A stretch of DNA of 64,000 bases from Stutzerimonas stutzeri. GTDB lineage: Bacteria > Pseudomonadota > Gammaproteobacteria > Pseudomonadales > Pseudomonadaceae. The notes under the pieces are model-generated. The model was given only the letters and a program-made list of their open reading frames with translations, made no database searches and was not told the DNA's origin. The DNA lies in contig NC_015740.1 of assembly GCF_000219605.1 (NCBI RefSeq), forward strand, positions 3,410,001-3,474,000, written 5' to 3'. Positions 1-64,000 of this stretch are shown here, piece by piece (the stretch's first letter is position 1; every line of letters begins with the position of its first letter). Made by a program: the position numbers and the translations under genes.

Positions 1-1527
1 CAGCGCTACCAGCGCGCCCTGCACGGCACCCTCAACACCCGCCCGGTGGTCCTGGTGTTCGCCGTGCTGGTGCTGGCGCTGATTCCGGTGCTGCTGATGT
101 TCACCGAGAGCGAACTGGCGCCCGAGGAGGACCAGGGCATCGTCTTCATGATGGCCAGCGCACCGAAGACCGCCAACCTGGACTACCTGAACGCCTACAC
201 CGACCAGTTCCTGGAGATATTCAAGAGCTTCCCGGAGTACTACTCCTGGTTCCAGATCAACGGCTTCGATGGCGTGCAGAGCGGCATTGGCGGCTTCCTG
301 CTCAAACCCTGGGACGAGCGCGAGCGCTCGCAGATGGAAATCCTGCCCGAGGTACAGGCCAAGCTCGATCGCCTGCCCGGCCTGCAGATCTTCGGTTTCA
401 ACCTGCCTTCGCTGCCCGGCACCGGCGAAGGCCTGCCGTTCCAGTTCGTGATCAATACCGCCAACGACTACGAAACGCTGCTGCAGGTGACCGAGCGCAT
501 CCGCAAGCGCGCCGAGGAGTCCGGCAAGTTCGCCTTCCTCGATGTGGACCTGGCGTTCGACAAGCCGGAGATCGTGGTCGAGATCGACCGCGAGAAGGCC
601 GCGCAGATGGGCGTCTCCATGGAAGACCTCGGCCTGACCCTGAGCACCCTGCTCGGCGAGGGCGAGATCAACCGCTTCACCATCGAGGGCCGCAGCTACA
701 AGGTCATCGCCCAGGTCGAACGCGCCTACCGCGACAACCCCGACTGGCTGAGCAACTACTACGTGCGCAACCAGCAGGGCCAGATGCTGCCGCTCTCGAC
801 CTTGATCAAGGTACGCGACCGCGCCCGGCCGACTCAGCTCAAGCAGTTCCAGCAGCTCAACGCCGCGATGATCCAGGGCTTTCCCATCGTCAGCATGGGC
901 GAGGCGATCGAAACGCTGCAGACCATCGCCCGCGAGGAAGCGCCGGAGGGCTTCAGCTTCGATTACGCCGGCGCGTCGCGGCAGTACGTGCAGGAAGGCA
1001 ATGCGCTGTACCTGACCTTTGCCCTGGCGCTGGCGTTGATCTTCCTGGTCCTGGCCGCACAGTTCGAGAGCTTCCGCGATCCGCTGGTGATCCTGGTCAC
1101 CGTACCGTTGTCCGTGTGCGGGGCGCTGGTGCCGCTGTTCCTCGGCCTGTCGAGCATGAACATCTATACCCAGGTGGGCCTGGTGACGCTGATCGGTCTG
1201 ATCAGCAAGCACGGCATCATGATCGTCGAGTTCGCCAACCAGCTGCGTCGTGAGCGCGGCCTGAGCCGCCGCGAAGCGGTGGAAGAAGCGGCGGCGATTC
1301 GCCTGCGGCCGGTGCTGATGACCACCGCAGCGACAGTGTTCGGCATGGTGCCGCTGATCATCGCCAGTGGGGCCGGCGCCGTCAGCCGGTTCGACATCGG
1401 CCTGGTGATCGCCACCGGGATGTCGGTGGGCACGCTGTTCACGCTGTTCGTGCTGCCTGCCGTCTATGAACTGCTGGCCAGACCGGACAAGGCACCGCAG
1501 TCGGCCGCCGCGCCCGGCATCGCCTGA
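1..1527 (+). CDS. RND multidrug efflux permease, C-terminal part (5' end outside window)
   Basis: This is the inner-membrane pump of a tripartite RND (HAE1-type) efflux system, which moves drugs out with proton influx. The reading frame is open from base 1, so the N-terminal half lies outside the window. The visible part starts near transmembrane helix 7, then has the second large periplasmic porter/docking region, then helices 8-12 from about base 1000 (segments FALALALIFLVLAAQFESF and VGLVTLIGLISKHGIMIVEF) to the stop. No partner adaptor or outer-membrane channel is visible; they would lie upstream. A MexW-type identity is possible from the groEL neighbourhood, but substrate and subfamily cannot be fixed from this half. 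Confidence 0.93.
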   Translation, partial: QRYQRALHGTLNTRPVVLVFAVLVLALIPVLLMFTESELAPEEDQGIVFMMASAPKTANLDYLNAYTDQFLEIFKSFPEYYSWFQINGFDGVQSGIGGFLLKPWDERERSQMEILPEVQAKLDRLPGLQIFGFNLPSLPGTGEGLPFQFVINTANDYETLLQVTERIRKRAEESGKFAFLDVDLAFDKPEIVVEIDREKAAQMGVSMEDLGLTLSTLLGEGEINRFTIEGRSYKVIAQVERAYRDNPDWLSNYYVRNQQGQMLPLSTLIKVRDRARPTQLKQFQQLNAAMIQGFPIVSMGEAIETLQTIAREEAPEGFSFDYAGASRQYVQEGNALYLTFALALALIFLVLAAQFESFRDPLVILVTVPLSVCGALVPLFLGLSSMNIYTQVGLVTLIGLISKHGIMIVEFANQLRRERGLSRREAVEEAAAIRLRPVLMTTAATVFGMVPLIIASGAGAVSRFDIGLVIATGMSVGTLFTLFVLPAVYELLARPDKAPQSAAAPGIA

Positions 1528-1538
1528 CGCCGGAGGCG

Positions 1539-1760
1539 TTAGCGCATGCCTTGTGACAGGCCGTAGAGAAGCAGGAGCAGATCCTGATCGGGGCGCGCCG
1601 CCTCGAAGCGGGATTTGCTGCCTGGCGGCAACGGGCAATAGCTGCGGCTTTCGCTGCTCTGCACCAGTGTCGCTCCGGGCTCATTCCATGCCGCTACGCA
1701 AAGCGTGGTCACTCCGAGCGCGCCGATGAGGAACAATCCTCGAGCGATTTCCAGCTTCAT
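1539..1760 (-). CDS. Small hypothetical protein with N-terminal membrane segment
   Basis: A 73-residue protein of unknown function. Residues 5-24 are hydrophobic and could be a signal peptide or single membrane anchor. The rest is polar with one cysteine (SYCPLPPGSK) and an Asp/Leu-rich tail. An AAGGG lies about 11 bases before the ATG. It is convergent with the RND gene, with an 11-base gap, and lies downstream of groEL on the same strand but beyond the groEL terminator. Codon use looks like its neighbours. I do not recognise a family. Confidence 0.7.
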   Translation of the reverse strand: MKLEIARGLFLIGALGVTTLCVAAWNEPGATLVQSSESRSYCPLPPGSKSRFEAARPDQDLLLLLYGLSQGMR

Positions 1761-1862
1761 GGCGTAAACCCTTGATTAGGCGGTGGTTAACTGACCGTAG
1801 CTCAGCTAGTTAATTCCTGCGTTCTTTTTGACGAACGGTCGAGGATGCACTTAACGGCACGC

Positions 1863-1896
1863 AAAAAAAACCCCGCACGAGGCGGGGTTCTTTTTA
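1863..1896 (-). terminator. Rho-independent terminator of groESL
   Basis: Perfect inverted repeat AACCCCGC (1869-1876) / GCGGGGTT (1882-1889) with a 5-base loop. It is flanked by an A-run on the left and a T-run on the right, so it can work on both strands. It sits 23 bases past the groEL stop. Confidence 0.9.
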
Positions 1897-1918
1897 TGGA
1901 GCCAAGGGGCCGGTCGGC

Positions 1919-3571
<1,653 letters not shown>

Positions 3572-3606
3572 TCAATTCGTGAATTATGTACGGAGATTCG
3601 CGGTAA

Positions 3607-3900
3607 TCAGGCTTCGATGACGGCGAGGATTTCGTTCTCGCTCATCACCAGCAGGTCTTCGCCGTCGACCTTGACGGTGTTGCTGCCGGAGTACGGGCCG
3701 AACACCACCTTGTCGCCGACCTTAACGGCCGGAGCGCGCACTTCGCCGTTGTCCAGCACACGTCCGGTACCGACAGCAACGACTTCGCCACGGTTCGGTT
3801 TCTCGGCAGCGGAGCCCGGCAGGACGATGCCGCCTGCGGTCTTGGTTTCTTCTTCGCTGCGACGAATCACGACGCGGTCATGCAGAGGACGAAGCTTCAT
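3607..3900 (-). CDS. groES: Co-chaperonin GroES (10 kDa)
   Basis: GroES is the heptameric lid of the GroEL chamber. At 97 residues it has the family N-terminus [11 protein letters not shown], the mobile-loop region [13 protein letters not shown] around residues 20-32, and the C-terminal end NEILAVIEA. It is the first gene of the groES-groEL operon. A leader of roughly 135 bases separates it from the sigma-32-type promoter, and a tight hairpin lies about 30 bases before the ATG. Confidence 0.99.
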
Positions 3901-3930
3901 TGTCGATCTCTCCTAGTAGAGTGGTTCCAT

Positions 3931-3950
3931 GCCGATGACCCTTCATCGGC
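3931..3950 (-). other. Hairpin in the groES leader
   Basis: Perfect 8-bp inverted repeat GCCGATGA / TCATCGGC with a 4-base loop, 30 bases upstream of the groES start. As RNA it would be a stable hairpin just ahead of the ribosome-binding site, in the untranslated leader that follows the heat-shock promoter. It has no T-run, so it is not a terminator. A role in mRNA stability or translation is inference. Confidence 0.6.
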
Positions 3951-4044
3951 GGGTTGGGCAAATCCGGCTGTGCCGGTTGCGGCCCGCAGTGCGAGCCGCA
4001 GAAGACGGACTGTCGAACACGACAGCGACCTTGCGGTGTCCGCT

Positions 4045-4072
4045 ACATGCGGGCGTTCAAGAGCATTTCAAG
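4045..4072 (-). promoter_or_regulatory. Sigma-32 (RpoH) promoter for groESL
   Basis: Read on the minus strand: CTTGAAA (4072-4066), 12 bases, CCCGCAT (4053-4047). The known sigma-32 consensus is CTTGAAA, 11-15 bases, CCCCAT-T. The -35 element is perfect and the -10 differs at one base. Transcription would start near 4038, giving a groES leader of roughly 135 bases. Confidence 0.85.
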
Positions 4073-4102
4073 GGGCGCGGATGAAATTTTCATGGCCGCA
4101 AC

Positions 4103-4132
4103 TGAAAAACGGCATGCCTGCTGGCATGCCGG
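4103..4132 (-). terminator. Rho-independent terminator of fxsA
   Basis: Inverted repeat CGGCATGCC (4110-4118) / GGCATGCCG (4123-4131) with loop TGCT, followed on the minus strand by TTTTT. It lies just past the fxsA stop and before the groES promoter. Confidence 0.85.
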
Positions 4133-4148
4133 TTATCGAGCGAGCGGA

Positions 4149-4607
4149 TCATTTGTCCTGGTCGCGTCGCTCCCATTCGCCCTCGATCACATTGGGCCGT
4201 TGCGGGTTGGCGCGGGCCTGCAAGTCGTCGGCGAAGGCGCGCTGACGGCGCATCTGCGCCTCCATGCGACGGTTGATCTGGCGGAACAGGAAGTTGCGTG
4301 TCGGCGGGAAGAGCACGATCAGCGCCAGCAGGTCACTGATGAAGCCGGGCAGGAACAGCAAGCCGCCGCCGATTGCCATCATCAGCCCCTGCAGCATTTC
4401 ACGCTCGGGCAACTCGCCCCGCGCCAGGCGCTCGCGGGCGCGCCAGGCAGTGGCGAAACCGGCCAGACGCAGCAGCAGAACACCGGCAATGCCGCTGAGC
4501 ACCAGCAGCAGGATGGTGGCCAGCGCACCGATGGAGCTGCCGACCTTGATCAGTACGAACAGCTCGGCCAGCGGGAACAATAGAAACAGCACAAAGAAGA
4601 TTCGCAT
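4149..4607 (-). CDS. fxsA: FxsA family cytoplasmic membrane protein
   Basis: FxsA is a small inner-membrane protein known in E. coli for relieving phage T7 exclusion by F plasmids; its normal role is unclear. The 152-residue protein has hydrophobic stretches at about 1-25, 27-50 and 77-100 (FLPGFISDLLALIVLFPP), then a charged cytoplasmic tail. I chose the ATG at 4607 because AAGGA precedes it by 7 bases and the protein then begins MRIFFVLFLLFPLAE, as family members do; the frame stays open 17 codons further. It has its own terminator, so it is separate from groESL. Confidence 0.92.
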   Translation of the reverse strand: MRIFFVLFLLFPLAELFVLIKVGSSIGALATILLLVLSGIAGVLLLRLAGFATAWRARERLARGELPEREMLQGLMMAIGGGLLFLPGFISDLLALIVLFPPTRNFLFRQINRRMEAQMRRQRAFADDLQARANPQRPNVIEGEWERRDQDK

Positions 4608-4738
4608 CGATGGTCCTTGGCGGAAGATCAGCTTCCAGTCCTCTGTAGATGGCGGCATCCCGGGTCTAATTCAACCCGGGAGAGAAAAGGCCTGTAACCG
4701 GATTATGCGCAGCGCCGCTGAAGCCAAGCTGAACCGCG

Positions 4739-5446
4739 TCAGCGCCGCGCCATCGCCACCAGCGTCTGGCGCACCGCCCCGGGCGTCGAGCAGGGCTCGG
4801 GGAAGGCTATCCAGTGCAGTGCCTGGCCGATACGCAGGTGGAAGCCTTCACTGTCGATACCGACCATTTGCGCTGGCGCACCCTGCGACAGCCCGGCCTG
4901 CTCGACATAGTGGGCAATGGCCGCTGCATGATCATCGTTCATGTGCTCGACCATGCCCCGCTCCACCTCGCCATTCTCGGCAGCGAAGGGATTGGCCGAG
5001 GCGACGTCGTCCAGCCAGTGAATTGCACCGAAACCACCTATGTAGCGCCAGCGCACCGGCTCCAGCACCCAGAAGTCGAAGTCATGTACGCGGTGGTAGT
5101 CCTGCGACTCGGGGAAGTAGCGGTAGTAGCGTTGCGCAGCCGCCTCGACCGCCGCCCCGTCGTCGAGCTGGCGGGCCTCGGCCAGCAGCGTGAGCCGGCC
5201 CGCTGCCTGTACGTCCTCGGCGGCGCGCTCACCGACCAGCAGCGAACAGCGCACATCGGCCTTGAGATTGCGGGTGTGCTGGGCGATCCGACTGATCAGC
5301 AGCAGCGGCCAGCCACGCGCGTCCAGGCAATAGGGCACGACCGAGCCGAACGGAAAGCCGGGCATGGCCTGGGAATGGGTGGAGAGCACGCCGCGGTATT
5401 CCTTGAGCAGAAGTTGTCGGGCATGCTTGCGGGCTTCGGCGCTCAC
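4739..5446 (-). CDS. HugZ-like heme-utilisation / pyridoxamine-phosphate-oxidase-fold protein
   Basis: A split-barrel (PNPOx-like) domain fills the first two thirds (GVLSTHSQAMPGFPFGS, then LLISRIAQHTRNLKAD and CSLLVGE), followed by a DUF2470 domain with MVEHMNDDHAAAI. This architecture is that of HugZ-type heme oxygenases and related FMN/heme proteins; which ligand this one binds cannot be read from sequence. I prefer the GTG at 5446, which has GAGGAG 8 bases upstream and gives 235 residues; an ATG at 5533 would add 29 unrelated-looking residues and consume most of the spacer to the divergent SDR gene. Confidence 0.87.
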   Translation of the reverse strand: MSAEARKHARQLLLKEYRGVLSTHSQAMPGFPFGSVVPYCLDARGWPLLLISRIAQHTRNLKADVRCSLLVGERAAEDVQAAGRLTLLAEARQLDDGAAVEAAAQRYYRYFPESQDYHRVHDFDFWVLEPVRWRYIGGFGAIHWLDDVASANPFAAENGEVERGMVEHMNDDHAAAIAHYVEQAGLSQGAPAQMVGIDSEGFHLRIGQALHWIAFPEPCSTPGAVRQTLVAMARR

Positions 5447-5546
5447 CTGTGGCTCCTCGATACGGTCCGGGATGACGGAGCGCCCAGCATAACGATTTCC
5501 CTGGCGGGCGTCGTTCCCGCTTAACAAGGACAACTAGGAGACGCGC

Positions 5547-6305
5547 ATGCAACTGCAAGACAAGGTCATCATCGTCACTGGCGGCGGCCAGGGCCTCGGC
5601 CGTGCCATGGCCGAGCACCTGGCAGGCAGGGGCGCACGCCTGGCTCTGGTGGACCTCAACCAGGAGCGCCTGGACGAAGCCGTGGCCGCCTGCAAGGCCG
5701 CCGGTGGCGAGGCCCGCGCCTACCTGTGCAACGTCGCCAGCGAGGAGCAGGTCTGCGAGATGGTCGCGCGTGTCGCCGAGGACTTCGGTGGCCTGCATGG
5801 GCTGGTCAACAATGCCGGCATCCTGCGCGACGGCCTGCTGCTCAAGGTCAAGGATGGCGAAATCAGCAAGATGAGCCTGGCCCAGTGGCAGGCGGTGATC
5901 GACGTCAACCTCACCGGCGTATTCCTCTGCACCCGGGAAGTCGCAGCGAAGATGGTCGAGCTCAAGAGCGAAGGCGCGATCATCAACATCTCGTCGATCT
6001 CCCGCGCCGGCAACATGGGCCAGACCAACTACTCCGCGGCCAAGGCCGGTGTCGCCTCGGCCACCGTGGTCTGGGCCAAGGAGCTGGCGCGCTATGGCAT
6101 TCGCGTGGCAGGGGTGGCGCCCGGCTTCATCGAGACCGAGATGGTCGCCAGCATGAAGCCCGAAGCGCTGGAGAAGATGACCGCCGGCATTCCCCTCAAG
6201 CGCATGGGCAAGCCGGCGGAGATCGCCCACTCGGTCGCCTACATCTTCGAGAACGACTACTACACCGGCCGCATCCTCGAGCTGGACGGCGGGCTGCGCC
6301 TCTGA
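5547..6305 (+). CDS. Short-chain dehydrogenase/reductase (FabG-like SDR)
   Basis: A 252-residue classical SDR. The Rossmann glycine motif TGGGQGLG is at residues 11-18, the NNAG motif is in VNNAGIL, and the catalytic Tyr162-x3-Lys166 lies in NYSAAKAG, with ISSIS supplying the catalytic serine. It therefore binds NAD(P)H and reduces or oxidises a ketone/alcohol; the fold resembles 3-oxoacyl-ACP reductase but the substrate is not known. AGGAG precedes the ATG. It stands alone, divergent from the HugZ-like gene and closed by a terminator. Confidence 0.93.
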
Positions 6306-6318
6306 ACGAACCTGCAAA

Positions 6319-6350
6319 CAAAAAGGCAGCCATCGGGCTGCCTTCTTTCT
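6319..6350. terminator. Bidirectional terminator between SDR and DUF481 genes
   Basis: Perfect repeat AAGGCAGCC (6323-6331) / GGCTGCCTT (6336-6344) with a 4-base loop, with A-rich and T-rich flanks. It serves two convergent genes. Confidence 0.88.
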
Positions 6351-6375
6351 ATAGACGGGAACGAATCGCCAGGGC

Positions 6376-7380
6376 TTACCAACCCACCCCGAAACCGATG
6401 CTGTAGCGAGTCTCGTCGAGGTCGCTGTCGGCACCGCTGATGATGTCTTTCTGCACCTTCATGTTCAGCGAGGCCCAGTCGGTCACCTTGTAGCGCAGCC
6501 CGACTTTGGCATCCAGCGCGTAGTCGGCAACGTTCTCCAGCGGCTTGCCGAGCTCGCCGGTGCTGAACAGCTCGAACGTCTTGCCCACCAGGTAGCGGTT
6601 GTAGTCCCACTTCACCGCGGCCAGGTAGAAGGCTTCCTTGTCGCCATCGGCGAACTGGTAGTCGCTGCGGTTGATCAGGCTGGCCAGGGAGAAGGCACCC
6701 AGCTCGTTATCCCAGAACTGATAACCCGGACCGGTACCGATGGTGCGCTGGCGGCGGACGTCTTCGATCTGGTCGTGCTTGTAGCTCAGGCGCCCCTGCC
6801 AGAACCAGTGTTCGTCGAGGAAGCGGTCCAGCGCGTACTCGGCATCCCAGTTGTCGGTAACCGTCACGCCGTCGCGGTACTCGCGGTTGTAGTTGCCGGT
6901 GCCATTGTGCCGCCACAGGCCGTGACGCGCCTTGGTGTCGAAGGAGACGTCGTAGTCGTCGGTATCGGTCTCGGCACGCTTGTAGTCCATCGCCACGTCG
7001 ACATTGCCCTTCCAGGTGAAGTCCTGGATCAGCGGCTTGGGATGGATGATCTGGGTGATGCTCGCCAGCTCCACGGTGCGCGGCGCGGCACCGTTGACCA
7101 GAGTGACCTGGCCCTGCTCGGCCGCCTGCAGCGACTGGGCGACCTCACCGGTGACGTCATCCTGCTTGATGAGCAGCTTCTGGTCGCTTTCCAGCGTGGC
7201 AATCTGGTTCCACTTCAGCGGGATCGAACCGCCGTATTCGGTCTCGATAAGCAGCTTGCCGCCATCGAGCACGCTGATCTTGCCGGTGAGGCGATCGCCA
7301 TTCTTCAGCCACACGGTGTCGGCGAGCGAAGGCAGGGCAACGGCGGAAAGGGTCGCGCAAAGCAGGGTTCTGGTGAGCAT
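6376..7380 (-). CDS. DUF481 family outer-membrane protein (YdiY-like)
   Basis: A 334-residue exported protein. Residues 1-20 form a signal peptide (MLTRTLLCATLSAVALPSLA|D). A short soluble part follows with VWLKNGDRLTGKI, a feature common in DUF481 proteins. The C-terminal two thirds is rich in alternating aromatic and polar residues and ends in GFGVGW, with the terminal aromatic typical of outer-membrane beta barrels. Function is unknown; DUF481 proteins include putative salt-induced barrels. The ATG at 7380 was chosen because it starts the signal peptide; the frame continues 19 codons upstream. Confidence 0.88.
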   Translation of the reverse strand: MLTRTLLCATLSAVALPSLADTVWLKNGDRLTGKISVLDGGKLLIETEYGGSIPLKWNQIATLESDQKLLIKQDDVTGEVAQSLQAAEQGQVTLVNGAAPRTVELASITQIIHPKPLIQDFTWKGNVDVAMDYKRAETDTDDYDVSFDTKARHGLWRHNGTGNYNREYRDGVTVTDNWDAEYALDRFLDEHWFWQGRLSYKHDQIEDVRRQRTIGTGPGYQFWDNELGAFSLASLINRSDYQFADGDKEAFYLAAVKWDYNRYLVGKTFELFSTGELGKPLENVADYALDAKVGLRYKVTDWASLNMKVQKDIISGADSDLDETRYSIGFGVGW

Positions 7381-7515
7381 AAATGTGCTGGGATTATGGT
7401 CGAAGTGGGTTGAAAGGCTGGCATTATCCCTATGCATTCAGCTACAGCAAGCACAGACCGCCGAATGGATCACGAGTTCGGCGAGCCGACCTCCACCACC
7501 GACCGGAAGCTCTGC

Positions 7516-7875
7516 ATGAATGACCACGCACCGCTGTCACCCCCCGGTGCCGATGCCGAAACGCGGCGCACCGCCGTTTACCTGGTGATGTCACAGATCC
7601 CGCCGGGCAAGGTGGTGAGCTACGGCGAGCTGGCCGCCATGGCCGGCCTCGGCCGCGCCGCGCGCTGGGTTGGCCGCCTGATGTCGCAGCTGCCGGATGA
7701 CACCAGCCTGCCCTGGCACAGGGTGATCGCCGCCGGCGGCCGCCTCAGCCTGCCAGCCGGCACAGCGGCCGGGCACGAGCAACGCATGCGGCTGCGCGCC
7801 GAGGGGCTGACCATCGTCAACGACCGCGTGGACATGCGTCGGCACGGCTGGCATTCGACGGAGCTCAACGGTTAG
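7516..7875 (+). CDS. Alkyltransferase-like protein (ATL), MGMT family
   Basis: A 119-residue relative of O6-alkylguanine-DNA alkyltransferase. The MGMT core is visible (IPPGKVVSYGELAAMAG, then the arginine-finger region GRAARWVGRLMSQ). The alkyl-acceptor cysteine of PCHR is replaced by tryptophan: PWHR, Trp67. That is the hallmark of ATL proteins, which bind O6-alkylguanine without transferring the group and hand the lesion to nucleotide excision repair. The start is uncertain: ATG 7516 has only a weak GGAAG; the frame is open back to 7432. Confidence 0.9.
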   Translation: MNDHAPLSPPGADAETRRTAVYLVMSQIPPGKVVSYGELAAMAGLGRAARWVGRLMSQLPDDTSLPWHRVIAAGGRLSLPAGTAAGHEQRMRLRAEGLTIVNDRVDMRRHGWHSTELNG

Positions 7876-7913
7876 AGTGCGCCCTTCGTCCCATCAGCAC
7901 AGAACCTTGATGT

Positions 7914-9614
7914 ATGTCCCGTGATACCTGGCGCGATGCGCTAGCCGCCTACGCCAGTCCTGCCACGCTCGCCCTGTTGTTACTGGGGTTCGCAGCCGGT
8001 CTGCCGGCGGTCCTGGTGTTCTCCACCCTTTCGGTGTGGTTGCGCGAGGCGGGTGTTTCCCGGGAGACCATCGGCTTTGCCAGCTGGATCAGCCTGGCCT
8101 ACGCCTTCAAATGGGTGTGGTCGCCGATGCTCGACCAGTGGCGATTGCCCTGGATCGGCTCGCTGGGCCGGAGACGTTCCTGGCTGGTGCTGTCCCAGGC
8201 GCTGATCGCCGTCGGCCTGATCGGCATGGCGCTGTGTAACCCGCAGCACAATCTCACCATGCTCATCGCACTGGCCGTGGTGGTGGCGTTCTCATCGGCC
8301 ACTCAGGACATCGCCATCGATGCCTACCGCCTGGAGATCGCCGAGGACAAGCTGCAGGCGACCCTTGCCGCCAGCTACATGACCGGTTACCGCATCGCCA
8401 TGCTGCTGGCCAGCGCCGGTGCCCTGTTCCTCGCCGAATGGCTGGGCTCCAGCAACCTGAATTACGACCAGGCGGCATGGACCACCACCTACCTAGTCTT
8501 TGCCCTGCTCATCGTGCCAGGCCTGGTCACCAGCCTGGTGATCCGCGAGCCGGACGTCGCCGCGCCGCTACCCAACGAACCCTCGCGCTACACCTTCAAT
8601 CATCAGCTGGCCGCGGTCGGGCTGCTGCTGGTGCTGCTGATCTCGGTGCCGGCGATGATCAACGCGCTGATCGCCCAGGCCTGGCCGCGCGCCACACTGT
8701 ACGCACTGTTCATTCTCGGCAGCGTATCGCCGGTGGGCCGCGCGCTGTTCGTCCCGGTGCGCCACATTCTCGGTCAGGCCAAGGCGCGCCAGCGGCCGAC
8801 ACGCTTCGACTTCGCCCACCAGGCGGTATCGGTGATCGTGCTGATCATCCTGATGGTTTCCACCACCGGCATGTTCCAGTCCTACTGGGGCGGCTACTGG
8901 CCGCGCGGCACCATGTACCTGCTGATCTGCTGGGGCTGCCTGTCGGCGCCCGGGCGCATCCTGATGGGCCCGGTACTGACGCCGATCACCGACTTCATCG
9001 TGCGCTACCGCTGGCAGGCGCTGCTACTGCTCGGGCTGATTGCCACCTACCGGATGTCGGACACGGTGATGGGCGTGATGGCCAACGTCTTCTATATCGA
9101 TCAGGGCTTCTCCAAGGACGAGATCGCCAGCGTCAGCAAGCTGTTCGGGCTGGTGATGACGCTGCTCGGCGCGGCCTTTGGCGGCCTGTTGATCGTGCGC
9201 TTCAGCATCCTGCCGATCCTGTTCATCGGCGGTGCGGCATCGGCCGCCACCAACCTGATGTTCATGCTGCTGGTGGAGATGGGCGCCAACCTGCAGATGC
9301 TGATCGTCACCATCTCCTGCGACAACTTCAGTGGCGGTCTGGCTTCCACCGCATTCGTCGCCTATCTGTCGAGCCTGACCAACCTGAAGTTCTCGGCGAC
9401 CCAGTACGCGCTGCTCAGCTCGCTGATGCTGCTGCTTCCGCGCCTGCTCGGTGGGTATTCCGGCGTCATGGTGGAGCACCTGGGTTACAGCAACTTCTTC
9501 CTGGTCACCGCCCTGCTCGGCATACCGACGCTGGTATTGATCGCCTGGCAATGGACCCGAACTCGCCAGCAGCCGCTTGACGGCGAGGGCGAAGGCGCCT
9601 CGGAGCGCAGCTGA
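7914..9614 (+). CDS. ampG: AmpG-type muropeptide permease (MFS)
   Basis: A major-facilitator protein of 566 residues with about 14 hydrophobic segments, the length expected of pseudomonad AmpG (E. coli AmpG is shorter). AmpG imports GlcNAc-anhydroMurNAc muropeptides released from the cell wall for recycling, which also controls AmpC beta-lactamase induction. The N-terminus (LLLGFAAGLPAVLVFSTLSVWLREAG) and the motif AYAFKWVWSPMLDQ are characteristic. It is followed by a terminator and is convergent with mscS. Confidence 0.9.
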   Translation: MSRDTWRDALAAYASPATLALLLLGFAAGLPAVLVFSTLSVWLREAGVSRETIGFASWISLAYAFKWVWSPMLDQWRLPWIGSLGRRRSWLVLSQALIAVGLIGMALCNPQHNLTMLIALAVVVAFSSATQDIAIDAYRLEIAEDKLQATLAASYMTGYRIAMLLASAGALFLAEWLGSSNLNYDQAAWTTTYLVFALLIVPGLVTSLVIREPDVAAPLPNEPSRYTFNHQLAAVGLLLVLLISVPAMINALIAQAWPRATLYALFILGSVSPVGRALFVPVRHILGQAKARQRPTRFDFAHQAVSVIVLIILMVSTTGMFQSYWGGYWPRGTMYLLICWGCLSAPGRILMGPVLTPITDFIVRYRWQALLLLGLIATYRMSDTVMGVMANVFYIDQGFSKDEIASVSKLFGLVMTLLGAAFGGLLIVRFSILPILFIGGAASAATNLMFMLLVEMGANLQMLIVTISCDNFSGGLASTAFVAYLSSLTNLKFSATQYALLSSLMLLLPRLLGGYSGVMVEHLGYSNFFLVTALLGIPTLVLIAWQWTRTRQQPLDGEGEGASERS

Positions 9615-9650
9615 AAACGACGAAGCCGGCAGATGCCGGCTTCGCTTCGT
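9614..9650. terminator. Terminator between ampG and mscS
   Basis: Inverted repeat GAAGCCGGCA (9622-9631) / TGCCGGCTTC (9634-9643). The tight apex opens to a 4-base loop. It lies between two convergent genes with AAAAC on the left and CGTTT on the right; the T-tract is weak. Confidence 0.7.
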
Positions 9651-9663
9651 TTGCAAAGGGTGA

Positions 9664-10488
9664 TCAATGCTGCACGAGGTGCACCACGCGCTGCGGGAAT
9701 GGAATCCCGACGCCTGCGGCGGTCAGGCGCTCCTTGGCCTGCTCGGTAAAGCTGAAGGTCACCGGCCAGAAGTCAGCGGTCGCCACCCAGACGCGCAACG
9801 ACAGGTTCACCGAACTGTCGCCGAGCCCCGTCACGAATACCACCGGCTCGGGCTCGCGCAACACTCGCGGGTCCTCGGCGATCTCCAGCAGGATCTGGCG
9901 GGCCAGCTTGATGTCGCTGCTGTAATCGATGCCGATGTTGATATCGGCACGGCGGCGCGGCTCACGGGAAAAGTTGGTGATATGGCCATTGGAGAGCGCG
10001 CCGTTGGGCACCACCACGGTCTTGTTGTCACCTGTCTTGAGCACCGTATGAAAGATCTGGATGGAGTTGACGGTGCCCGCGATACCTTGCGCCTCGATCC
10101 ACTCGCCGACACGGAACGGGCGGAACAGCAGGATCAGCACGCCGCCCGCGAAGTTCGCCAGGCTGCCCTGCAATGCCAGGCCAATGGCCAGACCCGCGGC
10201 GCCGATCACGGCGATGAACGAGGTGGTTTCGACGCCGATCATCGATGCCACGCTGACCAGCAGCAGCACCTTGAGCACCACGCTGGCCAGGCTGCCGATG
10301 AAGCCATGCAGGGTCGGGTCCACCTGACGGCGCTGCAGCAGACTGCTGACCTTGGCGGTGAGGGTGTTGATCAGCCACCAGCCGAACAGGAAGGTCAGCA
10401 GTGCCAGCGTGACCTGGGCGCCGTACTGCAGCGCGACCGGCAGCCAGGCTTCGGAAAGATCGACCAGATAGTCGACGGAGAGGTCCAT
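9664..10488 (-). CDS. mscS: Small-conductance mechanosensitive channel (MscS family)
   Basis: A 274-residue MscS-type channel that opens on membrane tension to release solutes during osmotic downshock. Hydrophobic segments lie near residues 20-42 and 60-82. The pore helix is seen in AAGLAIGLALQGSLANFAGGVLILLF at about 95-120, followed by the beta domain start FRVGEWIEAQG. AAGGAG precedes the ATG at ideal spacing. It lies upstream of ampG on the opposite strand and downstream of yajQ on the same strand. Confidence 0.95.
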   Translation of the reverse strand: MDLSVDYLVDLSEAWLPVALQYGAQVTLALLTFLFGWWLINTLTAKVSSLLQRRQVDPTLHGFIGSLASVVLKVLLLVSVASMIGVETTSFIAVIGAAGLAIGLALQGSLANFAGGVLILLFRPFRVGEWIEAQGIAGTVNSIQIFHTVLKTGDNKTVVVPNGALSNGHITNFSREPRRRADINIGIDYSSDIKLARQILLEIAEDPRVLREPEPVVFVTGLGDSSVNLSLRVWVATADFWPVTFSFTEQAKERLTAAGVGIPFPQRVVHLVQH

Positions 10489-10577
10489 GGAGATACTCCT
10501 TCGAAGGATCGGTGTCCGCGCAGCCGGGACACCGAGGAAAGCGGGGGGTTGATGCGTGCGCCGAAGCGCGGCGGGAA

Positions 10578-11057
10578 TCAGTCGCGGAAGTTGTTGAACT
10601 GCAGCGGCATGCCGAACTCGTGGCCACGCAGCAGAGCGATGGCCTCCTGCAGATCGTCGCGCTTCTTGCCGGTCACGCGGACCTGTTCACCCTGAATCGC
10701 TGCCTGCACCTTGAGCTTGGCATCCTTGATATGGGCGACGATCTTTTTCGCCAGCTCCTTGTCGATCCCCTCGCGCAGCACCGCTTCCTGTTTCATGGTC
10801 TTGCCGGAAGCGTAGGCATCCTTGACTTCGAGGCACTGGATATCGATCTTGCGTTTGACCAGGCTCAACTTGAGGATCTCGAGCATCTGCTCCAATTGGA
10901 ACTCGGCTTCTGCCGTCAGCTGCACGGTCAGGTCCTTCTGCTCGAAGCTGCCTTTGCCGCGCAGGTCGTAACGTCGATCCAGTTCCTTGATCGCGTTGTC
11001 GATCGCGTTGGTGACTTCGTGCTTGTCCAGTTCGGACACCACGTCGAACGAGGGCAT
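10578..11057 (-). CDS. yajQ: YajQ family nucleotide/c-di-GMP-binding protein
   Basis: A 159-residue full-length YajQ. The family begins [18 protein letters not shown] and ends [10 protein letters not shown], both seen here. Members bind nucleotides; one in Xanthomonas binds cyclic di-GMP and acts with a transcription factor. GGAGG lies just upstream. It is immediately divergent from a response regulator whose GGDEF domain is degenerate, so two proteins related to c-di-GMP signalling share a 150-base control region. Confidence 0.96.
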
Positions 11058-11207
11058 GGGATTCCTCCACTATGTTGCGCGACGGGCCGCATGAGCCGAG
11101 CGCGCGTGTCTTGACGGTTAAGAAAGCGCGGTCATTATAGCGATTCGACGTGTCAGCGCCCGCCCCCGGAGTGACAGGACGTCCCCCTCCAATTGATTGA
11201 GCTCGCC

Positions 11208-13089
<1,882 letters not shown>

Positions 13090-13135
13090 GCGACGGCTAC
13101 CCTGCTGAAACCCTCCGCCAAGCCGTGCCCGTTCC

Positions 13136-15151
13136 ATGAAGCTGCGTCAGCGCCTCGAAAATCTCCCGGTCGGCCGCAAGCTGCTGCTCGCCCTGCTCGT
13201 CCTGCTCGCCGCCGTGCTGCTGGTATCCAACCTCACCTTCATCAGTGCCGCCTACTGGATCTCGCGGCAGAGCGTCGCTCCGCAAGCCATGCACACGCTT
13301 GGCGAACTTTTCACCACCGAGGAGCTGAGCAGCCGCGCCCTGTCCTCGCCCGAGGCAGCCAGCGAGTTGCTCAGGCGCCTGGACGGCTATGCTCCGCTGC
13401 GCGCAGCAGTGATCTACGACCGCGACGGCAACAGCCTTGCGCAGCTGCAGCAGGGTGAGCGGCTGCGGCTGCCGGAGCGGATCGACAAGGTCGCCGACTG
13501 GCGTGCTGGCGAAATCCGCGCCAACCTGCTGGTCAGGCTACCGCAAGCGGACGGCAGCGCCGGGCATCTGCTGATGGTGGCCAGCAGCGAACTGCCAGGC
13601 GCGTTCTACACCGGCACGCTGACGGCGAGCCTGGCCATCCTGGTAGCCAGTCTGCTGCTCTGGATTCTGGTGGCGCGTCAGATCCGCCAGCTCATTACCC
13701 GGCCGATTCGCGATCTGGAGGCGCTGTCGCGCCAGGTCACCCGCGAGGAGGACTATTCCCTGCGCGCCAAGCCCGGCAACCAGGACGAGATCGGTCGCCT
13801 CGCCGATGCCTTCAACACCATGCTGTCGCGCATGGAAGCCCGTGAGCAGCAGCTCAAGCGCGCCCGTGACGACGCCCAGGAAGCCTTCGACCATGCCCAG
13901 GGTCTGGCCGAGGAAACGCGCCACTCCAACCGTAAACTGGAGCTGGAAGTGCAGGTGCGCAGCAAGATCGAACAGAAGCTCACCGGCTTCCAGAAATACC
14001 TCAATAGCATCATCGACTCGATGCCCTCGGCGCTGATCGCCCTCGACGAGCAGCTCTACGTCACCCAATGGAATCAGGAAGCCAGCGCCCTTTCCGGCAC
14101 GCCGCTGGACGATGCGCTGAATCAACCGGTATTCGTCGCCTTCGAGCCGCTCAAGCCCTTCCTCACGCAGATCCGCCGCAGCTCCGAGCAGCATGTGGTG
14201 GAAAAGATCGAGAAAGTGACGTGGCTGCGCAACGACGAGCCACACCACTACGCGCTCACCTGCTATCCACTGACCGGCGGCGGCGGTCGTGGCGTGGTGA
14301 TCCGCATCGACGACATCACCCAGCGCATCAACATGGAAGAAATGATGGTGCAGTCGGAGAAGATGCTCTCGGTGGGCAGCCTGGCGGCCGGCATGGCTCA
14401 CGAGATCAACAACCCCCTCGGCGCCATCCTGCACAACGCCCAGAACATACGTCGCCGGCTCTCCGCCGAGCTCGAGCGCAATCGCGAGGCGGCCGAAGAA
14501 ACCGGGGTGCGCCTGGAGGCAGTCAACCAGTACCTGCAGCGCCGCGAGGTGCCGCAGCTGCTCGATGGCATCCAGCAGGCCGGCTCGAGGGCCGCGAAGA
14601 TCGTCAGCCACATGCTCAGTTTCAGTCGCATGAGCAACCGCCAACTGGCCGACTGTCATTTGCCGGTGCTGATCGACCAGGCACTGGAGATCGCCGGAAA
14701 CGACTTCGCCCTGATGGAAGGCTTCGATTTCAAGGCCATCGATATCGTCCGTGACTTCGACCCGCGCGTGGATCGGGTGCCCTGCATCGGCAACGAGCTG
14801 GAGCAGGTGCTGCTCAATCTGCTGAAGAACGCGGCCCAGGCCATCCATGCGCACCACAGCGGCGAGCCCGGGCAGATCATTCTGCGTACGCGGCTGAACC
14901 CGCCCTGGGCGGAAATCCAGGTGGAGGACAACGGCGGCGGCATCCCCGAGAACGTGCGCAAGCGCATCTTCGAACCTTTCTTCACCACCAAGGAAGTCGG
15001 CCAGGGAACCGGACTGGGCCTTTCCGTTTCGTATTTCATCATCACCAACAATCACCAGGGTCAGATGGAGGTGCAGTGCCAACCCGGCCACGGCACCACC
15101 TTCACCCTGCGACTGCCGCTAAGCTCGCCAGTCGAGCCGACTGCGACCTGA
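13136..15151 (+). CDS. Membrane sensor histidine kinase (HAMP-PAS-HisKA-HATPase)
   Basis: A 671-residue transmembrane kinase. TM1 is about 16-42 and TM2 about 158-182, enclosing a periplasmic sensor of about 115 residues. HAMP (about 185-235), a coiled linker, a PAS domain (about 285-390), the phospho-acceptor His422 in GMAHEINNPLG, and a full ATPase domain with N-box NLLKNAAQAI, G1 VEDNGGGIPENV and G2 GTGLGLSVS follow. No DNA-binding response regulator is adjacent; the nearest receiver is the degenerate GGDEF protein two genes upstream, a possible partner. The stimulus is unknown. Confidence 0.94.
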   Translation: MKLRQRLENLPVGRKLLLALLVLLAAVLLVSNLTFISAAYWISRQSVAPQAMHTLGELFTTEELSSRALSSPEAASELLRRLDGYAPLRAAVIYDRDGNSLAQLQQGERLRLPERIDKVADWRAGEIRANLLVRLPQADGSAGHLLMVASSELPGAFYTGTLTASLAILVASLLLWILVARQIRQLITRPIRDLEALSRQVTREEDYSLRAKPGNQDEIGRLADAFNTMLSRMEAREQQLKRARDDAQEAFDHAQGLAEETRHSNRKLELEVQVRSKIEQKLTGFQKYLNSIIDSMPSALIALDEQLYVTQWNQEASALSGTPLDDALNQPVFVAFEPLKPFLTQIRRSSEQHVVEKIEKVTWLRNDEPHHYALTCYPLTGGGGRGVVIRIDDITQRINMEEMMVQSEKMLSVGSLAAGMAHEINNPLGAILHNAQNIRRRLSAELERNREAAEETGVRLEAVNQYLQRREVPQLLDGIQQAGSRAAKIVSHMLSFSRMSNRQLADCHLPVLIDQALEIAGNDFALMEGFDFKAIDIVRDFDPRVDRVPCIGNELEQVLLNLLKNAAQAIHAHHSGEPGQIILRTRLNPPWAEIQVEDNGGGIPENVRKRIFEPFFTTKEVGQGTGLGLSVSYFIITNNHQGQMEVQCQPGHGTTFTLRLPLSSPVEPTAT

Positions 15152-15164
15152 ACAAGGAAAAACC

Positions 15165-15755
15165 ATGGGCAATCGACTATCCAAGATCTACACCCGCACC
15201 GGCGACGGCGGCGAAACCGGCCTGGGCGACGGCCGTCGGGTCGCCAAGGATCACCCCCGCGTCGAGGCCATGGGCGAAGTCGATACGCTCAACAGCCAGC
15301 TCGGCCTGCTGCTTGCCGAGCTGGCCGATGCGCAGGTGCAGTGGCCGGCGCTCGATGAGCTGATCAGCGTGTTCGGCCCGTGCCAACACCGCCTGTTCGA
15401 TCTTGGCGGCGAGCTGGCGATGCCCGACTACCAGGCGCTGCAGGAAAGCGAGATCGAGCGCCTGGAGCAGGCCATCGACCGTTGGAATCAGGAGCTGGGC
15501 CCGCTCAAGGAGTTCATCCTGCCGGGCGGTTCTCGACTCATCGCCCTCGCCCACCTGTGCCGCAGCGTGACGCGCACTGCCGAACGTCGGTGCCAGCAGC
15601 TCAATGCCAGCGAAACCGTGCGCCCGGTGCTGCTGGCCTATCTGAACCGGCTGTCCGATGCGCTGTTCGTCGCCGCCCGCCTGATTGCGCGGCGCCAGGG
15701 GTGTGGCGAGATCCTCTGGCAACCCGCCGCCGCGGCAGCCGGCGCGGATGACTGA
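15165..15755 (+). CDS. Cob(I)alamin adenosyltransferase, PduO type
   Basis: A 196-residue ATP:corrinoid adenosyltransferase, which makes adenosylcobalamin. The PduO signature is present: KIYTRTGDGGETGLGDGRR at residues 8-26 for ATP binding, AMGEVDTLNS, and ELGPLKEFILPGGS and RTAERRC in the C-terminal half. AAGGAA precedes the ATG. The stop overlaps the start of the next gene by 8 bases, so the two are translationally coupled. No cobalamin riboswitch or B12 biosynthesis gene is nearby. Confidence 0.94.
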   Translation: MGNRLSKIYTRTGDGGETGLGDGRRVAKDHPRVEAMGEVDTLNSQLGLLLAELADAQVQWPALDELISVFGPCQHRLFDLGGELAMPDYQALQESEIERLEQAIDRWNQELGPLKEFILPGGSRLIALAHLCRSVTRTAERRCQQLNASETVRPVLLAYLNRLSDALFVAARLIARRQGCGEILWQPAAAAAGADD

Positions 15756-16776
15756 GCACCGCGTGGATCAACAGGCGCGACGGCGCGACGGGCTGCATGC
15801 CGCCTGGGAAGCCTTCATCGTCCTGCTGGTCTGCGTGAACCTGGCGCTGATCCTGTTCGACAGCCTGTTCGCGCTGCAGCCGGTCAACACGGCGCTTGCC
15901 AGCCTGGTGCCGCAGCTGCACGAGCGCTATCAGCAAAGCATCCACGTCAACTTCCAGTACATCGACCTGGCCTTCGTCGCGGTCTTCCTTCTCGACGTGC
16001 TGCTCGGCTGGACGGTCGCGCTGTTCGAGCGCCGTTATGCGCGCTGGTACTACTACCCGTTCGCTCACTGGTATGACGTGCTCGGCTGCATTCCGCTGGC
16101 GGGGTTCCGGTGGCTGCGGGTACTGCGGGTTGGCAGCCTGCTCATTCGCCTGCAGCGTCTGGGCCTGATCGACATGCGCCGGTGGGCCGTCTATGGGCTG
16201 TTCAGCCGTTATTACTACCTGCTGATCGAAGAGCTTTCCGACCGGGTGATGGTGCGCCTGTTCGGCCGTCTGCAGCAGGAGATCGGCGCCAGTGACGACC
16301 TCTCGCGGCGCCTTCTGCAGGAGGTGGTCCGACCGCGCAAGCAGCGCGTGCTCAACGACCTGTCGCGGCGCCTGCAAGGCATGCTGGAAACCGGCTACCG
16401 CGACAATCGCGGCGCCATCGAAGGCTACGTCAGCCAGCTGATCCACCAGGCGCTGCGGGACAATCCGGAAATGCACAGCCTGCGCCGCCTGCCGCTGGGC
16501 AATCGCCTGGCCAGCACGCTCGACGATGCCCTCGGCGATATCGCCGCACGGCTGATGCAGGGCGCTGTGGAGGGCATGCGCGGCCCGCAGTTCCAGGCGT
16601 TGGCGGCCAATCTCGCCGACGAGTTCTTCGATGCCTGGGTCTATCAGGACGAGCACACCGATCTGGCATTGGAGGAGCTGCTGGTGGATGTGATCGAGGT
16701 GCTCAAGCAACAGGTTCTCGACCGCCGCTGGAGCCGCTTCGTTGGCCCGACACCGCCCGCCACGCCGCCGGGTTGA
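15748..16776 (+). CDS. Channel-like membrane protein of unknown function
   Basis: A 342-residue protein. The N-terminal third has hydrophobic segments (AAWEAFIVLLVCVNLALILFD; YIDLAFVAVFLLDVLLGW) and then an arginine-studded helix (FRWLRVLRVGSLLIRLQRL, about residues 115-133) that resembles the S4 voltage sensor of ion transport proteins. No pore loop or selectivity filter is visible. The C-terminal 200 residues are soluble, helical and charged. ATG 15748 lies inside the end of the adenosyltransferase gene. I recognise the fold class, not the function. Confidence 0.8.
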   Translation: MTEHRVDQQARRRDGLHAAWEAFIVLLVCVNLALILFDSLFALQPVNTALASLVPQLHERYQQSIHVNFQYIDLAFVAVFLLDVLLGWTVALFERRYARWYYYPFAHWYDVLGCIPLAGFRWLRVLRVGSLLIRLQRLGLIDMRRWAVYGLFSRYYYLLIEELSDRVMVRLFGRLQQEIGASDDLSRRLLQEVVRPRKQRVLNDLSRRLQGMLETGYRDNRGAIEGYVSQLIHQALRDNPEMHSLRRLPLGNRLASTLDDALGDIAARLMQGAVEGMRGPQFQALAANLADEFFDAWVYQDEHTDLALEELLVDVIEVLKQQVLDRRWSRFVGPTPPATPPG

Positions 16777-16792
16777 AGCGGACGACCGTCGC

Positions 16793-17584
16793 TCAGCCGC
16801 CCGCCTCGCCCTCTTCGACCGGCTTGAAGCCGATCGGCGACTTCTCGTCGAGGCGCGCGCCGACGATCATTTCGGTCGCCCAGTTCACCAGGATGGACGT
16901 ATAGGCCTCCTGGCAGCGCTCACTGCTCAGCGCGTGGTCGGCGCCATCGATGATCCGATGGGTCAGTGAATGAGTGGAATGAAAGGCGGCGCGATAGCTC
17001 ATGATCGTTTCGTGAGGCACGAAGGTATCGTGCTCGGACTCGACGATCAGCACGTCGCCGCGGAATGCCGCGCAGGCCGCCAGTGCACGGTTTTCCTCGG
17101 GCCGCACGCGGCGGCTGCGCAGCTGGTTGAGTACCTCGCGGTCCAGCTGGCGCTTGGGCACCTGCCATTCCTCGTCGCGGTACAGCGCAGGCACGCGCAG
17201 CGCCAGCCACTTCACTGGGCGCAAGGAGGTGAGGATTGCTGCCAGGTAACCGCCATAGCTGGTACCCACCACAGCGATCGCCGAAGGGTCGATATGCGGG
17301 TGCTGGGCGAGCAGGTCGTAAGCGGCCAGCAGATCGTCGAGGTTCTGCTCGCGGGTCACGGTTTCCTGCTGTGCCCGGGTCTGCGCATGGCCACGCAGGT
17401 CGAACGACAGGCAGACGCAACCGAGCCCGGCGATGCCCCGCGCGCGCGTCAGATCGCGCTGCTGACTACCGCCCCAGCCATGCACGAACAGTACGCCGGG
17501 CATCTTTTCCGGCGGTGACAGAAAGGTCCCGGCGATGTGCTCGTCGCCCACCAGGATGTTCACCATCTCGCTATGCGTCGCCAT
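16793..17584 (-). CDS. Alpha/beta hydrolase
   Basis: A 263-residue serine hydrolase. The oxyanion-hole segment HGWGG is at 35-39, the nucleophile elbow GTSYGG has Ser109, and a complete triad is likely with Asp186 (ESEHDTF) and His217 (GADHAL). It resembles dienelactone-hydrolase/acyl-peptidase-like esterases; the substrate is unknown. Its ATG lies inside the 3' end of the DUF3182 gene (14-base overlap), so the two are coupled. An alternative ATG at 17566 would remove the overlap and six residues. Confidence 0.9.
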   Translation of the reverse strand: MATHSEMVNILVGDEHIAGTFLSPPEKMPGVLFVHGWGGSQQRDLTRARGIAGLGCVCLSFDLRGHAQTRAQQETVTREQNLDDLLAAYDLLAQHPHIDPSAIAVVGTSYGGYLAAILTSLRPVKWLALRVPALYRDEEWQVPKRQLDREVLNQLRSRRVRPEENRALAACAAFRGDVLIVESEHDTFVPHETIMSYRAAFHSTHSLTHRIIDGADHALSSERCQEAYTSILVNWATEMIVGARLDEKSPIGFKPVEEGEAGG

Positions 17585-18716
17585 AGTCCTCCACCATTAC
17601 GCATTTGGTGATGAAGCCCACTTCGGCGTCCTCGTCCCGATACAGCACCTGGGCACCGGCCGGCACCTGCTGCTGTTCACCATAGAGTTCGATCGAAGAG
17701 GCCTTTACCGCACGCACCCCACTGCCCCGCCTGAATGCTTCGAGCGCGGCGATCTCGGCGCTGCTGGCACCGCCGATGCGCCAGGATTGCTCGAGTACGC
17801 CGGAACGTGGTTGGCCACGCCCGTCGATGCCCTGGGCGATGTCGTAATTGCGCCGCGAGGCGAAAAAGTGCCGGTAGCAGCTCGAAGCTGCCTCGTCGTA
17901 GACCTGTGCCTGGCTGACCGCCAGGCGCGTGGTTTCCGGAAGGTCCAGTGCCAGCAGCGCCTCGAAATCACCATCGACGACCACGAGGTCCGAGCCGCCA
18001 TAGACCTCGTTGCCGGCATTGTCGCGGGTCAGTCGCTGGGTACCGTAGTAACTGGCCAGACGCCCGCCGACACGTACCTGACCAACGCTGAAGGTGGTGA
18101 CGCGCTCCAGATGAGCTTCGAGCACGACGCCGTACTGACCCAGCTCCTTCTCCTCGAGGGCGAACAACGCCTGGTCGAGGGCATCGCTGTCGTCAACGCG
18201 CAGCTGGCCGCGCCCGCCCGTCGCGCGGACCGGTTTGATCCGCACCGCCCCCTCATGCAACAGCCGTCGCCCCGCGTCCCTGGCATCCTCCAGGCTGAAC
18301 GCGCTGTAGCCGGCCAGCACGCTGCCTTTGACCTGGGTACCGAAATCGCGCGACCAGCCGACCGGCGCCACGGCGTCCGGACGCACCAGCGGATGGGTGA
18401 TGGCCTTGGTCTCGACGAAGGGCTGCGGCACGACGCCGCCGAACAGGTCGCCCTCTTCGTTCAGCCCCAGCTCGTGGGCCTCGTGCAGACCGACAACGGT
18501 TCCCGACGGCACCAGGTAAGGATGGGCGTCGTAGCGGCGAGTCGGATCGTATTCGCCGCCGTAACTCAGGCCCAGCAACACGGCCAGGCGTTCGGCCAAT
18601 GCGGCGTGGACAATCTTCTCGTGCTGGGGCTCGCGCGGGCGATTGGGATAGGTCAGCACGACCCTGCGAGACCCCTGCAGCGTTTGCGCATTCATCATCT
18701 TCGTGGACAGCTCCAT
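17571..18716 (-). CDS. DUF3182 family protein (possible ATP-grasp-like)
   Basis: A protein of about 381 residues belonging to the uncharacterised DUF3182 family. Segments such as AVRIKPVRATGGRGQLRVDD and VVLEAHLERVTTFSVGQ look like the ATP-binding region and central strand of ATP-grasp ligases, which is inference by eye. No signal peptide. The start is uncertain: ATG 18716 is used; a double ATG at 18698 is possible, and the frame is open to 18836. It precedes and overlaps an alpha/beta hydrolase gene, suggesting a two-enzyme unit. Confidence 0.82.
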   Translation of the reverse strand: MELSTKMMNAQTLQGSRRVVLTYPNRPREPQHEKIVHAALAERLAVLLGLSYGGEYDPTRRYDAHPYLVPSGTVVGLHEAHELGLNEEGDLFGGVVPQPFVETKAITHPLVRPDAVAPVGWSRDFGTQVKGSVLAGYSAFSLEDARDAGRRLLHEGAVRIKPVRATGGRGQLRVDDSDALDQALFALEEKELGQYGVVLEAHLERVTTFSVGQVRVGGRLASYYGTQRLTRDNAGNEVYGGSDLVVVDGDFEALLALDLPETTRLAVSQAQVYDEAASSCYRHFFASRRNYDIAQGIDGRGQPRSGVLEQSWRIGGASSAEIAALEAFRRGSGVRAVKASSIELYGEQQQVPAGAQVLYRDEDAEVGFITKCVMVEDYGDA

Positions 18717-18874
18717 GGACTGCTCGACATGCACGCCAGCGGCAAAGCCGTGGCGTTCGCTTCCACCTGAGCGGTAGCACGGTGTACCGGAGTAGACCGC
18801 AGCCAGCACGCAATGATCCTCAGCCGGGACGGGCACTCGCCCTGTCCCCTGTCACCCACGAAGAATCGCCCACG

Positions 18875-18910
18875 AAAAAGGGGAGCAACCTCTCGGTTGC
18901 TCCCCTTTTT
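18875..18910. terminator. Strong terminator after ahpF
   Basis: Perfect 16-base inverted repeat AAAAAGGGGAGCAACC (18875-18890) / GGTTGCTCCCCTTTTT (18895-18910) with loop TCTC. It ends the ahpF transcript (minus strand) and separates it from the DUF3182 gene. Confidence 0.95.
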
Positions 18911-18925
18911 GTTTGCCGATCCCGA

Positions 18926-20488
18926 TCAGGCCGGCGCGGAGGTGCGGATCAGGTGATCAAAGGCGCTCAGCGAGGCCTTGGCGCCTTCGCCGACGGCGAT
19001 CACGATCTGCTTGTACGGCACCGTGGTCACGTCACCGGCGGCGAACACGCCGGGGATGCTGGTCTGGCCCTTGGCGTCGACGATGATCTCGCCGAAACGC
19101 GACAGCTCCAGGGTGCCCTTGAGCCATTCGCTGTTGGGCAGCAGGCCGATCTGCACGAAGATGCCTTCCAGCTCGACGCTGTGCATTTCTTCGCTGCTGC
19201 GGTCCTTGTAGACCAGGCCGGTGACCTTCTGGCCGTCGCCCTTGACCTCGGTGGTCTGCGCCATCTTCAGCACGCGGACGTTGGGCAGGCTGTTGAGCTT
19301 GCGCTGCAGCACGGCGTCGGCACGCAGGTCTTCGCCGAATTCCAGCAGGGTCACGTGGGCGACGATGCCGGCCAGGTCGATGGCCGCTTCCACGCCGGAG
19401 TTGCCACCGCCGATCACCGCCACGCGCTTGCCCTTGAACAGCGGGCCGTCGCAGTGCGGGCAGTAGGCGACGCCACGGCCGCGGTATTCCTGCTCGCCCG
19501 GCACGTTCATTTCGCGCCAGCGCGCGCCGGTGGCGAGGATCAGGGTCTTGGCCTTGAGCTCGCCGCCATTGTCGAACCGGACGCGGTGCAGGCCGTCTTC
19601 GCCGGCCGGGATCAGCTGGCTGGCGCGCTGCAGGTTCATGATGTCGACCTCGTACTCGCGCACGTGCTCTTCCAGCGCGCGGGCCAGTTTCGGGCCTTCG
19701 GTTTCCTTCACCGAGATGAAGTTCTCGATGGCCATGGTGTCCAGCACCTGACCGCCGAAGCGCTCGGCCGCGACGCCGGTGCGGATGCCCTTGCGCGCGG
19801 CGTAGATGGCCGCTGCGGCGCCGGCCGGACCGCCGCCGACCACCAGCACGTCGAAGGCGTCCTTGGCCTTGAGCTTCTCGGCATCACGGGCGCTGGAACC
19901 GGTGTCGAGCTTGGCGAGGATCTCTTCCTCGCTCATGCGGCCCTGGGTGAACAGCTCGCCGTTGAGGTAGATGCTCGGCACCGACATGATCTGCCGCGCT
20001 TCGACTTCATCCTGGAACAGCGCGCCGTCGATGGCCACGTGCTTGATGTTCGGGTTGAGCACGGCCATCAGGTTCAGCGCCTGGACCACGTCCGGGCAGT
20101 TCTGGCAGGACAGCGAGAAGTAGGTTTCGAAGCGGTAGTCGCCGTCGAGCGCCTTGATCTGCTCAATGACTTCCGGCGCGGTCTTCGACGGGTGGCCGCC
20201 GACCTGCAGCAAGGCCAGCACCAGCGAGGTGAACTCGTGGCCCATGGGGATGCCGGCGAAACGCAGGCTGATGTTGCCGCCGATGCGGTTGAGCGAGAAC
20301 GACGGCTTGCGCGCATCGTCGCCGTCGGTCTTCAAGGTGATCTTGTCGCTGAGGCCAGCGATGTCCTGCAGCAGGCTCAGCAGCTCCCGGGATTTCTCGC
20401 CGCCATCGAGGGACGCGACGATCTCGAAGGGCTGGGTGACCTTCTCCAGGTAGCCTTTCAACTGGGTCTTGAGATTGGTGTCCAACAT
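18926..20488 (-). CDS. ahpF: Alkyl hydroperoxide reductase subunit F
   Basis: AhpF is the NADH-dependent flavoprotein disulfide reductase that recharges AhpC. At 520 residues it has the N-terminal double thioredoxin-fold domain with redox pair SCQNCPD, an FAD-binding start [12 protein letters not shown], the catalytic CPHC in [11 protein letters not shown], an NAD-binding [12 protein letters not shown], and the C-terminal [15 protein letters not shown]. It lies 118 bases downstream of ahpC. A terminator-like hairpin in that gap suggests it receives only part of the ahpC transcription. Confidence 0.98.
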
Positions 20489-20514
20489 GAGCAGCAGTAC
20501 CCCGTTTGGAATTC

Positions 20515-20551
20515 AGGAAATAAAACGCCCGGACGGTTCGCGTCCAGGCGT
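20515..20551 (-). terminator. Terminator/attenuator between ahpC and ahpF
   Basis: Arms 20525-20535 and 20541-20551 form an 11-bp stem when read as minus-strand RNA, with one G-U pair and a 5-base loop, followed by TTTTATTT. This is the shape of an intrinsic terminator placed between ahpC and ahpF; partial read-through is the likely use. Confidence 0.75.
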
Positions 20552-20606
20552 CGGGTCGAAGGAGCGAACAGCAGCTCCCTCGACAGGCAAGCAAGGCAGA
20601 TAGACG

Positions 20607-21170
20607 TTAGATCTTGCCGACCAGGTCCAGCGACGGAGCCAGGGTCTTCTCGCCTTCTTTCCACTTGGCCGGGCAGACTTCACCCGGGTGAGCGGCGGTG
20701 TACTGAGCAGCTTTCAGCTTGCGCAGGGTCTCGGACACGTCACGAGCGATCTCGTTGGAGTGGATCTCGACGGTCTTGATCACGCCTTCCGGGTTGATCA
20801 GGAAGGTGCCGCGCAGAGCCAGGCCTTCTTCTTCGATGTGCACGCCAAAAGCGCGGGTCAGTTGGTGAGTCGGGTCACCGATCAGCGGGAACTGAGCCTT
20901 GCCAACGGCCGGCGAAGTTTCGTGCCAGACCTTGTGCGAGAAGTGGGTGTCGGTAGTGACGATGTACACCTCGGTCTCGGCCTTCTGGAACTCGGCGTAG
21001 CTGTTGGCAGCGTCTTCGATTTCGGTCGGGCAGTTGAAGGTGAAGGCAGCCGGCATGAAGATCAGCACGGACCACTTGCCCTTCAGGGACTCTTCGGTGA
21101 CTTCGATGAACTTGCCATTGTGGAAGGCATTGACTTTAAACGGCTGAACCTGAGTGTTGATCAACGACAT
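20607..21170 (-). CDS. ahpC: Alkyl hydroperoxide reductase subunit C (peroxiredoxin)
   Basis: A 187-residue typical 2-Cys peroxiredoxin that reduces H2O2 and organic peroxides. The peroxidatic cysteine is in FTFNCPTEIED near residue 47, and the resolving cysteine in GEVCPAKWKEG near 165. The N-terminus MSLINTQVQPFKVNAFHNG is that of the E. coli/Pseudomonas AhpC group. GAGG precedes the ATG. It is known in this genus to be induced through OxyR; only a weak operator-like sequence is visible upstream. Confidence 0.98.
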   Translation of the reverse strand: MSLINTQVQPFKVNAFHNGKFIEVTEESLKGKWSVLIFMPAAFTFNCPTEIEDAANSYAEFQKAETEVYIVTTDTHFSHKVWHETSPAVGKAQFPLIGDPTHQLTRAFGVHIEEEGLALRGTFLINPEGVIKTVEIHSNEIARDVSETLRKLKAAQYTAAHPGEVCPAKWKEGEKTLAPSLDLVGKI

Positions 21171-21353
21171 GCTAACTCCTCGGGGTTTTGGAAAAGGAAT
21201 TCAAAAACTTTGACGGCGCCTACGATAGCGCACCCGACAGCATACTGTTAATTGATTAAGGGAATAGCCTTCATTGCTTTTCACTATCAATGAAACATTT
21301 CAGTTGCAGTCTTTCAGGCGGCATCGGCAGTGACCCGCGATTGGCTCCGCGGT

Positions 21354-22292
21354 TCAATCCGGCCAGAACGCGCGGATGGCCGCAATGCCTTGCGCGCCTA
21401 TCTGCCGAGCCCGTCCCATATCGCCTGCCTGTAGCCCACCGAGCAGGAAAACCGGCCGGTCGAAGCCTGACAGCAAGTCCGCTGCCCGCTGCCAGCCCAG
21501 AGTAGGCGCGCCGGGATGAGTCGCCGTGCTCTGCACGGGCGACAAGGTGACGAAATCTACCTCCAATGCCGCTGCCAGTGCCAGCTCTTCTGCCCCATGA
21601 CAGGACGCTGCCAGCCATCGCTGCGCTTGCACTGGCCGCCCGCTTCCGGCCCGCCGCAGCTGTTCGGCAGTGAGGTGCCAACCCGCGCCGGGAAAGTCCT
21701 CGACCCACTCCAGTGGGCCCTTGAGCATCAGTTGGGCACGTCCCGCGCACAGGGCCAGCACACGCTCGGCAAGCGTCCGATAGTCCGCAGGCGGGAGGGA
21801 CGGCGCACGCAACTGGATGAGCCGAATGCCTGCATCCAGCGCCCGCGCAATTCCTTCGAGCAAACGCGGCACGGCAAGGCCGTCGGGGGTGATCAGATAA
21901 TGCTGCGGGAGACGGGCAGCGGTCACGATCGGCTGATTGGCGGCGGGAAAACTGTAGTCGACAAGCTCCTCCGGGGCGACCCAGGCCAGCGGCTGGCCCT
22001 CGGCACCGTGCGGCTCGCCGGCGAACGCCAGCACTTCCCAGACATCCAGCAGGACCTGCTTGTCCGGATAATCGTGGCGTACCTGTATTAACGGTTGGGC
22101 CTGGGTCACCTCGATGCCCAACTCCTCCTGCAGCTCACGGGCCAGCGCCGATTCCACGCCTTCACCGTCCTCGACCTTGCCGCCCGGAAATTCCCACAGA
22201 CCGCCCTGATGCTTGTCGAGTGGGCGTTTGGCGATCAATACGCTCGATTCCGGCCCGCGGATGACGGCCGCAGCAACATGGATACGCTTCAC
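21354..22292 (-). CDS. Nudix hydrolase fused to a thiamine-phosphate-synthase-like domain
   Basis: A 312-residue two-domain protein. Residues 1-130 are a MutT-type Nudix hydrolase with the box GGKVEDGEGVESALARELQEELG, for cleaning 8-oxo-dGTP or other nucleotide pyrophosphates. Residues 140-312 resemble the ThiE TIM barrel (IQLRAP, SCHGAEEL, LSPVQST, FLLGGL). This fusion is known in Pseudomonas near argJ and secA. The GTG start at 22292 has AGGAAG upstream and overlaps the stop of the GST gene, so translation is coupled. Confidence 0.9.
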   Translation of the reverse strand: MKRIHVAAAVIRGPESSVLIAKRPLDKHQGGLWEFPGGKVEDGEGVESALARELQEELGIEVTQAQPLIQVRHDYPDKQVLLDVWEVLAFAGEPHGAEGQPLAWVAPEELVDYSFPAANQPIVTAARLPQHYLITPDGLAVPRLLEGIARALDAGIRLIQLRAPSLPPADYRTLAERVLALCAGRAQLMLKGPLEWVEDFPGAGWHLTAEQLRRAGSGRPVQAQRWLAASCHGAEELALAAALEVDFVTLSPVQSTATHPGAPTLGWQRAADLLSGFDRPVFLLGGLQAGDMGRARQIGAQGIAAIRAFWPD

Positions 22293-22921
22293 TTCATCAC
22301 TTCCTGCACGGCTCGTTCGCGCCAGCGCTGAAAGGCTGGCCATTGGTGGATCGTCTCGACATAAGCCGTCGCGTCGGGTGGCAGCTCAACCCGATAGCTG
22401 CGCAGGCGCGACGCCACCGGCGCGTAGAAGGCATCGGCGACGCCTGGCTGACCGAACAGGTAAGCTCCGCCGTGGCCGAAGCGCCCGCGGCAGTCGGCCC
22501 AGATCGCGCAGATCCGATCGATGTCCTCCTGCACCGCTTCAGGCAACTGCGCCAGTGCCTGATCACGCGCCATATCCATCGGCAGGTGGCTGCGCAGCGC
22601 CTGAAAGCCGCTGTGCATCTCGGCACAGATGCTGCGCGCCAGCGCTCGTGCATAACGCTCTTGTGGCCACAGCTGCGCCTTGGGCGCAACCTCGGCGAGG
22701 TACTCGGCAATGGCCAGCGAGTCCCATACCGGGCCCTCGTCGGTCAGCAGCACCGGCACCTTGCCGGTTGGCGAGTAGCTGAGCAGGCGCGCCAGACTCT
22801 CGGGTCGATAGAGCGCTACGGGGATATCCGAAAACGCCTGGCCGGACAGTTCCAGAACCAGGGCAGCCCGCAGCGACCAGGACGAGTAGTTGCGGTCGCC
22901 AATAACCAGTTGCAAAGCCAT
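22289..22921 (-). CDS. Glutathione S-transferase family protein
   Basis: A 210-residue cytosolic GST-like protein. The N-terminal thioredoxin-fold domain has NYSSWSLRAALVLELSG with the likely active-site serine, the cis-proline region GKVPVLL and the glutathione-contact segment VWDSLAIAEYLAE. The C-terminal helical domain contains GAYLFGQPGVADAFYAPV. The substrate is not predictable. It is translationally coupled to the Nudix/ThiE gene. Confidence 0.92.
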   Translation of the reverse strand: MALQLVIGDRNYSSWSLRAALVLELSGQAFSDIPVALYRPESLARLLSYSPTGKVPVLLTDEGPVWDSLAIAEYLAEVAPKAQLWPQERYARALARSICAEMHSGFQALRSHLPMDMARDQALAQLPEAVQEDIDRICAIWADCRGRFGHGGAYLFGQPGVADAFYAPVASRLRSYRVELPPDATAYVETIHQWPAFQRWRERAVQEVMK

Positions 22922-22987
22922 GATCGATGCGCCTCACGTCGACAGAGGAAGTCAGCGGACGTTAAAGCTCAACGCGTGGAGAAGGCA

Positions 22988-23022
22988 ATTCCCGCTGCAC
23001 ATGGCCCATGCGCAACGGGAAT
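22988..23022 (-). other. Long stem-loop between argJ and the GST gene
   Basis: Two 17-base arms (22988-23004 and 23006-23022) are complementary almost end to end. Read as minus-strand RNA both imperfect positions are G-U pairs; as plus-strand RNA they would be mismatches. The RNA structure therefore belongs to the argJ-side transcript. It starts 18 bases after the argJ stop and has no clear T-run. Confidence 0.65.
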
Positions 23023-23039
23023 AGCGAGGGGCGAGACGA

Positions 23040-24257
23040 TCAGGTCCGGTATTCGGCGTTGATCTTCACGTACTCGTGGGACAGGTCGGTGGTCCAAATG
23101 GTCTCGCTGCAGCTGCCGCGGCCCAACTCGATGCGAATGCTGATCTCCTCACGGGCCATTACCGCGGCGCCCTGCTCTTCGGTATAGCTGGGCGAGCGGC
23201 CACCCTGGCTGGCGATGCAGACCTCGCCGAGGAAGACATCGATCTTGCTCACATCCAGATCCGGCACACCGGCATACCCCACGGCCGCGAGGATGCGCCC
23301 CCAGTTCGGGTCGGACGCGAACAGCGCGGTCTTGATCAGCGGCGAATGGGCCACGGCGTAGGCGACGTCCAGGCATTCCTGATGATTGCCGCCCCCGTTG
23401 ACCTGCACGGTGACGAACTTGGTCGCTCCCTCGCCATCGCGGACGATGGCCTGGGCCACTTCCATGAACACCTCGAGAACCGCCTGCTTGAGCTTGCCGA
23501 ACAGCTCACCGGCGGCGGATGTGATCTCCGGCAATGCAGCCTGGCCGGTGGCGATCAGCATGCAGCAGTCGTTGGTCGAGGTATCGCCATCGATAGTGAT
23601 GCGATTGAAAGACTTGTTCGCCGCATCGCGCACCAGATCCTGCAGCACGTTGCCGGCCACCTTGGCGTCGGTGGCGATGTAGCCGAGCATGGTGGCCATG
23701 TTCGGCCGGATCATCCCGGCGCCCTTGCTGATACCGGTGACGGTGACAGTGACGCCGTCGTGCTGGAACTGTCGGCTGGCGCCCTTGGGCAGGGTGTCGG
23801 TGGTCATGATGCCGGTCGCGGCCTCGGCCCAATGATCGGGCGAGAGGTCGTCGAGCGCGGCCTGCAATGCCGACTCGATCTTCTGCACCGGCAGCGGCTC
23901 GCCGATCACACCGGTGGAAAACGGCAGCACGGCAGTCTCGTCAACGCCGGTCAGCGCTGCCAGCGCGGCGCAGGTGCGACGGGCGTCGGCCAGCCCCTGC
24001 GGCCCGGTGCCGGCATTGGCGTTACCGGTGTTGGTCAGCAGGTAGCGCACCGGACCGTGCATGCGTTCGCGGGTGATCAGTACCGGCGCGGCACAGAACG
24101 CGTTGGTGGTGGTCACTCCAGCCACTCGCGAACCTTCGGCGCAGCGCATCACCACCACGTCCTTGCGGCCCGGGCGCTTGATGCCGGCGGAGGCGATGCC
24201 CAGCTCGAAGCCGGGAACCGGATGCAGTGTAGGTAAAGGACCAAGACCGACAGCCAT
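23040..24257 (-). CDS. argJ: Bifunctional glutamate N-acetyltransferase / amino-acid acetyltransferase
   Basis: A 405-residue ArgJ, which transfers acetyl from N-acetylornithine to glutamate in the cyclic arginine pathway. It is made as a precursor that cuts itself before the threonine of [13 protein letters not shown] near residue 190; that motif is present, as are MTTDTLPKG and [13 protein letters not shown] 24257 has AAGGAGCG directly upstream; the longer open frame adds 23 unlikely residues. It follows secA but a terminator lies between them. Confidence 0.96.
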
Positions 24258-24304
24258 GGAGCGCTCCTTCAAGACAGTGGTGGCCAACAGGCCAGGTGAC
24301 GGGG

Positions 24305-24343
24305 AGAAAAACGCCGCGAGCGGCACAGGCCGGTCGCGGCGTG
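24305..24343 (-). terminator. Terminator of secA
   Basis: Arms ACGCCGCGA (24311-24319) and TCGCGGCGT (24334-24342) with a 14-base loop that can pair further inside. The minus-strand tail after the stem is TTTTTCTC. It lies 23 bases past the secA stop. Confidence 0.85.
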
Positions 24344-24365
24344 GATCAACGGGACAAGGTCGGGC

Positions 24366-27104
<2,739 letters not shown>

Positions 27105-27374
27105 ATCGACAAAGACGTCCATGCTGGGGATGGAGGCACGTCCGTGAGGTCACGGCAACGTGCAAAGGGGCCATTCTACTCGGAAACGGCACTGAGGAAA
27201 GGTGCCTGACTGCGCAGCACGGCGACCCGCCAATGGCGCTGGCAGGCGACCGTTCGCCGCTCAACATGGGGCTCGTGACGCCTCATTTCAACCACACGCC
27301 TCCCGTACTGGCCGGCTTCGGCCGTGCGGCCTTCTGTTACCATGAATGCCGTCATCACGGATCTTCCGACCATC

Positions 27375-27830
27375 ATGGCCTTTCGCCCATCACCGGCCCG
27401 CGCACCCGCCTCACTGTTGCGCGAAGCAAAGCCGCTCAGAGCCATGTTCGGTGAGGCGCTGCGACTCGAGCGTCTGCAGCGGTTGCTGGAAAGCCAACTG
27501 CAGCCGGCTGCGCGCGAACATTGTCGGGTGGCATCCTGGCGTGAAGGCTGTCTGCTGCTGATCGTCACCGATGGCCATTGGGCCACGCGCTTGCGTTACC
27601 AGCAGCGCCGCCTTCAGCGCCAGCTGGAAGCCATGGATGAGTTTGCCGGACTGCTACGCATCCAGTTCAAGGTGCAGCCACCGCCACCACCGAGACACAA
27701 GCCCGCCGCTACGCCCCCACTGTCGAGAAACGCGGCAGACAGCATTCAGGCCGCCGCTCAGGGCATTCGTGATCCGGGACTGCGGGCCGCACTCGAGCGC
27801 CTGGCCAGCCGCGGCAAAACCAGCGACTGA
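27375..27830 (+). CDS. dciA: DciA family protein (DUF721), replicative helicase loader
   Basis: A 151-residue protein with the DUF721 domain in residues 10-100 (LLREAKPLRAMFGEAL ... LIVTDGHWATRLRYQQ), followed by a proline-rich, flexible C-terminus. DciA proteins help load the DnaB helicase in bacteria that lack DnaC. Position next to secA is as in other pseudomonads. The start is uncertain: ATG 27375 (MAFRPSP) and ATG 27342 are both possible, with no clear ribosome site. Confidence 0.85.
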   Translation: MAFRPSPARAPASLLREAKPLRAMFGEALRLERLQRLLESQLQPAAREHCRVASWREGCLLLIVTDGHWATRLRYQQRRLQRQLEAMDEFAGLLRIQFKVQPPPPPRHKPAATPPLSRNAADSIQAAAQGIRDPGLRAALERLASRGKTSD

Positions 27831-27949
27831 CATCCTGCTACAAATGCGCGCCGCGTCCTTGCGCAGCCTCGGCCGGCACGGGTTAGCATGGGCCCGTCAA
27901 TGCGGAGGTGTTCCATGTCGCTAAGCCGTTTGTTCGCAGGAGCGCGCTC

Positions 27950-28414
27950 ATGCTGATCGGCGCCCTGCTCATCCTCACCTGGCTGGTACTGCTGATCCGC
28001 TACCCGCTGAGGGCCGTGCCGATCTCGCTGGGGGCCGTGCTCGGCCTCGCACTCGTCGCCGGCTGGGTGCTCTGGCAGGAACATCGTGAGGAACAACTGC
28101 TGGCGCGCCTCGAGATTCGGCTGAGCCACGACCCGCAGCGCTGTCCGGGCGCTCAGCCGCTGCATGTGCAACTGGTCAACCACACGGACAGGAAGCTGCA
28201 GAGCCTGCAATGGGAAGTGGCCGCCTATTCCCCGGGCTCACGCACAAACCTTGCACGCCGTGCCTACGATGCTCCCACCTACCAGGGGCCCGGCGATCTG
28301 CAACCTGGCGCCCGTTGGGAATCCTGCCTGCCCCTGCCGCTGCTGCGCAGCGGATATCGCGCCGCGACCTTGGAGTTTCATGCCGAGCGGCTGCAAGGAC
28401 ATTTCGTTCGCTGA
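27950..28414 (+). CDS. Hypothetical membrane-anchored protein
   Basis: A 154-residue protein with two close hydrophobic segments at about 1-18 and 25-43, then a soluble domain of about 110 residues (HVQLVNHTDRKLQSLQWEV ... FHAERLQGHFVR) that looks like a beta-rich extracytoplasmic module. AGGAG is well placed before ATG 27950. I do not recognise a characterised family. Confidence 0.78.
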   Translation: MLIGALLILTWLVLLIRYPLRAVPISLGAVLGLALVAGWVLWQEHREEQLLARLEIRLSHDPQRCPGAQPLHVQLVNHTDRKLQSLQWEVAAYSPGSRTNLARRAYDAPTYQGPGDLQPGARWESCLPLPLLRSGYRAATLEFHAERLQGHFVR

Positions 28415-28452
28415 AGCAACGGCACACTACCAATCTTCGCCGCACCCGCTTA

Positions 28453-28472
28453 TGCTGTATAAATAAACAGTA
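28453..28472 (+). promoter_or_regulatory. LexA (SOS) box upstream of yebG
   Basis: TGCTGTATAAATAAACAGTA contains CTGT, 8 bases, ACAG. It matches 17 or 18 of the 20 positions of the E. coli-type consensus TACTGTATATATATACAGTA. It lies 28 bases before the yebG ATG. Confidence 0.93.
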
Positions 28473-28499
28473 TCAATCTGCCAATAACCGAGGTGGTAA

Positions 28500-28754
28500 A
28501 TGGCCGTCGAAGTGGTGTACCGCAGCAGTCGGGACCTGGAGCGTTTGTTCATGGATAAAGCCGAAGCCGATCGTCATGACAAAATGCTGGAGCTGGCCGA
28601 GACGCTAGCCACGGTTTTGCAGCAGGCTTCGCCATCGCTCAGCGAGCAGCAGGCCGAGGACATCGGCATCTATATGGCCAAGCATCGAGAGCTATTCGCC
28701 AAGGCGTTCAAGAGCAGCCCGGAAGCGCTGGCCGAGCTGAGCAGCCAGGCGTAA
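28500..28754 (+). CDS. yebG: DNA-damage-inducible protein YebG
   Basis: An 84-residue YebG family protein (MAVEVVYRSSRDLERLFMDKAEADRHDKMLE). YebG is an SOS-regulon protein whose biochemical function is still unknown. The regulation is directly visible: a near-consensus LexA box ends 28 bases upstream of the ATG. The C-terminus AELSSQA is short, as in pseudomonads. Confidence 0.94.
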   Translation: MAVEVVYRSSRDLERLFMDKAEADRHDKMLELAETLATVLQQASPSLSEQQAEDIGIYMAKHRELFAKAFKSSPEALAELSSQA

Positions 28755-28865
28755 CGCCAAGGAGCATTGCGGCGTTTTGCAGCAGTCAGGACACGCTGCG
28801 CCCGGGAAACTTGTCATTGCCTTACCGGGTCCATTGCTGGCAACCCCCTATACAGGTACTTAGGC

Positions 28866-29135
28866 ATGACGAGTCCATTCCAGAAGATCAGTGATGTGTT
28901 TCGTCCCCGCTACAACGTCAACTTCAGCATCGAGAAGCCGGACGGCAGCATCCTGCTGACCCTGACCGGCGCCGAAGGCGTCGCGGTGAAGCGCTTCATC
29001 AGTGCGGAGCAGTGGCGCGATCAGCAACAGCTGCAACGCCTGATCACCAGCCTGCAGGTCAGCCTCGCCATCGAACGCGGCGAGCAGATGCCGCCACGCG
29101 CACTTCACGGAGATTTGCAGCCCGCCCTGCTGTAG
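28866..29135 (+). CDS. DUF3509 family protein
   Basis: An 89-residue protein of the DUF3509 family, found mainly in pseudomonads and not characterised. The family pattern is visible in ISDVFRPRYNVNFSIEKPDGSILLTLTG and FISAEQWRDQQQLQRLITSL. The ATG at 28866 gives the usual N-terminus MTSPFQK; the frame is open 33 codons upstream. No signal peptide or membrane segment. Confidence 0.82.
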   Translation: MTSPFQKISDVFRPRYNVNFSIEKPDGSILLTLTGAEGVAVKRFISAEQWRDQQQLQRLITSLQVSLAIERGEQMPPRALHGDLQPALL

Positions 29136-29283
29136 CGGCTTCAGCCTGACTGCCTGCAGGTTGCCGCGTTTCCCCGATCGTCCTCCAAACAACAACAAGA
29201 ACTCTCTCCCGCTGCCGATCAACGTATCCGCAGCGTATCGTTGCGCCTGGCGTCTGACCCAGGCGCAACGGTGTTCCCCGGCA

Positions 29284-31899
29284 TCAGAGCCAGGCAAGCG
29301 CCTTGGCCTTGGCCACCGCCTGAGTCCTGCGCGCGACCCCCAGCTTGGTGTTGATCCGCCGCGCATGGGTCTTGACCGTATGCAGCGAGATGAATAACTG
29401 CTCGGCGATCTCCTGGTTCGAACAGCCCTGAGCGATCAGGCGCAAGACAGTGAGCTCGCGATTGCTGAGAACGGTTTCCTCCGTCGCGACCTGAGTAGTC
29501 TCCGGCTCGCGCTCGTATCTCAACAGACGCTGCCGCAGCGATTCCCCCTTCACCGCAGGCAGCACCCGCGCCAGCCACTGAGGTTGGCGGTGCGCCAGTT
29601 CGTACAGCGGCTTGACCAGATGCTGCCGAGCCGCCTCTCCCAGCGCCAGACGCACCTCGGCCTCCGCTTCCACCGCCTGGCCATCGACGTGCAAGGCCTC
29701 AGCCAGGCTGAAACGGCACTCGCACGCAAGTCCGAGGCGCTGCGCAGCGAGGTTCTGCTCGATCTGTTCACGTAACGCGGCAATCGCTTTCGCCGGCTGC
29801 CCGTCCAGGATATCGATCACAGCCAGATAGCGGCGCACCCTCGGCAGCAATTCGTAGAAGCCGGACGGCGACAGATAACCGCGACCTTCGTAGAGTTCCA
29901 ACACCTGGCAGAGTGCACTGCGAGCCTTGCGCAATTCCCCCTGATGTAGCCAGGCCACTCCGTTTATCAGCGGCAGGATGCCGCGGAAACGCGCCTCAGG
30001 GACATGGCGCCACTGTGACAGCCGCTCGGCGTCGCGCAGCCAGTGATAAGCGCAGGCGAACTCCTGATTGCGCGCCGCCAGCTCGGCAAGCCCGACGTAG
30101 CCGAAGAAACAGTAGGAGTCGCCGCAGGTTTCGGTCTCGGCCTTGCCCAGCTGGTAGGCCTCCTGCGCGGGGTCGTCGAGCCCCTGATAGGCCAATAGGT
30201 GGCCCTGCAACAGCTGCAGCCGTCCGATCAACGGGCTATGTCGAACCGACTCGCGCAGGGCCTGCAGTGCCTCGTTCAGCACCCCGACTGCCCGCTCGAA
30301 CTCGCCGGTCAGCTCCAGCAACTGGATTCGGTCGACGCTGAGCATTACCTCATAGAGCACACTGCCCTTGAGCCGTGCGAGCTTCATGCCCTCGCTGTTG
30401 TAGTGCTGGGCAAGCTCCAGCTCGCCTTCGGCCATGGCTTGCTGCGTCAGAACCTGCAAACAGAGGACGCGTTGCGCCCAGGCGTGGTCGGAGAGCACTT
30501 CCAGCGCCTGCAGGCAGTGCTGTCGCGCCTCGGGCTCGCCGCGCAGACGCGCCAGAAAGCCCCGTAGCGCCTGCCACTGCGCCAGCAGCTGCGCCTGCCG
30601 ACGCGCGTCGGGCTGAGGGAAGAACTTGGCGAGCTCGGCCAGGCAGTCATCCACCTCGTCGAGTCGCGCCGAAATGATCAACGCCCAGCCCTGTAACACG
30701 ATCAATCGCGTAGTACTGGCGAACAGGTCTTGGGGTAGCTCGCTTCGCCATTTGAGGAAGCGCGACACGTTGTCGCCGATCAGCAACTGTTCCTGGCCGT
30801 ACCGCTGCAGGTAATTGGCCGCCACTTCCGGCTGCCCGGCCCACAAGGCATGCTCCACTGCTTCGCGCATCTCGCCGCGACTGGCGAACCACTGACAGGC
30901 ACGCAGATGCGCCTGAGTCGGCGCCGCATTTTCCGCGGAGCGCTGCAGCATCAGGGCCAGGGGCTTCCACAACCTGAACCACTCTCCACAGTTGTCGATC
31001 TGCCTGATGAAGAGCTGGCGTGTCTTGAGAACATCGAGGATCTCGCGACCCACACCGTCGAGGACGTGATCGCACAGTTCTGCGGAGAAACGCGGCATGC
31101 GCGCCAGGGCCAACAGCGCGCGCCGCACCTCGTCGCTCAACCCCGCCATCACTTCCCGCTGCACGTAATCCCTGAGCAGCGGTGTGCCGGCCAGCAGCCG
31201 CTCGCGCAGGGCGTGTTCGTCGGCGTTCAGCAGCATCAGGCAGACGCCGGCTGGCCAGCCCTCCAGGACGCGCTGCAGCTGCTGGAAGCTCTCTGGGGAA
31301 AGGGCCATACGATGGACCTTGAGCACCTGTTCAAGCTCATCGGCCGTGAATGCCAGCGCTTCGGCCTCAAGTTCGAACAGGTGCCCCTGCAAGAGCAACC
31401 GGGGCAGTTTCCACGCCGGCTGACGCCGACTGGTGACCCACCAGCTGACCGTGGACGGCCCCATGTCCAGTAGAAGATCGAGGCAATCATCGAGTTCGGG
31501 ACTGGAGTCCCGCGGGTAGTCGTCGAGCATGATCCAGACGGGCTGGCGGATACGACGCAGCAAAGCCAGCAAGTCGTTTTCAGAACCGCCGCCTGCGGGC
31601 TCCGCCAAGGCAGCACCGAGCTGCTCATGCAGCGCTTCCACCGTGCAGGCTCGTCCACCAAGGTCCAGCCAGACCAACCGCGTGTCCGCCGGCACCTGCC
31701 GAGCGCACTCGCTCATCAGCACGGTCTTGCCGAATCCTGCCGGAGCGCAGATCAAGCGCAGCCGGCAGTCGCTGTCGAGCAGCGCCTGCGTCAATCGAGG
31801 CCGCCGGACGTGCAGCGGAGGCAGACGGGGAATGGACGGGAATTGCCCTGCGGGACTTGCCTCTGCACTGAGCGCATCAGGAATGAAGCGTACGGACAT
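29284..31899 (-). CDS. MalT-like LuxR-family transcriptional activator (ATP-binding)
   Basis: An 871-residue regulator of the large STAND/MalT class. An ATP-binding region near residues 52-60 (APAGFGKTV) is followed by a long helical-repeat sensor domain and a C-terminal LuxR helix-turn-helix (about 808-871: LSNRELTVLRLIAQG, NQEIAEQLFISLHTVKTH). Such proteins bind an inducer and ATP, then activate nearby genes. It lies downstream of a DUF1302/DUF1329 pair on the same strand, beyond their terminator, and probably controls them. ATG 31899 is preferred; the frame is open 13 codons upstream. Confidence 0.92.
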   Translation of the reverse strand: MSVRFIPDALSAEASPAGQFPSIPRLPPLHVRRPRLTQALLDSDCRLRLICAPAGFGKTVLMSECARQVPADTRLVWLDLGGRACTVEALHEQLGAALAEPAGGGSENDLLALLRRIRQPVWIMLDDYPRDSSPELDDCLDLLLDMGPSTVSWWVTSRRQPAWKLPRLLLQGHLFELEAEALAFTADELEQVLKVHRMALSPESFQQLQRVLEGWPAGVCLMLLNADEHALRERLLAGTPLLRDYVQREVMAGLSDEVRRALLALARMPRFSAELCDHVLDGVGREILDVLKTRQLFIRQIDNCGEWFRLWKPLALMLQRSAENAAPTQAHLRACQWFASRGEMREAVEHALWAGQPEVAANYLQRYGQEQLLIGDNVSRFLKWRSELPQDLFASTTRLIVLQGWALIISARLDEVDDCLAELAKFFPQPDARRQAQLLAQWQALRGFLARLRGEPEARQHCLQALEVLSDHAWAQRVLCLQVLTQQAMAEGELELAQHYNSEGMKLARLKGSVLYEVMLSVDRIQLLELTGEFERAVGVLNEALQALRESVRHSPLIGRLQLLQGHLLAYQGLDDPAQEAYQLGKAETETCGDSYCFFGYVGLAELAARNQEFACAYHWLRDAERLSQWRHVPEARFRGILPLINGVAWLHQGELRKARSALCQVLELYEGRGYLSPSGFYELLPRVRRYLAVIDILDGQPAKAIAALREQIEQNLAAQRLGLACECRFSLAEALHVDGQAVEAEAEVRLALGEAARQHLVKPLYELAHRQPQWLARVLPAVKGESLRQRLLRYEREPETTQVATEETVLSNRELTVLRLIAQGCSNQEIAEQLFISLHTVKTHARRINTKLGVARRTQAVAKAKALAWL

Positions 31900-32102
31900 G
31901 GCAACGGTTCTCTTGTTCTGATCAATCCATTGAAACACAGCGCAGTGCGTGCCAGGCGTTACGCTCGGTTATCACGGCCGTCAGTCGAAACGCCATCCCT
32001 GTCATTGCATGCGGCCGCAACGTTGGTTAGCAGGTCCAGCCGGCGCGATAGCGTTCTGACACTGGAACTCTTAATCGGAAATTATCATCCGCTGGATGGA
32101 AG

Positions 32103-32137
32103 CAAAAAAAAAGGCGGCCAATCCGGCCGCCTTATTC
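32103..32137 (-). terminator. Terminator of the DUF1302-DUF1329 operon
   Basis: AAGGCGGCC (32111-32119) / GGCCGCCTT (32125-32133) with a 5-base loop. On the minus strand a run of nine T follows. It sits 24 bases beyond the DUF1329 stop. Confidence 0.92.
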
Positions 32138-32157
32138 ACAAGCCAAATATCAGACGA

Positions 32158-33519
32158 TCAACGTACCCCGGCATTACGCAGGGCGGCCGGCGTGAAGTCA
32201 CGGGCAGAGGCACGATAGCCATACTCATGAGGCTTCTCCTCGTTGCTCATGCCGATCGCGATATAGCGGCCGGAAATGATGTCGTACAGCGCCTCGAATG
32301 CGTAGGCCGGAACCTTGTGCTGGTAGTACTGCAGCGAATGGGCTTCACCTACGCGCCAGAGCTGTCCACGGCCGTCGTAGAGCTCAGACTGAACGATGGT
32401 CCAGCTGTCCTCGTCGACGAAGAAGCGACGCTTGGCATAGATGTTCCGCTCGCCGCTCTTGAGCGTGGCCTCGATCTCCCAGACGCGGTGCAGCTCATAG
32501 CGCGCCAGATCCTGATTGACGTGACCAGCCTTGATGATCTGGTCGTACTTCAGGTCGCTGGAGGCGATCTCATAGCTGTTGTAAGGGATGTACAGCTCTT
32601 TCTTGCCGATCAGTTTCCAGTCGTAGCGATCCGGGGCGCCACTGAACATGTCGAAGTTGTCGGTGGTGCGCATACCGTCGGATGCGGTACCCGGGCCGTC
32701 ATACGCGACCTGCGGAGCGCGGCGAACGCGACGCTGCCCGGCGTTGTAGATCCAGGCCTGACGCGGCTCCTTCACCTGATCCAGCGAGTCATGCACCAGC
32801 AGCACGTTACCAGCCAGTCGCGACGGTGCTGTCACGCGCTGTTTGAAGAACAGCAAAGCGTTCTTGGCGCGTTCCGGATCCAGGTCCGTCATGCCCAGCG
32901 GGAAGGCAACCTCGTCCTCGAAGTGGACCATTGTGTAGCTGCCGTTGGTTTGCGGAGTCGCCTGAACGATGTTGCGTCGCACATTGCCGCCGTGATAGCG
33001 GGTGATGTGGTTCCAAATCACCTCCAAGCCGTTCTTCGGAATCGGGAAGGCGTAATAGCGGCTGTCGGTGAAGTTGGCGAGACCATTGCCACCTTCGACG
33101 AGCTCGGTATTCAGCGCGCTTTTCTTGGCGGCCTCATAGATCTCGTCCGGGACCGCTACGGAGCGGTGAGTCGGAAAGACACGGATTTTGTAGGTTTCCG
33201 GGTAGCGCTTGAACATGGCCATCTGACCTGCGGTCAGCTTGTCCTTGTACTGCTCGGCGTTCTGCGCGGTGATCACGAACTTGGGTTGTTCGTCCTTGAA
33301 GGGGTTGGTCAGATGACCATTCTTGAGCGGCGCGGCATCGGTTTTCAGGCCACCGGTCCACTCCGGAATGGTGCCGTCTGCGTTACCAGCCTTCTCCGCA
33401 CCCAGCGGCGTGAGGGACGTTCCGAGCTTGGCGGCTTCTTCGGGGGAAACCGCGGCCATCACACTGCTGGCGAGCAGAGAGAAGGCCAAGACACTGAATA
33501 GCTTTCTTGTTGTTTTCAT
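32158..33519 (-). CDS. DUF1329 family envelope protein
   Basis: A 453-residue exported protein. A signal peptide is clear (MKTTRKLFSVLAFSLLASSVMA, cut near residue 22). DUF1329 proteins have a LolB-like lipid-binding fold and occur together with DUF1302 barrels; a shared role in moving hydrophobic compounds across the envelope is suspected but unproven. Typical segments are GTIPEWTGG, GQRRVRRAPQVAYDGPGT and SDLKYDQIIKAGHVNQDLARYELHRVWEIEA. It is second in an operon, 97 bases after the DUF1302 gene, with a hairpin in the gap. Confidence 0.92.
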   Translation of the reverse strand: MKTTRKLFSVLAFSLLASSVMAAVSPEEAAKLGTSLTPLGAEKAGNADGTIPEWTGGLKTDAAPLKNGHLTNPFKDEQPKFVITAQNAEQYKDKLTAGQMAMFKRYPETYKIRVFPTHRSVAVPDEIYEAAKKSALNTELVEGGNGLANFTDSRYYAFPIPKNGLEVIWNHITRYHGGNVRRNIVQATPQTNGSYTMVHFEDEVAFPLGMTDLDPERAKNALLFFKQRVTAPSRLAGNVLLVHDSLDQVKEPRQAWIYNAGQRRVRRAPQVAYDGPGTASDGMRTTDNFDMFSGAPDRYDWKLIGKKELYIPYNSYEIASSDLKYDQIIKAGHVNQDLARYELHRVWEIEATLKSGERNIYAKRRFFVDEDSWTIVQSELYDGRGQLWRVGEAHSLQYYQHKVPAYAFEALYDIISGRYIAIGMSNEEKPHEYGYRASARDFTPAALRNAGVR

Positions 33520-33572
33520 ACGATTCCAGTTCCTCTTGATCTTGTTTACCGGAGGCCTTGCTTATCGTCGTA

Positions 33573-33601
33573 GTCCGGCCGACCTTCCTCATCGGCCGGA
33601 C
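33573..33601 (-). other. Intercistronic hairpin between DUF1302 and DUF1329 genes
   Basis: Perfect 10-bp inverted repeat GTCCGGCCGA (33573-33582) / TCGGCCGGAC (33592-33601) with a 9-base loop, 15 bases after the DUF1302 stop. There is no T-run, so it is more likely an mRNA processing or stability element than a terminator. Confidence 0.65.
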
Positions 33602-33616
33602 ACAGCGCGGGTCTCC

Positions 33617-35584
33617 TTAGAAGTTCACGCCCACGCTGAACGCGAGGAAGTCGCGATCAACCAGCGTGTTGTAGTCGCCGCCGAAGAAGTCGGTGTAGGA
33701 CAGGCTGGCGGTGTACATGTTCTGGTACTCGGCATCCAGACCAATGCTGACCGCCTTGGAGCCTTCGTTGAACAGACCGTTCGGGCCATAGCCATCGACG
33801 TCGTGAGAGAACGACAGGTTGGGCTTGAAGTTGATGCCAGCAATGGCATTGGGGTATTCCAGTATGCCGCGCGCACGATAACCCCAAGAATTGGCAGTGG
33901 TGAAACCATGATCACCATAACGCGCCAGAGAGGTTTCATCCGGGTCCACGGCACTTCCAGTGATGCCGTAAATCGGATCGCGCCCATAACGGTTCTTGTT
34001 CTTGCCTTCAAGGCCGCCGACATGAGCAAAACCAACCTCGCCTACCAGCGTTAGGCGCGAAGCCCCCAGAACCTGATCGAAAAAGTGAGTGAACGTGGTC
34101 TGAATCTGGGTGATTTCCTTGCGGTCATACCCTTGTTGAATGGCGCCTGGCGCCGACCCGCCCGTCACCACGTTGGCCAGAGCCAGGGTCATCTGCTGGG
34201 TGTTGATCTGCACCGGAGCGTTCGGACGATAGCTGAGCTCGCCCTGCCAGGCAGTGCCGGTGGGTAGTACGGTGGAGAAGCTCAGGCCGTAGAGACGAAT
34301 ATCCTCAGGATAGTCCATGAAGTAACGACCGTTGCCGACCGCCACTGCTGCAGCTGCGAGAGCTTGGGCTTGGGCACCCAATGCGGCGTTGTAGCCCGCC
34401 GCCCCCGGATTACCATTGCCTCCCATTCCCCAATAGTTGCCCGTCCCCAACCAGTTAGCCGCCCCACCGGCCATGCTCGCACCCAAAGCGTTATAGATGC
34501 TCTGCATGGCCCCCGGAATACCCGCCAGCGCTGCCGCATCCGCATTCTGCATGCTGAGGAAGGGCGTACGGCTGTGGTAGTTCATGAAGTAGGCGCCGTA
34601 TTCGGTATTGTCACCCTGCCAGCGCAGTGCCAGCCCCCACTGGCCATCGTCGCGAGCCGTGTTGTTCTTGCCGCGACGAACCAGCATGCCCTCCTGGCTA
34701 TAGCTCAGACCCACGTCAGATGTACTGACAGGAGCCAGCTCCACAGGCAGCACCGCGGACGCTGCATTCAGGGCGTCTACTCCACCCAGCAAACCGATCA
34801 ACTCGCTGTTGAGAATATGGTAGTTGTCGTTACAGCCATTGGCCGCCACATCAGCCGAGGAGAAGAAGGTGCCACAGTTATCAACAATGGTCTGATCCCA
34901 TTCCAGCTGATAGAAAGTCTCCATGCTCAGCCGGTCCGTGAGGCTTTGGGAGACGTACAGCATATTGACCGGAATCAGGCCTTCCTTGATTTCCGCACCA
35001 GGACGACGGAAAGCGGCGGCATCGAGGGGGTTGATGGAGTTGATCGAGTTACCGATGAAGGTGCTCTCACCCCAGCTCACCACTTGGCGACCGACCCGCA
35101 CCGTACCCGGCAGATCGCTGATGGAGTAGTTGTGGTAGAGGAAGGCGTCGAGGATCTCGGCACCGGAGGATTGCGCGGCTTCCTTGCGACCGCTGTCGCT
35201 GATCTCCTTATGCAGGCGGCTTTCGTCCTTCAGTTCAAAGTCGTACCAGTATTTACCACGAACGAAGGCACCACTGTCGCGGTAGCGCAATTCAAGGTCA
35301 TGCACACCTTTGAAAATCTTGGAAAAGGTCTCGCCACGCTTGAAGTTCAGCCGACCATCGTCTCCGGTCTGAGTGTAGCCAGTGCCGCCGTTGGCTTCGC
35401 CGACCAAGTCCATGTCGGGCTTGTCCATCGCCCAACTGGCCCCTACAGACATGGACGAATCGAACTGACCTTCTATTTCCCCGATGTTGAAACTGACGGC
35501 ATAAGCAGGTGCAGCAGTGCCCAGCGCAACGGCGAGAGCTAGAGACTTCGGCTGGAAGATTCCTTGCCTTGTTGTTTTTGTCAT
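33617..35584 (-). CDS. DUF1302 family outer-membrane protein
   Basis: A 655-residue exported protein with signal peptide (cut near residue 30 after AAPAYA) and a long region of alternating polar/hydrophobic strands that ends in LAFSVGVNF, a typical beta-barrel C-terminus with terminal Phe. An Ala/Gly-rich insert lies near residues 370-440. DUF1302 proteins are predicted barrels paired with DUF1329; substrate unknown. CAGGAG precedes the ATG. Codon use is somewhat less GC-rich than in neighbouring genes. Confidence 0.92.
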   Translation of the reverse strand: MTKTTRQGIFQPKSLALAVALGTAAPAYAVSFNIGEIEGQFDSSMSVGASWAMDKPDMDLVGEANGGTGYTQTGDDGRLNFKRGETFSKIFKGVHDLELRYRDSGAFVRGKYWYDFELKDESRLHKEISDSGRKEAAQSSGAEILDAFLYHNYSISDLPGTVRVGRQVVSWGESTFIGNSINSINPLDAAAFRRPGAEIKEGLIPVNMLYVSQSLTDRLSMETFYQLEWDQTIVDNCGTFFSSADVAANGCNDNYHILNSELIGLLGGVDALNAASAVLPVELAPVSTSDVGLSYSQEGMLVRRGKNNTARDDGQWGLALRWQGDNTEYGAYFMNYHSRTPFLSMQNADAAALAGIPGAMQSIYNALGASMAGGAANWLGTGNYWGMGGNGNPGAAGYNAALGAQAQALAAAAVAVGNGRYFMDYPEDIRLYGLSFSTVLPTGTAWQGELSYRPNAPVQINTQQMTLALANVVTGGSAPGAIQQGYDRKEITQIQTTFTHFFDQVLGASRLTLVGEVGFAHVGGLEGKNKNRYGRDPIYGITGSAVDPDETSLARYGDHGFTTANSWGYRARGILEYPNAIAGINFKPNLSFSHDVDGYGPNGLFNEGSKAVSIGLDAEYQNMYTASLSYTDFFGGDYNTLVDRDFLAFSVGVNF

Positions 35585-36106
35585 GAGGCGCTCCTGGTTG
35601 GTTCGAAGTGCGTCAACCCTACCCAGACGCCGAAGGGGGGTTAAGCGCACTAAGGTTTGATTTAGCTTGTAATCCTTTAGTGTTATTAGCCTTCCCAGCA
35701 GTGGCTTTCAGCGCGATTACCTCAGGCCATGCGTACAAGGGACGTTGAGAGCTTAGCCGCGAATGCACAGGCCGCAAACCCCGTCGCAGAGCCTTTGCCG
35801 CGCTCAGCTTGAAGAAATGCCGGCCAGTTATCCTAAAGTTCAATTCATGGGAGCGATACCTCGCTCCAAACCACGCGCATGCCACTACCCGGGCGCGTGT
35901 ATCCGCGTGCTTAGAGCGAGGCGCGAGGACCGACGAGTACCGCTGAATAGCGCGGATCAGCGTTACCTTTGGTGCACTGGTGGGGGGAAACGAAACAGAA
36001 AGCAGGCACTACGCCAGCGCGGCGAGCTTGTAACACAGCCGCGATATCAGGCGCACCCATTGCGGGCGCGCCCTCGTACAAGGCAAGACGTCGCGCTAAG
36101 GGACGT
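35585..36106. other. 522-base intergenic region without a convincing gene
   Basis: This gap lies between the DUF1302 start and the hpt stop. An AT-rich stretch at 35642-35690 probably holds the promoter of the DUF1302 operon. A hairpin GGAGCGA (35850-35856) / TCGCTCC (35861-35867) with a 4-base loop is the only clear structure. An 88-codon minus-strand frame (35619-35885) has no ribosome site and no recognisable protein. I see no RNA gene. Confidence 0.5.
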
Positions 36107-36664
36107 TTACAGGCCTTTTACCGCATAGATTCCGGCGGCGTTGCGCCAGTAGCCCTTGTAGTCCATGCCGTAACCAAAGATGTAGCGGTCGATACAGCTG
36201 AGGCCAACGTAGTCCGCCTTCAGATCCGGGCGCGCCTTGCGCTGGTGGTCCTTGTCGATCAGTACCGCGGTATGCACGGCGGCAGCCCCGGCATGACGGC
36301 AGAAATCGATGATTGCGCCCAGCGTGTGCCCCTCATCCAGGATGTCATCGATGATCAGCACGTCGCGATCGATGAAGGAAATCTCGGGCTTGGCCTTCCA
36401 GAACAGCTCACCACCGCTGGTCTCGTTGCGGTAACGGGTCGCATGCAGGTAGGACAGCTCGAGAGGGAAGTTCAGCTTCGGCACCAGCTTGCCGGAGAAG
36501 ATCAGCCCGCCGTTCATGACGCAGAACACCACCGGGTTGCGCTCGGCCAGTTCAGCGTTGATGGTTTCGGCAACCTTGGCGATAGCCGCTTCGACTTGTT
36601 CCTCGGTGTACAGGCAGTCTGCCTCGGCCATGACTTGGCGGATATGTGCGAGATCGACGGACAT
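36107..36664 (-). CDS. hpt: Hypoxanthine(-guanine) phosphoribosyltransferase
   Basis: A 185-residue purine-salvage enzyme that makes IMP (or GMP) from the base and PRPP. The PRPP-binding signature VLIIDDILDEGHTL is near residue 100, with the early loop FCVMNGGLIFSGKL. The frame is open 65 codons upstream of ATG 36664, but the family N-terminus MSVDLAHIRQVMAEAD begins there. It is divergent from upp and uraA, so purine and pyrimidine salvage genes sit back to back. Confidence 0.95.
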   Translation of the reverse strand: MSVDLAHIRQVMAEADCLYTEEQVEAAIAKVAETINAELAERNPVVFCVMNGGLIFSGKLVPKLNFPLELSYLHATRYRNETSGGELFWKAKPEISFIDRDVLIIDDILDEGHTLGAIIDFCRHAGAAAVHTAVLIDKDHQRKARPDLKADYVGLSCIDRYIFGYGMDYKGYWRNAAGIYAVKGL

Positions 36665-36922
36665 GAAGCGATTCCCCAGAGAATTTAGTTGGGAGCACCA
36701 GCCGGGGCTGGCAGCTCGTGCGGTTGAATCGCCGTAATGCCAGGCGAACCCGGACAGCGAAAAACCTGACCGAACAGCCCGGTTTTGGCCGTTCGCGAAA
36801 GGGCGGGGAAGATACCCACCCTCGCCGCGCGCAGCAAGTCCGCCGGCCGGATGACGCACGAATAGCCGCTGACCCGGCGATGCTTTAATCTAAGCCGGTT
36901 TATTTGCCCGCCGGAGCCCACA

Positions 36923-37561
36923 ATGCCCATTCGAGAGATCCGCCACCCGCTGATCCGCCACAAGCTCGGTCTGATGCGCCGTGCAGACATCAGCACCAAG
37001 AACTTCCGTGAACTGGCGCAGGAAGTGGGATCGATCCTCACTTATGAAGCGACCTCGGACCTGCCGCTGGAACACTACAGCATCGATGGCTGGTGCGGCC
37101 CCGTTCAGGTGGAAAAGATCTCCGGCAAGAAGATTACCGTAGTACCGATTCTGCGTGCCGGCATCGGCATGCTCGATGGCGTCCTCAGCCTGATTCCCGG
37201 CGCCAAGGTCAGCGCGGTCGGCATTGCCCGCAACGAAGAAACGCTGCAGGCGCAGACCTATCTGGAAAAGTTGGTCCCGGAAATCGAACAGCGCCTGGCG
37301 ATCATCATCGATCCAATGCTTGCCACCGGCGGCTCAATGGTTGCGACCATCGACATGCTGAAAAAAGCGGGCTGCAAGGAGATTCGCGCGCTGGTCCTGG
37401 TCGCCGCACCGGAAGGCATCGCCGCCGTGGAGAAGGCGCATCCTGATGTGCTGATCTTCACCGCATCCATCGATCAGCGCCTGGACGAGCATGGCTACAT
37501 CGTCCCGGGTCTGGGCGATGCCGGTGACAAGATTTTCGGCACCAAGCAGAAGGACATCTGA
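36923..37561 (+). CDS. upp: Uracil phosphoribosyltransferase
   Basis: A 212-residue Upp, converting uracil and PRPP to UMP. The PRPP-binding motif [16 protein letters not shown] is near residue 130; the N-terminus ([14 protein letters not shown]) and the uracil-contact end [18 protein letters not shown] are typical. GGAG is well placed. uraA starts 2 bases after its stop, forming an uptake-and-salvage operon for uracil. Confidence 0.98.
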
Positions 37562-37563
37562 GC

Positions 37564-38823
37564 ATGTCGCATCCCGAGGAGCCGGTAGGCCGGCAGGTAC
37601 TGGCCGGCGCGCAAATGCTGTTCGTCGCCTTCGGCGCGCTGGTGCTGATGCCACTGATCACCGGCATGGACCCCAACGTAGCTCTGTTCACCGCAGGTCT
37701 CGGCACGCTCCTGTTCCAGCTGATCACCAAGCGCCAGGTACCGGTGTTCCTTGCATCGAGCTTCGCCTTCATCGCCCCGATCATCGCCGCCAAGGGTGAG
37801 TTCGGGCTGCCGGCCGTAATGGGTGGCGTGGTGGCGGCCGGGCTCGTGTACATGGTGCTCGGCTTCGCCGTGCGCCTGAAAGGGCCGGGCTTCATCGACC
37901 GCTTGCTGCCACCGGTGGTCATCGCTCCGGTGATCATTTCCATCGGCCTGGCGCTGTCGCCAGTGGCTGTGAACATGGCCATGGGCAAGGCCGGCGACGG
38001 CAGTGCTCAACTCATCCCGTACCACACGGCGATGTTCATCTCCATGCCGGCGCTGATCACCACGCTGCTGGTAGCGGTATTGGGCAAGGGTCTGTTCCGT
38101 CTGGTGCCGATTCTCGCTGGCGTCGCTGTGGGCTACGGCCTGTCCTTTGCCTTCGGCGTGGTCGACACCAGCGGCATCGCCGCGGCGCCCTGGCTGGCGA
38201 TGCCCAACTTCATCACGCCGGAGTTCAACATCGGCGCCATTCTGTTCATGGTCCCCGTAGCCCTGGCTCCGGCGATCGAGCACATCGGCGGCGTGGTCGC
38301 CATCGGCAGCGTGACCGGCAACAACTATGTGAAGAAGCCGGGCCTGCATCGCACGCTGCTCGGTGACGGCGTGGCGACGTCCGCGGCCGGCCTGTTCGGT
38401 GGGCCGCCGAACACGACCTACGCCGAAGTGACGGGCGCGGTGATGCTGACCAAGAACTACAATCCGAAGATCATGACCTGGGCGGCGATATTCGCCATCG
38501 CGCTGGCCTTCATCGGCAAGTTCGGCGCCGGCTTGCTGAGCATTCCGGTACCGGTCATGGGCGGCATTCTCTGCCTGCTGTTCGGCTCGATCGCGGTGGT
38601 CGGCCTGAGCACGCTGATCCGACATCAGGTCGACCTATCCGAAGCACGCAACCTGATCATCGTCTCGGTGACGCTGGTGTTCGGCATCGGCGGCATGGCG
38701 ATCGGCTACGGCGAGTTCACCCTGTCCGGCATCTCGCTGTGCGCGATCATCGCGCTACTGCTCAACCTGGTGCTGCCCGGTGGCGAGGGGTGGCGCAACA
38801 AGCAGCTGAACGAAGAAGCCTGA
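37564..38823 (+). CDS. uraA: Uracil:proton symporter UraA (NCS2 family)
   Basis: A 419-residue inner-membrane nucleobase permease with about 14 membrane segments. Key motifs are LTAxE-like PVALAPAIEHIGGVVAIG with the substrate-binding glutamate near residue 240, and DGVATSAAGLFGGPPNTTYAEVTG near residue 280. It imports uracil for the upp enzyme encoded directly upstream. Confidence 0.97.
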   Translation: MSHPEEPVGRQVLAGAQMLFVAFGALVLMPLITGMDPNVALFTAGLGTLLFQLITKRQVPVFLASSFAFIAPIIAAKGEFGLPAVMGGVVAAGLVYMVLGFAVRLKGPGFIDRLLPPVVIAPVIISIGLALSPVAVNMAMGKAGDGSAQLIPYHTAMFISMPALITTLLVAVLGKGLFRLVPILAGVAVGYGLSFAFGVVDTSGIAAAPWLAMPNFITPEFNIGAILFMVPVALAPAIEHIGGVVAIGSVTGNNYVKKPGLHRTLLGDGVATSAAGLFGGPPNTTYAEVTGAVMLTKNYNPKIMTWAAIFAIALAFIGKFGAGLLSIPVPVMGGILCLLFGSIAVVGLSTLIRHQVDLSEARNLIIVSVTLVFGIGGMAIGYGEFTLSGISLCAIIALLLNLVLPGGEGWRNKQLNEEA

Positions 38824-38824
38824 A

Positions 38825-38860
38825 ACAAACGGCCCCAGCGTCCGCTGGGGCCGTCCTTCG
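38825..38860 (+). terminator. Terminator of upp-uraA
   Basis: ACGGCCCCAGCG (38829-38840) / CGCTGGGGCCGT (38843-38854), a 12-base perfect repeat with a very tight loop, starting 5 bases past the uraA stop. Only a short CCTT follows, so the T-tract is weak. Confidence 0.78.
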
Positions 38861-38897
38861 CCCCGCCTGAGTCGCCCACATCGGCTAGACTGCCGCC

Positions 38898-39209
38898 ATG
38901 ACCGACGCGACCATTGCCCACCGACAACTCGAAGACCCCATCGTCAGCTGCTCCACCTGCGCGGCGTGCTGCTGCCGTCTCGAAGTCATGCTGTTCGGCG
39001 ATACCGGCGTACCGCCGCGATTCATCGACAGAGACAGCTGGGGCGGCGAAGTGATGCGTAGGCTGGATGACGGCTGGTGCGCGGCGCTCGACCGGGACAG
39101 CATGCGCTGCACCATCTACGCGCAGCGGCCGCTGATCTGCCGGGAGTTCGAATTGGGTTCGCAGGATTGCCGCGAAGAGCGCAAGGGCAGCGCCACGGCG
39201 TATGGCTGA
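38898..39209 (+). CDS. YkgJ family cysteine-cluster protein
   Basis: A 103-residue protein with cysteines at 18, 21, 24, 25, 26 and more at about 61, 74, 85 and 95 (CSTCAACCC, WCAALD, MRCTIY, LICREFE, QDCREE). The UPF0153/YkgJ pattern suggests a bound zinc or iron-sulfur cluster. The function of the family is unclear. It is a monocistronic gene between uraA and pagL. Confidence 0.88.
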   Translation: MTDATIAHRQLEDPIVSCSTCAACCCRLEVMLFGDTGVPPRFIDRDSWGGEVMRRLDDGWCAALDRDSMRCTIYAQRPLICREFELGSQDCREERKGSATAYG

Positions 39210-39270
39210 GACTGCGTGAGCAGGCGCACTGCAGGGCCGGCGAAAGCCCTGCAGGAGGGTGCGTTATCGC

Positions 39271-39789
39271 TTAGAACGCCACCCGGTAATGCAGGGCGTA
39301 GCTCTCGATGCCGTCGTTCGGCTTCTTGATGCCCGCGTTGGAATAGTGGATCGCGCGCACGCCGACTTCATGGCCGCCGGCGAAGCGCAGACCCGCACCG
39401 ATGCGGTCTTCGAACTGGAACGACGACCCCAGACGGTTGCCCTCCACCTCGGTGTTCTCGAATGCCGCCACGCCGATGCCGGCCTCGACATAAGGCTTGA
39501 CCGACTGACCGGCGAACTCGTAGACGAAGACCGGAGCCAGCGAAATGCTGTGATTGCTGGTGGACTCGTCGCCCTCCCAGTAGGTGTAACCCGCATCCCA
39601 ATACCCGGTCAGTCGCCCGACGCTGGTCTGGAACCAGCTCCTGTTGAAGTCGAATTGCGCACCCAGGCGATAGGTCATGGTCGACTCGTCGGTCTGGCCG
39701 ACCGCAACGGTGAAGTCCACAGCGTGAGCAGCCGCCATCTGCCCGACCGAGAGTGCCGCTACTGCAGCCAGGGTAAACAGTTTTTTCAT
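39271..39789 (-). CDS. pagL: Lipid A 3-O-deacylase PagL
   Basis: A 172-residue outer-membrane beta barrel that removes the 3-O acyl chain of lipid A. Signal peptide cut after AHA (residue 22). The catalytic site is complete: His148, Ser150 and Glu162 in AIHYSNAGIKKPNDGIE. In mature numbering these are 126, 128 and 140, the same as I recall for P. aeruginosa PagL. The C-terminus RVAF ends in Phe. AAGGAAG precedes the ATG. The gene is next to murI, as in P. aeruginosa. Confidence 0.95.
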   Translation of the reverse strand: MKKLFTLAAVAALSVGQMAAAHAVDFTVAVGQTDESTMTYRLGAQFDFNRSWFQTSVGRLTGYWDAGYTYWEGDESTSNHSISLAPVFVYEFAGQSVKPYVEAGIGVAAFENTEVEGNRLGSSFQFEDRIGAGLRFAGGHEVGVRAIHYSNAGIKKPNDGIESYALHYRVAF

Positions 39790-39872
39790 GGGAACTTCCT
39801 TATAAAAACACTGCGTTTGTTTGGTTAATTATCGCCAGCATCAATTGAGAAACTCCGCCGCGGCGGGAGTTC

Positions 39873-40667
39873 CTACCGGGAGAACAACTCGACCTCTGCA
39901 TGTTCTCCCCAAAGTGTAGGCAACACGCCGGACATTCGCTGCGGATCGCCGCTGCAATAAAACCGCTGACTGGCCTCGCCGCTGCTCAGCAGATGGCGTT
40001 CGGCCAGCAGTTCGTGCAAGTGTCGCGCGACGGCCGCCCCGGTATCAATCAGACGGACGTCGCCGGGCAGCAACTGCGCCAACAGTGGTCGAATGAACGG
40101 GTAATGGGTGCAGCCCAGGATCAGGGTATCGCAGCCCTGCGCCAGCAATGGCCCGACCCACCCTTCGAGCATGGCCCGTGTCTCGTCGCTGGCGAGATCG
40201 CCTGCCTCGATACGCTCGACAAGCCCCGGGCAGGGCTGAGTGATAACGCGCACGTCGCCGGCGAAGCGATCTAGCAACGCAGCGAACCTGGCGCTTTTCA
40301 GCGTACCGGTGGTGGCCAGCACGCCTACCACGCCACTGCGGGTGGCCGCGGCGGCGGGCTTTACCGCCGGCTCCATGCCGATGATGGGCAAATCCGGGTA
40401 CAGCTCGCGCAGCTCGGTCACACCCGCCGCCGTCGCGGTGTTGCAGGCCAGCACCAGCGCCTTCGCGCCCTGCTCGACGAAAAATGCCGCGATGATGCGG
40501 CAGCGCTCGCGGATGTACTCCGGACTCTTCTCGCCATAGGGCACATGAGCGCTGTCGGCCAGATACAGCAGCGATTCGTGCGGAAGGCGCCGGCGAATCT
40601 CACGCAGCACCGAAAGCCCGCCGACGCCGGAATCGAATACGCCGACGGGGGCGTTGCAATCACTCAT
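39873..40667 (-). CDS. murI: Glutamate racemase
   Basis: A 264-residue MurI that makes D-glutamate for peptidoglycan. Both catalytic cysteines are visible: [10 protein letters not shown] near residue 74 and LGCTHYPF near residue 185; [10 protein letters not shown] and [13 protein letters not shown] are family motifs. ATG 40667 overlaps the stop of moeB by 8 bases, so the two are coupled. It is the last gene of the hemA-prfA-prmC-moeB-murI run. Confidence 0.97.
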
Positions 40668-41415
40668 CGGTCGAGCCACACACCGCGCAATGCGGATCGC
40701 GCTTGACGCGCAACTCGCGAAAACGACTGGACAGCGCATCGATCAACAGCAGACGGCCGATCAACGGCTCGCCGAATCCGGCCAGCAACTTGAGCGCCTC
40801 CAGCGCCTGCAGGCTGCCGACCATGCCCACCAGCGGACCGACCACGCCCGCCTCGCTGCAGGTCAGCTCGGCCTCGCTGCCATGCCCGTATAGGCAGTGA
40901 TAGCAGGGACTGGTTTCCAGCCGCGGATCGAACACGGAGAGCTGTCCCTCGAGACGAATCGCCGCACCGCTGACCAGGGGCTTTCGGGCCTTCACGCAGG
41001 CTGCATTGACCGCCTCGCGGATGGCGAAATTGTCCGTGCAGTCGAGCACCAGATCGACCTGGGCGACCACTGCATCCAGCGAGTCGGCATCCAGCCCGCT
41101 GCGATAAGGAATCAGGCGCACATGCGGGTTCAATGCTTCCAGCCGGGCCATGGCCGAATCCACCTTGTGCAGCCCCAGGGAGCGGCTGTCATGCGCAATC
41201 TGGCGCTGCAGGTTGGTCAGGTCCAGCGTGTCGAAGTCGGCCAGATGCAGTTCGCCAACCCCTGCAGCCGCGAGATACAGCGCCACCGGCGAGCCGAGCC
41301 CGCCGAGGCCGACGATCAGCGCCCGGCTCTGCTTGAGGCGCAGCTGCCCCTCGATATCGACCTGCTTGAGCAGGATCTGCCGGCTGTAACGCAGCAGTTC
41401 TTCGTCACTCAGCAT
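40660..41415 (-). CDS. moeB: Molybdopterin-synthase adenylyltransferase / E1-like enzyme
   Basis: A 251-residue ThiF/MoeB/HesA-type enzyme that adenylates the C-terminal glycine of a sulfur-carrier protein such as MoaD. The Rossmann segment [21 protein letters not shown], substrate loop [13 protein letters not shown], and [13 protein letters not shown] are in order. Zinc-binding cysteines are visible at CYHCLYG and CAVCGS. The position between prmC and murI is conserved in Pseudomonas. Confidence 0.95.
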
Positions 41416-41439
41416 CGAGCACCTCGCGTAACAGAAAGG

Positions 41440-42267
41440 TCATGGCTGCCGCCCGAGACTGACGCGCTCGTGGCCGCTCAGGTCGCGGCGGCTTTCGCAC
41501 GCCTCGAAGCCGTGCGCCGCCATCAGTGAACGCACCGCCGGCGCCTGATCGAAGCCGTGCTCCAGCAGCAGCCAGCCGCCCGCGGTCAGATGGGCGGGAG
41601 CCTGGGCGATGATCGTACGGATGTCGTCCAGCCCGTCCACCCCGGCCACCAGCGCACTCTGCGGCTCGAAGCGCACGTCGCCCTGTTGCAGATGCGGATC
41701 GCTGGCAGGGATGTACGGCGGGTTGCTGACGATCAACTGGAAGCGCTCCCCAGTCACCTCGGCGAACCAGTCGCTGCGTGCGAAGTGGGCGTTGCCCAGT
41801 CCGAGGCGCAGGCGATTGCGTTCGGCGAGCGCGACCGCGGCCTCGATGCGGTCGACACCGCTGACCTGCCACTGCGGCCGTTCAGCCGCCAGCGCCAGCG
41901 CGATCGCACCGGTTCCGGTGCCCAGGTCGAGTACCCGGGCCGGCGTTGCCGGAAGCAGCTGCAGAGCGGTTTCCACCAGCAGCTCGGTGTCCGGACGAGG
42001 AATCAGGGTATCCGGCGCGACCTCCAGCTCCAGGCTCCAGAAGCCCTGGCGGCCGAGGATATAGGCAACCGGCTCGCCGCGCCGACGGCGGGCCAGATCA
42101 GCCGCGAAGCGCTCGGCAAGGTCGCCCGGCACCTCACGCTCGGGCCAGGTGCGCAGGTAGCTGGTGGACTTGCCAAGGGCGGCAGCGAGCAACCACTCGG
42201 CATCCAGCCTGGCGCTCGGCGAATCCGGCAGATCGGCACTGTGCAGCAGGGACTCGATGGTAGGCAT
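41440..42267 (-). CDS. prmC: Release-factor glutamine methyltransferase
   Basis: A 275-residue PrmC (HemK) that methylates the glutamine of the GGQ motif in release factors. It has an N-terminal helical domain, the SAM-binding VLDLGTGTGAIALALA, and the catalytic NPPY in IVSNPPYIP. It follows prfA, the gene of one of its substrates. ATG 42267 was chosen over an upstream ATG at 42291. Confidence 0.97.
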   Translation of the reverse strand: MPTIESLLHSADLPDSPSARLDAEWLLAAALGKSTSYLRTWPEREVPGDLAERFAADLARRRRGEPVAYILGRQGFWSLELEVAPDTLIPRPDTELLVETALQLLPATPARVLDLGTGTGAIALALAAERPQWQVSGVDRIEAAVALAERNRLRLGLGNAHFARSDWFAEVTGERFQLIVSNPPYIPASDPHLQQGDVRFEPQSALVAGVDGLDDIRTIIAQAPAHLTAGGWLLLEHGFDQAPAVRSLMAAHGFEACESRRDLSGHERVSLGRQP

Positions 42268-42302
42268 GGGATGCTCGTGGAAACGCCGCAAGGCGGCAAG
42301 GA

Positions 42303-43385
42303 TCAGTCGCCCAGCGCGGCCAGCTGGTCGGCCTGGTATTCCTGCAGCAGCGGCTCGATGACCTGCTCCACGGCGCCGCCGATCACTTCGTTGAGCGAAT
42401 ACAGTGTCAGGTTGACCCGATGGTCGGTGACGCGGCCCTGAGGGAAATTGTAGGTACGGATGCGCTCGGAACGATCACCGGACCCGACCAGCAGCTTGCG
42501 CGTCTCGGATATTTCCTTGTGCGCCGCGGCATCCTGGCGGTCCTGCAACTTTGCCGCCAGCCAGGCCAAGGCCTTGGCGCGGTTCTTGTGCTGGGAACGC
42601 TCTTCCTGACACTCGACGACGATCCCGGTCGGCAGGTGGGTGATGCGAATCGCCGAATCGGTCTTGTTGACGTGCTGGCCGCCGGCGCCCGAGGAGCGGT
42701 AGGTGTCGATGCGCAGGTCGGCCGGATTGATTTCCACGGCCGCCTGCTCGTCCGGCTCCGGCAGGACCGCCACGGTGCACGCCGAGGTATGGATACGCCC
42801 TTGCGACTCAGTTTCCGGCACGCGCTGCACACGATGCGCGCCGGACTCGAACTTGAGCTTGGCGTAGACGTTGTCGCCCTCGACGCGGGAAATCACTTCC
42901 TTGTAACCGCCGTGCTCGCCCTCGCTCTCGGAAAGGATCTCCACGCGCCAGCCCTGTTTCTCGGCGTAGCGCGAATACATGCGGAACAGGTCGCCGGCGA
43001 AGATCGCCGCCTCGTCGCCGCCGGTACCGGCGCGGATTTCCAGGAACACGTTGCGCCCGTCGTTCGGGTCCTTGGGCAGCAACATGCGCTGCAGATTGGC
43101 TTCCAGGGTTTCGAGCTGCGCCTTGGCCTCGGCCACTTCCTCCTCGGCCATCTCGCGCATGTCGGGATCGCTGTCCTTGAGCAGCGCCTGGGCGCCTTCG
43201 AGGTCCTGCTGGACCTTGCACAGCTGGCGATAGGCGACGATCACCGGCTCGACGTCGGCGTATTCGCGCGAATAGGCGCGGAAGCGGTTCTGGTCACTGA
43301 TGACCTCGGCATCGCCGAGCAGCGCGGTGAGCTCTTCGAAACGGTCCTGCAGGATGTCCAGCTTGTTCAGCAGCGAAGCTTTCAT
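42303..43385 (-). CDS. prfA: Peptide chain release factor 1
   Basis: A 360-residue RF1, which reads UAA and UAG stops. The GGQ motif is in [16 protein letters not shown] near residue 235, and the PxT-type recognition segment is in [10 protein letters not shown] near 190. The ATG overlaps the hemA stop (ATGA), giving tight coupling, a conserved hemA-prfA arrangement. Confidence 0.98.
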
Positions 43386-44650
43386 GTCTTTTCCGTGCCC
43401 TCGTGCAGGGCGAAGAGTTCCTGGGCCATGCTCAGCGCCTCGACGCGGCCCTCGGCGGAGAGTTTTTTCAGCTGCACGCTGGGGGCATGCAGCAGCTTGT
43501 TGGTCAGCCCCCGGGCGAGCTGAGCGAGGACGTCCTCGGCGCTGGCGCCATTGGCCAGCAGACGCTGGGCCTTGCTCAGCTCATCGTCGCGAATCCGCTC
43601 GGCATGCTGCCGATAGGCCTTGAGCACATCCACTGCGGCCAGCTCGCGCAGGCGCTGCATGAAATCCTCGGTACCGGCGGCGACCAGCTCCTCGGCGGCC
43701 TGGGCAGCACCCTGACGGCTCTTGAGGTTTTCCGCGACCACCTCGTGCAGGTCGTCGACGGTGTAGAGATAGACATCATCCAGCTCGCCGACCTGTGGCT
43801 CGATGTCCCGCGGCACGGCAATATCGACCATGAACATCGGCTTGTGCTTGCGCCGCTTCAGCGCCTGCTCCACCGCACCCTTGCCGAGGATCGGCAGCTG
43901 GCTGGCGGTGGAGCTGATGACGATGTCGCTGTTGTGCAGCTCTTCCGGGATGTCGGCGAGCAGGATCGCCTGCGCTCCCAGCTCCGCCGCCAGGGCGCTG
44001 GCGCGCTCGAGGGTACGGTTGGCGACGACGATCTTCTTCACGCCCTGCTCGTGCAGGTGACGCGCCACCAGGGTGATGGTTTCGCCGGCGCCGATCAGCA
44101 GCGCCTGGCTGCGCTGCAGGTTGCTGAAGATTTGCCGTGCCAGGCTGACCGCGGCGAAGGCCACGGACACCGGGTTCTCGCCGATGGCCGTGTCGGTCCG
44201 CACGGTCTTGGCCGTGCTGAAGGTGGCCTGGAACAGTCGCCCGAGCAGCGGGCCGATACTGCCGGCCTCGCGGGCGACCGCGTAGGCAGACTTCATCTGC
44301 CCGAGAATCTGCGGCTCGCCCAGCACCAGCGAGTCGAGCCCGGAGGCGACGCGCATCATGTGACGCACGGCCTGGTCGTCGACGTGTACATAGGCACAAG
44401 CCTTAAGTTCGTCGAGGCTGAGGCGGTGATAGTTGGCCAGCCAGGCCAATACCGCGTCGGCTTCCAGCTGATCCTGCTGCAGATAGAGCTCGCTGCGATT
44501 GCAGGTCGAAAGGATCGCGGCCTCGCGAGTTGGCGTGACGCGACACAGCTGGCGCAAGGCCTCGACCATCTGATCCGGCGTGAAGGCTACGCGCTCGCGG
44601 ACGTCCACCGAAGCGGTCTTGTGATTGATGCCAAGCGCGAGGAAAGCCAT
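43382..44650 (-). CDS. hemA: Glutamyl-tRNA reductase
   Basis: A 422-residue HemA that reduces glutamyl-tRNA to glutamate semialdehyde, the first step of heme synthesis in this group. The catalytic cysteine is in [11 protein letters not shown] near residue 50; the NADPH-binding region carries [12 protein letters not shown]; the C-terminal dimerisation helix is intact. The frame is open 46 codons upstream but [13 protein letters not shown] at 44650 is the family start. It leads the hemA-prfA-prmC-moeB-murI run and is divergent from the TPR lipoprotein gene. Confidence 0.97.
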
Positions 44651-44850
44651 GCAGAATCGCTGATTCGATAACGGAGCGCGCAATTCTCCTACTTCGCCAG
44701 ATGGAGAACAACCATTGCCCTCGATTGTCGGATTCGATTGGTACGGCCGAATGCCGGCCAAACCGGCCTGCGCGCCCCATGGGGCCATGGGCTTGCCCTG
44801 CGGCTTGTGTCATCATGCCGCGACCGCACACCAGCCGTACATTTCCCTCT

Positions 44851-46578
44851 ATGAATAGACTCGCCGCACTTGCCGCCCTGCTGATTCTCGGCGGCTGCCA
44901 GACCTTCACCCAGCAAGCGCCGGAAAGCGGCCCGCCGGTCGAGGACGCTGCGCCGGAGGCTGCCGCCAGCGAGGTCACCGAGTACGGCTCGTTCACCCGT
45001 CAGTCCCTCTATGCACTGCTGGTCGCGGAACTCGCCGGCCAGCGCAACCGCTTCGATATCGCCCTGGGCAACTATGTGCAGCAGGCACATGCGACGCAGG
45101 ATGCCGGTGTCGCCGAGCGCGGCTTTCGCATCGCCGAATACCTCGGCGCCGACCAGGCTGCGCTGGACACGTCGCTGATCTGGGCACGCAATGCACCGGA
45201 GAACCTCGACGCCCAGCGCGCCGCCGCCGTGCAGTTGGCGCGCGCCGGGCGCTACGAGGAATCCATGGAGTTCATGGAAAAGGTCCTGCAGGGCCAGGGC
45301 GACACGCACTTCGACTTCCTCGCGCTGTCGGCTTCGGAAACCGATCCGGACACCCGCGCCGGCCTGCTGCAGAGCTTCGACAAGCTGCTGGCCAGGCACC
45401 CGGACAATCCGCAGCTGTCCTTTGGCAAGGCCGTACTTCTGCAACAGGACGATCGCAGCGAGGAAGCGCTCGCCCTGCTGCAGAAGCAGCCGGCCAAGCA
45501 GCGGCAGATCCCCTCCATCCTGCTCGAGGCGCGCCTGCTGCATAGCCTGCAACGCAGCGACGAGGCCCTCACACTGCTGGAGAAAAGCCTGCGGCAGCAT
45601 CCCGAGGACAAGCGCCTGCGCCTGACCTATGCGCGCCTGCTGGTCGAACAGGAACGCCTGGAAGACGCCATGGGCGAGTTCGCCACCCTGGTTCAGCAGT
45701 ACCCCGCCGACGATGACCTGCGCTTCTCCATGGCCCTGGTCTGCATGGAGGCCGAAGCCTGGCGCGAAGCCACCGTCTACCTCGAGGAGCTGGTCGAGCG
45801 CGGCAGCCATGTCGATGCTGCCCACTTCAACCTTGGCCGCGCCTATCAGGCCATGGGGCGGAATGCCAAGGCACTGTCCGCACTGGCGCAGGTTGGCCCA
45901 GGCAACGAGTTCCTCCCGGCGAAGCTGCTGCAGAGCCAACTGCTGTATTCCGCCAACCGCGACGAGGAAGCCTCCGCGGTGCTGGCCGACGCCCGTCAGC
46001 AGCAACCCGACTATGCCATCCAGCTGTATCTCATCGAGATCGAAGCCCTCTCCGAGCACGACCGCACCGAGCAGGCCTGGAGCCTGGTCGAGCAGGCGCT
46101 CGACGAATTTCCCGACGACCTCAACCTGCTGTATACCCGCGCCATGCTTGCCGAGAAGCGCGGCGACCTGGGCCAACTGGAACGTGACCTGCGCTTCATC
46201 ATCGAGCGTGAGCCGGACAATGCCATGGCGCTCAATGCCCTCGGCTACACCCTCGCCGACCGCACCGATCGCCATCAGGAAGCACTGCAGCTGATCGAAC
46301 AGGCCTACCAGCTCAACCCCGATGACCCGGCAATTCTCGACAGCCTCGGCTGGGTCAATTTCCGTCTGGGCAACCTCAGCGAAGCCGAGGCCCTGCTGCG
46401 CAAGGCCCTGCAGCGCTTCCCCGACCACGAAGTGGCGGCGCACCTGGGCGAGGTACTCTGGACCAAGGGTGAACGCAGCGAGGCCCGCGCGGTCTGGTCG
46501 AAGGCACTCAAACTACAACCCGACAGCCAGATCCTGCGCGAAACGCTCAAGCGGCTGACCGGATCGGAGAAGCCCTGA
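44851..46578 (+). CDS. TPR-repeat outer-membrane lipoprotein
   Basis: A 575-residue protein with lipoprotein signal and lipobox LGGC (Cys16), followed by roughly ten or more tetratricopeptide helices across the rest, including NALGYTLADRTDRHQEALQLIEQAYQLNPDDPAILDSLGW near residue 470. It is probably a scaffold on the inner face of the outer membrane. The next gene is lolB, four bases away, and ispE follows, so it leads that operon. Exact function unknown. Confidence 0.93.
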   Translation: MNRLAALAALLILGGCQTFTQQAPESGPPVEDAAPEAAASEVTEYGSFTRQSLYALLVAELAGQRNRFDIALGNYVQQAHATQDAGVAERGFRIAEYLGADQAALDTSLIWARNAPENLDAQRAAAVQLARAGRYEESMEFMEKVLQGQGDTHFDFLALSASETDPDTRAGLLQSFDKLLARHPDNPQLSFGKAVLLQQDDRSEEALALLQKQPAKQRQIPSILLEARLLHSLQRSDEALTLLEKSLRQHPEDKRLRLTYARLLVEQERLEDAMGEFATLVQQYPADDDLRFSMALVCMEAEAWREATVYLEELVERGSHVDAAHFNLGRAYQAMGRNAKALSALAQVGPGNEFLPAKLLQSQLLYSANRDEEASAVLADARQQQPDYAIQLYLIEIEALSEHDRTEQAWSLVEQALDEFPDDLNLLYTRAMLAEKRGDLGQLERDLRFIIEREPDNAMALNALGYTLADRTDRHQEALQLIEQAYQLNPDDPAILDSLGWVNFRLGNLSEAEALLRKALQRFPDHEVAAHLGEVLWTKGERSEARAVWSKALKLQPDSQILRETLKRLTGSEKP

Positions 46579-46581
46579 GCC

Positions 46582-47202
46582 ATGACCCTGCTGAAAAAAC
46601 TCGTCGCCCCCTGCCTGGCCCTGCTGCTCGCCGGCTGTGCCGGCATGGGCCCGCGCGAATCGGTCGAAGGCCCCGGCAACGCGGCGGCCTGGAAGGAGCA
46701 CCGCAGCCAGGTCGAGACCCTCGACGGCTGGCAGATCAGCGGCAAGATCGGCATCCGAGCGCCGCAGGAATCGGGCAGCGGCACGCTGTTCTGGCTGCAG
46801 CGCCAGGAGTATTTCGATATTCGCCTGTCCGGCCCGCTTGGCCGCGGCGCCACCCGACTGACCGGCCGACCGGACGCCGTTTCACTGGAAGTGGCCGGCC
46901 AAGGCCGCTTCGAAGCGGATTCGCCGGAAGCGCTGGTAGAGGCTCAGCTCGGCTGGCAATTACCGGTATCGCACCTGCTGTGGTGGGTTCGCGGCCTGCC
47001 CGCACCGGACAGCCGCAGCCGCCTGAGCCTAGACAGCGACAGCCGCCTGGCGCGCCTGGAGCAGGACGGCTGGCAGGTGAACTACCTGGCCTACGCCGAG
47101 CACAACGGCTTCACCCTGCCCGAGCGCATCCGTCTGGAAGGTCATGACCTGCAGATCACCCTGGTGGTCAAAGACTGGCAACCGCGCCAGCTGGGCCGCT
47201 GA
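46582..47202 (+). CDS. lolB: Outer-membrane lipoprotein LolB
   Basis: A 206-residue lipoprotein (lipobox LAGC, Cys19) that receives lipoproteins from LolA and inserts them into the outer membrane. LolB motifs visible are [33 protein letters not shown] and [12 protein letters not shown]. It starts 3 bases after the TPR gene and ends directly at the ispE start. Confidence 0.95.
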
Positions 47203-48063
47203 ATGCAGATGCTGACCCTGCCGGCGCCGGCCAAGCTCAATCTGATGCTGCACATCACAGGGCGTCGTGCCGATGGCTATCACGAGCTGCAGACCCTGTT
47301 CCAGTTCCTCGATTACGGTGACGAACTGGTCTTGCGTCCGCGAGAGGACGGGCAGATCCGCCTGCTCACCGAATTGCCAGGCGTCGACCACGACAGCAAC
47401 CTGATCGTCCGTGCCGCACGCCTGCTGCAGCGCGAAAGCGGCTGTGCGCTGGGCGCCGACATCCAGCTGACCAAGCGCCTGCCCATGGGCGGCGGAATCG
47501 GCGGCGGCAGCTCGGATGCCGCCACCACCCTGGTCGGCCTCGACCATCTGTGGAATACCAGACTTGGCGAAGATCACCTGGCCGAACTGGGCCTGAACCT
47601 CGGGGCCGATGTACCGGTGTTCGTTCGCGGTCGCGCGGCCTTCGCCGAAGGGGTCGGAGAGCGCCTGCAACCAGTCGATCTCCCCGAGCCCTGGTTCCTC
47701 GTCATAGCGCCGCAAGTCTCTGTTAGTACAGCGGAAATATTTGCCGACCCGGAGTTGACACGTAATACCCCGGCCATTACAGTTCGCAGCCTTCTTGCAG
47801 GGGGCGGTCATAACGACTGTCAGCCGGTGGTCGAGAAGCGTTATCCCGAAGTTCGTAACGCTTTGAGCTTGTTGAACAAATTCGTTCAGGCAAGGATGAC
47901 CGGCACTGGAGCTTGTGTGTTTGGGAGCTTCCCAAACGAGGGCGAGGCTGATAAAGTCCGCCGCCAACTTCCAGCCACTTTGCCGAGTTTCGTGGCCCGC
48001 GGCCGCAACGTCTCGATGTTGCACCGAAGCCTGGAACGGATGGCACAGGAAGCGAGTGCGTAG
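47203..48063 (+). CDS. ispE: 4-diphosphocytidyl-2-C-methyl-D-erythritol kinase
   Basis: A 286-residue GHMP kinase in the MEP pathway to isoprenoids. The ATP-binding motif [17 protein letters not shown] is near residue 95; the start [28 protein letters not shown] and the C-terminal [12 protein letters not shown] are typical. An ATG at 47209 is an alternative. It ends just 19 bases before a tRNA-Gln gene. Confidence 0.97.
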
Positions 48064-48082
48064 CACAAGGGTTGTACGATAC

Positions 48083-48157
48083 AGGGGCGTCGCCAAGCGG
48101 TAAGGCACCAGGTTTTGATCCTGGCATGCGTTGGTTCGAATCCAGCCGCCCCTGCCA
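48083..48157 (+). tRNA. tRNA-Gln (anticodon TTG), copy 1
   Basis: A 75-base tRNA. Acceptor AGGGGCG pairs with CGCCCCT, followed by G and an encoded CCA. The anticodon stem CCAGG/CCTGG encloses loop TTTTGAT with anticodon TTG for CAA codons. The T-arm has GGTTCGAATCC. Confidence 0.97.
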
Positions 48158-48204
48158 TAACCTTCCAAGGTTCGTACGATCAGCGCACTAGAAGTTGACC
48201 CTAC

Positions 48205-48279
48205 AGGGGCGTCGCCAAGCGGTAAGGCACCAGGTTTTGATCCTGGCATGCGTTGGTTCGAATCCAGCCGCCCCTGCCA
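48205..48279 (+). tRNA. tRNA-Gln (anticodon TTG), copy 2
   Basis: Identical to copy 1 over all 75 bases, including CCA. The tandem pair probably is one transcript that ends at the following terminator. Confidence 0.97.
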
Positions 48280-48287
48280 TACACTTG

Positions 48288-48326
48288 AAGCTGTTCAAGA
48301 GCTCGCCTTTTGAACAGCTTTTTATT
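48288..48326 (+). terminator. Terminator of the tRNA-Gln pair
   Basis: AAGCTGTTCAA (48288-48298) / TTGAACAGCTT (48310-48320), an 11-bp stem with an 11-base loop, then TTTATT. It stands between the tRNAs and prs, whose start is 32 bases further on. Confidence 0.87.
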
Positions 48327-48357
48327 CATCGGACCCACCCTCAGGCAGGTACTGCGC

Positions 48358-49299
48358 GTGTCCAAGATGATGGTCTTCACGGGGAACGCCAACCCCGATC
48401 TGGCCCGGCGTGTCGTACGTCAGCTGCATATCCCCCTCGGTGATGCCTACGTCGGAAAGTTTTCCGACGGTGAAATCAGTGTCGAGATCAACGAGAACGT
48501 TCGCGGCAAGGACGTCTTTCTGATTCAGCCGACCTGCGCGCCGACCAACGACAACCTGATGGAACTGGTGGTGCTGGCCGATGCCTTCCGCCGCTCCTCG
48601 GCTTCGCGCATCACCGCCGTGATCCCCTACTTCGGCTATGCCCGTCAGGATCGCCGTCCGCGTTCGGCCCGTGTGCCGATCAGCGCCAAGGTCGTGGCCG
48701 ACATGCTCGACGTCGTCGGCGTCAACCGCGTCCTGACCGTCGACCTGCACGCCGACCAGATCCAGGGCTTCTTCGACATGCCGGTAGACAACATCTACGG
48801 CTCGCCGGTCCTGGTCGACGACATCCAGGCACAGCGCTTCGAGAACCTGATGATCGTCTCCCCCGACATCGGTGGTGTGGTCCGCGCCCGTGCCGTGGCC
48901 AAGTCCCTCGGCGTCGACCTGGCGATCATCGACAAGCGTCGCCCGAAGGCCAACCAGTCCGAAGTGATGCACATCATCGGTGACATCGAAGGCCGTACCT
49001 GCATCCTCGTCGACGACATGGTCGACACCGCCGGCACCCTGTGCCATGCAGCCAAGGCGCTGAAGGACCATGGCGCTGCCAAGGTCTACGCCTACTGCAC
49101 GCACCCGATCCTGTCCGGCCGCGCCATCGAGAACATCGAAGGCTCCGTGCTCGACGAGCTGGTGGTGACCAACACCATCCCGCTGTCGGCCGCCGCACAG
49201 TCCTGCACCCGAATTCGCCAACTGGACATCGCGCCAGTGGTGGCTGAAGCGGTACGCCGCATCAGCAATGCCGAATCGATCAGCGCGATGTTCCGCTAA
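48358..49299 (+). CDS. prs: Ribose-phosphate pyrophosphokinase (PRPP synthase)
   Basis: A 313-residue enzyme making PRPP, the substrate of hpt and upp encoded elsewhere in this window. Family motifs are [13 protein letters not shown] near 130 and the PRPP loop [14 protein letters not shown] near 220. I use the GTG at 48358, which gives the Pseudomonas N-terminus (M)[15 protein letters not shown]; the open frame continues back through the tRNA terminator, where coding is impossible. Confidence 0.96.
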
Positions 49300-49333
49300 G
49301 CGTAAGCTGCGGAAATCGAACTGAACGTAATGT

Positions 49334-49357
49334 GCCCCGCCTCGCGCGGGGCTTTTT
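49334..49357 (+). terminator. Terminator of prs
   Basis: GCCCCGC (49334-49340) / GCGGGGC (49346-49352), 5-base loop, followed by TTTTT. It starts 34 bases past the prs stop. Confidence 0.92.
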
Positions 49358-49418
49358 GCCCAACAGCCCGAGCGCTGGTCGCAAGCGCGACGGGTAATGT
49401 TGTTACTGGAGAAACGAA

Positions 49419-50036
49419 ATGACCGATTTCACCCTGAATGCCCAAGTGCGTTCCGACCTGGGGAAAGGTGCGAGCCGCCGCCTGCGTCGTAACGCTGCCC
49501 TGGTTCCGGCCGTCATCTATGGTGGCGACAAGGCCCCGCAGTCCATCAGCATCCTGGCCAAAGATCTGGCCAAGCTGCTGGAAAACGAAGCCTCCTTCAG
49601 CCACGTGCTGAGCCTGAACGTCGACGGCCAGAACGAATCCGTTCTGATCAAGGCGCTGCAGCGTCATCCGGCCAAGAGCTTCGTTCTGCACGCCGACTTC
49701 GTTCGCGTCGTTGCCGGCCACAAGCTGACCGCTACCGTTCCCCTGCACTTCATCAACCAGGAAACCTCGGTTGGCGTGAAGCAGCAAGGCGGCGAGATCC
49801 TGCACAACCTGAACGAAGTCGAAGTTTCCTGCCTGCCGCAAGACCTGCCGGAATTCATCGAAGTCGACATGGCCAACGTCGAAGTCGGCCAGGTTCTGCA
49901 CATGACCGACATCAAGCTGCCGAAAGGCGTTGAGCTGGTTTCCCTGGCCCACGGCAGCGACCTGCCGGTTGCCAACGTTCACGCCCCGCGCGTGAGCAAG
50001 GAAGACGCTCCGAAAGAAGAAGGCGCTGCCGAGTAA
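49419..50036 (+). CDS. rplY: 50S ribosomal protein L25 / general stress protein Ctc
   Basis: A 205-residue long-form L25 (bL25, CTC type) that binds 5S rRNA through its N-terminal domain (residues 1-95: [21 protein letters not shown]). The C-terminal beta domain (about 100-190) is present only in the long form; the tail is acidic and Ala/Glu-rich. GGAG precedes the ATG. pth follows, as is usual. Confidence 0.97.
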
Positions 50037-50069
50037 TCCACTCGTCTAGCCGAAGAAGGGGCCCCCGTC

Positions 50070-50654
50070 GTGACTGCCGTAAAACTGATCGTCGGCCTGG
50101 GAAATCCAGGCCCTGAATACGACCAGACCCGGCATAACGCGGGGGCCCTTTTCGTTGAGCGTTTGGCAGCCCGCGAGGGCGTCTCGCTCAGCAGCGATCG
50201 CAAGTACTTCGGCCTGGTCGGCAAGTTCAGCCATCAGGGTGAAGACATCCGCCTGCTCATCCCCACCACCTACATGAACCGCAGCGGTCAGGCGGTGGCG
50301 GCACTGGCCGGCTTTTTCCGAATTCCTCCCGAGTCCATCCTGGTCGCCCACGATGAACTCGACATGCCCCCCGGCGTCGCCAAGCTCAAGCAGGGCGGCG
50401 GTCATGGCGGGCACAACGGGCTGCGCGACATCATCGCCAAGCTCGGCAACCAGAACGGCTTTCATCGCCTGCGCCTGGGTATCGGCCATCCGGGCCACGC
50501 CAGCCTGGTCAGTGGCTACGTGCTGGGGCGGGCGCCGCAGGCCGAGCGCGAGAAGCTCGACGCCAGCATCGACTTCGCACTGGATGTCGTGCCGGAAATC
50601 CTGGCCGGCGACTGGACCCGCGCGATGCAGCGCCTGCACAGCCAGAAGGCCTGA
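50070..50654 (+). CDS. pth: Peptidyl-tRNA hydrolase
   Basis: A 194-residue enzyme that rescues tRNAs from dropped-off peptidyl-tRNA. Key residues are in [20 protein letters not shown] (Asn11 and His21 regions), TYMNRSG, and the catalytic-site HDELDMPPG and [13 protein letters not shown]. The start codon is GTG. It lies between rplY and ychF, a widely conserved trio. Confidence 0.97.
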
Positions 50655-50678
50655 ACCTAACTCCGAGGCAAGATCACC

Positions 50679-51779
50679 ATGGGATTCAACTGCGGCATCG
50701 TCGGTCTGCCCAACGTCGGCAAGTCCACCCTGTTCAACGCCCTGACCAAGTCCGGCATCGCGGCGGAGAACTTCCCCTTCTGCACCATCGAGCCGAACAG
50801 CGGCATCGTGCCGATGCCCGATCCGCGTCTCGACGCGCTGGCGGCCATCGTCAAGCCGGAGCGGGTGATCCCGACCACCATGGAGTTCGTCGACATCGCC
50901 GGCCTGGTCGCCGGCGCGTCCAAGGGTGAAGGCCTGGGCAACAAGTTCCTCGCCAATATCCGCGAGACGGATGCGATTGCACATGTGGTGCGCTGCTTCG
51001 AAGACGAGAACGTCATCCACGTCGCCAACAGCGTCGATCCCAAGCGCGACATCGAGATCATCGACCTCGAGCTGATCATGGCCGACCTCGACAGCTGCGA
51101 GAAGCAGCTGCAGCGCGTCGCCCGAACCGCCAAGGGCGGTGACAAGGAAGCGGTGGCGCAGAAGGCGCTGCTGGAGAAGCTGATCCCGCACCTCACCGAA
51201 GGCAAGCCGGCCCGCTCCCTGCTGAAGCACTTCAGCGACGAGGAAAAGCGCCTGGCCCGTACCTTCCACCTGCTGACCACCAAGCCGGTGATGTACATCG
51301 CCAACGTCGCCGAGGACGGCTTCGAGAACAATCCGCACCTGGACGTGGTCAACGCCATCGCCGAGGAAGAAGGCGCCATCGTCGTGCCGGTCTGCAACAA
51401 GATCGAGGCCGAGATCGCCGAGCTGGACGATCTGGAAGAGATGCAGATGTTCCTCGAGACCATGGGCATGGACGAGCCGGGCCTGAACCGCGTGATCCGC
51501 GCCGGCTACGAACTACTCAATCTGCAGACCTACTTCACCGCCGGGGTGAAGGAAGTTCGCGCCTGGACCGTCAAGGTCGGCGCCACGGCGCCGCAGGCCG
51601 CCGCCGTGATCCATACCGACTTCGAGAAGGGCTTCATCCGCGCCGAAGTCATCGCCTACGACGACTTCATCCAGTACAAGGGCGAAGCCGGCGCCAAGGA
51701 AGCCGGCAAGTGGCGCCTGGAAGGCAAGGAATACATCGTCAAGGACGGCGACGTGATGCACTTCCGCTTTAACGTCTGA
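50679..51779 (+). CDS. ychF: Redox-regulated ATPase YchF
   Basis: A 366-residue Obg-family P-loop protein that prefers ATP. It has Walker [15 protein letters not shown] near residue 8, switch region [23 protein letters not shown] in place of NKxD (the change that alters base specificity), and a C-terminal TGS domain ([13 protein letters not shown] onward). Linked to oxidative-stress responses and translation. Confidence 0.97.
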
Positions 51780-51797
51780 GCACGCTCGACGCTCGCC

Positions 51798-51826
51798 TGA
51801 AGGCCCCGACTCGTCGGGGCCTTTTC
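51798..51826. terminator. Terminator after ychF
   Basis: AAGGCCCCGA (51800-51809) / TCGGGGCCTT (51814-51823) with a 4-base loop and TTTT. It separates ychF from the convergent small gene. Confidence 0.92.
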
Positions 51827-51843
51827 GTTTCCGCCTGAGCCGG

Positions 51844-52041
51844 TTACAGCGGCCCCGGGTCGGGAACTGGCTCTGGTGGCGGCGCGACTTTCTCCAGCTG
51901 TTCGAGGACTTCTTCCGGCAGCTCCTCCGGGGCATCCAGCTCGGTGTCGCTTTCGGCATCGTCCAGATCGTTGAGCGGCGATTCGTCGGCGCGCCAGGGC
52001 CAGGCGCGATGGGGATGGGTCAAGTGTTCGCTGGCAAGCAT
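51844..52041 (-). CDS. Small acidic protein of unknown function
   Basis: A 65-residue, strongly acidic protein (LDDAESDTELDAPEELPEEVLEQLEK) with a proline-rich end (PPPEPVPDPG). ATG 52041 has GGGAGAC just upstream. No membrane segment and no recognised domain. It is downstream of nothing on its strand except the LIV operon, from which it is 105 bases away. Confidence 0.6.
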   Translation of the reverse strand: MLASEHLTHPHRAWPWRADESPLNDLDDAESDTELDAPEELPEEVLEQLEKVAPPPEPVPDPGPL

Positions 52042-52146
52042 GGTCGTGTCTCCCGGTGAGGCCTGGAAGATTAGGCAGGCATCCACGCGCAGGGTTCGCG
52101 GCAGCTGCATCGCCAGGCGGCGCGCCGCTGCCGCGTGCGTATCTCG

Positions 52147-53154
52147 CTACTTGAAGTTGCGCTTCACCAGCCGCTCCAGCCAGCCGACGATGCCGGAGCG
52201 GAACAGCAGCACGCAGAGCACGAAGATCACGCCGAGAATCACGTGCACCCATTCGCCCAGCGGTCCATTGGACAGGTAGCTCTGCAGCGTCACCACCACC
52301 GTGGCGCCCACCAGCGGGCCGAGGATGGTGCCGACCCCGCCGAGCAGGGTCATCAGGATCACCTCGCCCGACATGTGCCAGTGCGCGTCGGTCAGCGAGG
52401 CCAGCTGGAACACCACGGTCTTGGTCGAGCCGGCCAGCCCCGCCAGCGCCGCCGAGATGACGAAGGCCAGCAGCTTGTGCCGATCGACGTTGTAGCCCAG
52501 CGACACGGCGCGCGGTTCGTTCTCGCGGATGGCCTTGAGCACCTGACCGTACGGGGAGTGGATGGTGCGCTGGATGATGGCGAAGCCGAGGACGAACACC
52601 GCCAGCACGAAGTAGTACATCGCCAAGTTGTTCTTCATGTCGACAAGGCCGAACAGGTGCCCGCGCGGCACACCCTGCAGGCCGTTCTCGCCGCCGGTGA
52701 ACGGCGCCTGGACGAAGACGAAGAACACCAACTGCGCCAGCGCCAGGGTGATCATCGCGAAATAGATGCCCTGCCTGCGGATCGCCAGCATGCCGAACAG
52801 CGCACCGAGCACCGTCGAGGCCAGGGTGCCGGCGAGAATACCCAGTTCGGTACTGAGCCCGCTGTAGCTGCTCAGCATGTAGCCTGTGATGTAGCCGCCG
52901 GTGGCGAAGAACGCCGCATGGCCGAAGGACAGCAGGCCCGCGTAGCCCAGCAGCAGGTTGAAGGCGCAGGCGAACAGCGCGAAGCACAGCAGCTTCATCA
53001 GGAACACCGGGTACACCGCCAGCGGCGCCAGCAGCGCGATCACCAGCAGCACCGCATAGAAGATCTTCTGCCGCCGCGCCGCCGCATGCCGGCGCTCACG
53101 CACCACACTTGCCTGCAGCACCGAGGCCGCCTGGGTATTGGCCGTATTCGTCAT
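52147..53154 (-). CDS. livM: LIV-type ABC importer, inner-membrane permease LivM
   Basis: A 335-residue permease of the hydrophobic amino-acid (HAAT) ABC family, with about 8-10 membrane segments and the family features NLLLGYAGLLSFGHAAFFATGGY near residue 65 and the cytoplasmic coupling loop QVLKAIRENEPRAVSLGY near 205. The first ATG (53160) overlaps the livH stop, but AAGGAGG is correctly spaced only for the ATG at 53154. Last gene of the livG-livF-SBP-livH-livM operon. Confidence 0.93.
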   Translation of the reverse strand: MTNTANTQAASVLQASVVRERRHAAARRQKIFYAVLLVIALLAPLAVYPVFLMKLLCFALFACAFNLLLGYAGLLSFGHAAFFATGGYITGYMLSSYSGLSTELGILAGTLASTVLGALFGMLAIRRQGIYFAMITLALAQLVFFVFVQAPFTGGENGLQGVPRGHLFGLVDMKNNLAMYYFVLAVFVLGFAIIQRTIHSPYGQVLKAIRENEPRAVSLGYNVDRHKLLAFVISAALAGLAGSTKTVVFQLASLTDAHWHMSGEVILMTLLGGVGTILGPLVGATVVVTLQSYLSNGPLGEWVHVILGVIFVLCVLLFRSGIVGWLERLVKRNFK

Positions 53155-53156
53155 GC

Positions 53157-54044
53157 TCATGCCTCCTTCCCGAAGAGTCCCGCAGGACGAATCAACAACA
53201 CCGCCACCATGACCAGAAACACCACGGTATTGGCCGCTTCCGGATAGAAGACCTTGGTCAGCCCTTCGATCAGGCCCATGGCCACACCGGTGACGATGGC
53301 GCCGAGGATCGAGCCCATGCCGCCGATCACCACCACGGCGAACACCACGATCAGCAGATTCGAGCCCATGCCCGGCGTCACCGCGTAGATCGGCGCCGCC
53401 AGCACGCCGGCGAAGGCCGCCAGGGCCACGCCATAGCCGTAGGTCAGGGTCACCAGCAGCGGTACGTTGATGCCGAAGCCCTGCATCAGCTTGGGGTTCT
53501 CCGTGCCGGCACGCAGATACGAGCCCAGGCGGGTGCGTTCGATGACGTACCAGGTCGCCAGGCACACCACCAGCGCGGCGACGATCACCCAGGCGCGGTA
53601 GGTCGGCAGGAACATGAAGCCGAGGTTGAAGCCGCCGCGCAGCAGTTCCGGCATCGGGTAGGACGAGCCGGACACCCCGAACAGCTTGACGAAGCTGCCC
53701 TCGACGATCAGCGCCAGACCGAAGGTCAGCAGCAGCCCGTAGAGATGGTCCTCATTGGCGATGCGCCGCAGCAGCCCGCGCTCGATGGCCATGCCGAGGC
53801 AGCCCACCAGCAGCGGCGACAGCACCAGTGCGACCCAGTAGCTCACGCCCAGGTAGTTCAGCCCGAGGAAGGCGACGAAGGCGCCCAGCATGTACTGCGC
53901 GCCGTGGGCGAAGTTGATGATGCGCAGCAGCCCGAAGATGATCGCCAGGCCCAGGCTCAGCAGCGCGTAGAACGCCCCGTTGATGAGGCCGAGCAGCAGC
54001 TGCCCGAGCAGCACGCTCAGAGGAACGCCGAATACGAGAGTCAT
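53157..54044 (-). CDS. livH: LIV-type ABC importer, inner-membrane permease LivH
   Basis: A 295-residue permease with about 8 membrane segments. Typical motifs are LLGLINGAFYALLSLGLAIIFGLLRIINFAHG at the N-terminus and the coupling loop RTRLGSYLRAGTENPKLMQGFGIN near residue 170-195. It forms the transmembrane pore with LivM. It lies 69 bases after the binding-protein gene. Confidence 0.95.
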   Translation of the reverse strand: MTLVFGVPLSVLLGQLLLGLINGAFYALLSLGLAIIFGLLRIINFAHGAQYMLGAFVAFLGLNYLGVSYWVALVLSPLLVGCLGMAIERGLLRRIANEDHLYGLLLTFGLALIVEGSFVKLFGVSGSSYPMPELLRGGFNLGFMFLPTYRAWVIVAALVVCLATWYVIERTRLGSYLRAGTENPKLMQGFGINVPLLVTLTYGYGVALAAFAGVLAAPIYAVTPGMGSNLLIVVFAVVVIGGMGSILGAIVTGVAMGLIEGLTKVFYPEAANTVVFLVMVAVLLIRPAGLFGKEA

Positions 54045-54113
54045 GGTTCACCACCCAAAGGAAGTCCGTGGCACCCGGCCGCCGCCGGCCGGGTGATGGC
54101 GCGGATCAGCCGG

Positions 54114-55331
54114 TCAGTCCTTGGCGACCAGCTTGGTGCACTGGCTTTCGGCCAACGGCCGGTAGGCCTGGTCGCCGGGGATGGTGCTGACGATCTTGTA
54201 CAGGTCCCATTCGCCCTTGGACTCGGCCGGTGTCTTGACCTGCACCAGGTACATGTCGTGCACCATGCGGCCGTCCTCGCGAATCTGCCCACCCTTGGCG
54301 AACATGTCGTTGACCGGGGTCTTGGCCATCTGTGCACGCACCGCCACGGTTTCGTCGGTGCCGGCGGCCTTCACCGCGTTCAGGTAGTGGGTGGTCGCCG
54401 AGTAGATGCCGGCATGCACCATGGTCGGCATGCGCTTGGTGCGCTCGTAGTAGCGCTGGGCCCAGGCGCGGGTCTCCTCGTTCATGTCCCAGTACCAGCC
54501 GGTGGTGAGCATCAGGCCCTGGGTCACTTCCAGGCCCATGGCGTGGATGTCGTTGAGGAACACCACCATGCCGGCGAGCTTCTGCCCGGACTGGGTGACG
54601 CCGAACTCGCTGGCGGTCTTCAGCGAGTTGACGGTATCGGCGCCGGCGTTGGCCAGGGCGATCACCTCTGCGCCGGAGCCCTGGGCCTGCAGCATGTAGG
54701 AGGAGAAATCGCTGCTGGGGAACGGATGGCGAACCTTGCCGACGATGCTGCCGCCATCACCTTCCACCACCTTGGTGATGTCGGCTTCCATGGCGTGGCC
54801 GAAGGCATAGTCGGCAGTGAGGATGTACCAGCTCTTGCCGCCATCGGCGAGCACCGCCTTCGCCGTGCCGTTGGCCAGCGCGTAGGTGTCGTAGGTCCAG
54901 TGGATATGGTTTGGCGAGCAGAACTCGTTGGTGATGCTGGAGGCCGCCGCGCCGGAGATCAGCGCCAGCTTGCCGCCCTGCTCCACCACCTTGCTCGCCG
55001 CCAGCACCACGGAGCTGGCGACCATGCCGGTCACCATGTCGACGTTGCGCTCGTCGATCCACTGGCGCACGGTGTTGGCGCCGACGTCCGGCTTGTTCAG
55101 GTCATCGGCATGGAAGACGACGATCTTCTTGCCGTCGACCGTGCCGCCGAAATCCTCCACCGCCATCTTCAGCGCCTCCAGGCCGCCGGGGCCGGAGAGG
55201 TCGCGGTAGGTACCGGACATGTCGGCCAGATAGCCGATACGGATTTCGTCGTTGCTGATCTCGGCCTGGGCGGCCGTGGCGATCAGGGAAGCAGCCAGGA
55301 TGGCGCTTGCGCGCTTGCGGAAAAAGCTCAT
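54114..55331 (-). CDS. LIV-type ABC importer, periplasmic substrate-binding protein
   Basis: A 405-residue periplasmic protein of the LivJ/LivK superfamily. Signal peptide cut after AAQA (residue 23). The mature start EIRIGYLADMSGTYRDLSGPGG and the hinge segment DMVTGMVASSVVLAASKV belong to the branch often annotated simply as ABC substrate-binding protein, not the classical leucine-binding one. Substrate unknown; a carboxylate or branched-chain compound fits the neighbours. ATG 55331 starts the signal peptide. Confidence 0.94.
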   Translation of the reverse strand: MSFFRKRASAILAASLIATAAQAEISNDEIRIGYLADMSGTYRDLSGPGGLEALKMAVEDFGGTVDGKKIVVFHADDLNKPDVGANTVRQWIDERNVDMVTGMVASSVVLAASKVVEQGGKLALISGAAASSITNEFCSPNHIHWTYDTYALANGTAKAVLADGGKSWYILTADYAFGHAMEADITKVVEGDGGSIVGKVRHPFPSSDFSSYMLQAQGSGAEVIALANAGADTVNSLKTASEFGVTQSGQKLAGMVVFLNDIHAMGLEVTQGLMLTTGWYWDMNEETRAWAQRYYERTKRMPTMVHAGIYSATTHYLNAVKAAGTDETVAVRAQMAKTPVNDMFAKGGQIREDGRMVHDMYLVQVKTPAESKGEWDLYKIVSTIPGDQAYRPLAESQCTKLVAKD

Positions 55332-55407
55332 GTAGTCACCACTCTCGATTGTTTTTGTTGTGGTTCGGGCCGGCATCCACTGCGGCCGGTTTACAGCTTC
55401 CTGGGGC

Positions 55408-56124
55408 TCACACCCCGAGACAGGAATTGAGGAACTCCTTTTTCGAATCCAGGTCGGCCGCCTCGATCTCTTCGATGATGCGGCCGTGCTCCATCACGTA
55501 ATGACGGTCGGCCAATGGCGCGGCGAAACGGAAGTTCTGCTCTACCAGGACGATGGTCAGGCCGCGCTGCTTGAGCTTGATCAGCACCTCGCCGAGCTTC
55601 TGCACGATGACCGGCGCCAGGCCTTCGGTGATCTCGTCGAGCAGCAGCAGGTTGGCGCCGGTGCGCAGGATGCGCGCCATGGCCAGCATCTGCTGCTCGC
55701 CGCCGGAGAGCCGCGTGCCCTGGCTGAAACGACGCTCATACAGGTTGGGAAACATTTCGTAGAGCTCGTCCAGGCTCATGCCGCCGCTGCGCACCGTGGG
55801 CGGCAGCAGCAGGTTCTCCTCGACGCTCAGGCTGGCGAAGATGCCCCGCTCTTCCGGGCAATAGCCGACGCCCAGCCGTGGAATCTGGTGGGCCGGCATG
55901 CCGATGGTCTCGTTGCCGTTGACCACGATGGAGCCGGTGCGGCGCCCGACCATGTTCATGATCGCCCGCAGCGTGGTGGTGCGCCCGGCGCCGTTGCGCC
56001 CGAGCAGCGTCACCAGCTCGCCGCGGCCAACCACCAGATCGACACCGTGAAGGATGTGCGACTCGCCGTAAAAGGCATGAAGGTCGCTGATGCGCAGCTG
56101 ATCGCGATCCATGGGTGGATTCAT
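55408..56124 (-). CDS. livF: LIV-type ABC importer, ATPase LivF with Lys-to-Arg change in Walker A
   Basis: A 238-residue ABC ATPase of the LivF type. The signature RLSGGEQQML, Walker B LLLLDEITEGLAP and H-loop region are normal. The Walker A loop reads GRNGAGRTTT: the invariant lysine is arginine (Arg48, codon CGC at 55983-55981). LivG in the same operon has the normal lysine. The ATG overlaps the livG stop by 4 bases. Confidence 0.94.
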   Translation of the reverse strand: MNPPMDRDQLRISDLHAFYGESHILHGVDLVVGRGELVTLLGRNGAGRTTTLRAIMNMVGRRTGSIVVNGNETIGMPAHQIPRLGVGYCPEERGIFASLSVEENLLLPPTVRSGGMSLDELYEMFPNLYERRFSQGTRLSGGEQQMLAMARILRTGANLLLLDEITEGLAPVIVQKLGEVLIKLKQRGLTIVLVEQNFRFAAPLADRHYVMEHGRIIEEIEAADLDSKKEFLNSCLGV

Positions 56125-56897
56125 GCGTGCGCCTCCTCGAGTGTCGCGGCTTCGCTGCCGAGATAGGCTTCGCGCACCTGCGGGTTGGCCGAAACGCTTT
56201 CGTAATCGCCCTCGGCGAGCACCGAGCCACGCGCCAGCACAGTGATGCGATCGCACAGGCGGCTGACCACGCTGAGGTTGTGCTCGACCATCAGCACCGT
56301 GCGGTTGGCCGCGGCCTTGCGCACCAGTTCGACGACCATGTCCACGTCTTCGCTGCCCATACCCTGGGTCGGTTCGTCGAGCAGCAGCACGAAGGGGTCG
56401 AGCGCCAGGGTGGTGGCCAGCTCCAGCGCGCGCTTGCGGCCGTAGGGCAGCTCGACGGCGAGGGTCTGGGCGAAGGATTGCAGGTCCACTTCGGCGAGCA
56501 GCTGCATCACCTGATCGTCCAGCTCGCGCAGGCTGCGTTCGGACTTCCAGAAGTGGAAGGAGGTGCCCATCTTCTGCTGCAGCGCGACGCGCACGTTCTC
56601 CAGCACGCTCATGTGGCCGAACACTGCGGATATCTGGAACGAGCGCACCAGGCCGAGCCGGGCGATCTCGTTGGCCTTCATCGAGGTGATGTTCTTGCCG
56701 CGATAAAGGATCTCGCCGCGAGTGGGCGTGAGGAATTTGGTGAGCAGGTTGAATACGGTGGTCTTGCCGGCCCCGTTGGGACCGATAAGCGCATGGATAT
56801 GACCCTGACGGACCTTCAGATCGACGGAATCCACGGCGGTGAATCCGCGGAATTCCTTGGTCAGGCCGCGCGTTTCCAGCACAAACTCTGGTTCCAT
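56121..56897 (-). CDS. livG: LIV-type ABC importer, ATPase LivG
   Basis: A 258-residue ABC ATPase. Walker A GPNGAGKTT (near residue 40), Walker B FVLLLDEPTQGM, and the LivG feature LVRSFQISAVFGHMSVLENV are present. The usual LSGGQ signature reads LPYGRKRALE, a known variant of this branch. It is the first gene of the importer operon, 58 bases downstream of a LiuR-like palindrome. Confidence 0.95.
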   Translation of the reverse strand: MEPEFVLETRGLTKEFRGFTAVDSVDLKVRQGHIHALIGPNGAGKTTVFNLLTKFLTPTRGEILYRGKNITSMKANEIARLGLVRSFQISAVFGHMSVLENVRVALQQKMGTSFHFWKSERSLRELDDQVMQLLAEVDLQSFAQTLAVELPYGRKRALELATTLALDPFVLLLDEPTQGMGSEDVDMVVELVRKAAANRTVLMVEHNLSVVSRLCDRITVLARGSVLAEGDYESVSANPQVREAYLGSEAATLEEAHA

Positions 56898-56954
56898 GGG
56901 GTGCCCTCTAACCTTGATTGTTGTTGTTGGTTATGGCGCAGGTCGCTGCATGAC

Positions 56955-56972
56955 CTTTACGTAAACGATAAC
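56955..56972. promoter_or_regulatory. LiuR-like operator upstream of livG
   Basis: CTTTACGTAAACGATAAC. It matches 14 of 18 positions of the perfect palindrome found before liuA; the left half-site is perfect, the right one degenerate. It lies 58 bases before the livG start. Confidence 0.6.
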
Positions 56973-57155
56973 AATCGGTTTCCGCAAACGGCAAGTGGCT
57001 TTTTCAAACAGGTGATTGAGCGATAAAAGCGTGCAGTTTGCAGGCAAATAGCCAGCATCGAATCACATCGAGAGCAGTTACCCCTAGGCGCACATTTTCC
57101 TGTTCGCCCCGTTCGCGGAGCACTGGAAAGCCGAAGGCAGCGTCTCTAATCACGC

Positions 57156-57183
57156 GAAAAAGCCGGGCCTGTGCGGCCCGGAA
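57156..57183 (-). terminator. Terminator of the OprD porin gene
   Basis: CCGGGCC (57163-57169) / GGCCCGG (57175-57181) with a 5-base loop. The minus-strand tail is CTTTTTCG. Confidence 0.85.
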
Positions 57184-57216
57184 ATTCCAACGAGGAGGTT
57201 CACTGCGGCGTTGCGG

Positions 57217-58491
57217 TTACCACAACGGCAGGCTGTAGCTGACGATGACGCGGTTTTCGTCCATATCGCTCTGGAAGTTGCTGCGGGTGGTGGCATTGCG
57301 CAGCTTGAGACCGAGGTTCTTCAGCGGGCCGCTCTGGATGACATAGGCGATATCGGTGTTGCGCTCCCAGGTCTTGCCTTCGCTGGCGCCGACACCGCGG
57401 TCGACGTTGTCACCCGAGACGTAACGGGTCATCAGCGTCAGCCCAGGGATGCCCATGGCAGCGAAGTCGTAGTCGTAGCGGACCTGCCAGGAACGCTCGT
57501 CCTCGTTGCCGAAGTCGTTGATCTGCAGCAGGTTGATCAGCGCGTTATCGCCCCCGGCGACGTAGGCGAAACCGGTGTCGCCGCGCATGTGCTGATAGCC
57601 ACCGGTGAAGCCGTGGCCGCCGTGCCTGTAGGTGAACAGTGCGCCGAACGCATCGTTGTCGACATTGCTGCCGCCATCGTCGCTCGAGCGCACGAAGCGC
57701 AGGTCGGTCTTGAAACTCTGCTTGTCGCCGAGCGGCAGTACATGGATCAGGTTGAAGTTGTGCTGGTCGTAAATGCCATCCAGCCCACCGTAGTAGTAGC
57801 TGGTGGCCAGCTGCGGCGACCAGTCGTAGCGACCACCGGCGAAGAGGAACTCGTCGCTGGTAGTTCCGCCACTGCCGAAGGTAATGTTGCGCCGGCCGCC
57901 GTTGAAGACGGTCATTTCCTCGTTGTCCGAAGAGTCGCGCTGGTTGACCCGGTCCAGCTTGCCCAGGTCCAGCGTCAGACCGCTGACCTCCTTGCTCTGC
58001 AGCCAGGCACCACGGTAGGTCTGTGGCAGCAGACGGCTGTCGTTGCGCATCAGCACGGGCAGCACCGGCTGCAGGGTGCCGACGTGCAGGGTGGTGGCTG
58101 ACAGCTTGGCCTTTGCCGTCAGGCCGGCCGAGCCGTAATCGTCCTGGGCGCGGTTAGGCGCGTTGCGATCACGCTGCAGGATGCCGGTGCCGGTACGGTC
58201 CGGACTCGAATCGAGCTTCACGCCCAGCAGCCCGACGGCGTCCAGGCCGAAGCCGACCGGTCCTTCGGTGTAGCCGGATTCCATCTTCAGGATGAAGCCC
58301 TGGGCCCACTCCTCGGCCTTGGACTGAGTGGCGCCCGATTGCCGGAAGTCGCGGTTCATATAGAAGTTGCGCAGTTCGACAGCGGCCTTGCTGTCTTCGA
58401 TGAAAGCGGCCGAGGCCACGTTCGATGCACCGAGGGCGATGGCCGCGATGCTGGCGGACAGGACGGTTCGGCTTGCTGGTTTCAGTTGCAT
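57217..58491 (-). CDS. OprD family outer-membrane porin
   Basis: A 424-residue porin of the OprD/OccD-OccK family, which takes up small carboxylates and amino acids. Signal peptide cut near residue 28 (NVASA|AFIED). Family marks are FIEDSKAAVELRNFYMNRDF at the start, ILKMESGYTEGPVGFGLDAVGLLGVKLD near residue 70, and the C-terminal strand ending RVIVSYSLPLW. Third gene behind the acyl-CoA ligase on the same strand, so probably in the same operon; substrate unknown. Confidence 0.95.
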   Translation of the reverse strand: MQLKPASRTVLSASIAAIALGASNVASAAFIEDSKAAVELRNFYMNRDFRQSGATQSKAEEWAQGFILKMESGYTEGPVGFGLDAVGLLGVKLDSSPDRTGTGILQRDRNAPNRAQDDYGSAGLTAKAKLSATTLHVGTLQPVLPVLMRNDSRLLPQTYRGAWLQSKEVSGLTLDLGKLDRVNQRDSSDNEEMTVFNGGRRNITFGSGGTTSDEFLFAGGRYDWSPQLATSYYYGGLDGIYDQHNFNLIHVLPLGDKQSFKTDLRFVRSSDDGGSNVDNDAFGALFTYRHGGHGFTGGYQHMRGDTGFAYVAGGDNALINLLQINDFGNEDERSWQVRYDYDFAAMGIPGLTLMTRYVSGDNVDRGVGASEGKTWERNTDIAYVIQSGPLKNLGLKLRNATTRSNFQSDMDENRVIVSYSLPLW

Positions 58492-58594
58492 AGCTTTCTC
58501 TCTTGTTGTTGTGATCGTTGATGCAGCTGTTGAGTCCGGCTGCGAACTGCCCGGGCTCGGATTACCACGTCATGCGGTAATGCGGTGCTCGCGC

Positions 58595-59200
58595 TCAGCG
58601 CGCGGGGCTCCTGGGCACGCGGCCCAGCAGATAGAACTCGTCGTTGGGCGGGGTCCGTGCCATGGACACCAGGCGGTTGGAGAGGCCGAACAGTCCGGCG
58701 ATAGCGCCGATGTCCCAGATGTCATCGAGGCTGAAACCCTGAGCCTCCAGGCGTGCCTGCCAGGCGTCGTCCAGCACGCCACGGCCGGCGGCCAGGTGCA
58801 GGGCGAAGTCGAGCATGGTGCGCTGGCGTTCGGAGATCGGCGCGGTGCGGTAATTGACGGCGATCTGGTCCGCCAGCTGCGCGTCCTTGGCGAGGATGCG
58901 CAGGATCGCGCCATGGGCGACCACGCAATACAGGCAGCCGTGGTCGGCGCTGACCGCGACCACGATCATCTCCTTCTCGGCCTGGGTCAGGCTGTCGGCT
59001 TCGCGCTCCATCAGCGCATCGTGATAGGCGAAGAAGGCGCGAAACTCCGCCGGCCGATGGGCCAGCATGAGAAACACGTTGGGAATGAAACCGGCCTTTT
59101 CCTGCACGGCGAGAATCCGCTCGCGCAGATCGCAGGGCAGTGTGTCGAGGCTGTCGGGCAGCGGAAAACGGCTGATCGACTGAGTAGTAGGCAGCGCCAT
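58595..59200 (-). CDS. AhpD-like / carboxymuconolactone decarboxylase-family peroxidase-related protein
   Basis: A 201-residue protein with the AhpD core motif: Glu77, Cys89-x2-Cys92-x3-His96 in HGCLYCVVAHGA. These residues are redox active in AhpD. The family (peroxidase-related, Atu0492-type) is poorly characterised and often sits in fatty-acid or aromatic catabolic operons, as here. ATG 59200 has GGAG at the right distance; an ATG at 59212 has none. Confidence 0.9.
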   Translation of the reverse strand: MALPTTQSISRFPLPDSLDTLPCDLRERILAVQEKAGFIPNVFLMLAHRPAEFRAFFAYHDALMEREADSLTQAEKEMIVVAVSADHGCLYCVVAHGAILRILAKDAQLADQIAVNYRTAPISERQRTMLDFALHLAAGRGVLDDAWQARLEAQGFSLDDIWDIGAIAGLFGLSNRLVSMARTPPNDEFYLLGRVPRSPAR

Positions 59201-59257
59201 GGAAAGCTCCATTTCGGATGAGCGAATGGCCGGCCGGGCGAACCCGGCCGGTGCCGG

Positions 59258-60940
59258 TCAGTGCTGTTCGCTGATGCCCAGCTCGACCACGCTGATCTCG
59301 CGCATGCGGAACTTCTGGACCTTGCCGCTGATGGTCATCGGGAAGTCGTCGACGAACTTGATGTGCCGCGGCGTCTTGAAGTGGGCAATGCGGCCCTTGC
59401 AGAACTCGCGCAGCGCCTCGGCCTCGACCTGATGGCCCGGGTGCAGCTTGACCCAGGCGACGATCTCCTCGCCGAACTTGCTGTCCGGCACGCCGATCAC
59501 CTGCACGTCGGCCACCGCCGGGTGGGTGAAGAGGAATTCCTCGATCTCGCGCGGGTACACGTTTTCGCCGCCGCGGATGATCATGTCCTTGTTGCGGCCG
59601 ACGATCTTGATGTAACCCTCGTCGTCCATCACCGCGAGGTCGCCAGTGTGCATCCAGCGCGCGCCGTCGATGGCCTCGCGGGTGGCATCCGGGTTGTTCC
59701 AGTAGCCGAGCATCACGCTGTAGCCGCGGGTGCACAGTTCGCCGATCTGCCCGCGCGGCACAACCGCGCCGTGCTCGTCGACGATCTTGCTTTCCAGGTG
59801 CGGCTGGGTGCGGCCGACGCTGGTGACGCGGCGTTCCAGGTCGTCATCGGCACTGGTCTGGGTCGAGACCGGGCTGGTTTCGGTCATGCCGTAGGCAATC
59901 TGCATTTCGGCCAGGTGCATGTCGTCGATGACGCGCTTCATCACCTCGATCGGGCAGGTGGAGCCGGCCATGATGCCGGTGCGCAGGCTGCTCAGGTCCA
60001 GCGACTGGCGCTCCGGATGGTCGAGCATGGCGATGAACATGGTCGGCACGCCGTACATGCCGGTGGCCTTTTCCTCGGCCGCAGCCTGCAACGCGGCCAG
60101 CGGCTCGAAGGCGGCGCTCGGGTAGATCATGGTGGTGCCGTGGGTGACGCAGCCGAGGTTGCCCATGACCATGCCGAAGCAGTGGTACAGCGGCACCGGG
60201 ATCACCAGGCGGTCGTGCTCGGTCAGCCTGAGGCTCTCGCCGACCATGTAGCCGTTGTTGAGGATGTTGTAGTGGCTGAGCGTGGCGCCCTTGGGGAAGC
60301 CCGTGGTGCCGGAGGTGTACTGGATGTTGATGGGGTCGTCGAACTGCAGGCGCTCGCCGCACTGGCGCAACTGCTCGGGACCGACCTGCTCGGCCATCTC
60401 CATCAGCGCCTGCCACTGCAGCATGCCGTCCACCGGCTTGTCGCACAGGCTGATCACCCCGCGCAGCTCGGGCAGCATATGGCTTTGCAGGGCCCCGACG
60501 GCGGCGCTTTCCAGCTCCGGCAGCAGCTCGTGGAGCATGGCGTGGTAATCGGACGTCTTGAAGGCATCGGCGCAGATCAGCCAGCGGCAGCCGGACTGTT
60601 TCAAGGCGTACTCGAGTTCGCTGAGGCGGTAGGCGGGATTGATGTTGACCAGCACCACGCCGATCTTCGCCGTGGCGAACTGGGTGATGCACCACTGGGC
60701 ATTGTTCGGTGACCAGATGCCCACTCGTTCGCCAGCTTGCAGTCCGAGGGCCAGCAGGCCACGCGCGCAACGGTCCACCGCCTCCGCCAGTTCCGCCCAG
60801 GTGTAACGCAGCTGCTGATGGCGCACCACCAGGGCCTCACGCTGGGGGAAGCGCTCCACGGTACGATCGAACGCCGCGCCGATGGTCATGGGCAACAGGG
60901 GTTTGCTCTGCGGTCCGCAGGTATAGCTCGGAAGACTCAT
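59258..60940 (-). CDS. Acyl-CoA synthetase (AMP-binding, fatty-acid-CoA ligase type)
   Basis: A 560-residue ANL-superfamily ligase that activates a carboxylic acid with ATP and CoA. P-loop-like [11 protein letters not shown] near residue 200, the YGMTETSP motif near 330, [21 protein letters not shown] near 430, and the catalytic lysine in the C-terminal [10 protein letters not shown]. The substrate is probably a branched or medium-chain acid given neighbours, which is inference. AGGAAA precedes the ATG. A LiuR-like operator is 79 bases upstream. AhpD-like and OprD genes follow on the same strand. Confidence 0.94.
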
Positions 60941-61019
60941 GACGATTTCCTCAGTCTTATGTTTGTTATGAGGCGTACTCGCAAGGGCGCTGGCGCTGCT
61001 GACAGTCACCCTAGGCCAC

Positions 61020-61037
61020 GATTACGTTAACGTAAAG
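61020..61037. promoter_or_regulatory. LiuR-like operator upstream of the acyl-CoA synthetase operon
   Basis: GATTACGTTAACGTAAAG, matching 16 of 18 positions of the liuA palindrome, with the central TTACGTTAACGTAA fully symmetric. It lies 79 bases upstream of the ligase start. Confidence 0.72.
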
Positions 61038-61220
61038 GTAACTAAGTGACAACATGTCGCGGAGTAGGCGAAAGTCGAGGGCGCGAGAAGGCAAATAGCC
61101 AGTATCCAGCGGTGTGGCGCGAGGGCGTTGCGGGTCAGATCAGACGGCCATGGCATGCCTGGATGCAGGCAATCGCGGCACGGATTCAGGAGCTTCGCAA
61201 TGATGCCGCGCGCTCCCCCA

Positions 61221-62243
61221 TCACGCGCATTCGCACTGGTACTCGTGATGGAAGTCCAGCGCAGCGAGGTTCTTGTCCTTGGCTTCGAGCATGATGTCGA
61301 AGCGATCCAGAAACTGAAACGCATAGCGATTCGTCCAGCGGTTCCACATGCGCTTGCTGTGCGCATAGAGGTCGCGCTTGCTGACCTGCTCCAGCAACTC
61401 GGGGATTTCCAGCTTCCGCTCCGGGGCGAAGCCCAGCTCCATCAGGCGCTCCGGCGGCTGCGAGTAATGCATGGTCGGCCGCACGCCGCGCCAGCTTTCC
61501 AGGATGCGCTCGATGCGCGGGTCGTCCGGCTCGATGTGGCGGTCCTCGTGAATCCAGCAGTGATGGATGTCCAGCACCACCGGCGCGAGGTCCGCGAGAC
61601 CCAGACAGTCGTCCAGGCCATAGGTCTTTTCGTCGTTCTCGAAGGTGATGCACTGGCGCGCCTCGGCCGACAGCCGCGGCCAAACGGCACGCACGCCCTC
61701 GGCGCCGAGCCGCCCGGCGATATGCAGGTTGCACTTGAAGTCCTGGAAGCGCCGGCCATAACCCATCATGCGGATCATGTCGGCGTGGTACTCGAATTCC
61801 GCCAGGCTGTTCTCCACCACCTGCGGCTTGTCCGACCCCAGCACGCAGTACTGGCCGGGATGCATCGACAGGCGGATGTCGTGGGCCCGCGCCAGCTCGC
61901 CGATCGCGGCGAAACCCGCCTCGAGGCGATTCCGTATCTCGGTGCGGCGATAAAACGGCGCGATCTCGGCATGACTGTAGAACGGCAGCAGGTCGCTGGA
62001 CAGCCGCAACATGCGCAGCATCGGCGGCAACGTCGCGACGTATTCGAGCAATACCCGCTGGGCGTTCAGGTTGTGCTCGACGATCTCCTCGAGCTTCGCT
62101 TCGGCCGCCTCGCGCCCCGCCGAGGCCATCCAGCGCAGCGTGGTGCTGCGCGGGTTGAAGGTGCGCTCGATGCGCTCCAGTTCCTTCAGCGAGAGGCTCT
62201 GTTGCGGATGGCGATACATGCAGGCGAAGCCGATACGGGGCAT
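61221..62243 (-). CDS. UV-damage endonuclease UvdE/UvsE
   Basis: A 340-residue TIM-barrel endonuclease that nicks DNA 5' to UV photoproducts, an alternative to UvrABC. It begins MPRIGFACMYRHPQQSLSLKELERIERTFNPRSTTLRWM, and metal-binding residues are spread along RLSMHPGQYCVL, ECITFENDEKTYG-like ITFENDEKTYG, VLDIHHCWIHED and MHYSQP. GAGGAATCC precedes ATG 62243. It lies between the two LiuR-like operators and is divergent from liuA; a role in the catabolic regulon is not expected. Confidence 0.92.
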   Translation of the reverse strand: MPRIGFACMYRHPQQSLSLKELERIERTFNPRSTTLRWMASAGREAAEAKLEEIVEHNLNAQRVLLEYVATLPPMLRMLRLSSDLLPFYSHAEIAPFYRRTEIRNRLEAGFAAIGELARAHDIRLSMHPGQYCVLGSDKPQVVENSLAEFEYHADMIRMMGYGRRFQDFKCNLHIAGRLGAEGVRAVWPRLSAEARQCITFENDEKTYGLDDCLGLADLAPVVLDIHHCWIHEDRHIEPDDPRIERILESWRGVRPTMHYSQPPERLMELGFAPERKLEIPELLEQVSKRDLYAHSKRMWNRWTNRYAFQFLDRFDIMLEAKDKNLAALDFHHEYQCECA

Positions 62244-62562
62244 GGATTCCTCGTGGATGACAGGCCGGCGCTCCGACCATTGCCTGTTTAGTCCCGCCCG
62301 CGCCGAGCCGAGTGCCCGACCGCCGACGAAACACCACCCGCGGCATCCATGGCCGGCGGCACCGCCCTTGCCGTGCACCTATGCTTGCAGAACGCCGCCC
62401 GCTGGCATGTTGACAGACCGCCGGCGGACCTTTACGTTAACGTAAAGTAGCGAGCAGCCAGTTCCCGAAGCCGCTCAGGCTGCGACCGGAGCGCCGGCCG
62501 GAACCCGCCGGATGCACGAATTCTCTGAACACAGAACAATTACAAGACAAGCAGGTGGCCCC
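62244..62562. other. Divergent intergenic region uvdE / liuA
   Basis: 319 bases between two divergent genes. A perfect 18-base palindrome (62430-62447) is the one clear site. No gene or RNA is recognised; the open frames here have no ribosome site. Confidence 0.6.
62430..62447. promoter_or_regulatory. LiuR-like operator upstream of liuA (perfect palindrome)
   Basis: CTTTACGTTAACGTAAAG, an 18-base perfect palindrome 115 bases before the liuA start. The known LiuR (MerR family) operator of proteobacterial leucine-catabolism genes has this type of sequence, as I recall it. The liuR gene itself is not in this window. Confidence 0.8.
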
Positions 62563-63726
62563 ATGAACTACTCCAGCCTCAATTTCGCCCTCGGTGAAAC
62601 CATCGACATGCTGCGCGAGCAGGTCCAGGCCTTCGTCGCCGCCGAGCTGGCGCCGCGCGCCGAGGCCATCGACCAGGACAACCTGTTCCCGGCCGACATG
62701 TGGAAGAAATTCGGCGAGATGGGTCTGCTCGGCGTCACCGTCTCCGAGGAATACGGCGGCGCCGGCCTTGGCTACCTGGCCCACGTGGTGGCGATGGAAG
62801 AGATCAGCCGCGGCTCGGCCTCGGTCGCCCTTTCCTACGGCGCCCACTCAAACCTGTGCGTCAACCAGATCAACCGCAACGGCAACCCCGAGCAGAAGGC
62901 CCGCTACCTGCCCAAGCTGATCAGCGGCGAACACGTCGGCGCGCTGGCCATGAGCGAGCCGAATGCCGGTTCCGACGTGGTATCCATGAAGCTGCGCGCA
63001 GAAAAGCGCGGCGACCGCTACGTGCTCAACGGCAGCAAGACCTGGATCACCAATGGCCCGGACGCCAACACCTATGTGATCTACGCCAAGACCGACCTGG
63101 ACAAGGGTCCGCACGGCATCACCGCCTTCATCGTCGAGCGCGACTGGAAAGGTTTCTCCCGCGGCAACAAGTTCGACAAGCTCGGCATGCGTGGCTCCAA
63201 CACCTGCGAGCTGTTCTTCGATGACGTCGAGGTGCCGCAAGAGAACGTGCTGGGCGTCGAGAACGGCGGCGTCAAGGTGCTGATGAGCGGCCTGGATTAC
63301 GAGCGCGTGGTACTGGCCGGCGGCCCGACCGGGATCATGCAGGCCTGCCTCGACGTGGTGGTGCCCTACATCCACGACCGCAAGCAGTTCGGTCAGAGCA
63401 TCGGCGAGTTCCAGTTCATTCAGGGCAAGGTGGCGGACATGTACACCCAGCTCAACGCCAGCCGTGCCTATCTCTACGCCGTCGCCCAGGCCTGCGACCG
63501 TGGCGAGACCACCCGCAAGGACGCCGCCGGGGTGATCCTCTATACCGCCGAAAACGCCACGCAGATGGCCCTGCAGGCGATCCAGATCCTCGGTGGCAAC
63601 GGCTATATCAACGAATTCCCCACCGGCCGCCTGCTGCGTGACGCCAAGCTCTACGAGATCGGCGCCGGCACCAGCGAGATCCGCCGGATGCTGATCGGAC
63701 GCGAGCTGTTCAACGAATCCAGGTGA
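62563..63726 (+). CDS. liuA: Isovaleryl-CoA dehydrogenase
   Basis: A 387-residue acyl-CoA dehydrogenase that oxidises isovaleryl-CoA to 3-methylcrotonyl-CoA in leucine breakdown. FAD and substrate motifs are [21 protein letters not shown] near 130-150, [17 protein letters not shown], and the C-terminal [36 protein letters not shown]. The glutamate near 250 ([13 protein letters not shown]) is the position used as catalytic base in isovaleryl-CoA dehydrogenases. ATG 62563 starts [12 protein letters not shown], the family start. liuB follows. Confidence 0.95.
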
Positions 63727-63756
63727 GCTGCGGGCGGAACAACGCCCAACCCTCGT

Positions 63757-63814
63757 AGGGTGGAAAACCGCGAAGCGTTTTCCACCGCAGTCGGTGGATG
63801 GCAGAGCCATCCAT
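63757..63814. repeat. REP-like double hairpin between liuA and liuB
   Basis: First stem GGTGGAAAA-C-CGC (63759-63771) / GCGTTTTCCACC (63775-63786), loop GAA and one bulged C. Second stem TGGATGGC (63795-63802) / GCCATCCA (63806-63813), loop AGA. The shape TAGGGTGGAAAA-CGCGAAGCG-TTTTCCACC resembles repetitive extragenic palindromes of Pseudomonas, as I recall them. I found no second copy in this window. Confidence 0.65.
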
Positions 63815-63837
63815 GATGGAATTGAACGGAGCCAACC

Positions 63838-64000
63838 ATGGCCATCCTGCACACCCAGATCAATACCCGTTCGCCAGAGTTCGCCGCCAACAGCGCGGCG
63901 ATGCTCGAACAGGTGAACAACCTGCGCGCCCTGCTCGGCCGCGTCAGCGAAGGCGGCGGCGCCACCGCCCAGCAGCGCCATGTCTCACGCGGCAAGCTCC
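63838..64000 (+). CDS. liuB: 3-Methylcrotonyl-CoA carboxylase beta subunit, N-terminus (runs off window)
   Basis: Only the first 54 codons are visible: MAILHTQINTRSPEFAANSAAMLEQVNNLRALLGRVSEGGG, which is the typical start of the carboxyltransferase (beta) subunit. This enzyme carboxylates the product of LiuA. The ATG lies 111 bases after the liuA stop with a REP-like element between. Confidence 0.88.
   Translation, partial: MAILHTQINTRSPEFAANSAAMLEQVNNLRALLGRVSEGGGATAQQRHVSRGKL

Follow-up and report, generated by a model that had tools for sequence, protein, structure and literature searches.

Does a single operator-like motif tie leucine catabolism to an acyl-CoA ligase/porin operon and an ABC importer at this locus of Stutzerimonas stutzeri? 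The window (the whole stretch of DNA analysed, 64,000 nucleotides long) holds three related 18-base sites, as claimed in the original prediction, and their letters and coordinates were correct on recheck:

56955..56972, minus strand: site A, LiuR-like candidate operator upstream of livG, CTTTACGTAAACGATAAC
61020..61037, minus strand: site B, LiuR-like candidate operator upstream of acs, GATTACGTTAACGTAAAG
62430..62447, plus strand: site C, an 18-bp palindrome with no mismatch, 5′ of liuA, CTTTACGTTAACGTAAAG

We consider it highly likely, from sequence comparison, that A, B and C are LiuR operators controlling the liv-type importer, acs-ahpD-like-oprD and the liu cluster, respectively. Site B matches site C at 16/18 positions and site A at 14/18; these figures, as quoted earlier, are indeed matches to C and not palindrome scores, self-complementarity being 14/18 for B and 10/18 for A, in which one half is off consensus. 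The gap from site to gene start is 115 bases for C and liuA (62563) and 79 for B and acs (60940), both as predicted, but 57 for A and livG (56897), not 58. It also holds that the window has no further copy: the only other 18-mer with no more than five mismatches is the frame of site A shifted by six bases.

Matches with at most three mismatches number two in the window versus 0.01 expected by chance, and the same limit applied to the 4.55-Mb genome returns two places, B and C only (reversed-pattern control, one). A looser core, the window-derived consensus TTTACGTNNACGTAAA, finds nine places genome-wide at up to two mismatches, site A included (control, zero); in window and genome alike, the sites exceed background. 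A genome scan with a LiuR matrix had also been proposed, and for this a position weight matrix (PWM) was built here from relative loci (it is not the published LiuR matrix), trained on sites from loci whose names are other than Stutzerimonas, 59 in all out of the 75 numbered L031-L105. With scores of 34.8 (C), 26.3 (B) and 20.3 (A), all three sites stand above the maximum of 13.6 in 2 Mb of composition-matched random DNA, but by score alone site A cannot be told from a chance match at 4021182, which scores 19.4 and falls within a coding frame.

From the two loose scans, 6 of 11 genome places were set aside as likely chance. Those at 3530190 (PWM 3.7), 4307812 (10.1), 756912 (16.8) and 4021182 lie inside frames resembling real genes; 822029 (8.0), ∼90 bp 5′ of a 361-aa frame that we take to be 4-hydroxyphenylpyruvate dioxygenase, and 3080084 (0.1), ∼70 bp 5′ of a 177-aa frame, were dismissed on score alone. 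Two extra candidate sites elsewhere in the genome (3191827 and 262096) stand before genes for an alpha/beta hydrolase and for a TRAP binding protein of the ketoacid type; the regulon may extend beyond what the window showed.

The degradation genes and the presumed regulator are as follows:

62563..63726, plus strand: liuA, isovaleryl-CoA dehydrogenase (acyl-CoA dehydrogenase family by Pfam domains; specific name from operon context)
63838..64000, plus strand: start of liuB, carboxyl transferase, truncated where the window stops (full gene, L003:2339-3946)
G000:C1:3482197-3482595, outside the window: candidate LiuR, a 132-aa MerR protein (PF13411 and PF09278), eight genes downstream of liuA

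The cluster headed by liuA reads liuABCDE-scoAB-atoB-liuR. Relatives of the 132-aa MerR protein adjoin liu genes at 60-87% identity in the loci printed, and the protein falls below the NCBIfam metal-sensor equivalog cut-offs for CueR (64 of 147.4 bits), ZntR (52.8 of 167.95), MerR (53.1 of 150.85) and CadR-PbrR (46.9 of 151.45). A PWM scan of its locus (L003) found no site directly before the liuR gene. We take the palindrome to be of the LiuR operator type, a name given because the motif is linked to the LiuR gene. That LiuR is a known MerR-family repressor in proteobacteria, as stated in the original prediction, agrees with excerpts of PMC3223726, in which it represses branched-chain amino acid genes, and of PMC8871633, in which it represses liu in P. 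aeruginosa.

Sites A and B precede two predicted operons on the minus strand, with a further gene between acs and liuA:

61221..62243, minus strand: uvsE/UvdE UV endonuclease (PF03851), between acs and liuA
59258..60940, minus strand: acs, acyl-CoA synthetase, opening the operon that follows site B (NF009233, 971.4 bits, cut-off 832)
58595..59212, minus strand: AhpD-like peroxidase-related protein (TIGR01926, 173 bits, cut-off 81.8)
57217..58491, minus strand: OprD-family outer-membrane porin (PF03573, 512 bits, profile 2-393 of 394, full length)
57163..57181, minus strand: intrinsic-terminator-like hairpin in the oprD/livG gap, 7 G-C pairs and a CTTTTTC tail
56121..56897, minus strand: livG-like ABC ATPase, opening the operon that follows site A (PF00005, PF12399)
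55408..56124, minus strand: livF-like ABC ATPase (profile and Pfam searches)
54114..55376, minus strand: periplasmic binding protein (Peripla_BP_6 by Pfam; closest solved chains 3i09 and 3n0w)
53157..54044, minus strand: livH-like ABC permease (PF02653)
52147..53160, minus strand: livM-like second ABC permease (PF02653)

The acs product scores above the cut-off of the fatty acid CoA ligase family NF009233. Terminator-like hairpins of any strength number 6 in the region versus 6.9 expected in shuffles. We judge that uvsE is not part of the regulon; of 30 genus loci, 13 have it next to acs, as do 2 of 80 named loci (L026 and L027).

Each site overlaps a candidate promoter, identified by our own criteria with positions worked out by hand:

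62410..62438, plus strand: candidate liuA promoter TTGACA-N17-TACGTT, second hexamer within site C
61024..61052, minus strand: candidate acs promoter TTGTCA-N17-TAACGT, second hexamer within site B
56965..56994, minus strand: candidate livG promoter TTGCCG-N18-TATCGT, second hexamer within the imperfect half of site A

A generic promoter scan lists none at liuA; the acs/liuA region of L032 also contains TTGACA-N17-TACGTT, oriented towards liuA. In the first acs hexamer, TTG is invariant and TCA present in at least 90% of a 31-sequence alignment, and CTTGC of the livG promoter is invariant in 28 sequences. Because the operators overlap candidate −10 boxes, occlusion is the most likely mode of repression. 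We infer the following circuit. The MerR-family repressor LiuR, whose gene closes the liu cluster, would bind A, B and C, covering the −10 regions of the three promoters and silencing liuABCDE-scoAB-atoB-liuR, acs-ahpD-like-oprD and the liv-type ABC importer. A leucine or isovalerate catabolite would release it; the porin and importer would then bring in the free acid or a related substrate, which the ligase would activate, and the liu enzymes would degrade the product.

The leaders carry other elements as well:

57042..57058, minus strand: additional shared element ATGCTGGCTATTTGCCT, 5′ of site A
61089..61105, minus strand: additional shared element ATACTGGCTATTTGCCT, 5′ of site B
56918..56928, minus strand: two overlapping AACAACAA motifs (Crc/Hfq-type) in the livG leader
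58503..58510, minus strand: AACAACAA motif (Crc/Hfq-type) in the oprD leader

Crc/Hfq targets resemble AANAANAA, and a motif of this type is also found in the scoA leader. At up to two mismatches, ATRMTGGCYATTTGMCT occurs at only two places in the genome, both elements of the pair (control, zero). Further copies in relatives precede other genes, in three genomes lying between a frame that is presumably autotransporter-esterase-like and another frame; the best LiuR score in the seven fetched stretches with such copies is 4.0. AmrZ is a possible binder, suggested by its motifs; the amrZ locus gave no nearby match. The genome encodes one Arc-type protein, which we take to be AmrZ; in its 3.15-kb locus, of two presumed AmrZ-type patterns, GGCAAANNGCCNG has one 1-mismatch match near the stretch end and TGGCAAANNGCC none.

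These elements bear on what the importer and porin are for. It is possible, although we doubt it, that both serve amino acids or other substrates generally, with LiuR as one minor input: the element common to the promoters of livG and acs points to a further regulator, Crc/Hfq-type motifs mark the livG, oprD and scoA leaders, and the ATPases fall far short of the NCBIfam equivalog cut-offs (LivG-like, 191 of 362 bits; LivF-like, 166.2 of 441). Against this, the grouping of liv genes with acs and liu is conserved over several families, with acs and ABC ATPases also adjoining liu in Halomonadaceae and Oceanospirillales. The full uptake-to-degradation regulon originally proposed is favoured by the conserved sites and liu neighbourhood, but not by the ATPase scores. 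A combined scheme is offered tentatively: LiuR might run a complete branched-acid circuit in the genus (porin, liv-type importer, ketoacid-type TRAP binding protein, hydrolase and CoA ligase feeding liu), while a second regulator, binding the 17-base element that the genome has nowhere but at the promoters of acs and livG, might tune uptake and activation apart from degradation.

Site A, with the lowest score and one half off consensus, could be a decayed or chance copy, leaving only B and C as LiuR operators and livG under other control. We regard this as unlikely. Among 41 genus genomes searched, the 16-base core of site A is identical in all 27 found to carry this livG, while its flanks vary, and it is the most conserved 16-base window 5′ of livG (rank 1 of 148; 0.998 versus a median of 0.858). 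Site B is kept in 30/30 genus acs loci examined (score 24.5-26.5), and because these genomes are close relatives neither 27/27 nor 30/30 counts independent events. A closer match, TTAACGTTTACGTAAA, occupies the place of site A in L030, and in Marinobacter and Marinospirillum (L088, L089, L093) sites lie 63-124 bp upstream of livG. All 17 named loci carrying livG have a site within 320 bp of it; in 10 of them (L065, L067, L068, L070, L074, L075, L078, L082-L084) its distance is 238-295 bp to livG but 51-102 bp to a divergent LiuR gene, and there it may serve LiuR alone (L083 has an additional weaker site at 126 bp). The palindrome of site C also occurs 5′ of liuA in L026, L027, L126 and L127.

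Is LiuR the protein that binds all three? Its binding is predicted here; some other regulator accompanying liu genes might be responsible, which we think very improbable. Among 80 acs-centred loci in named genomes, the site is present in 52/52 with a LiuR relative and within 300 bp upstream of that gene itself in 51, as would suit an autoregulator, although PWM training on 59 of the 75 loci L031-L105 makes these co-occurrence counts partly circular. A fixed consensus, hence free of that circularity, gave 146 places for TTTACGTNNACGTAAA versus 4 for the reversed control (up to two mismatches; 80 relative loci, 1.6 Mb), mostly 5′ of LiuR, liuA, acs or livG. With neither liuA nor LiuR, 2 of 15 loci have the site (L031 and L072, judged on the fetched stretch) and 13 are without it; two loci from Thauera, L104 and L105, carry liu genes but no site. 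Signal fades at looser settings, with 56 matches versus 48 in the control at three mismatches in named loci, and 231 versus 117 at a loose threshold in the 41 genus genomes, half being background. The three sites are supported as one motif that tracks LiuR and liu genes across Pseudomonas, Halomonadaceae, Marinobacter and Oceanospirillales, and the original reading of one LiuR motif uniting importer, porin/ligase operon and leucine catabolism is borne out by this linkage and by site conservation. Chance palindromes, suggested by isolated matches scoring like A inside other coding frames, have a negligible probability and are excluded for the set of three because of the conservation of A and B in the genus and the counts in window (2 versus 0.01) and relatives (146 versus 4).

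With LiuR as the predicted common regulator, the ligase, porin and ABC importer, so far family-level annotations, gain a pathway; the imperfect site A is seen to be frozen across the genus; and three sites in one genome, together with two candidate ones, make up a regulon that can be tested. The importer resembles the high-affinity branched-chain amino acid transporter LivFGHMJ/K in family and subunit make-up, and differs from it in its sub-cut-off ATPases and in a binding protein nearest 3i09 and 3n0w; it is predicted as the one that may take up isovalerate or leucine. A LiuR regulon in Shewanella and further proteobacteria was reportedly described by Kazakov et al. in 2009 (RegPrecise). According to excerpts of PMC3223726 and PMC5343134, it is like ours in having a MerR-family repressor of Ile/Leu/Val degradation and liu targets. 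The liuRABCDE cluster of P. aeruginosa, controlled by LiuR, CbrAB and Crc/Hfq, is alike in LiuR repression of liu and in a second Crc/Hfq layer (PMC8871633 and PMC6235884, in part); there, liuR heads the cluster (PMC8871633, in part), whereas in Stutzerimonas it is the last gene and lacks a site directly before it, and the available portions of both accounts describe no LiuR-controlled importer. Regulon content expands by lineage, in Shewanella to glutamate and threonine synthesis, the glyoxylate shunt and tyrR (excerpts of PMC3223726 and PMC5343134), whereas in Stutzerimonas the expansions would instead be the ligase, porin and ABC importer, to which the hydrolase and the TRAP binding protein are candidate additions. 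LiuR regulons are already known; what we see here is very probably a lineage-specific expansion into uptake.

The three LiuR-like operators lie where the original prediction had placed them, and site C is a perfect palindrome. Over the 18 positions, B departs from it at 2 and A at 4:

56955-56972, minus strand: site A, upstream of livG
61020-61037, minus strand: site B, upstream of the acyl-CoA synthetase gene acs
62430-62447, plus strand: site C, upstream of liuA

Site C points to liuA (62563), the first gene of liuABCDE; behind these come two CoA-transferase subunit genes, a thiolase gene, and the gene for a MerR protein of 132 aa. Site B points to acs, whose product is an NF009233-family CoA ligase that two Stutzerimonas kunmingensis records share at 99% identity; the next genes encode an AhpD-like protein and, after it, an OprD porin. 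Site A points to livG, which is followed by livF, a periplasmic binding protein gene, and two permease genes. Because a terminator-like hairpin (seven G-C pairs and a T-run) separates oprD from livG, the importer probably has a promoter of its own; shuffled sequence, however, contains no fewer terminator-like sites of any strength than the region itself (6.9 vs. 6). A DctPQM-type TRAP transporter directly follows liuR (L003:11157-14650, in a locus from the same genome), and no LiuR-like site was found before it.

Allowing up to 3 mismatches to C, the window has 2 places against 0.01 expected, and these are also the only ones in the genome (a single contig of 4,547,930 bases), where the reversed control gives 1. 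The pattern TTTACGTNNACGTAAA at up to 2 mismatches occurs at 9 genome places, A, B, and C among them, and TTKACGTNNACGTMAA at up to 1 mismatch at 7, each with a control of 0; together, the two scans yield 11 distinct places. With a matrix trained on 59 loci not named Stutzerimonas, which supplied 111 motif instances, 53 of them distinct, C scores 34.8, B 26.3, and A 20.3, whereas the top of 2 Mb of first-order random DNA is 13.6. Outside the three site regions nothing in the window exceeds 2.5.

Within the genus, at the thresholds used, this livG is found in 27 and this acs in 32 of 41 genomes, and we examined 27 livG and 30 acs loci (the genome studied here counted among both). The core of site A is identical in 27/27 livG loci and a site lies 85-101 bp upstream of acs in 30/30, although these genomes are related and the counts thus non-independent; the coding parts of the loci never reach a matrix score of 18. 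Site A is the best-conserved 16-base window of its region (0.998 vs. a median of 0.858, in 28 distinct sequences including the relative's locus L030). Site B (0.974 vs. 0.70) takes rank 19 of 188, since conservation extends to the acs leader as well. In 24 other genomes acs and livG lie on one contig, and their spacing is 2.2-2.6 kb in 23 of these, the exception being G032 (28.6 kb). At a loose threshold the pattern is unspecific in genus genomes (231 places vs. 117 in the control), and therefore the argument rests on position and conservation rather than on counts.

A scan of public genomes with acs provided 80 named loci (1.6 Mb), the best of at least 599 candidates. In these, the window consensus has 37 exact matches, 66 with 1 mismatch, and 43 with 2 (reversed pattern: 0, 0, and 4), with no separation at 3 mismatches (56 vs. 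48 in the control). Site presence was defined as a matrix score of at least 18, which is partly circular, given that some of these loci trained the matrix. By this measure, a LiuR relative is accompanied by a site in each of the 52 loci that encode one, and in 51 of them the distance from the site to the LiuR gene downstream is at most 300 bp. A site is also present in 49 of 51 liuA loci (the exceptions are two Thauera loci) and in 2 of 15 loci with neither liuA nor LiuR in the fetched stretch. Among the 80 loci, livG/livF, the liu genes, and acs are grouped in Halomonadaceae and several Oceanospirillales, most with a LiuR of at least 60% identity.

In most of the Pseudomonas loci among these 80, acs and liuA are plain divergent neighbors. 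Here, the UvdE-type endonuclease gene uvsE (61221-62243) lies between B and C; among 30 genus loci, 13 have it next to acs, and three loci from relatives (L028-L030) lack it and have one shared site. We suggest that B and C derive from two Pseudomonas operators between divergent genes, with uvsE inserted later. By our own criteria, candidate promoters are TTGACA-N17-TACGTT (C), TTGTCA-N17-TAACGT (B), and TTGCCG-N18-TATCGT (A), with the second hexamers within the operators; a generic promoter scan lists none of the three, so this overlap is an inference. TTGACA-N17-TACGTT can also be read toward liuA in a Pseudomonas divergent region (L032). The off-consensus half of A may double as a -10 box, which could account for its invariance in the genus.

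The genome has 12 MerR-domain matches, and the one that closes the liu cluster is the likely regulator. It falls under the cut-off of all six NCBIfam models matched, every one a metal sensor, and its relatives adjoin liu genes in Pseudomonas, Halomonadaceae, Marinobacter, and Oceanospirillales loci.

Two sites elsewhere in the genome are candidates for further regulon members:

G000:C1:3191827-3191842 (L018:1501-1516): TTGACGTTTACGTAAA, upstream of an alpha/beta hydrolase gene, matrix 26.7
G000:C1:262096-262111 (L147:1501-1516): 60 bp upstream of a TRAP binding protein gene, matrix 22.6 (higher than A)

The identical 16 letters precede the same hydrolase in four other genus loci with differing flanks, but these loci were fetched through the pattern itself, so that the count covers only genomes carrying it. 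The hydrolase gene adjoins a dienelactone-hydrolase-like gene. The TRAP binding protein is close to chains 7ug8 (named ketoacid-binding) and 2hzk (named SmoM; this is TakP). In the genus, the second site falls where a UvrD-type helicase gene ends, and no TRAP membrane subunit turned up among the five neighboring frames tested. TRAP loci were fetched by protein, blind to the site; the protein had a match in 35 of 79 genomes, and 30 loci were obtained. In the genus, a palindromic site stands 42-60 bp before the gene in 6 of 7 loci, its letters changed but its form kept (four score at least 18, one 17.3, and one 8.4), and the seventh has none; in other genera of the family, 0/23 score above 0, the most distant possibly being paralogues.

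Upstream of A and B, by about 50-70 bp, stands a 17-base element, ATRCTGGCTATTTGCCT:

57042-57058, minus strand: copy upstream of A
61089-61105, minus strand: copy upstream of B

As ATRMTGGCYATTTGMCT at up to 2 mismatches, it has only these two places in the genome (control 0); a differently cut version gains two places with 2 mismatches and another ten with 3 (control 3 in all). A slightly wider pattern gives 1 to 4 copies (control 0) in each of thirteen relatives, selected because most already showed the element, with variants at the same promoters (acs, livG) and a few other places. The sequence AACAACAA, which we take to be a Crc/Hfq-type motif, occurs in 3 of 18 leaders (livG, 56918-56928; oprD, 58503-58510; scoA, L003:7835-7842) against 0.009 expected per leader; in this count the leaders of uvsE and of the second permease were set 1-3 bases off. 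This would suggest Crc/Hfq control of these three leaders. In P. aeruginosa, Crc affects LiuR and liuABC, according to PMC6235884.

LiuR is described, in the sections of PMC3223726 and PMC5343134 consulted, as a repressor of the MerR family that controls how branched-chain amino acids are used and whose targets vary by lineage, and those sections do not mention a LiuR-controlled porin or ABC importer; such targets may already figure in RegPrecise or Kazakov 2009. The arrangement found here is well supported as a lineage-specific case of the LiuR regulon, of a kind already known.
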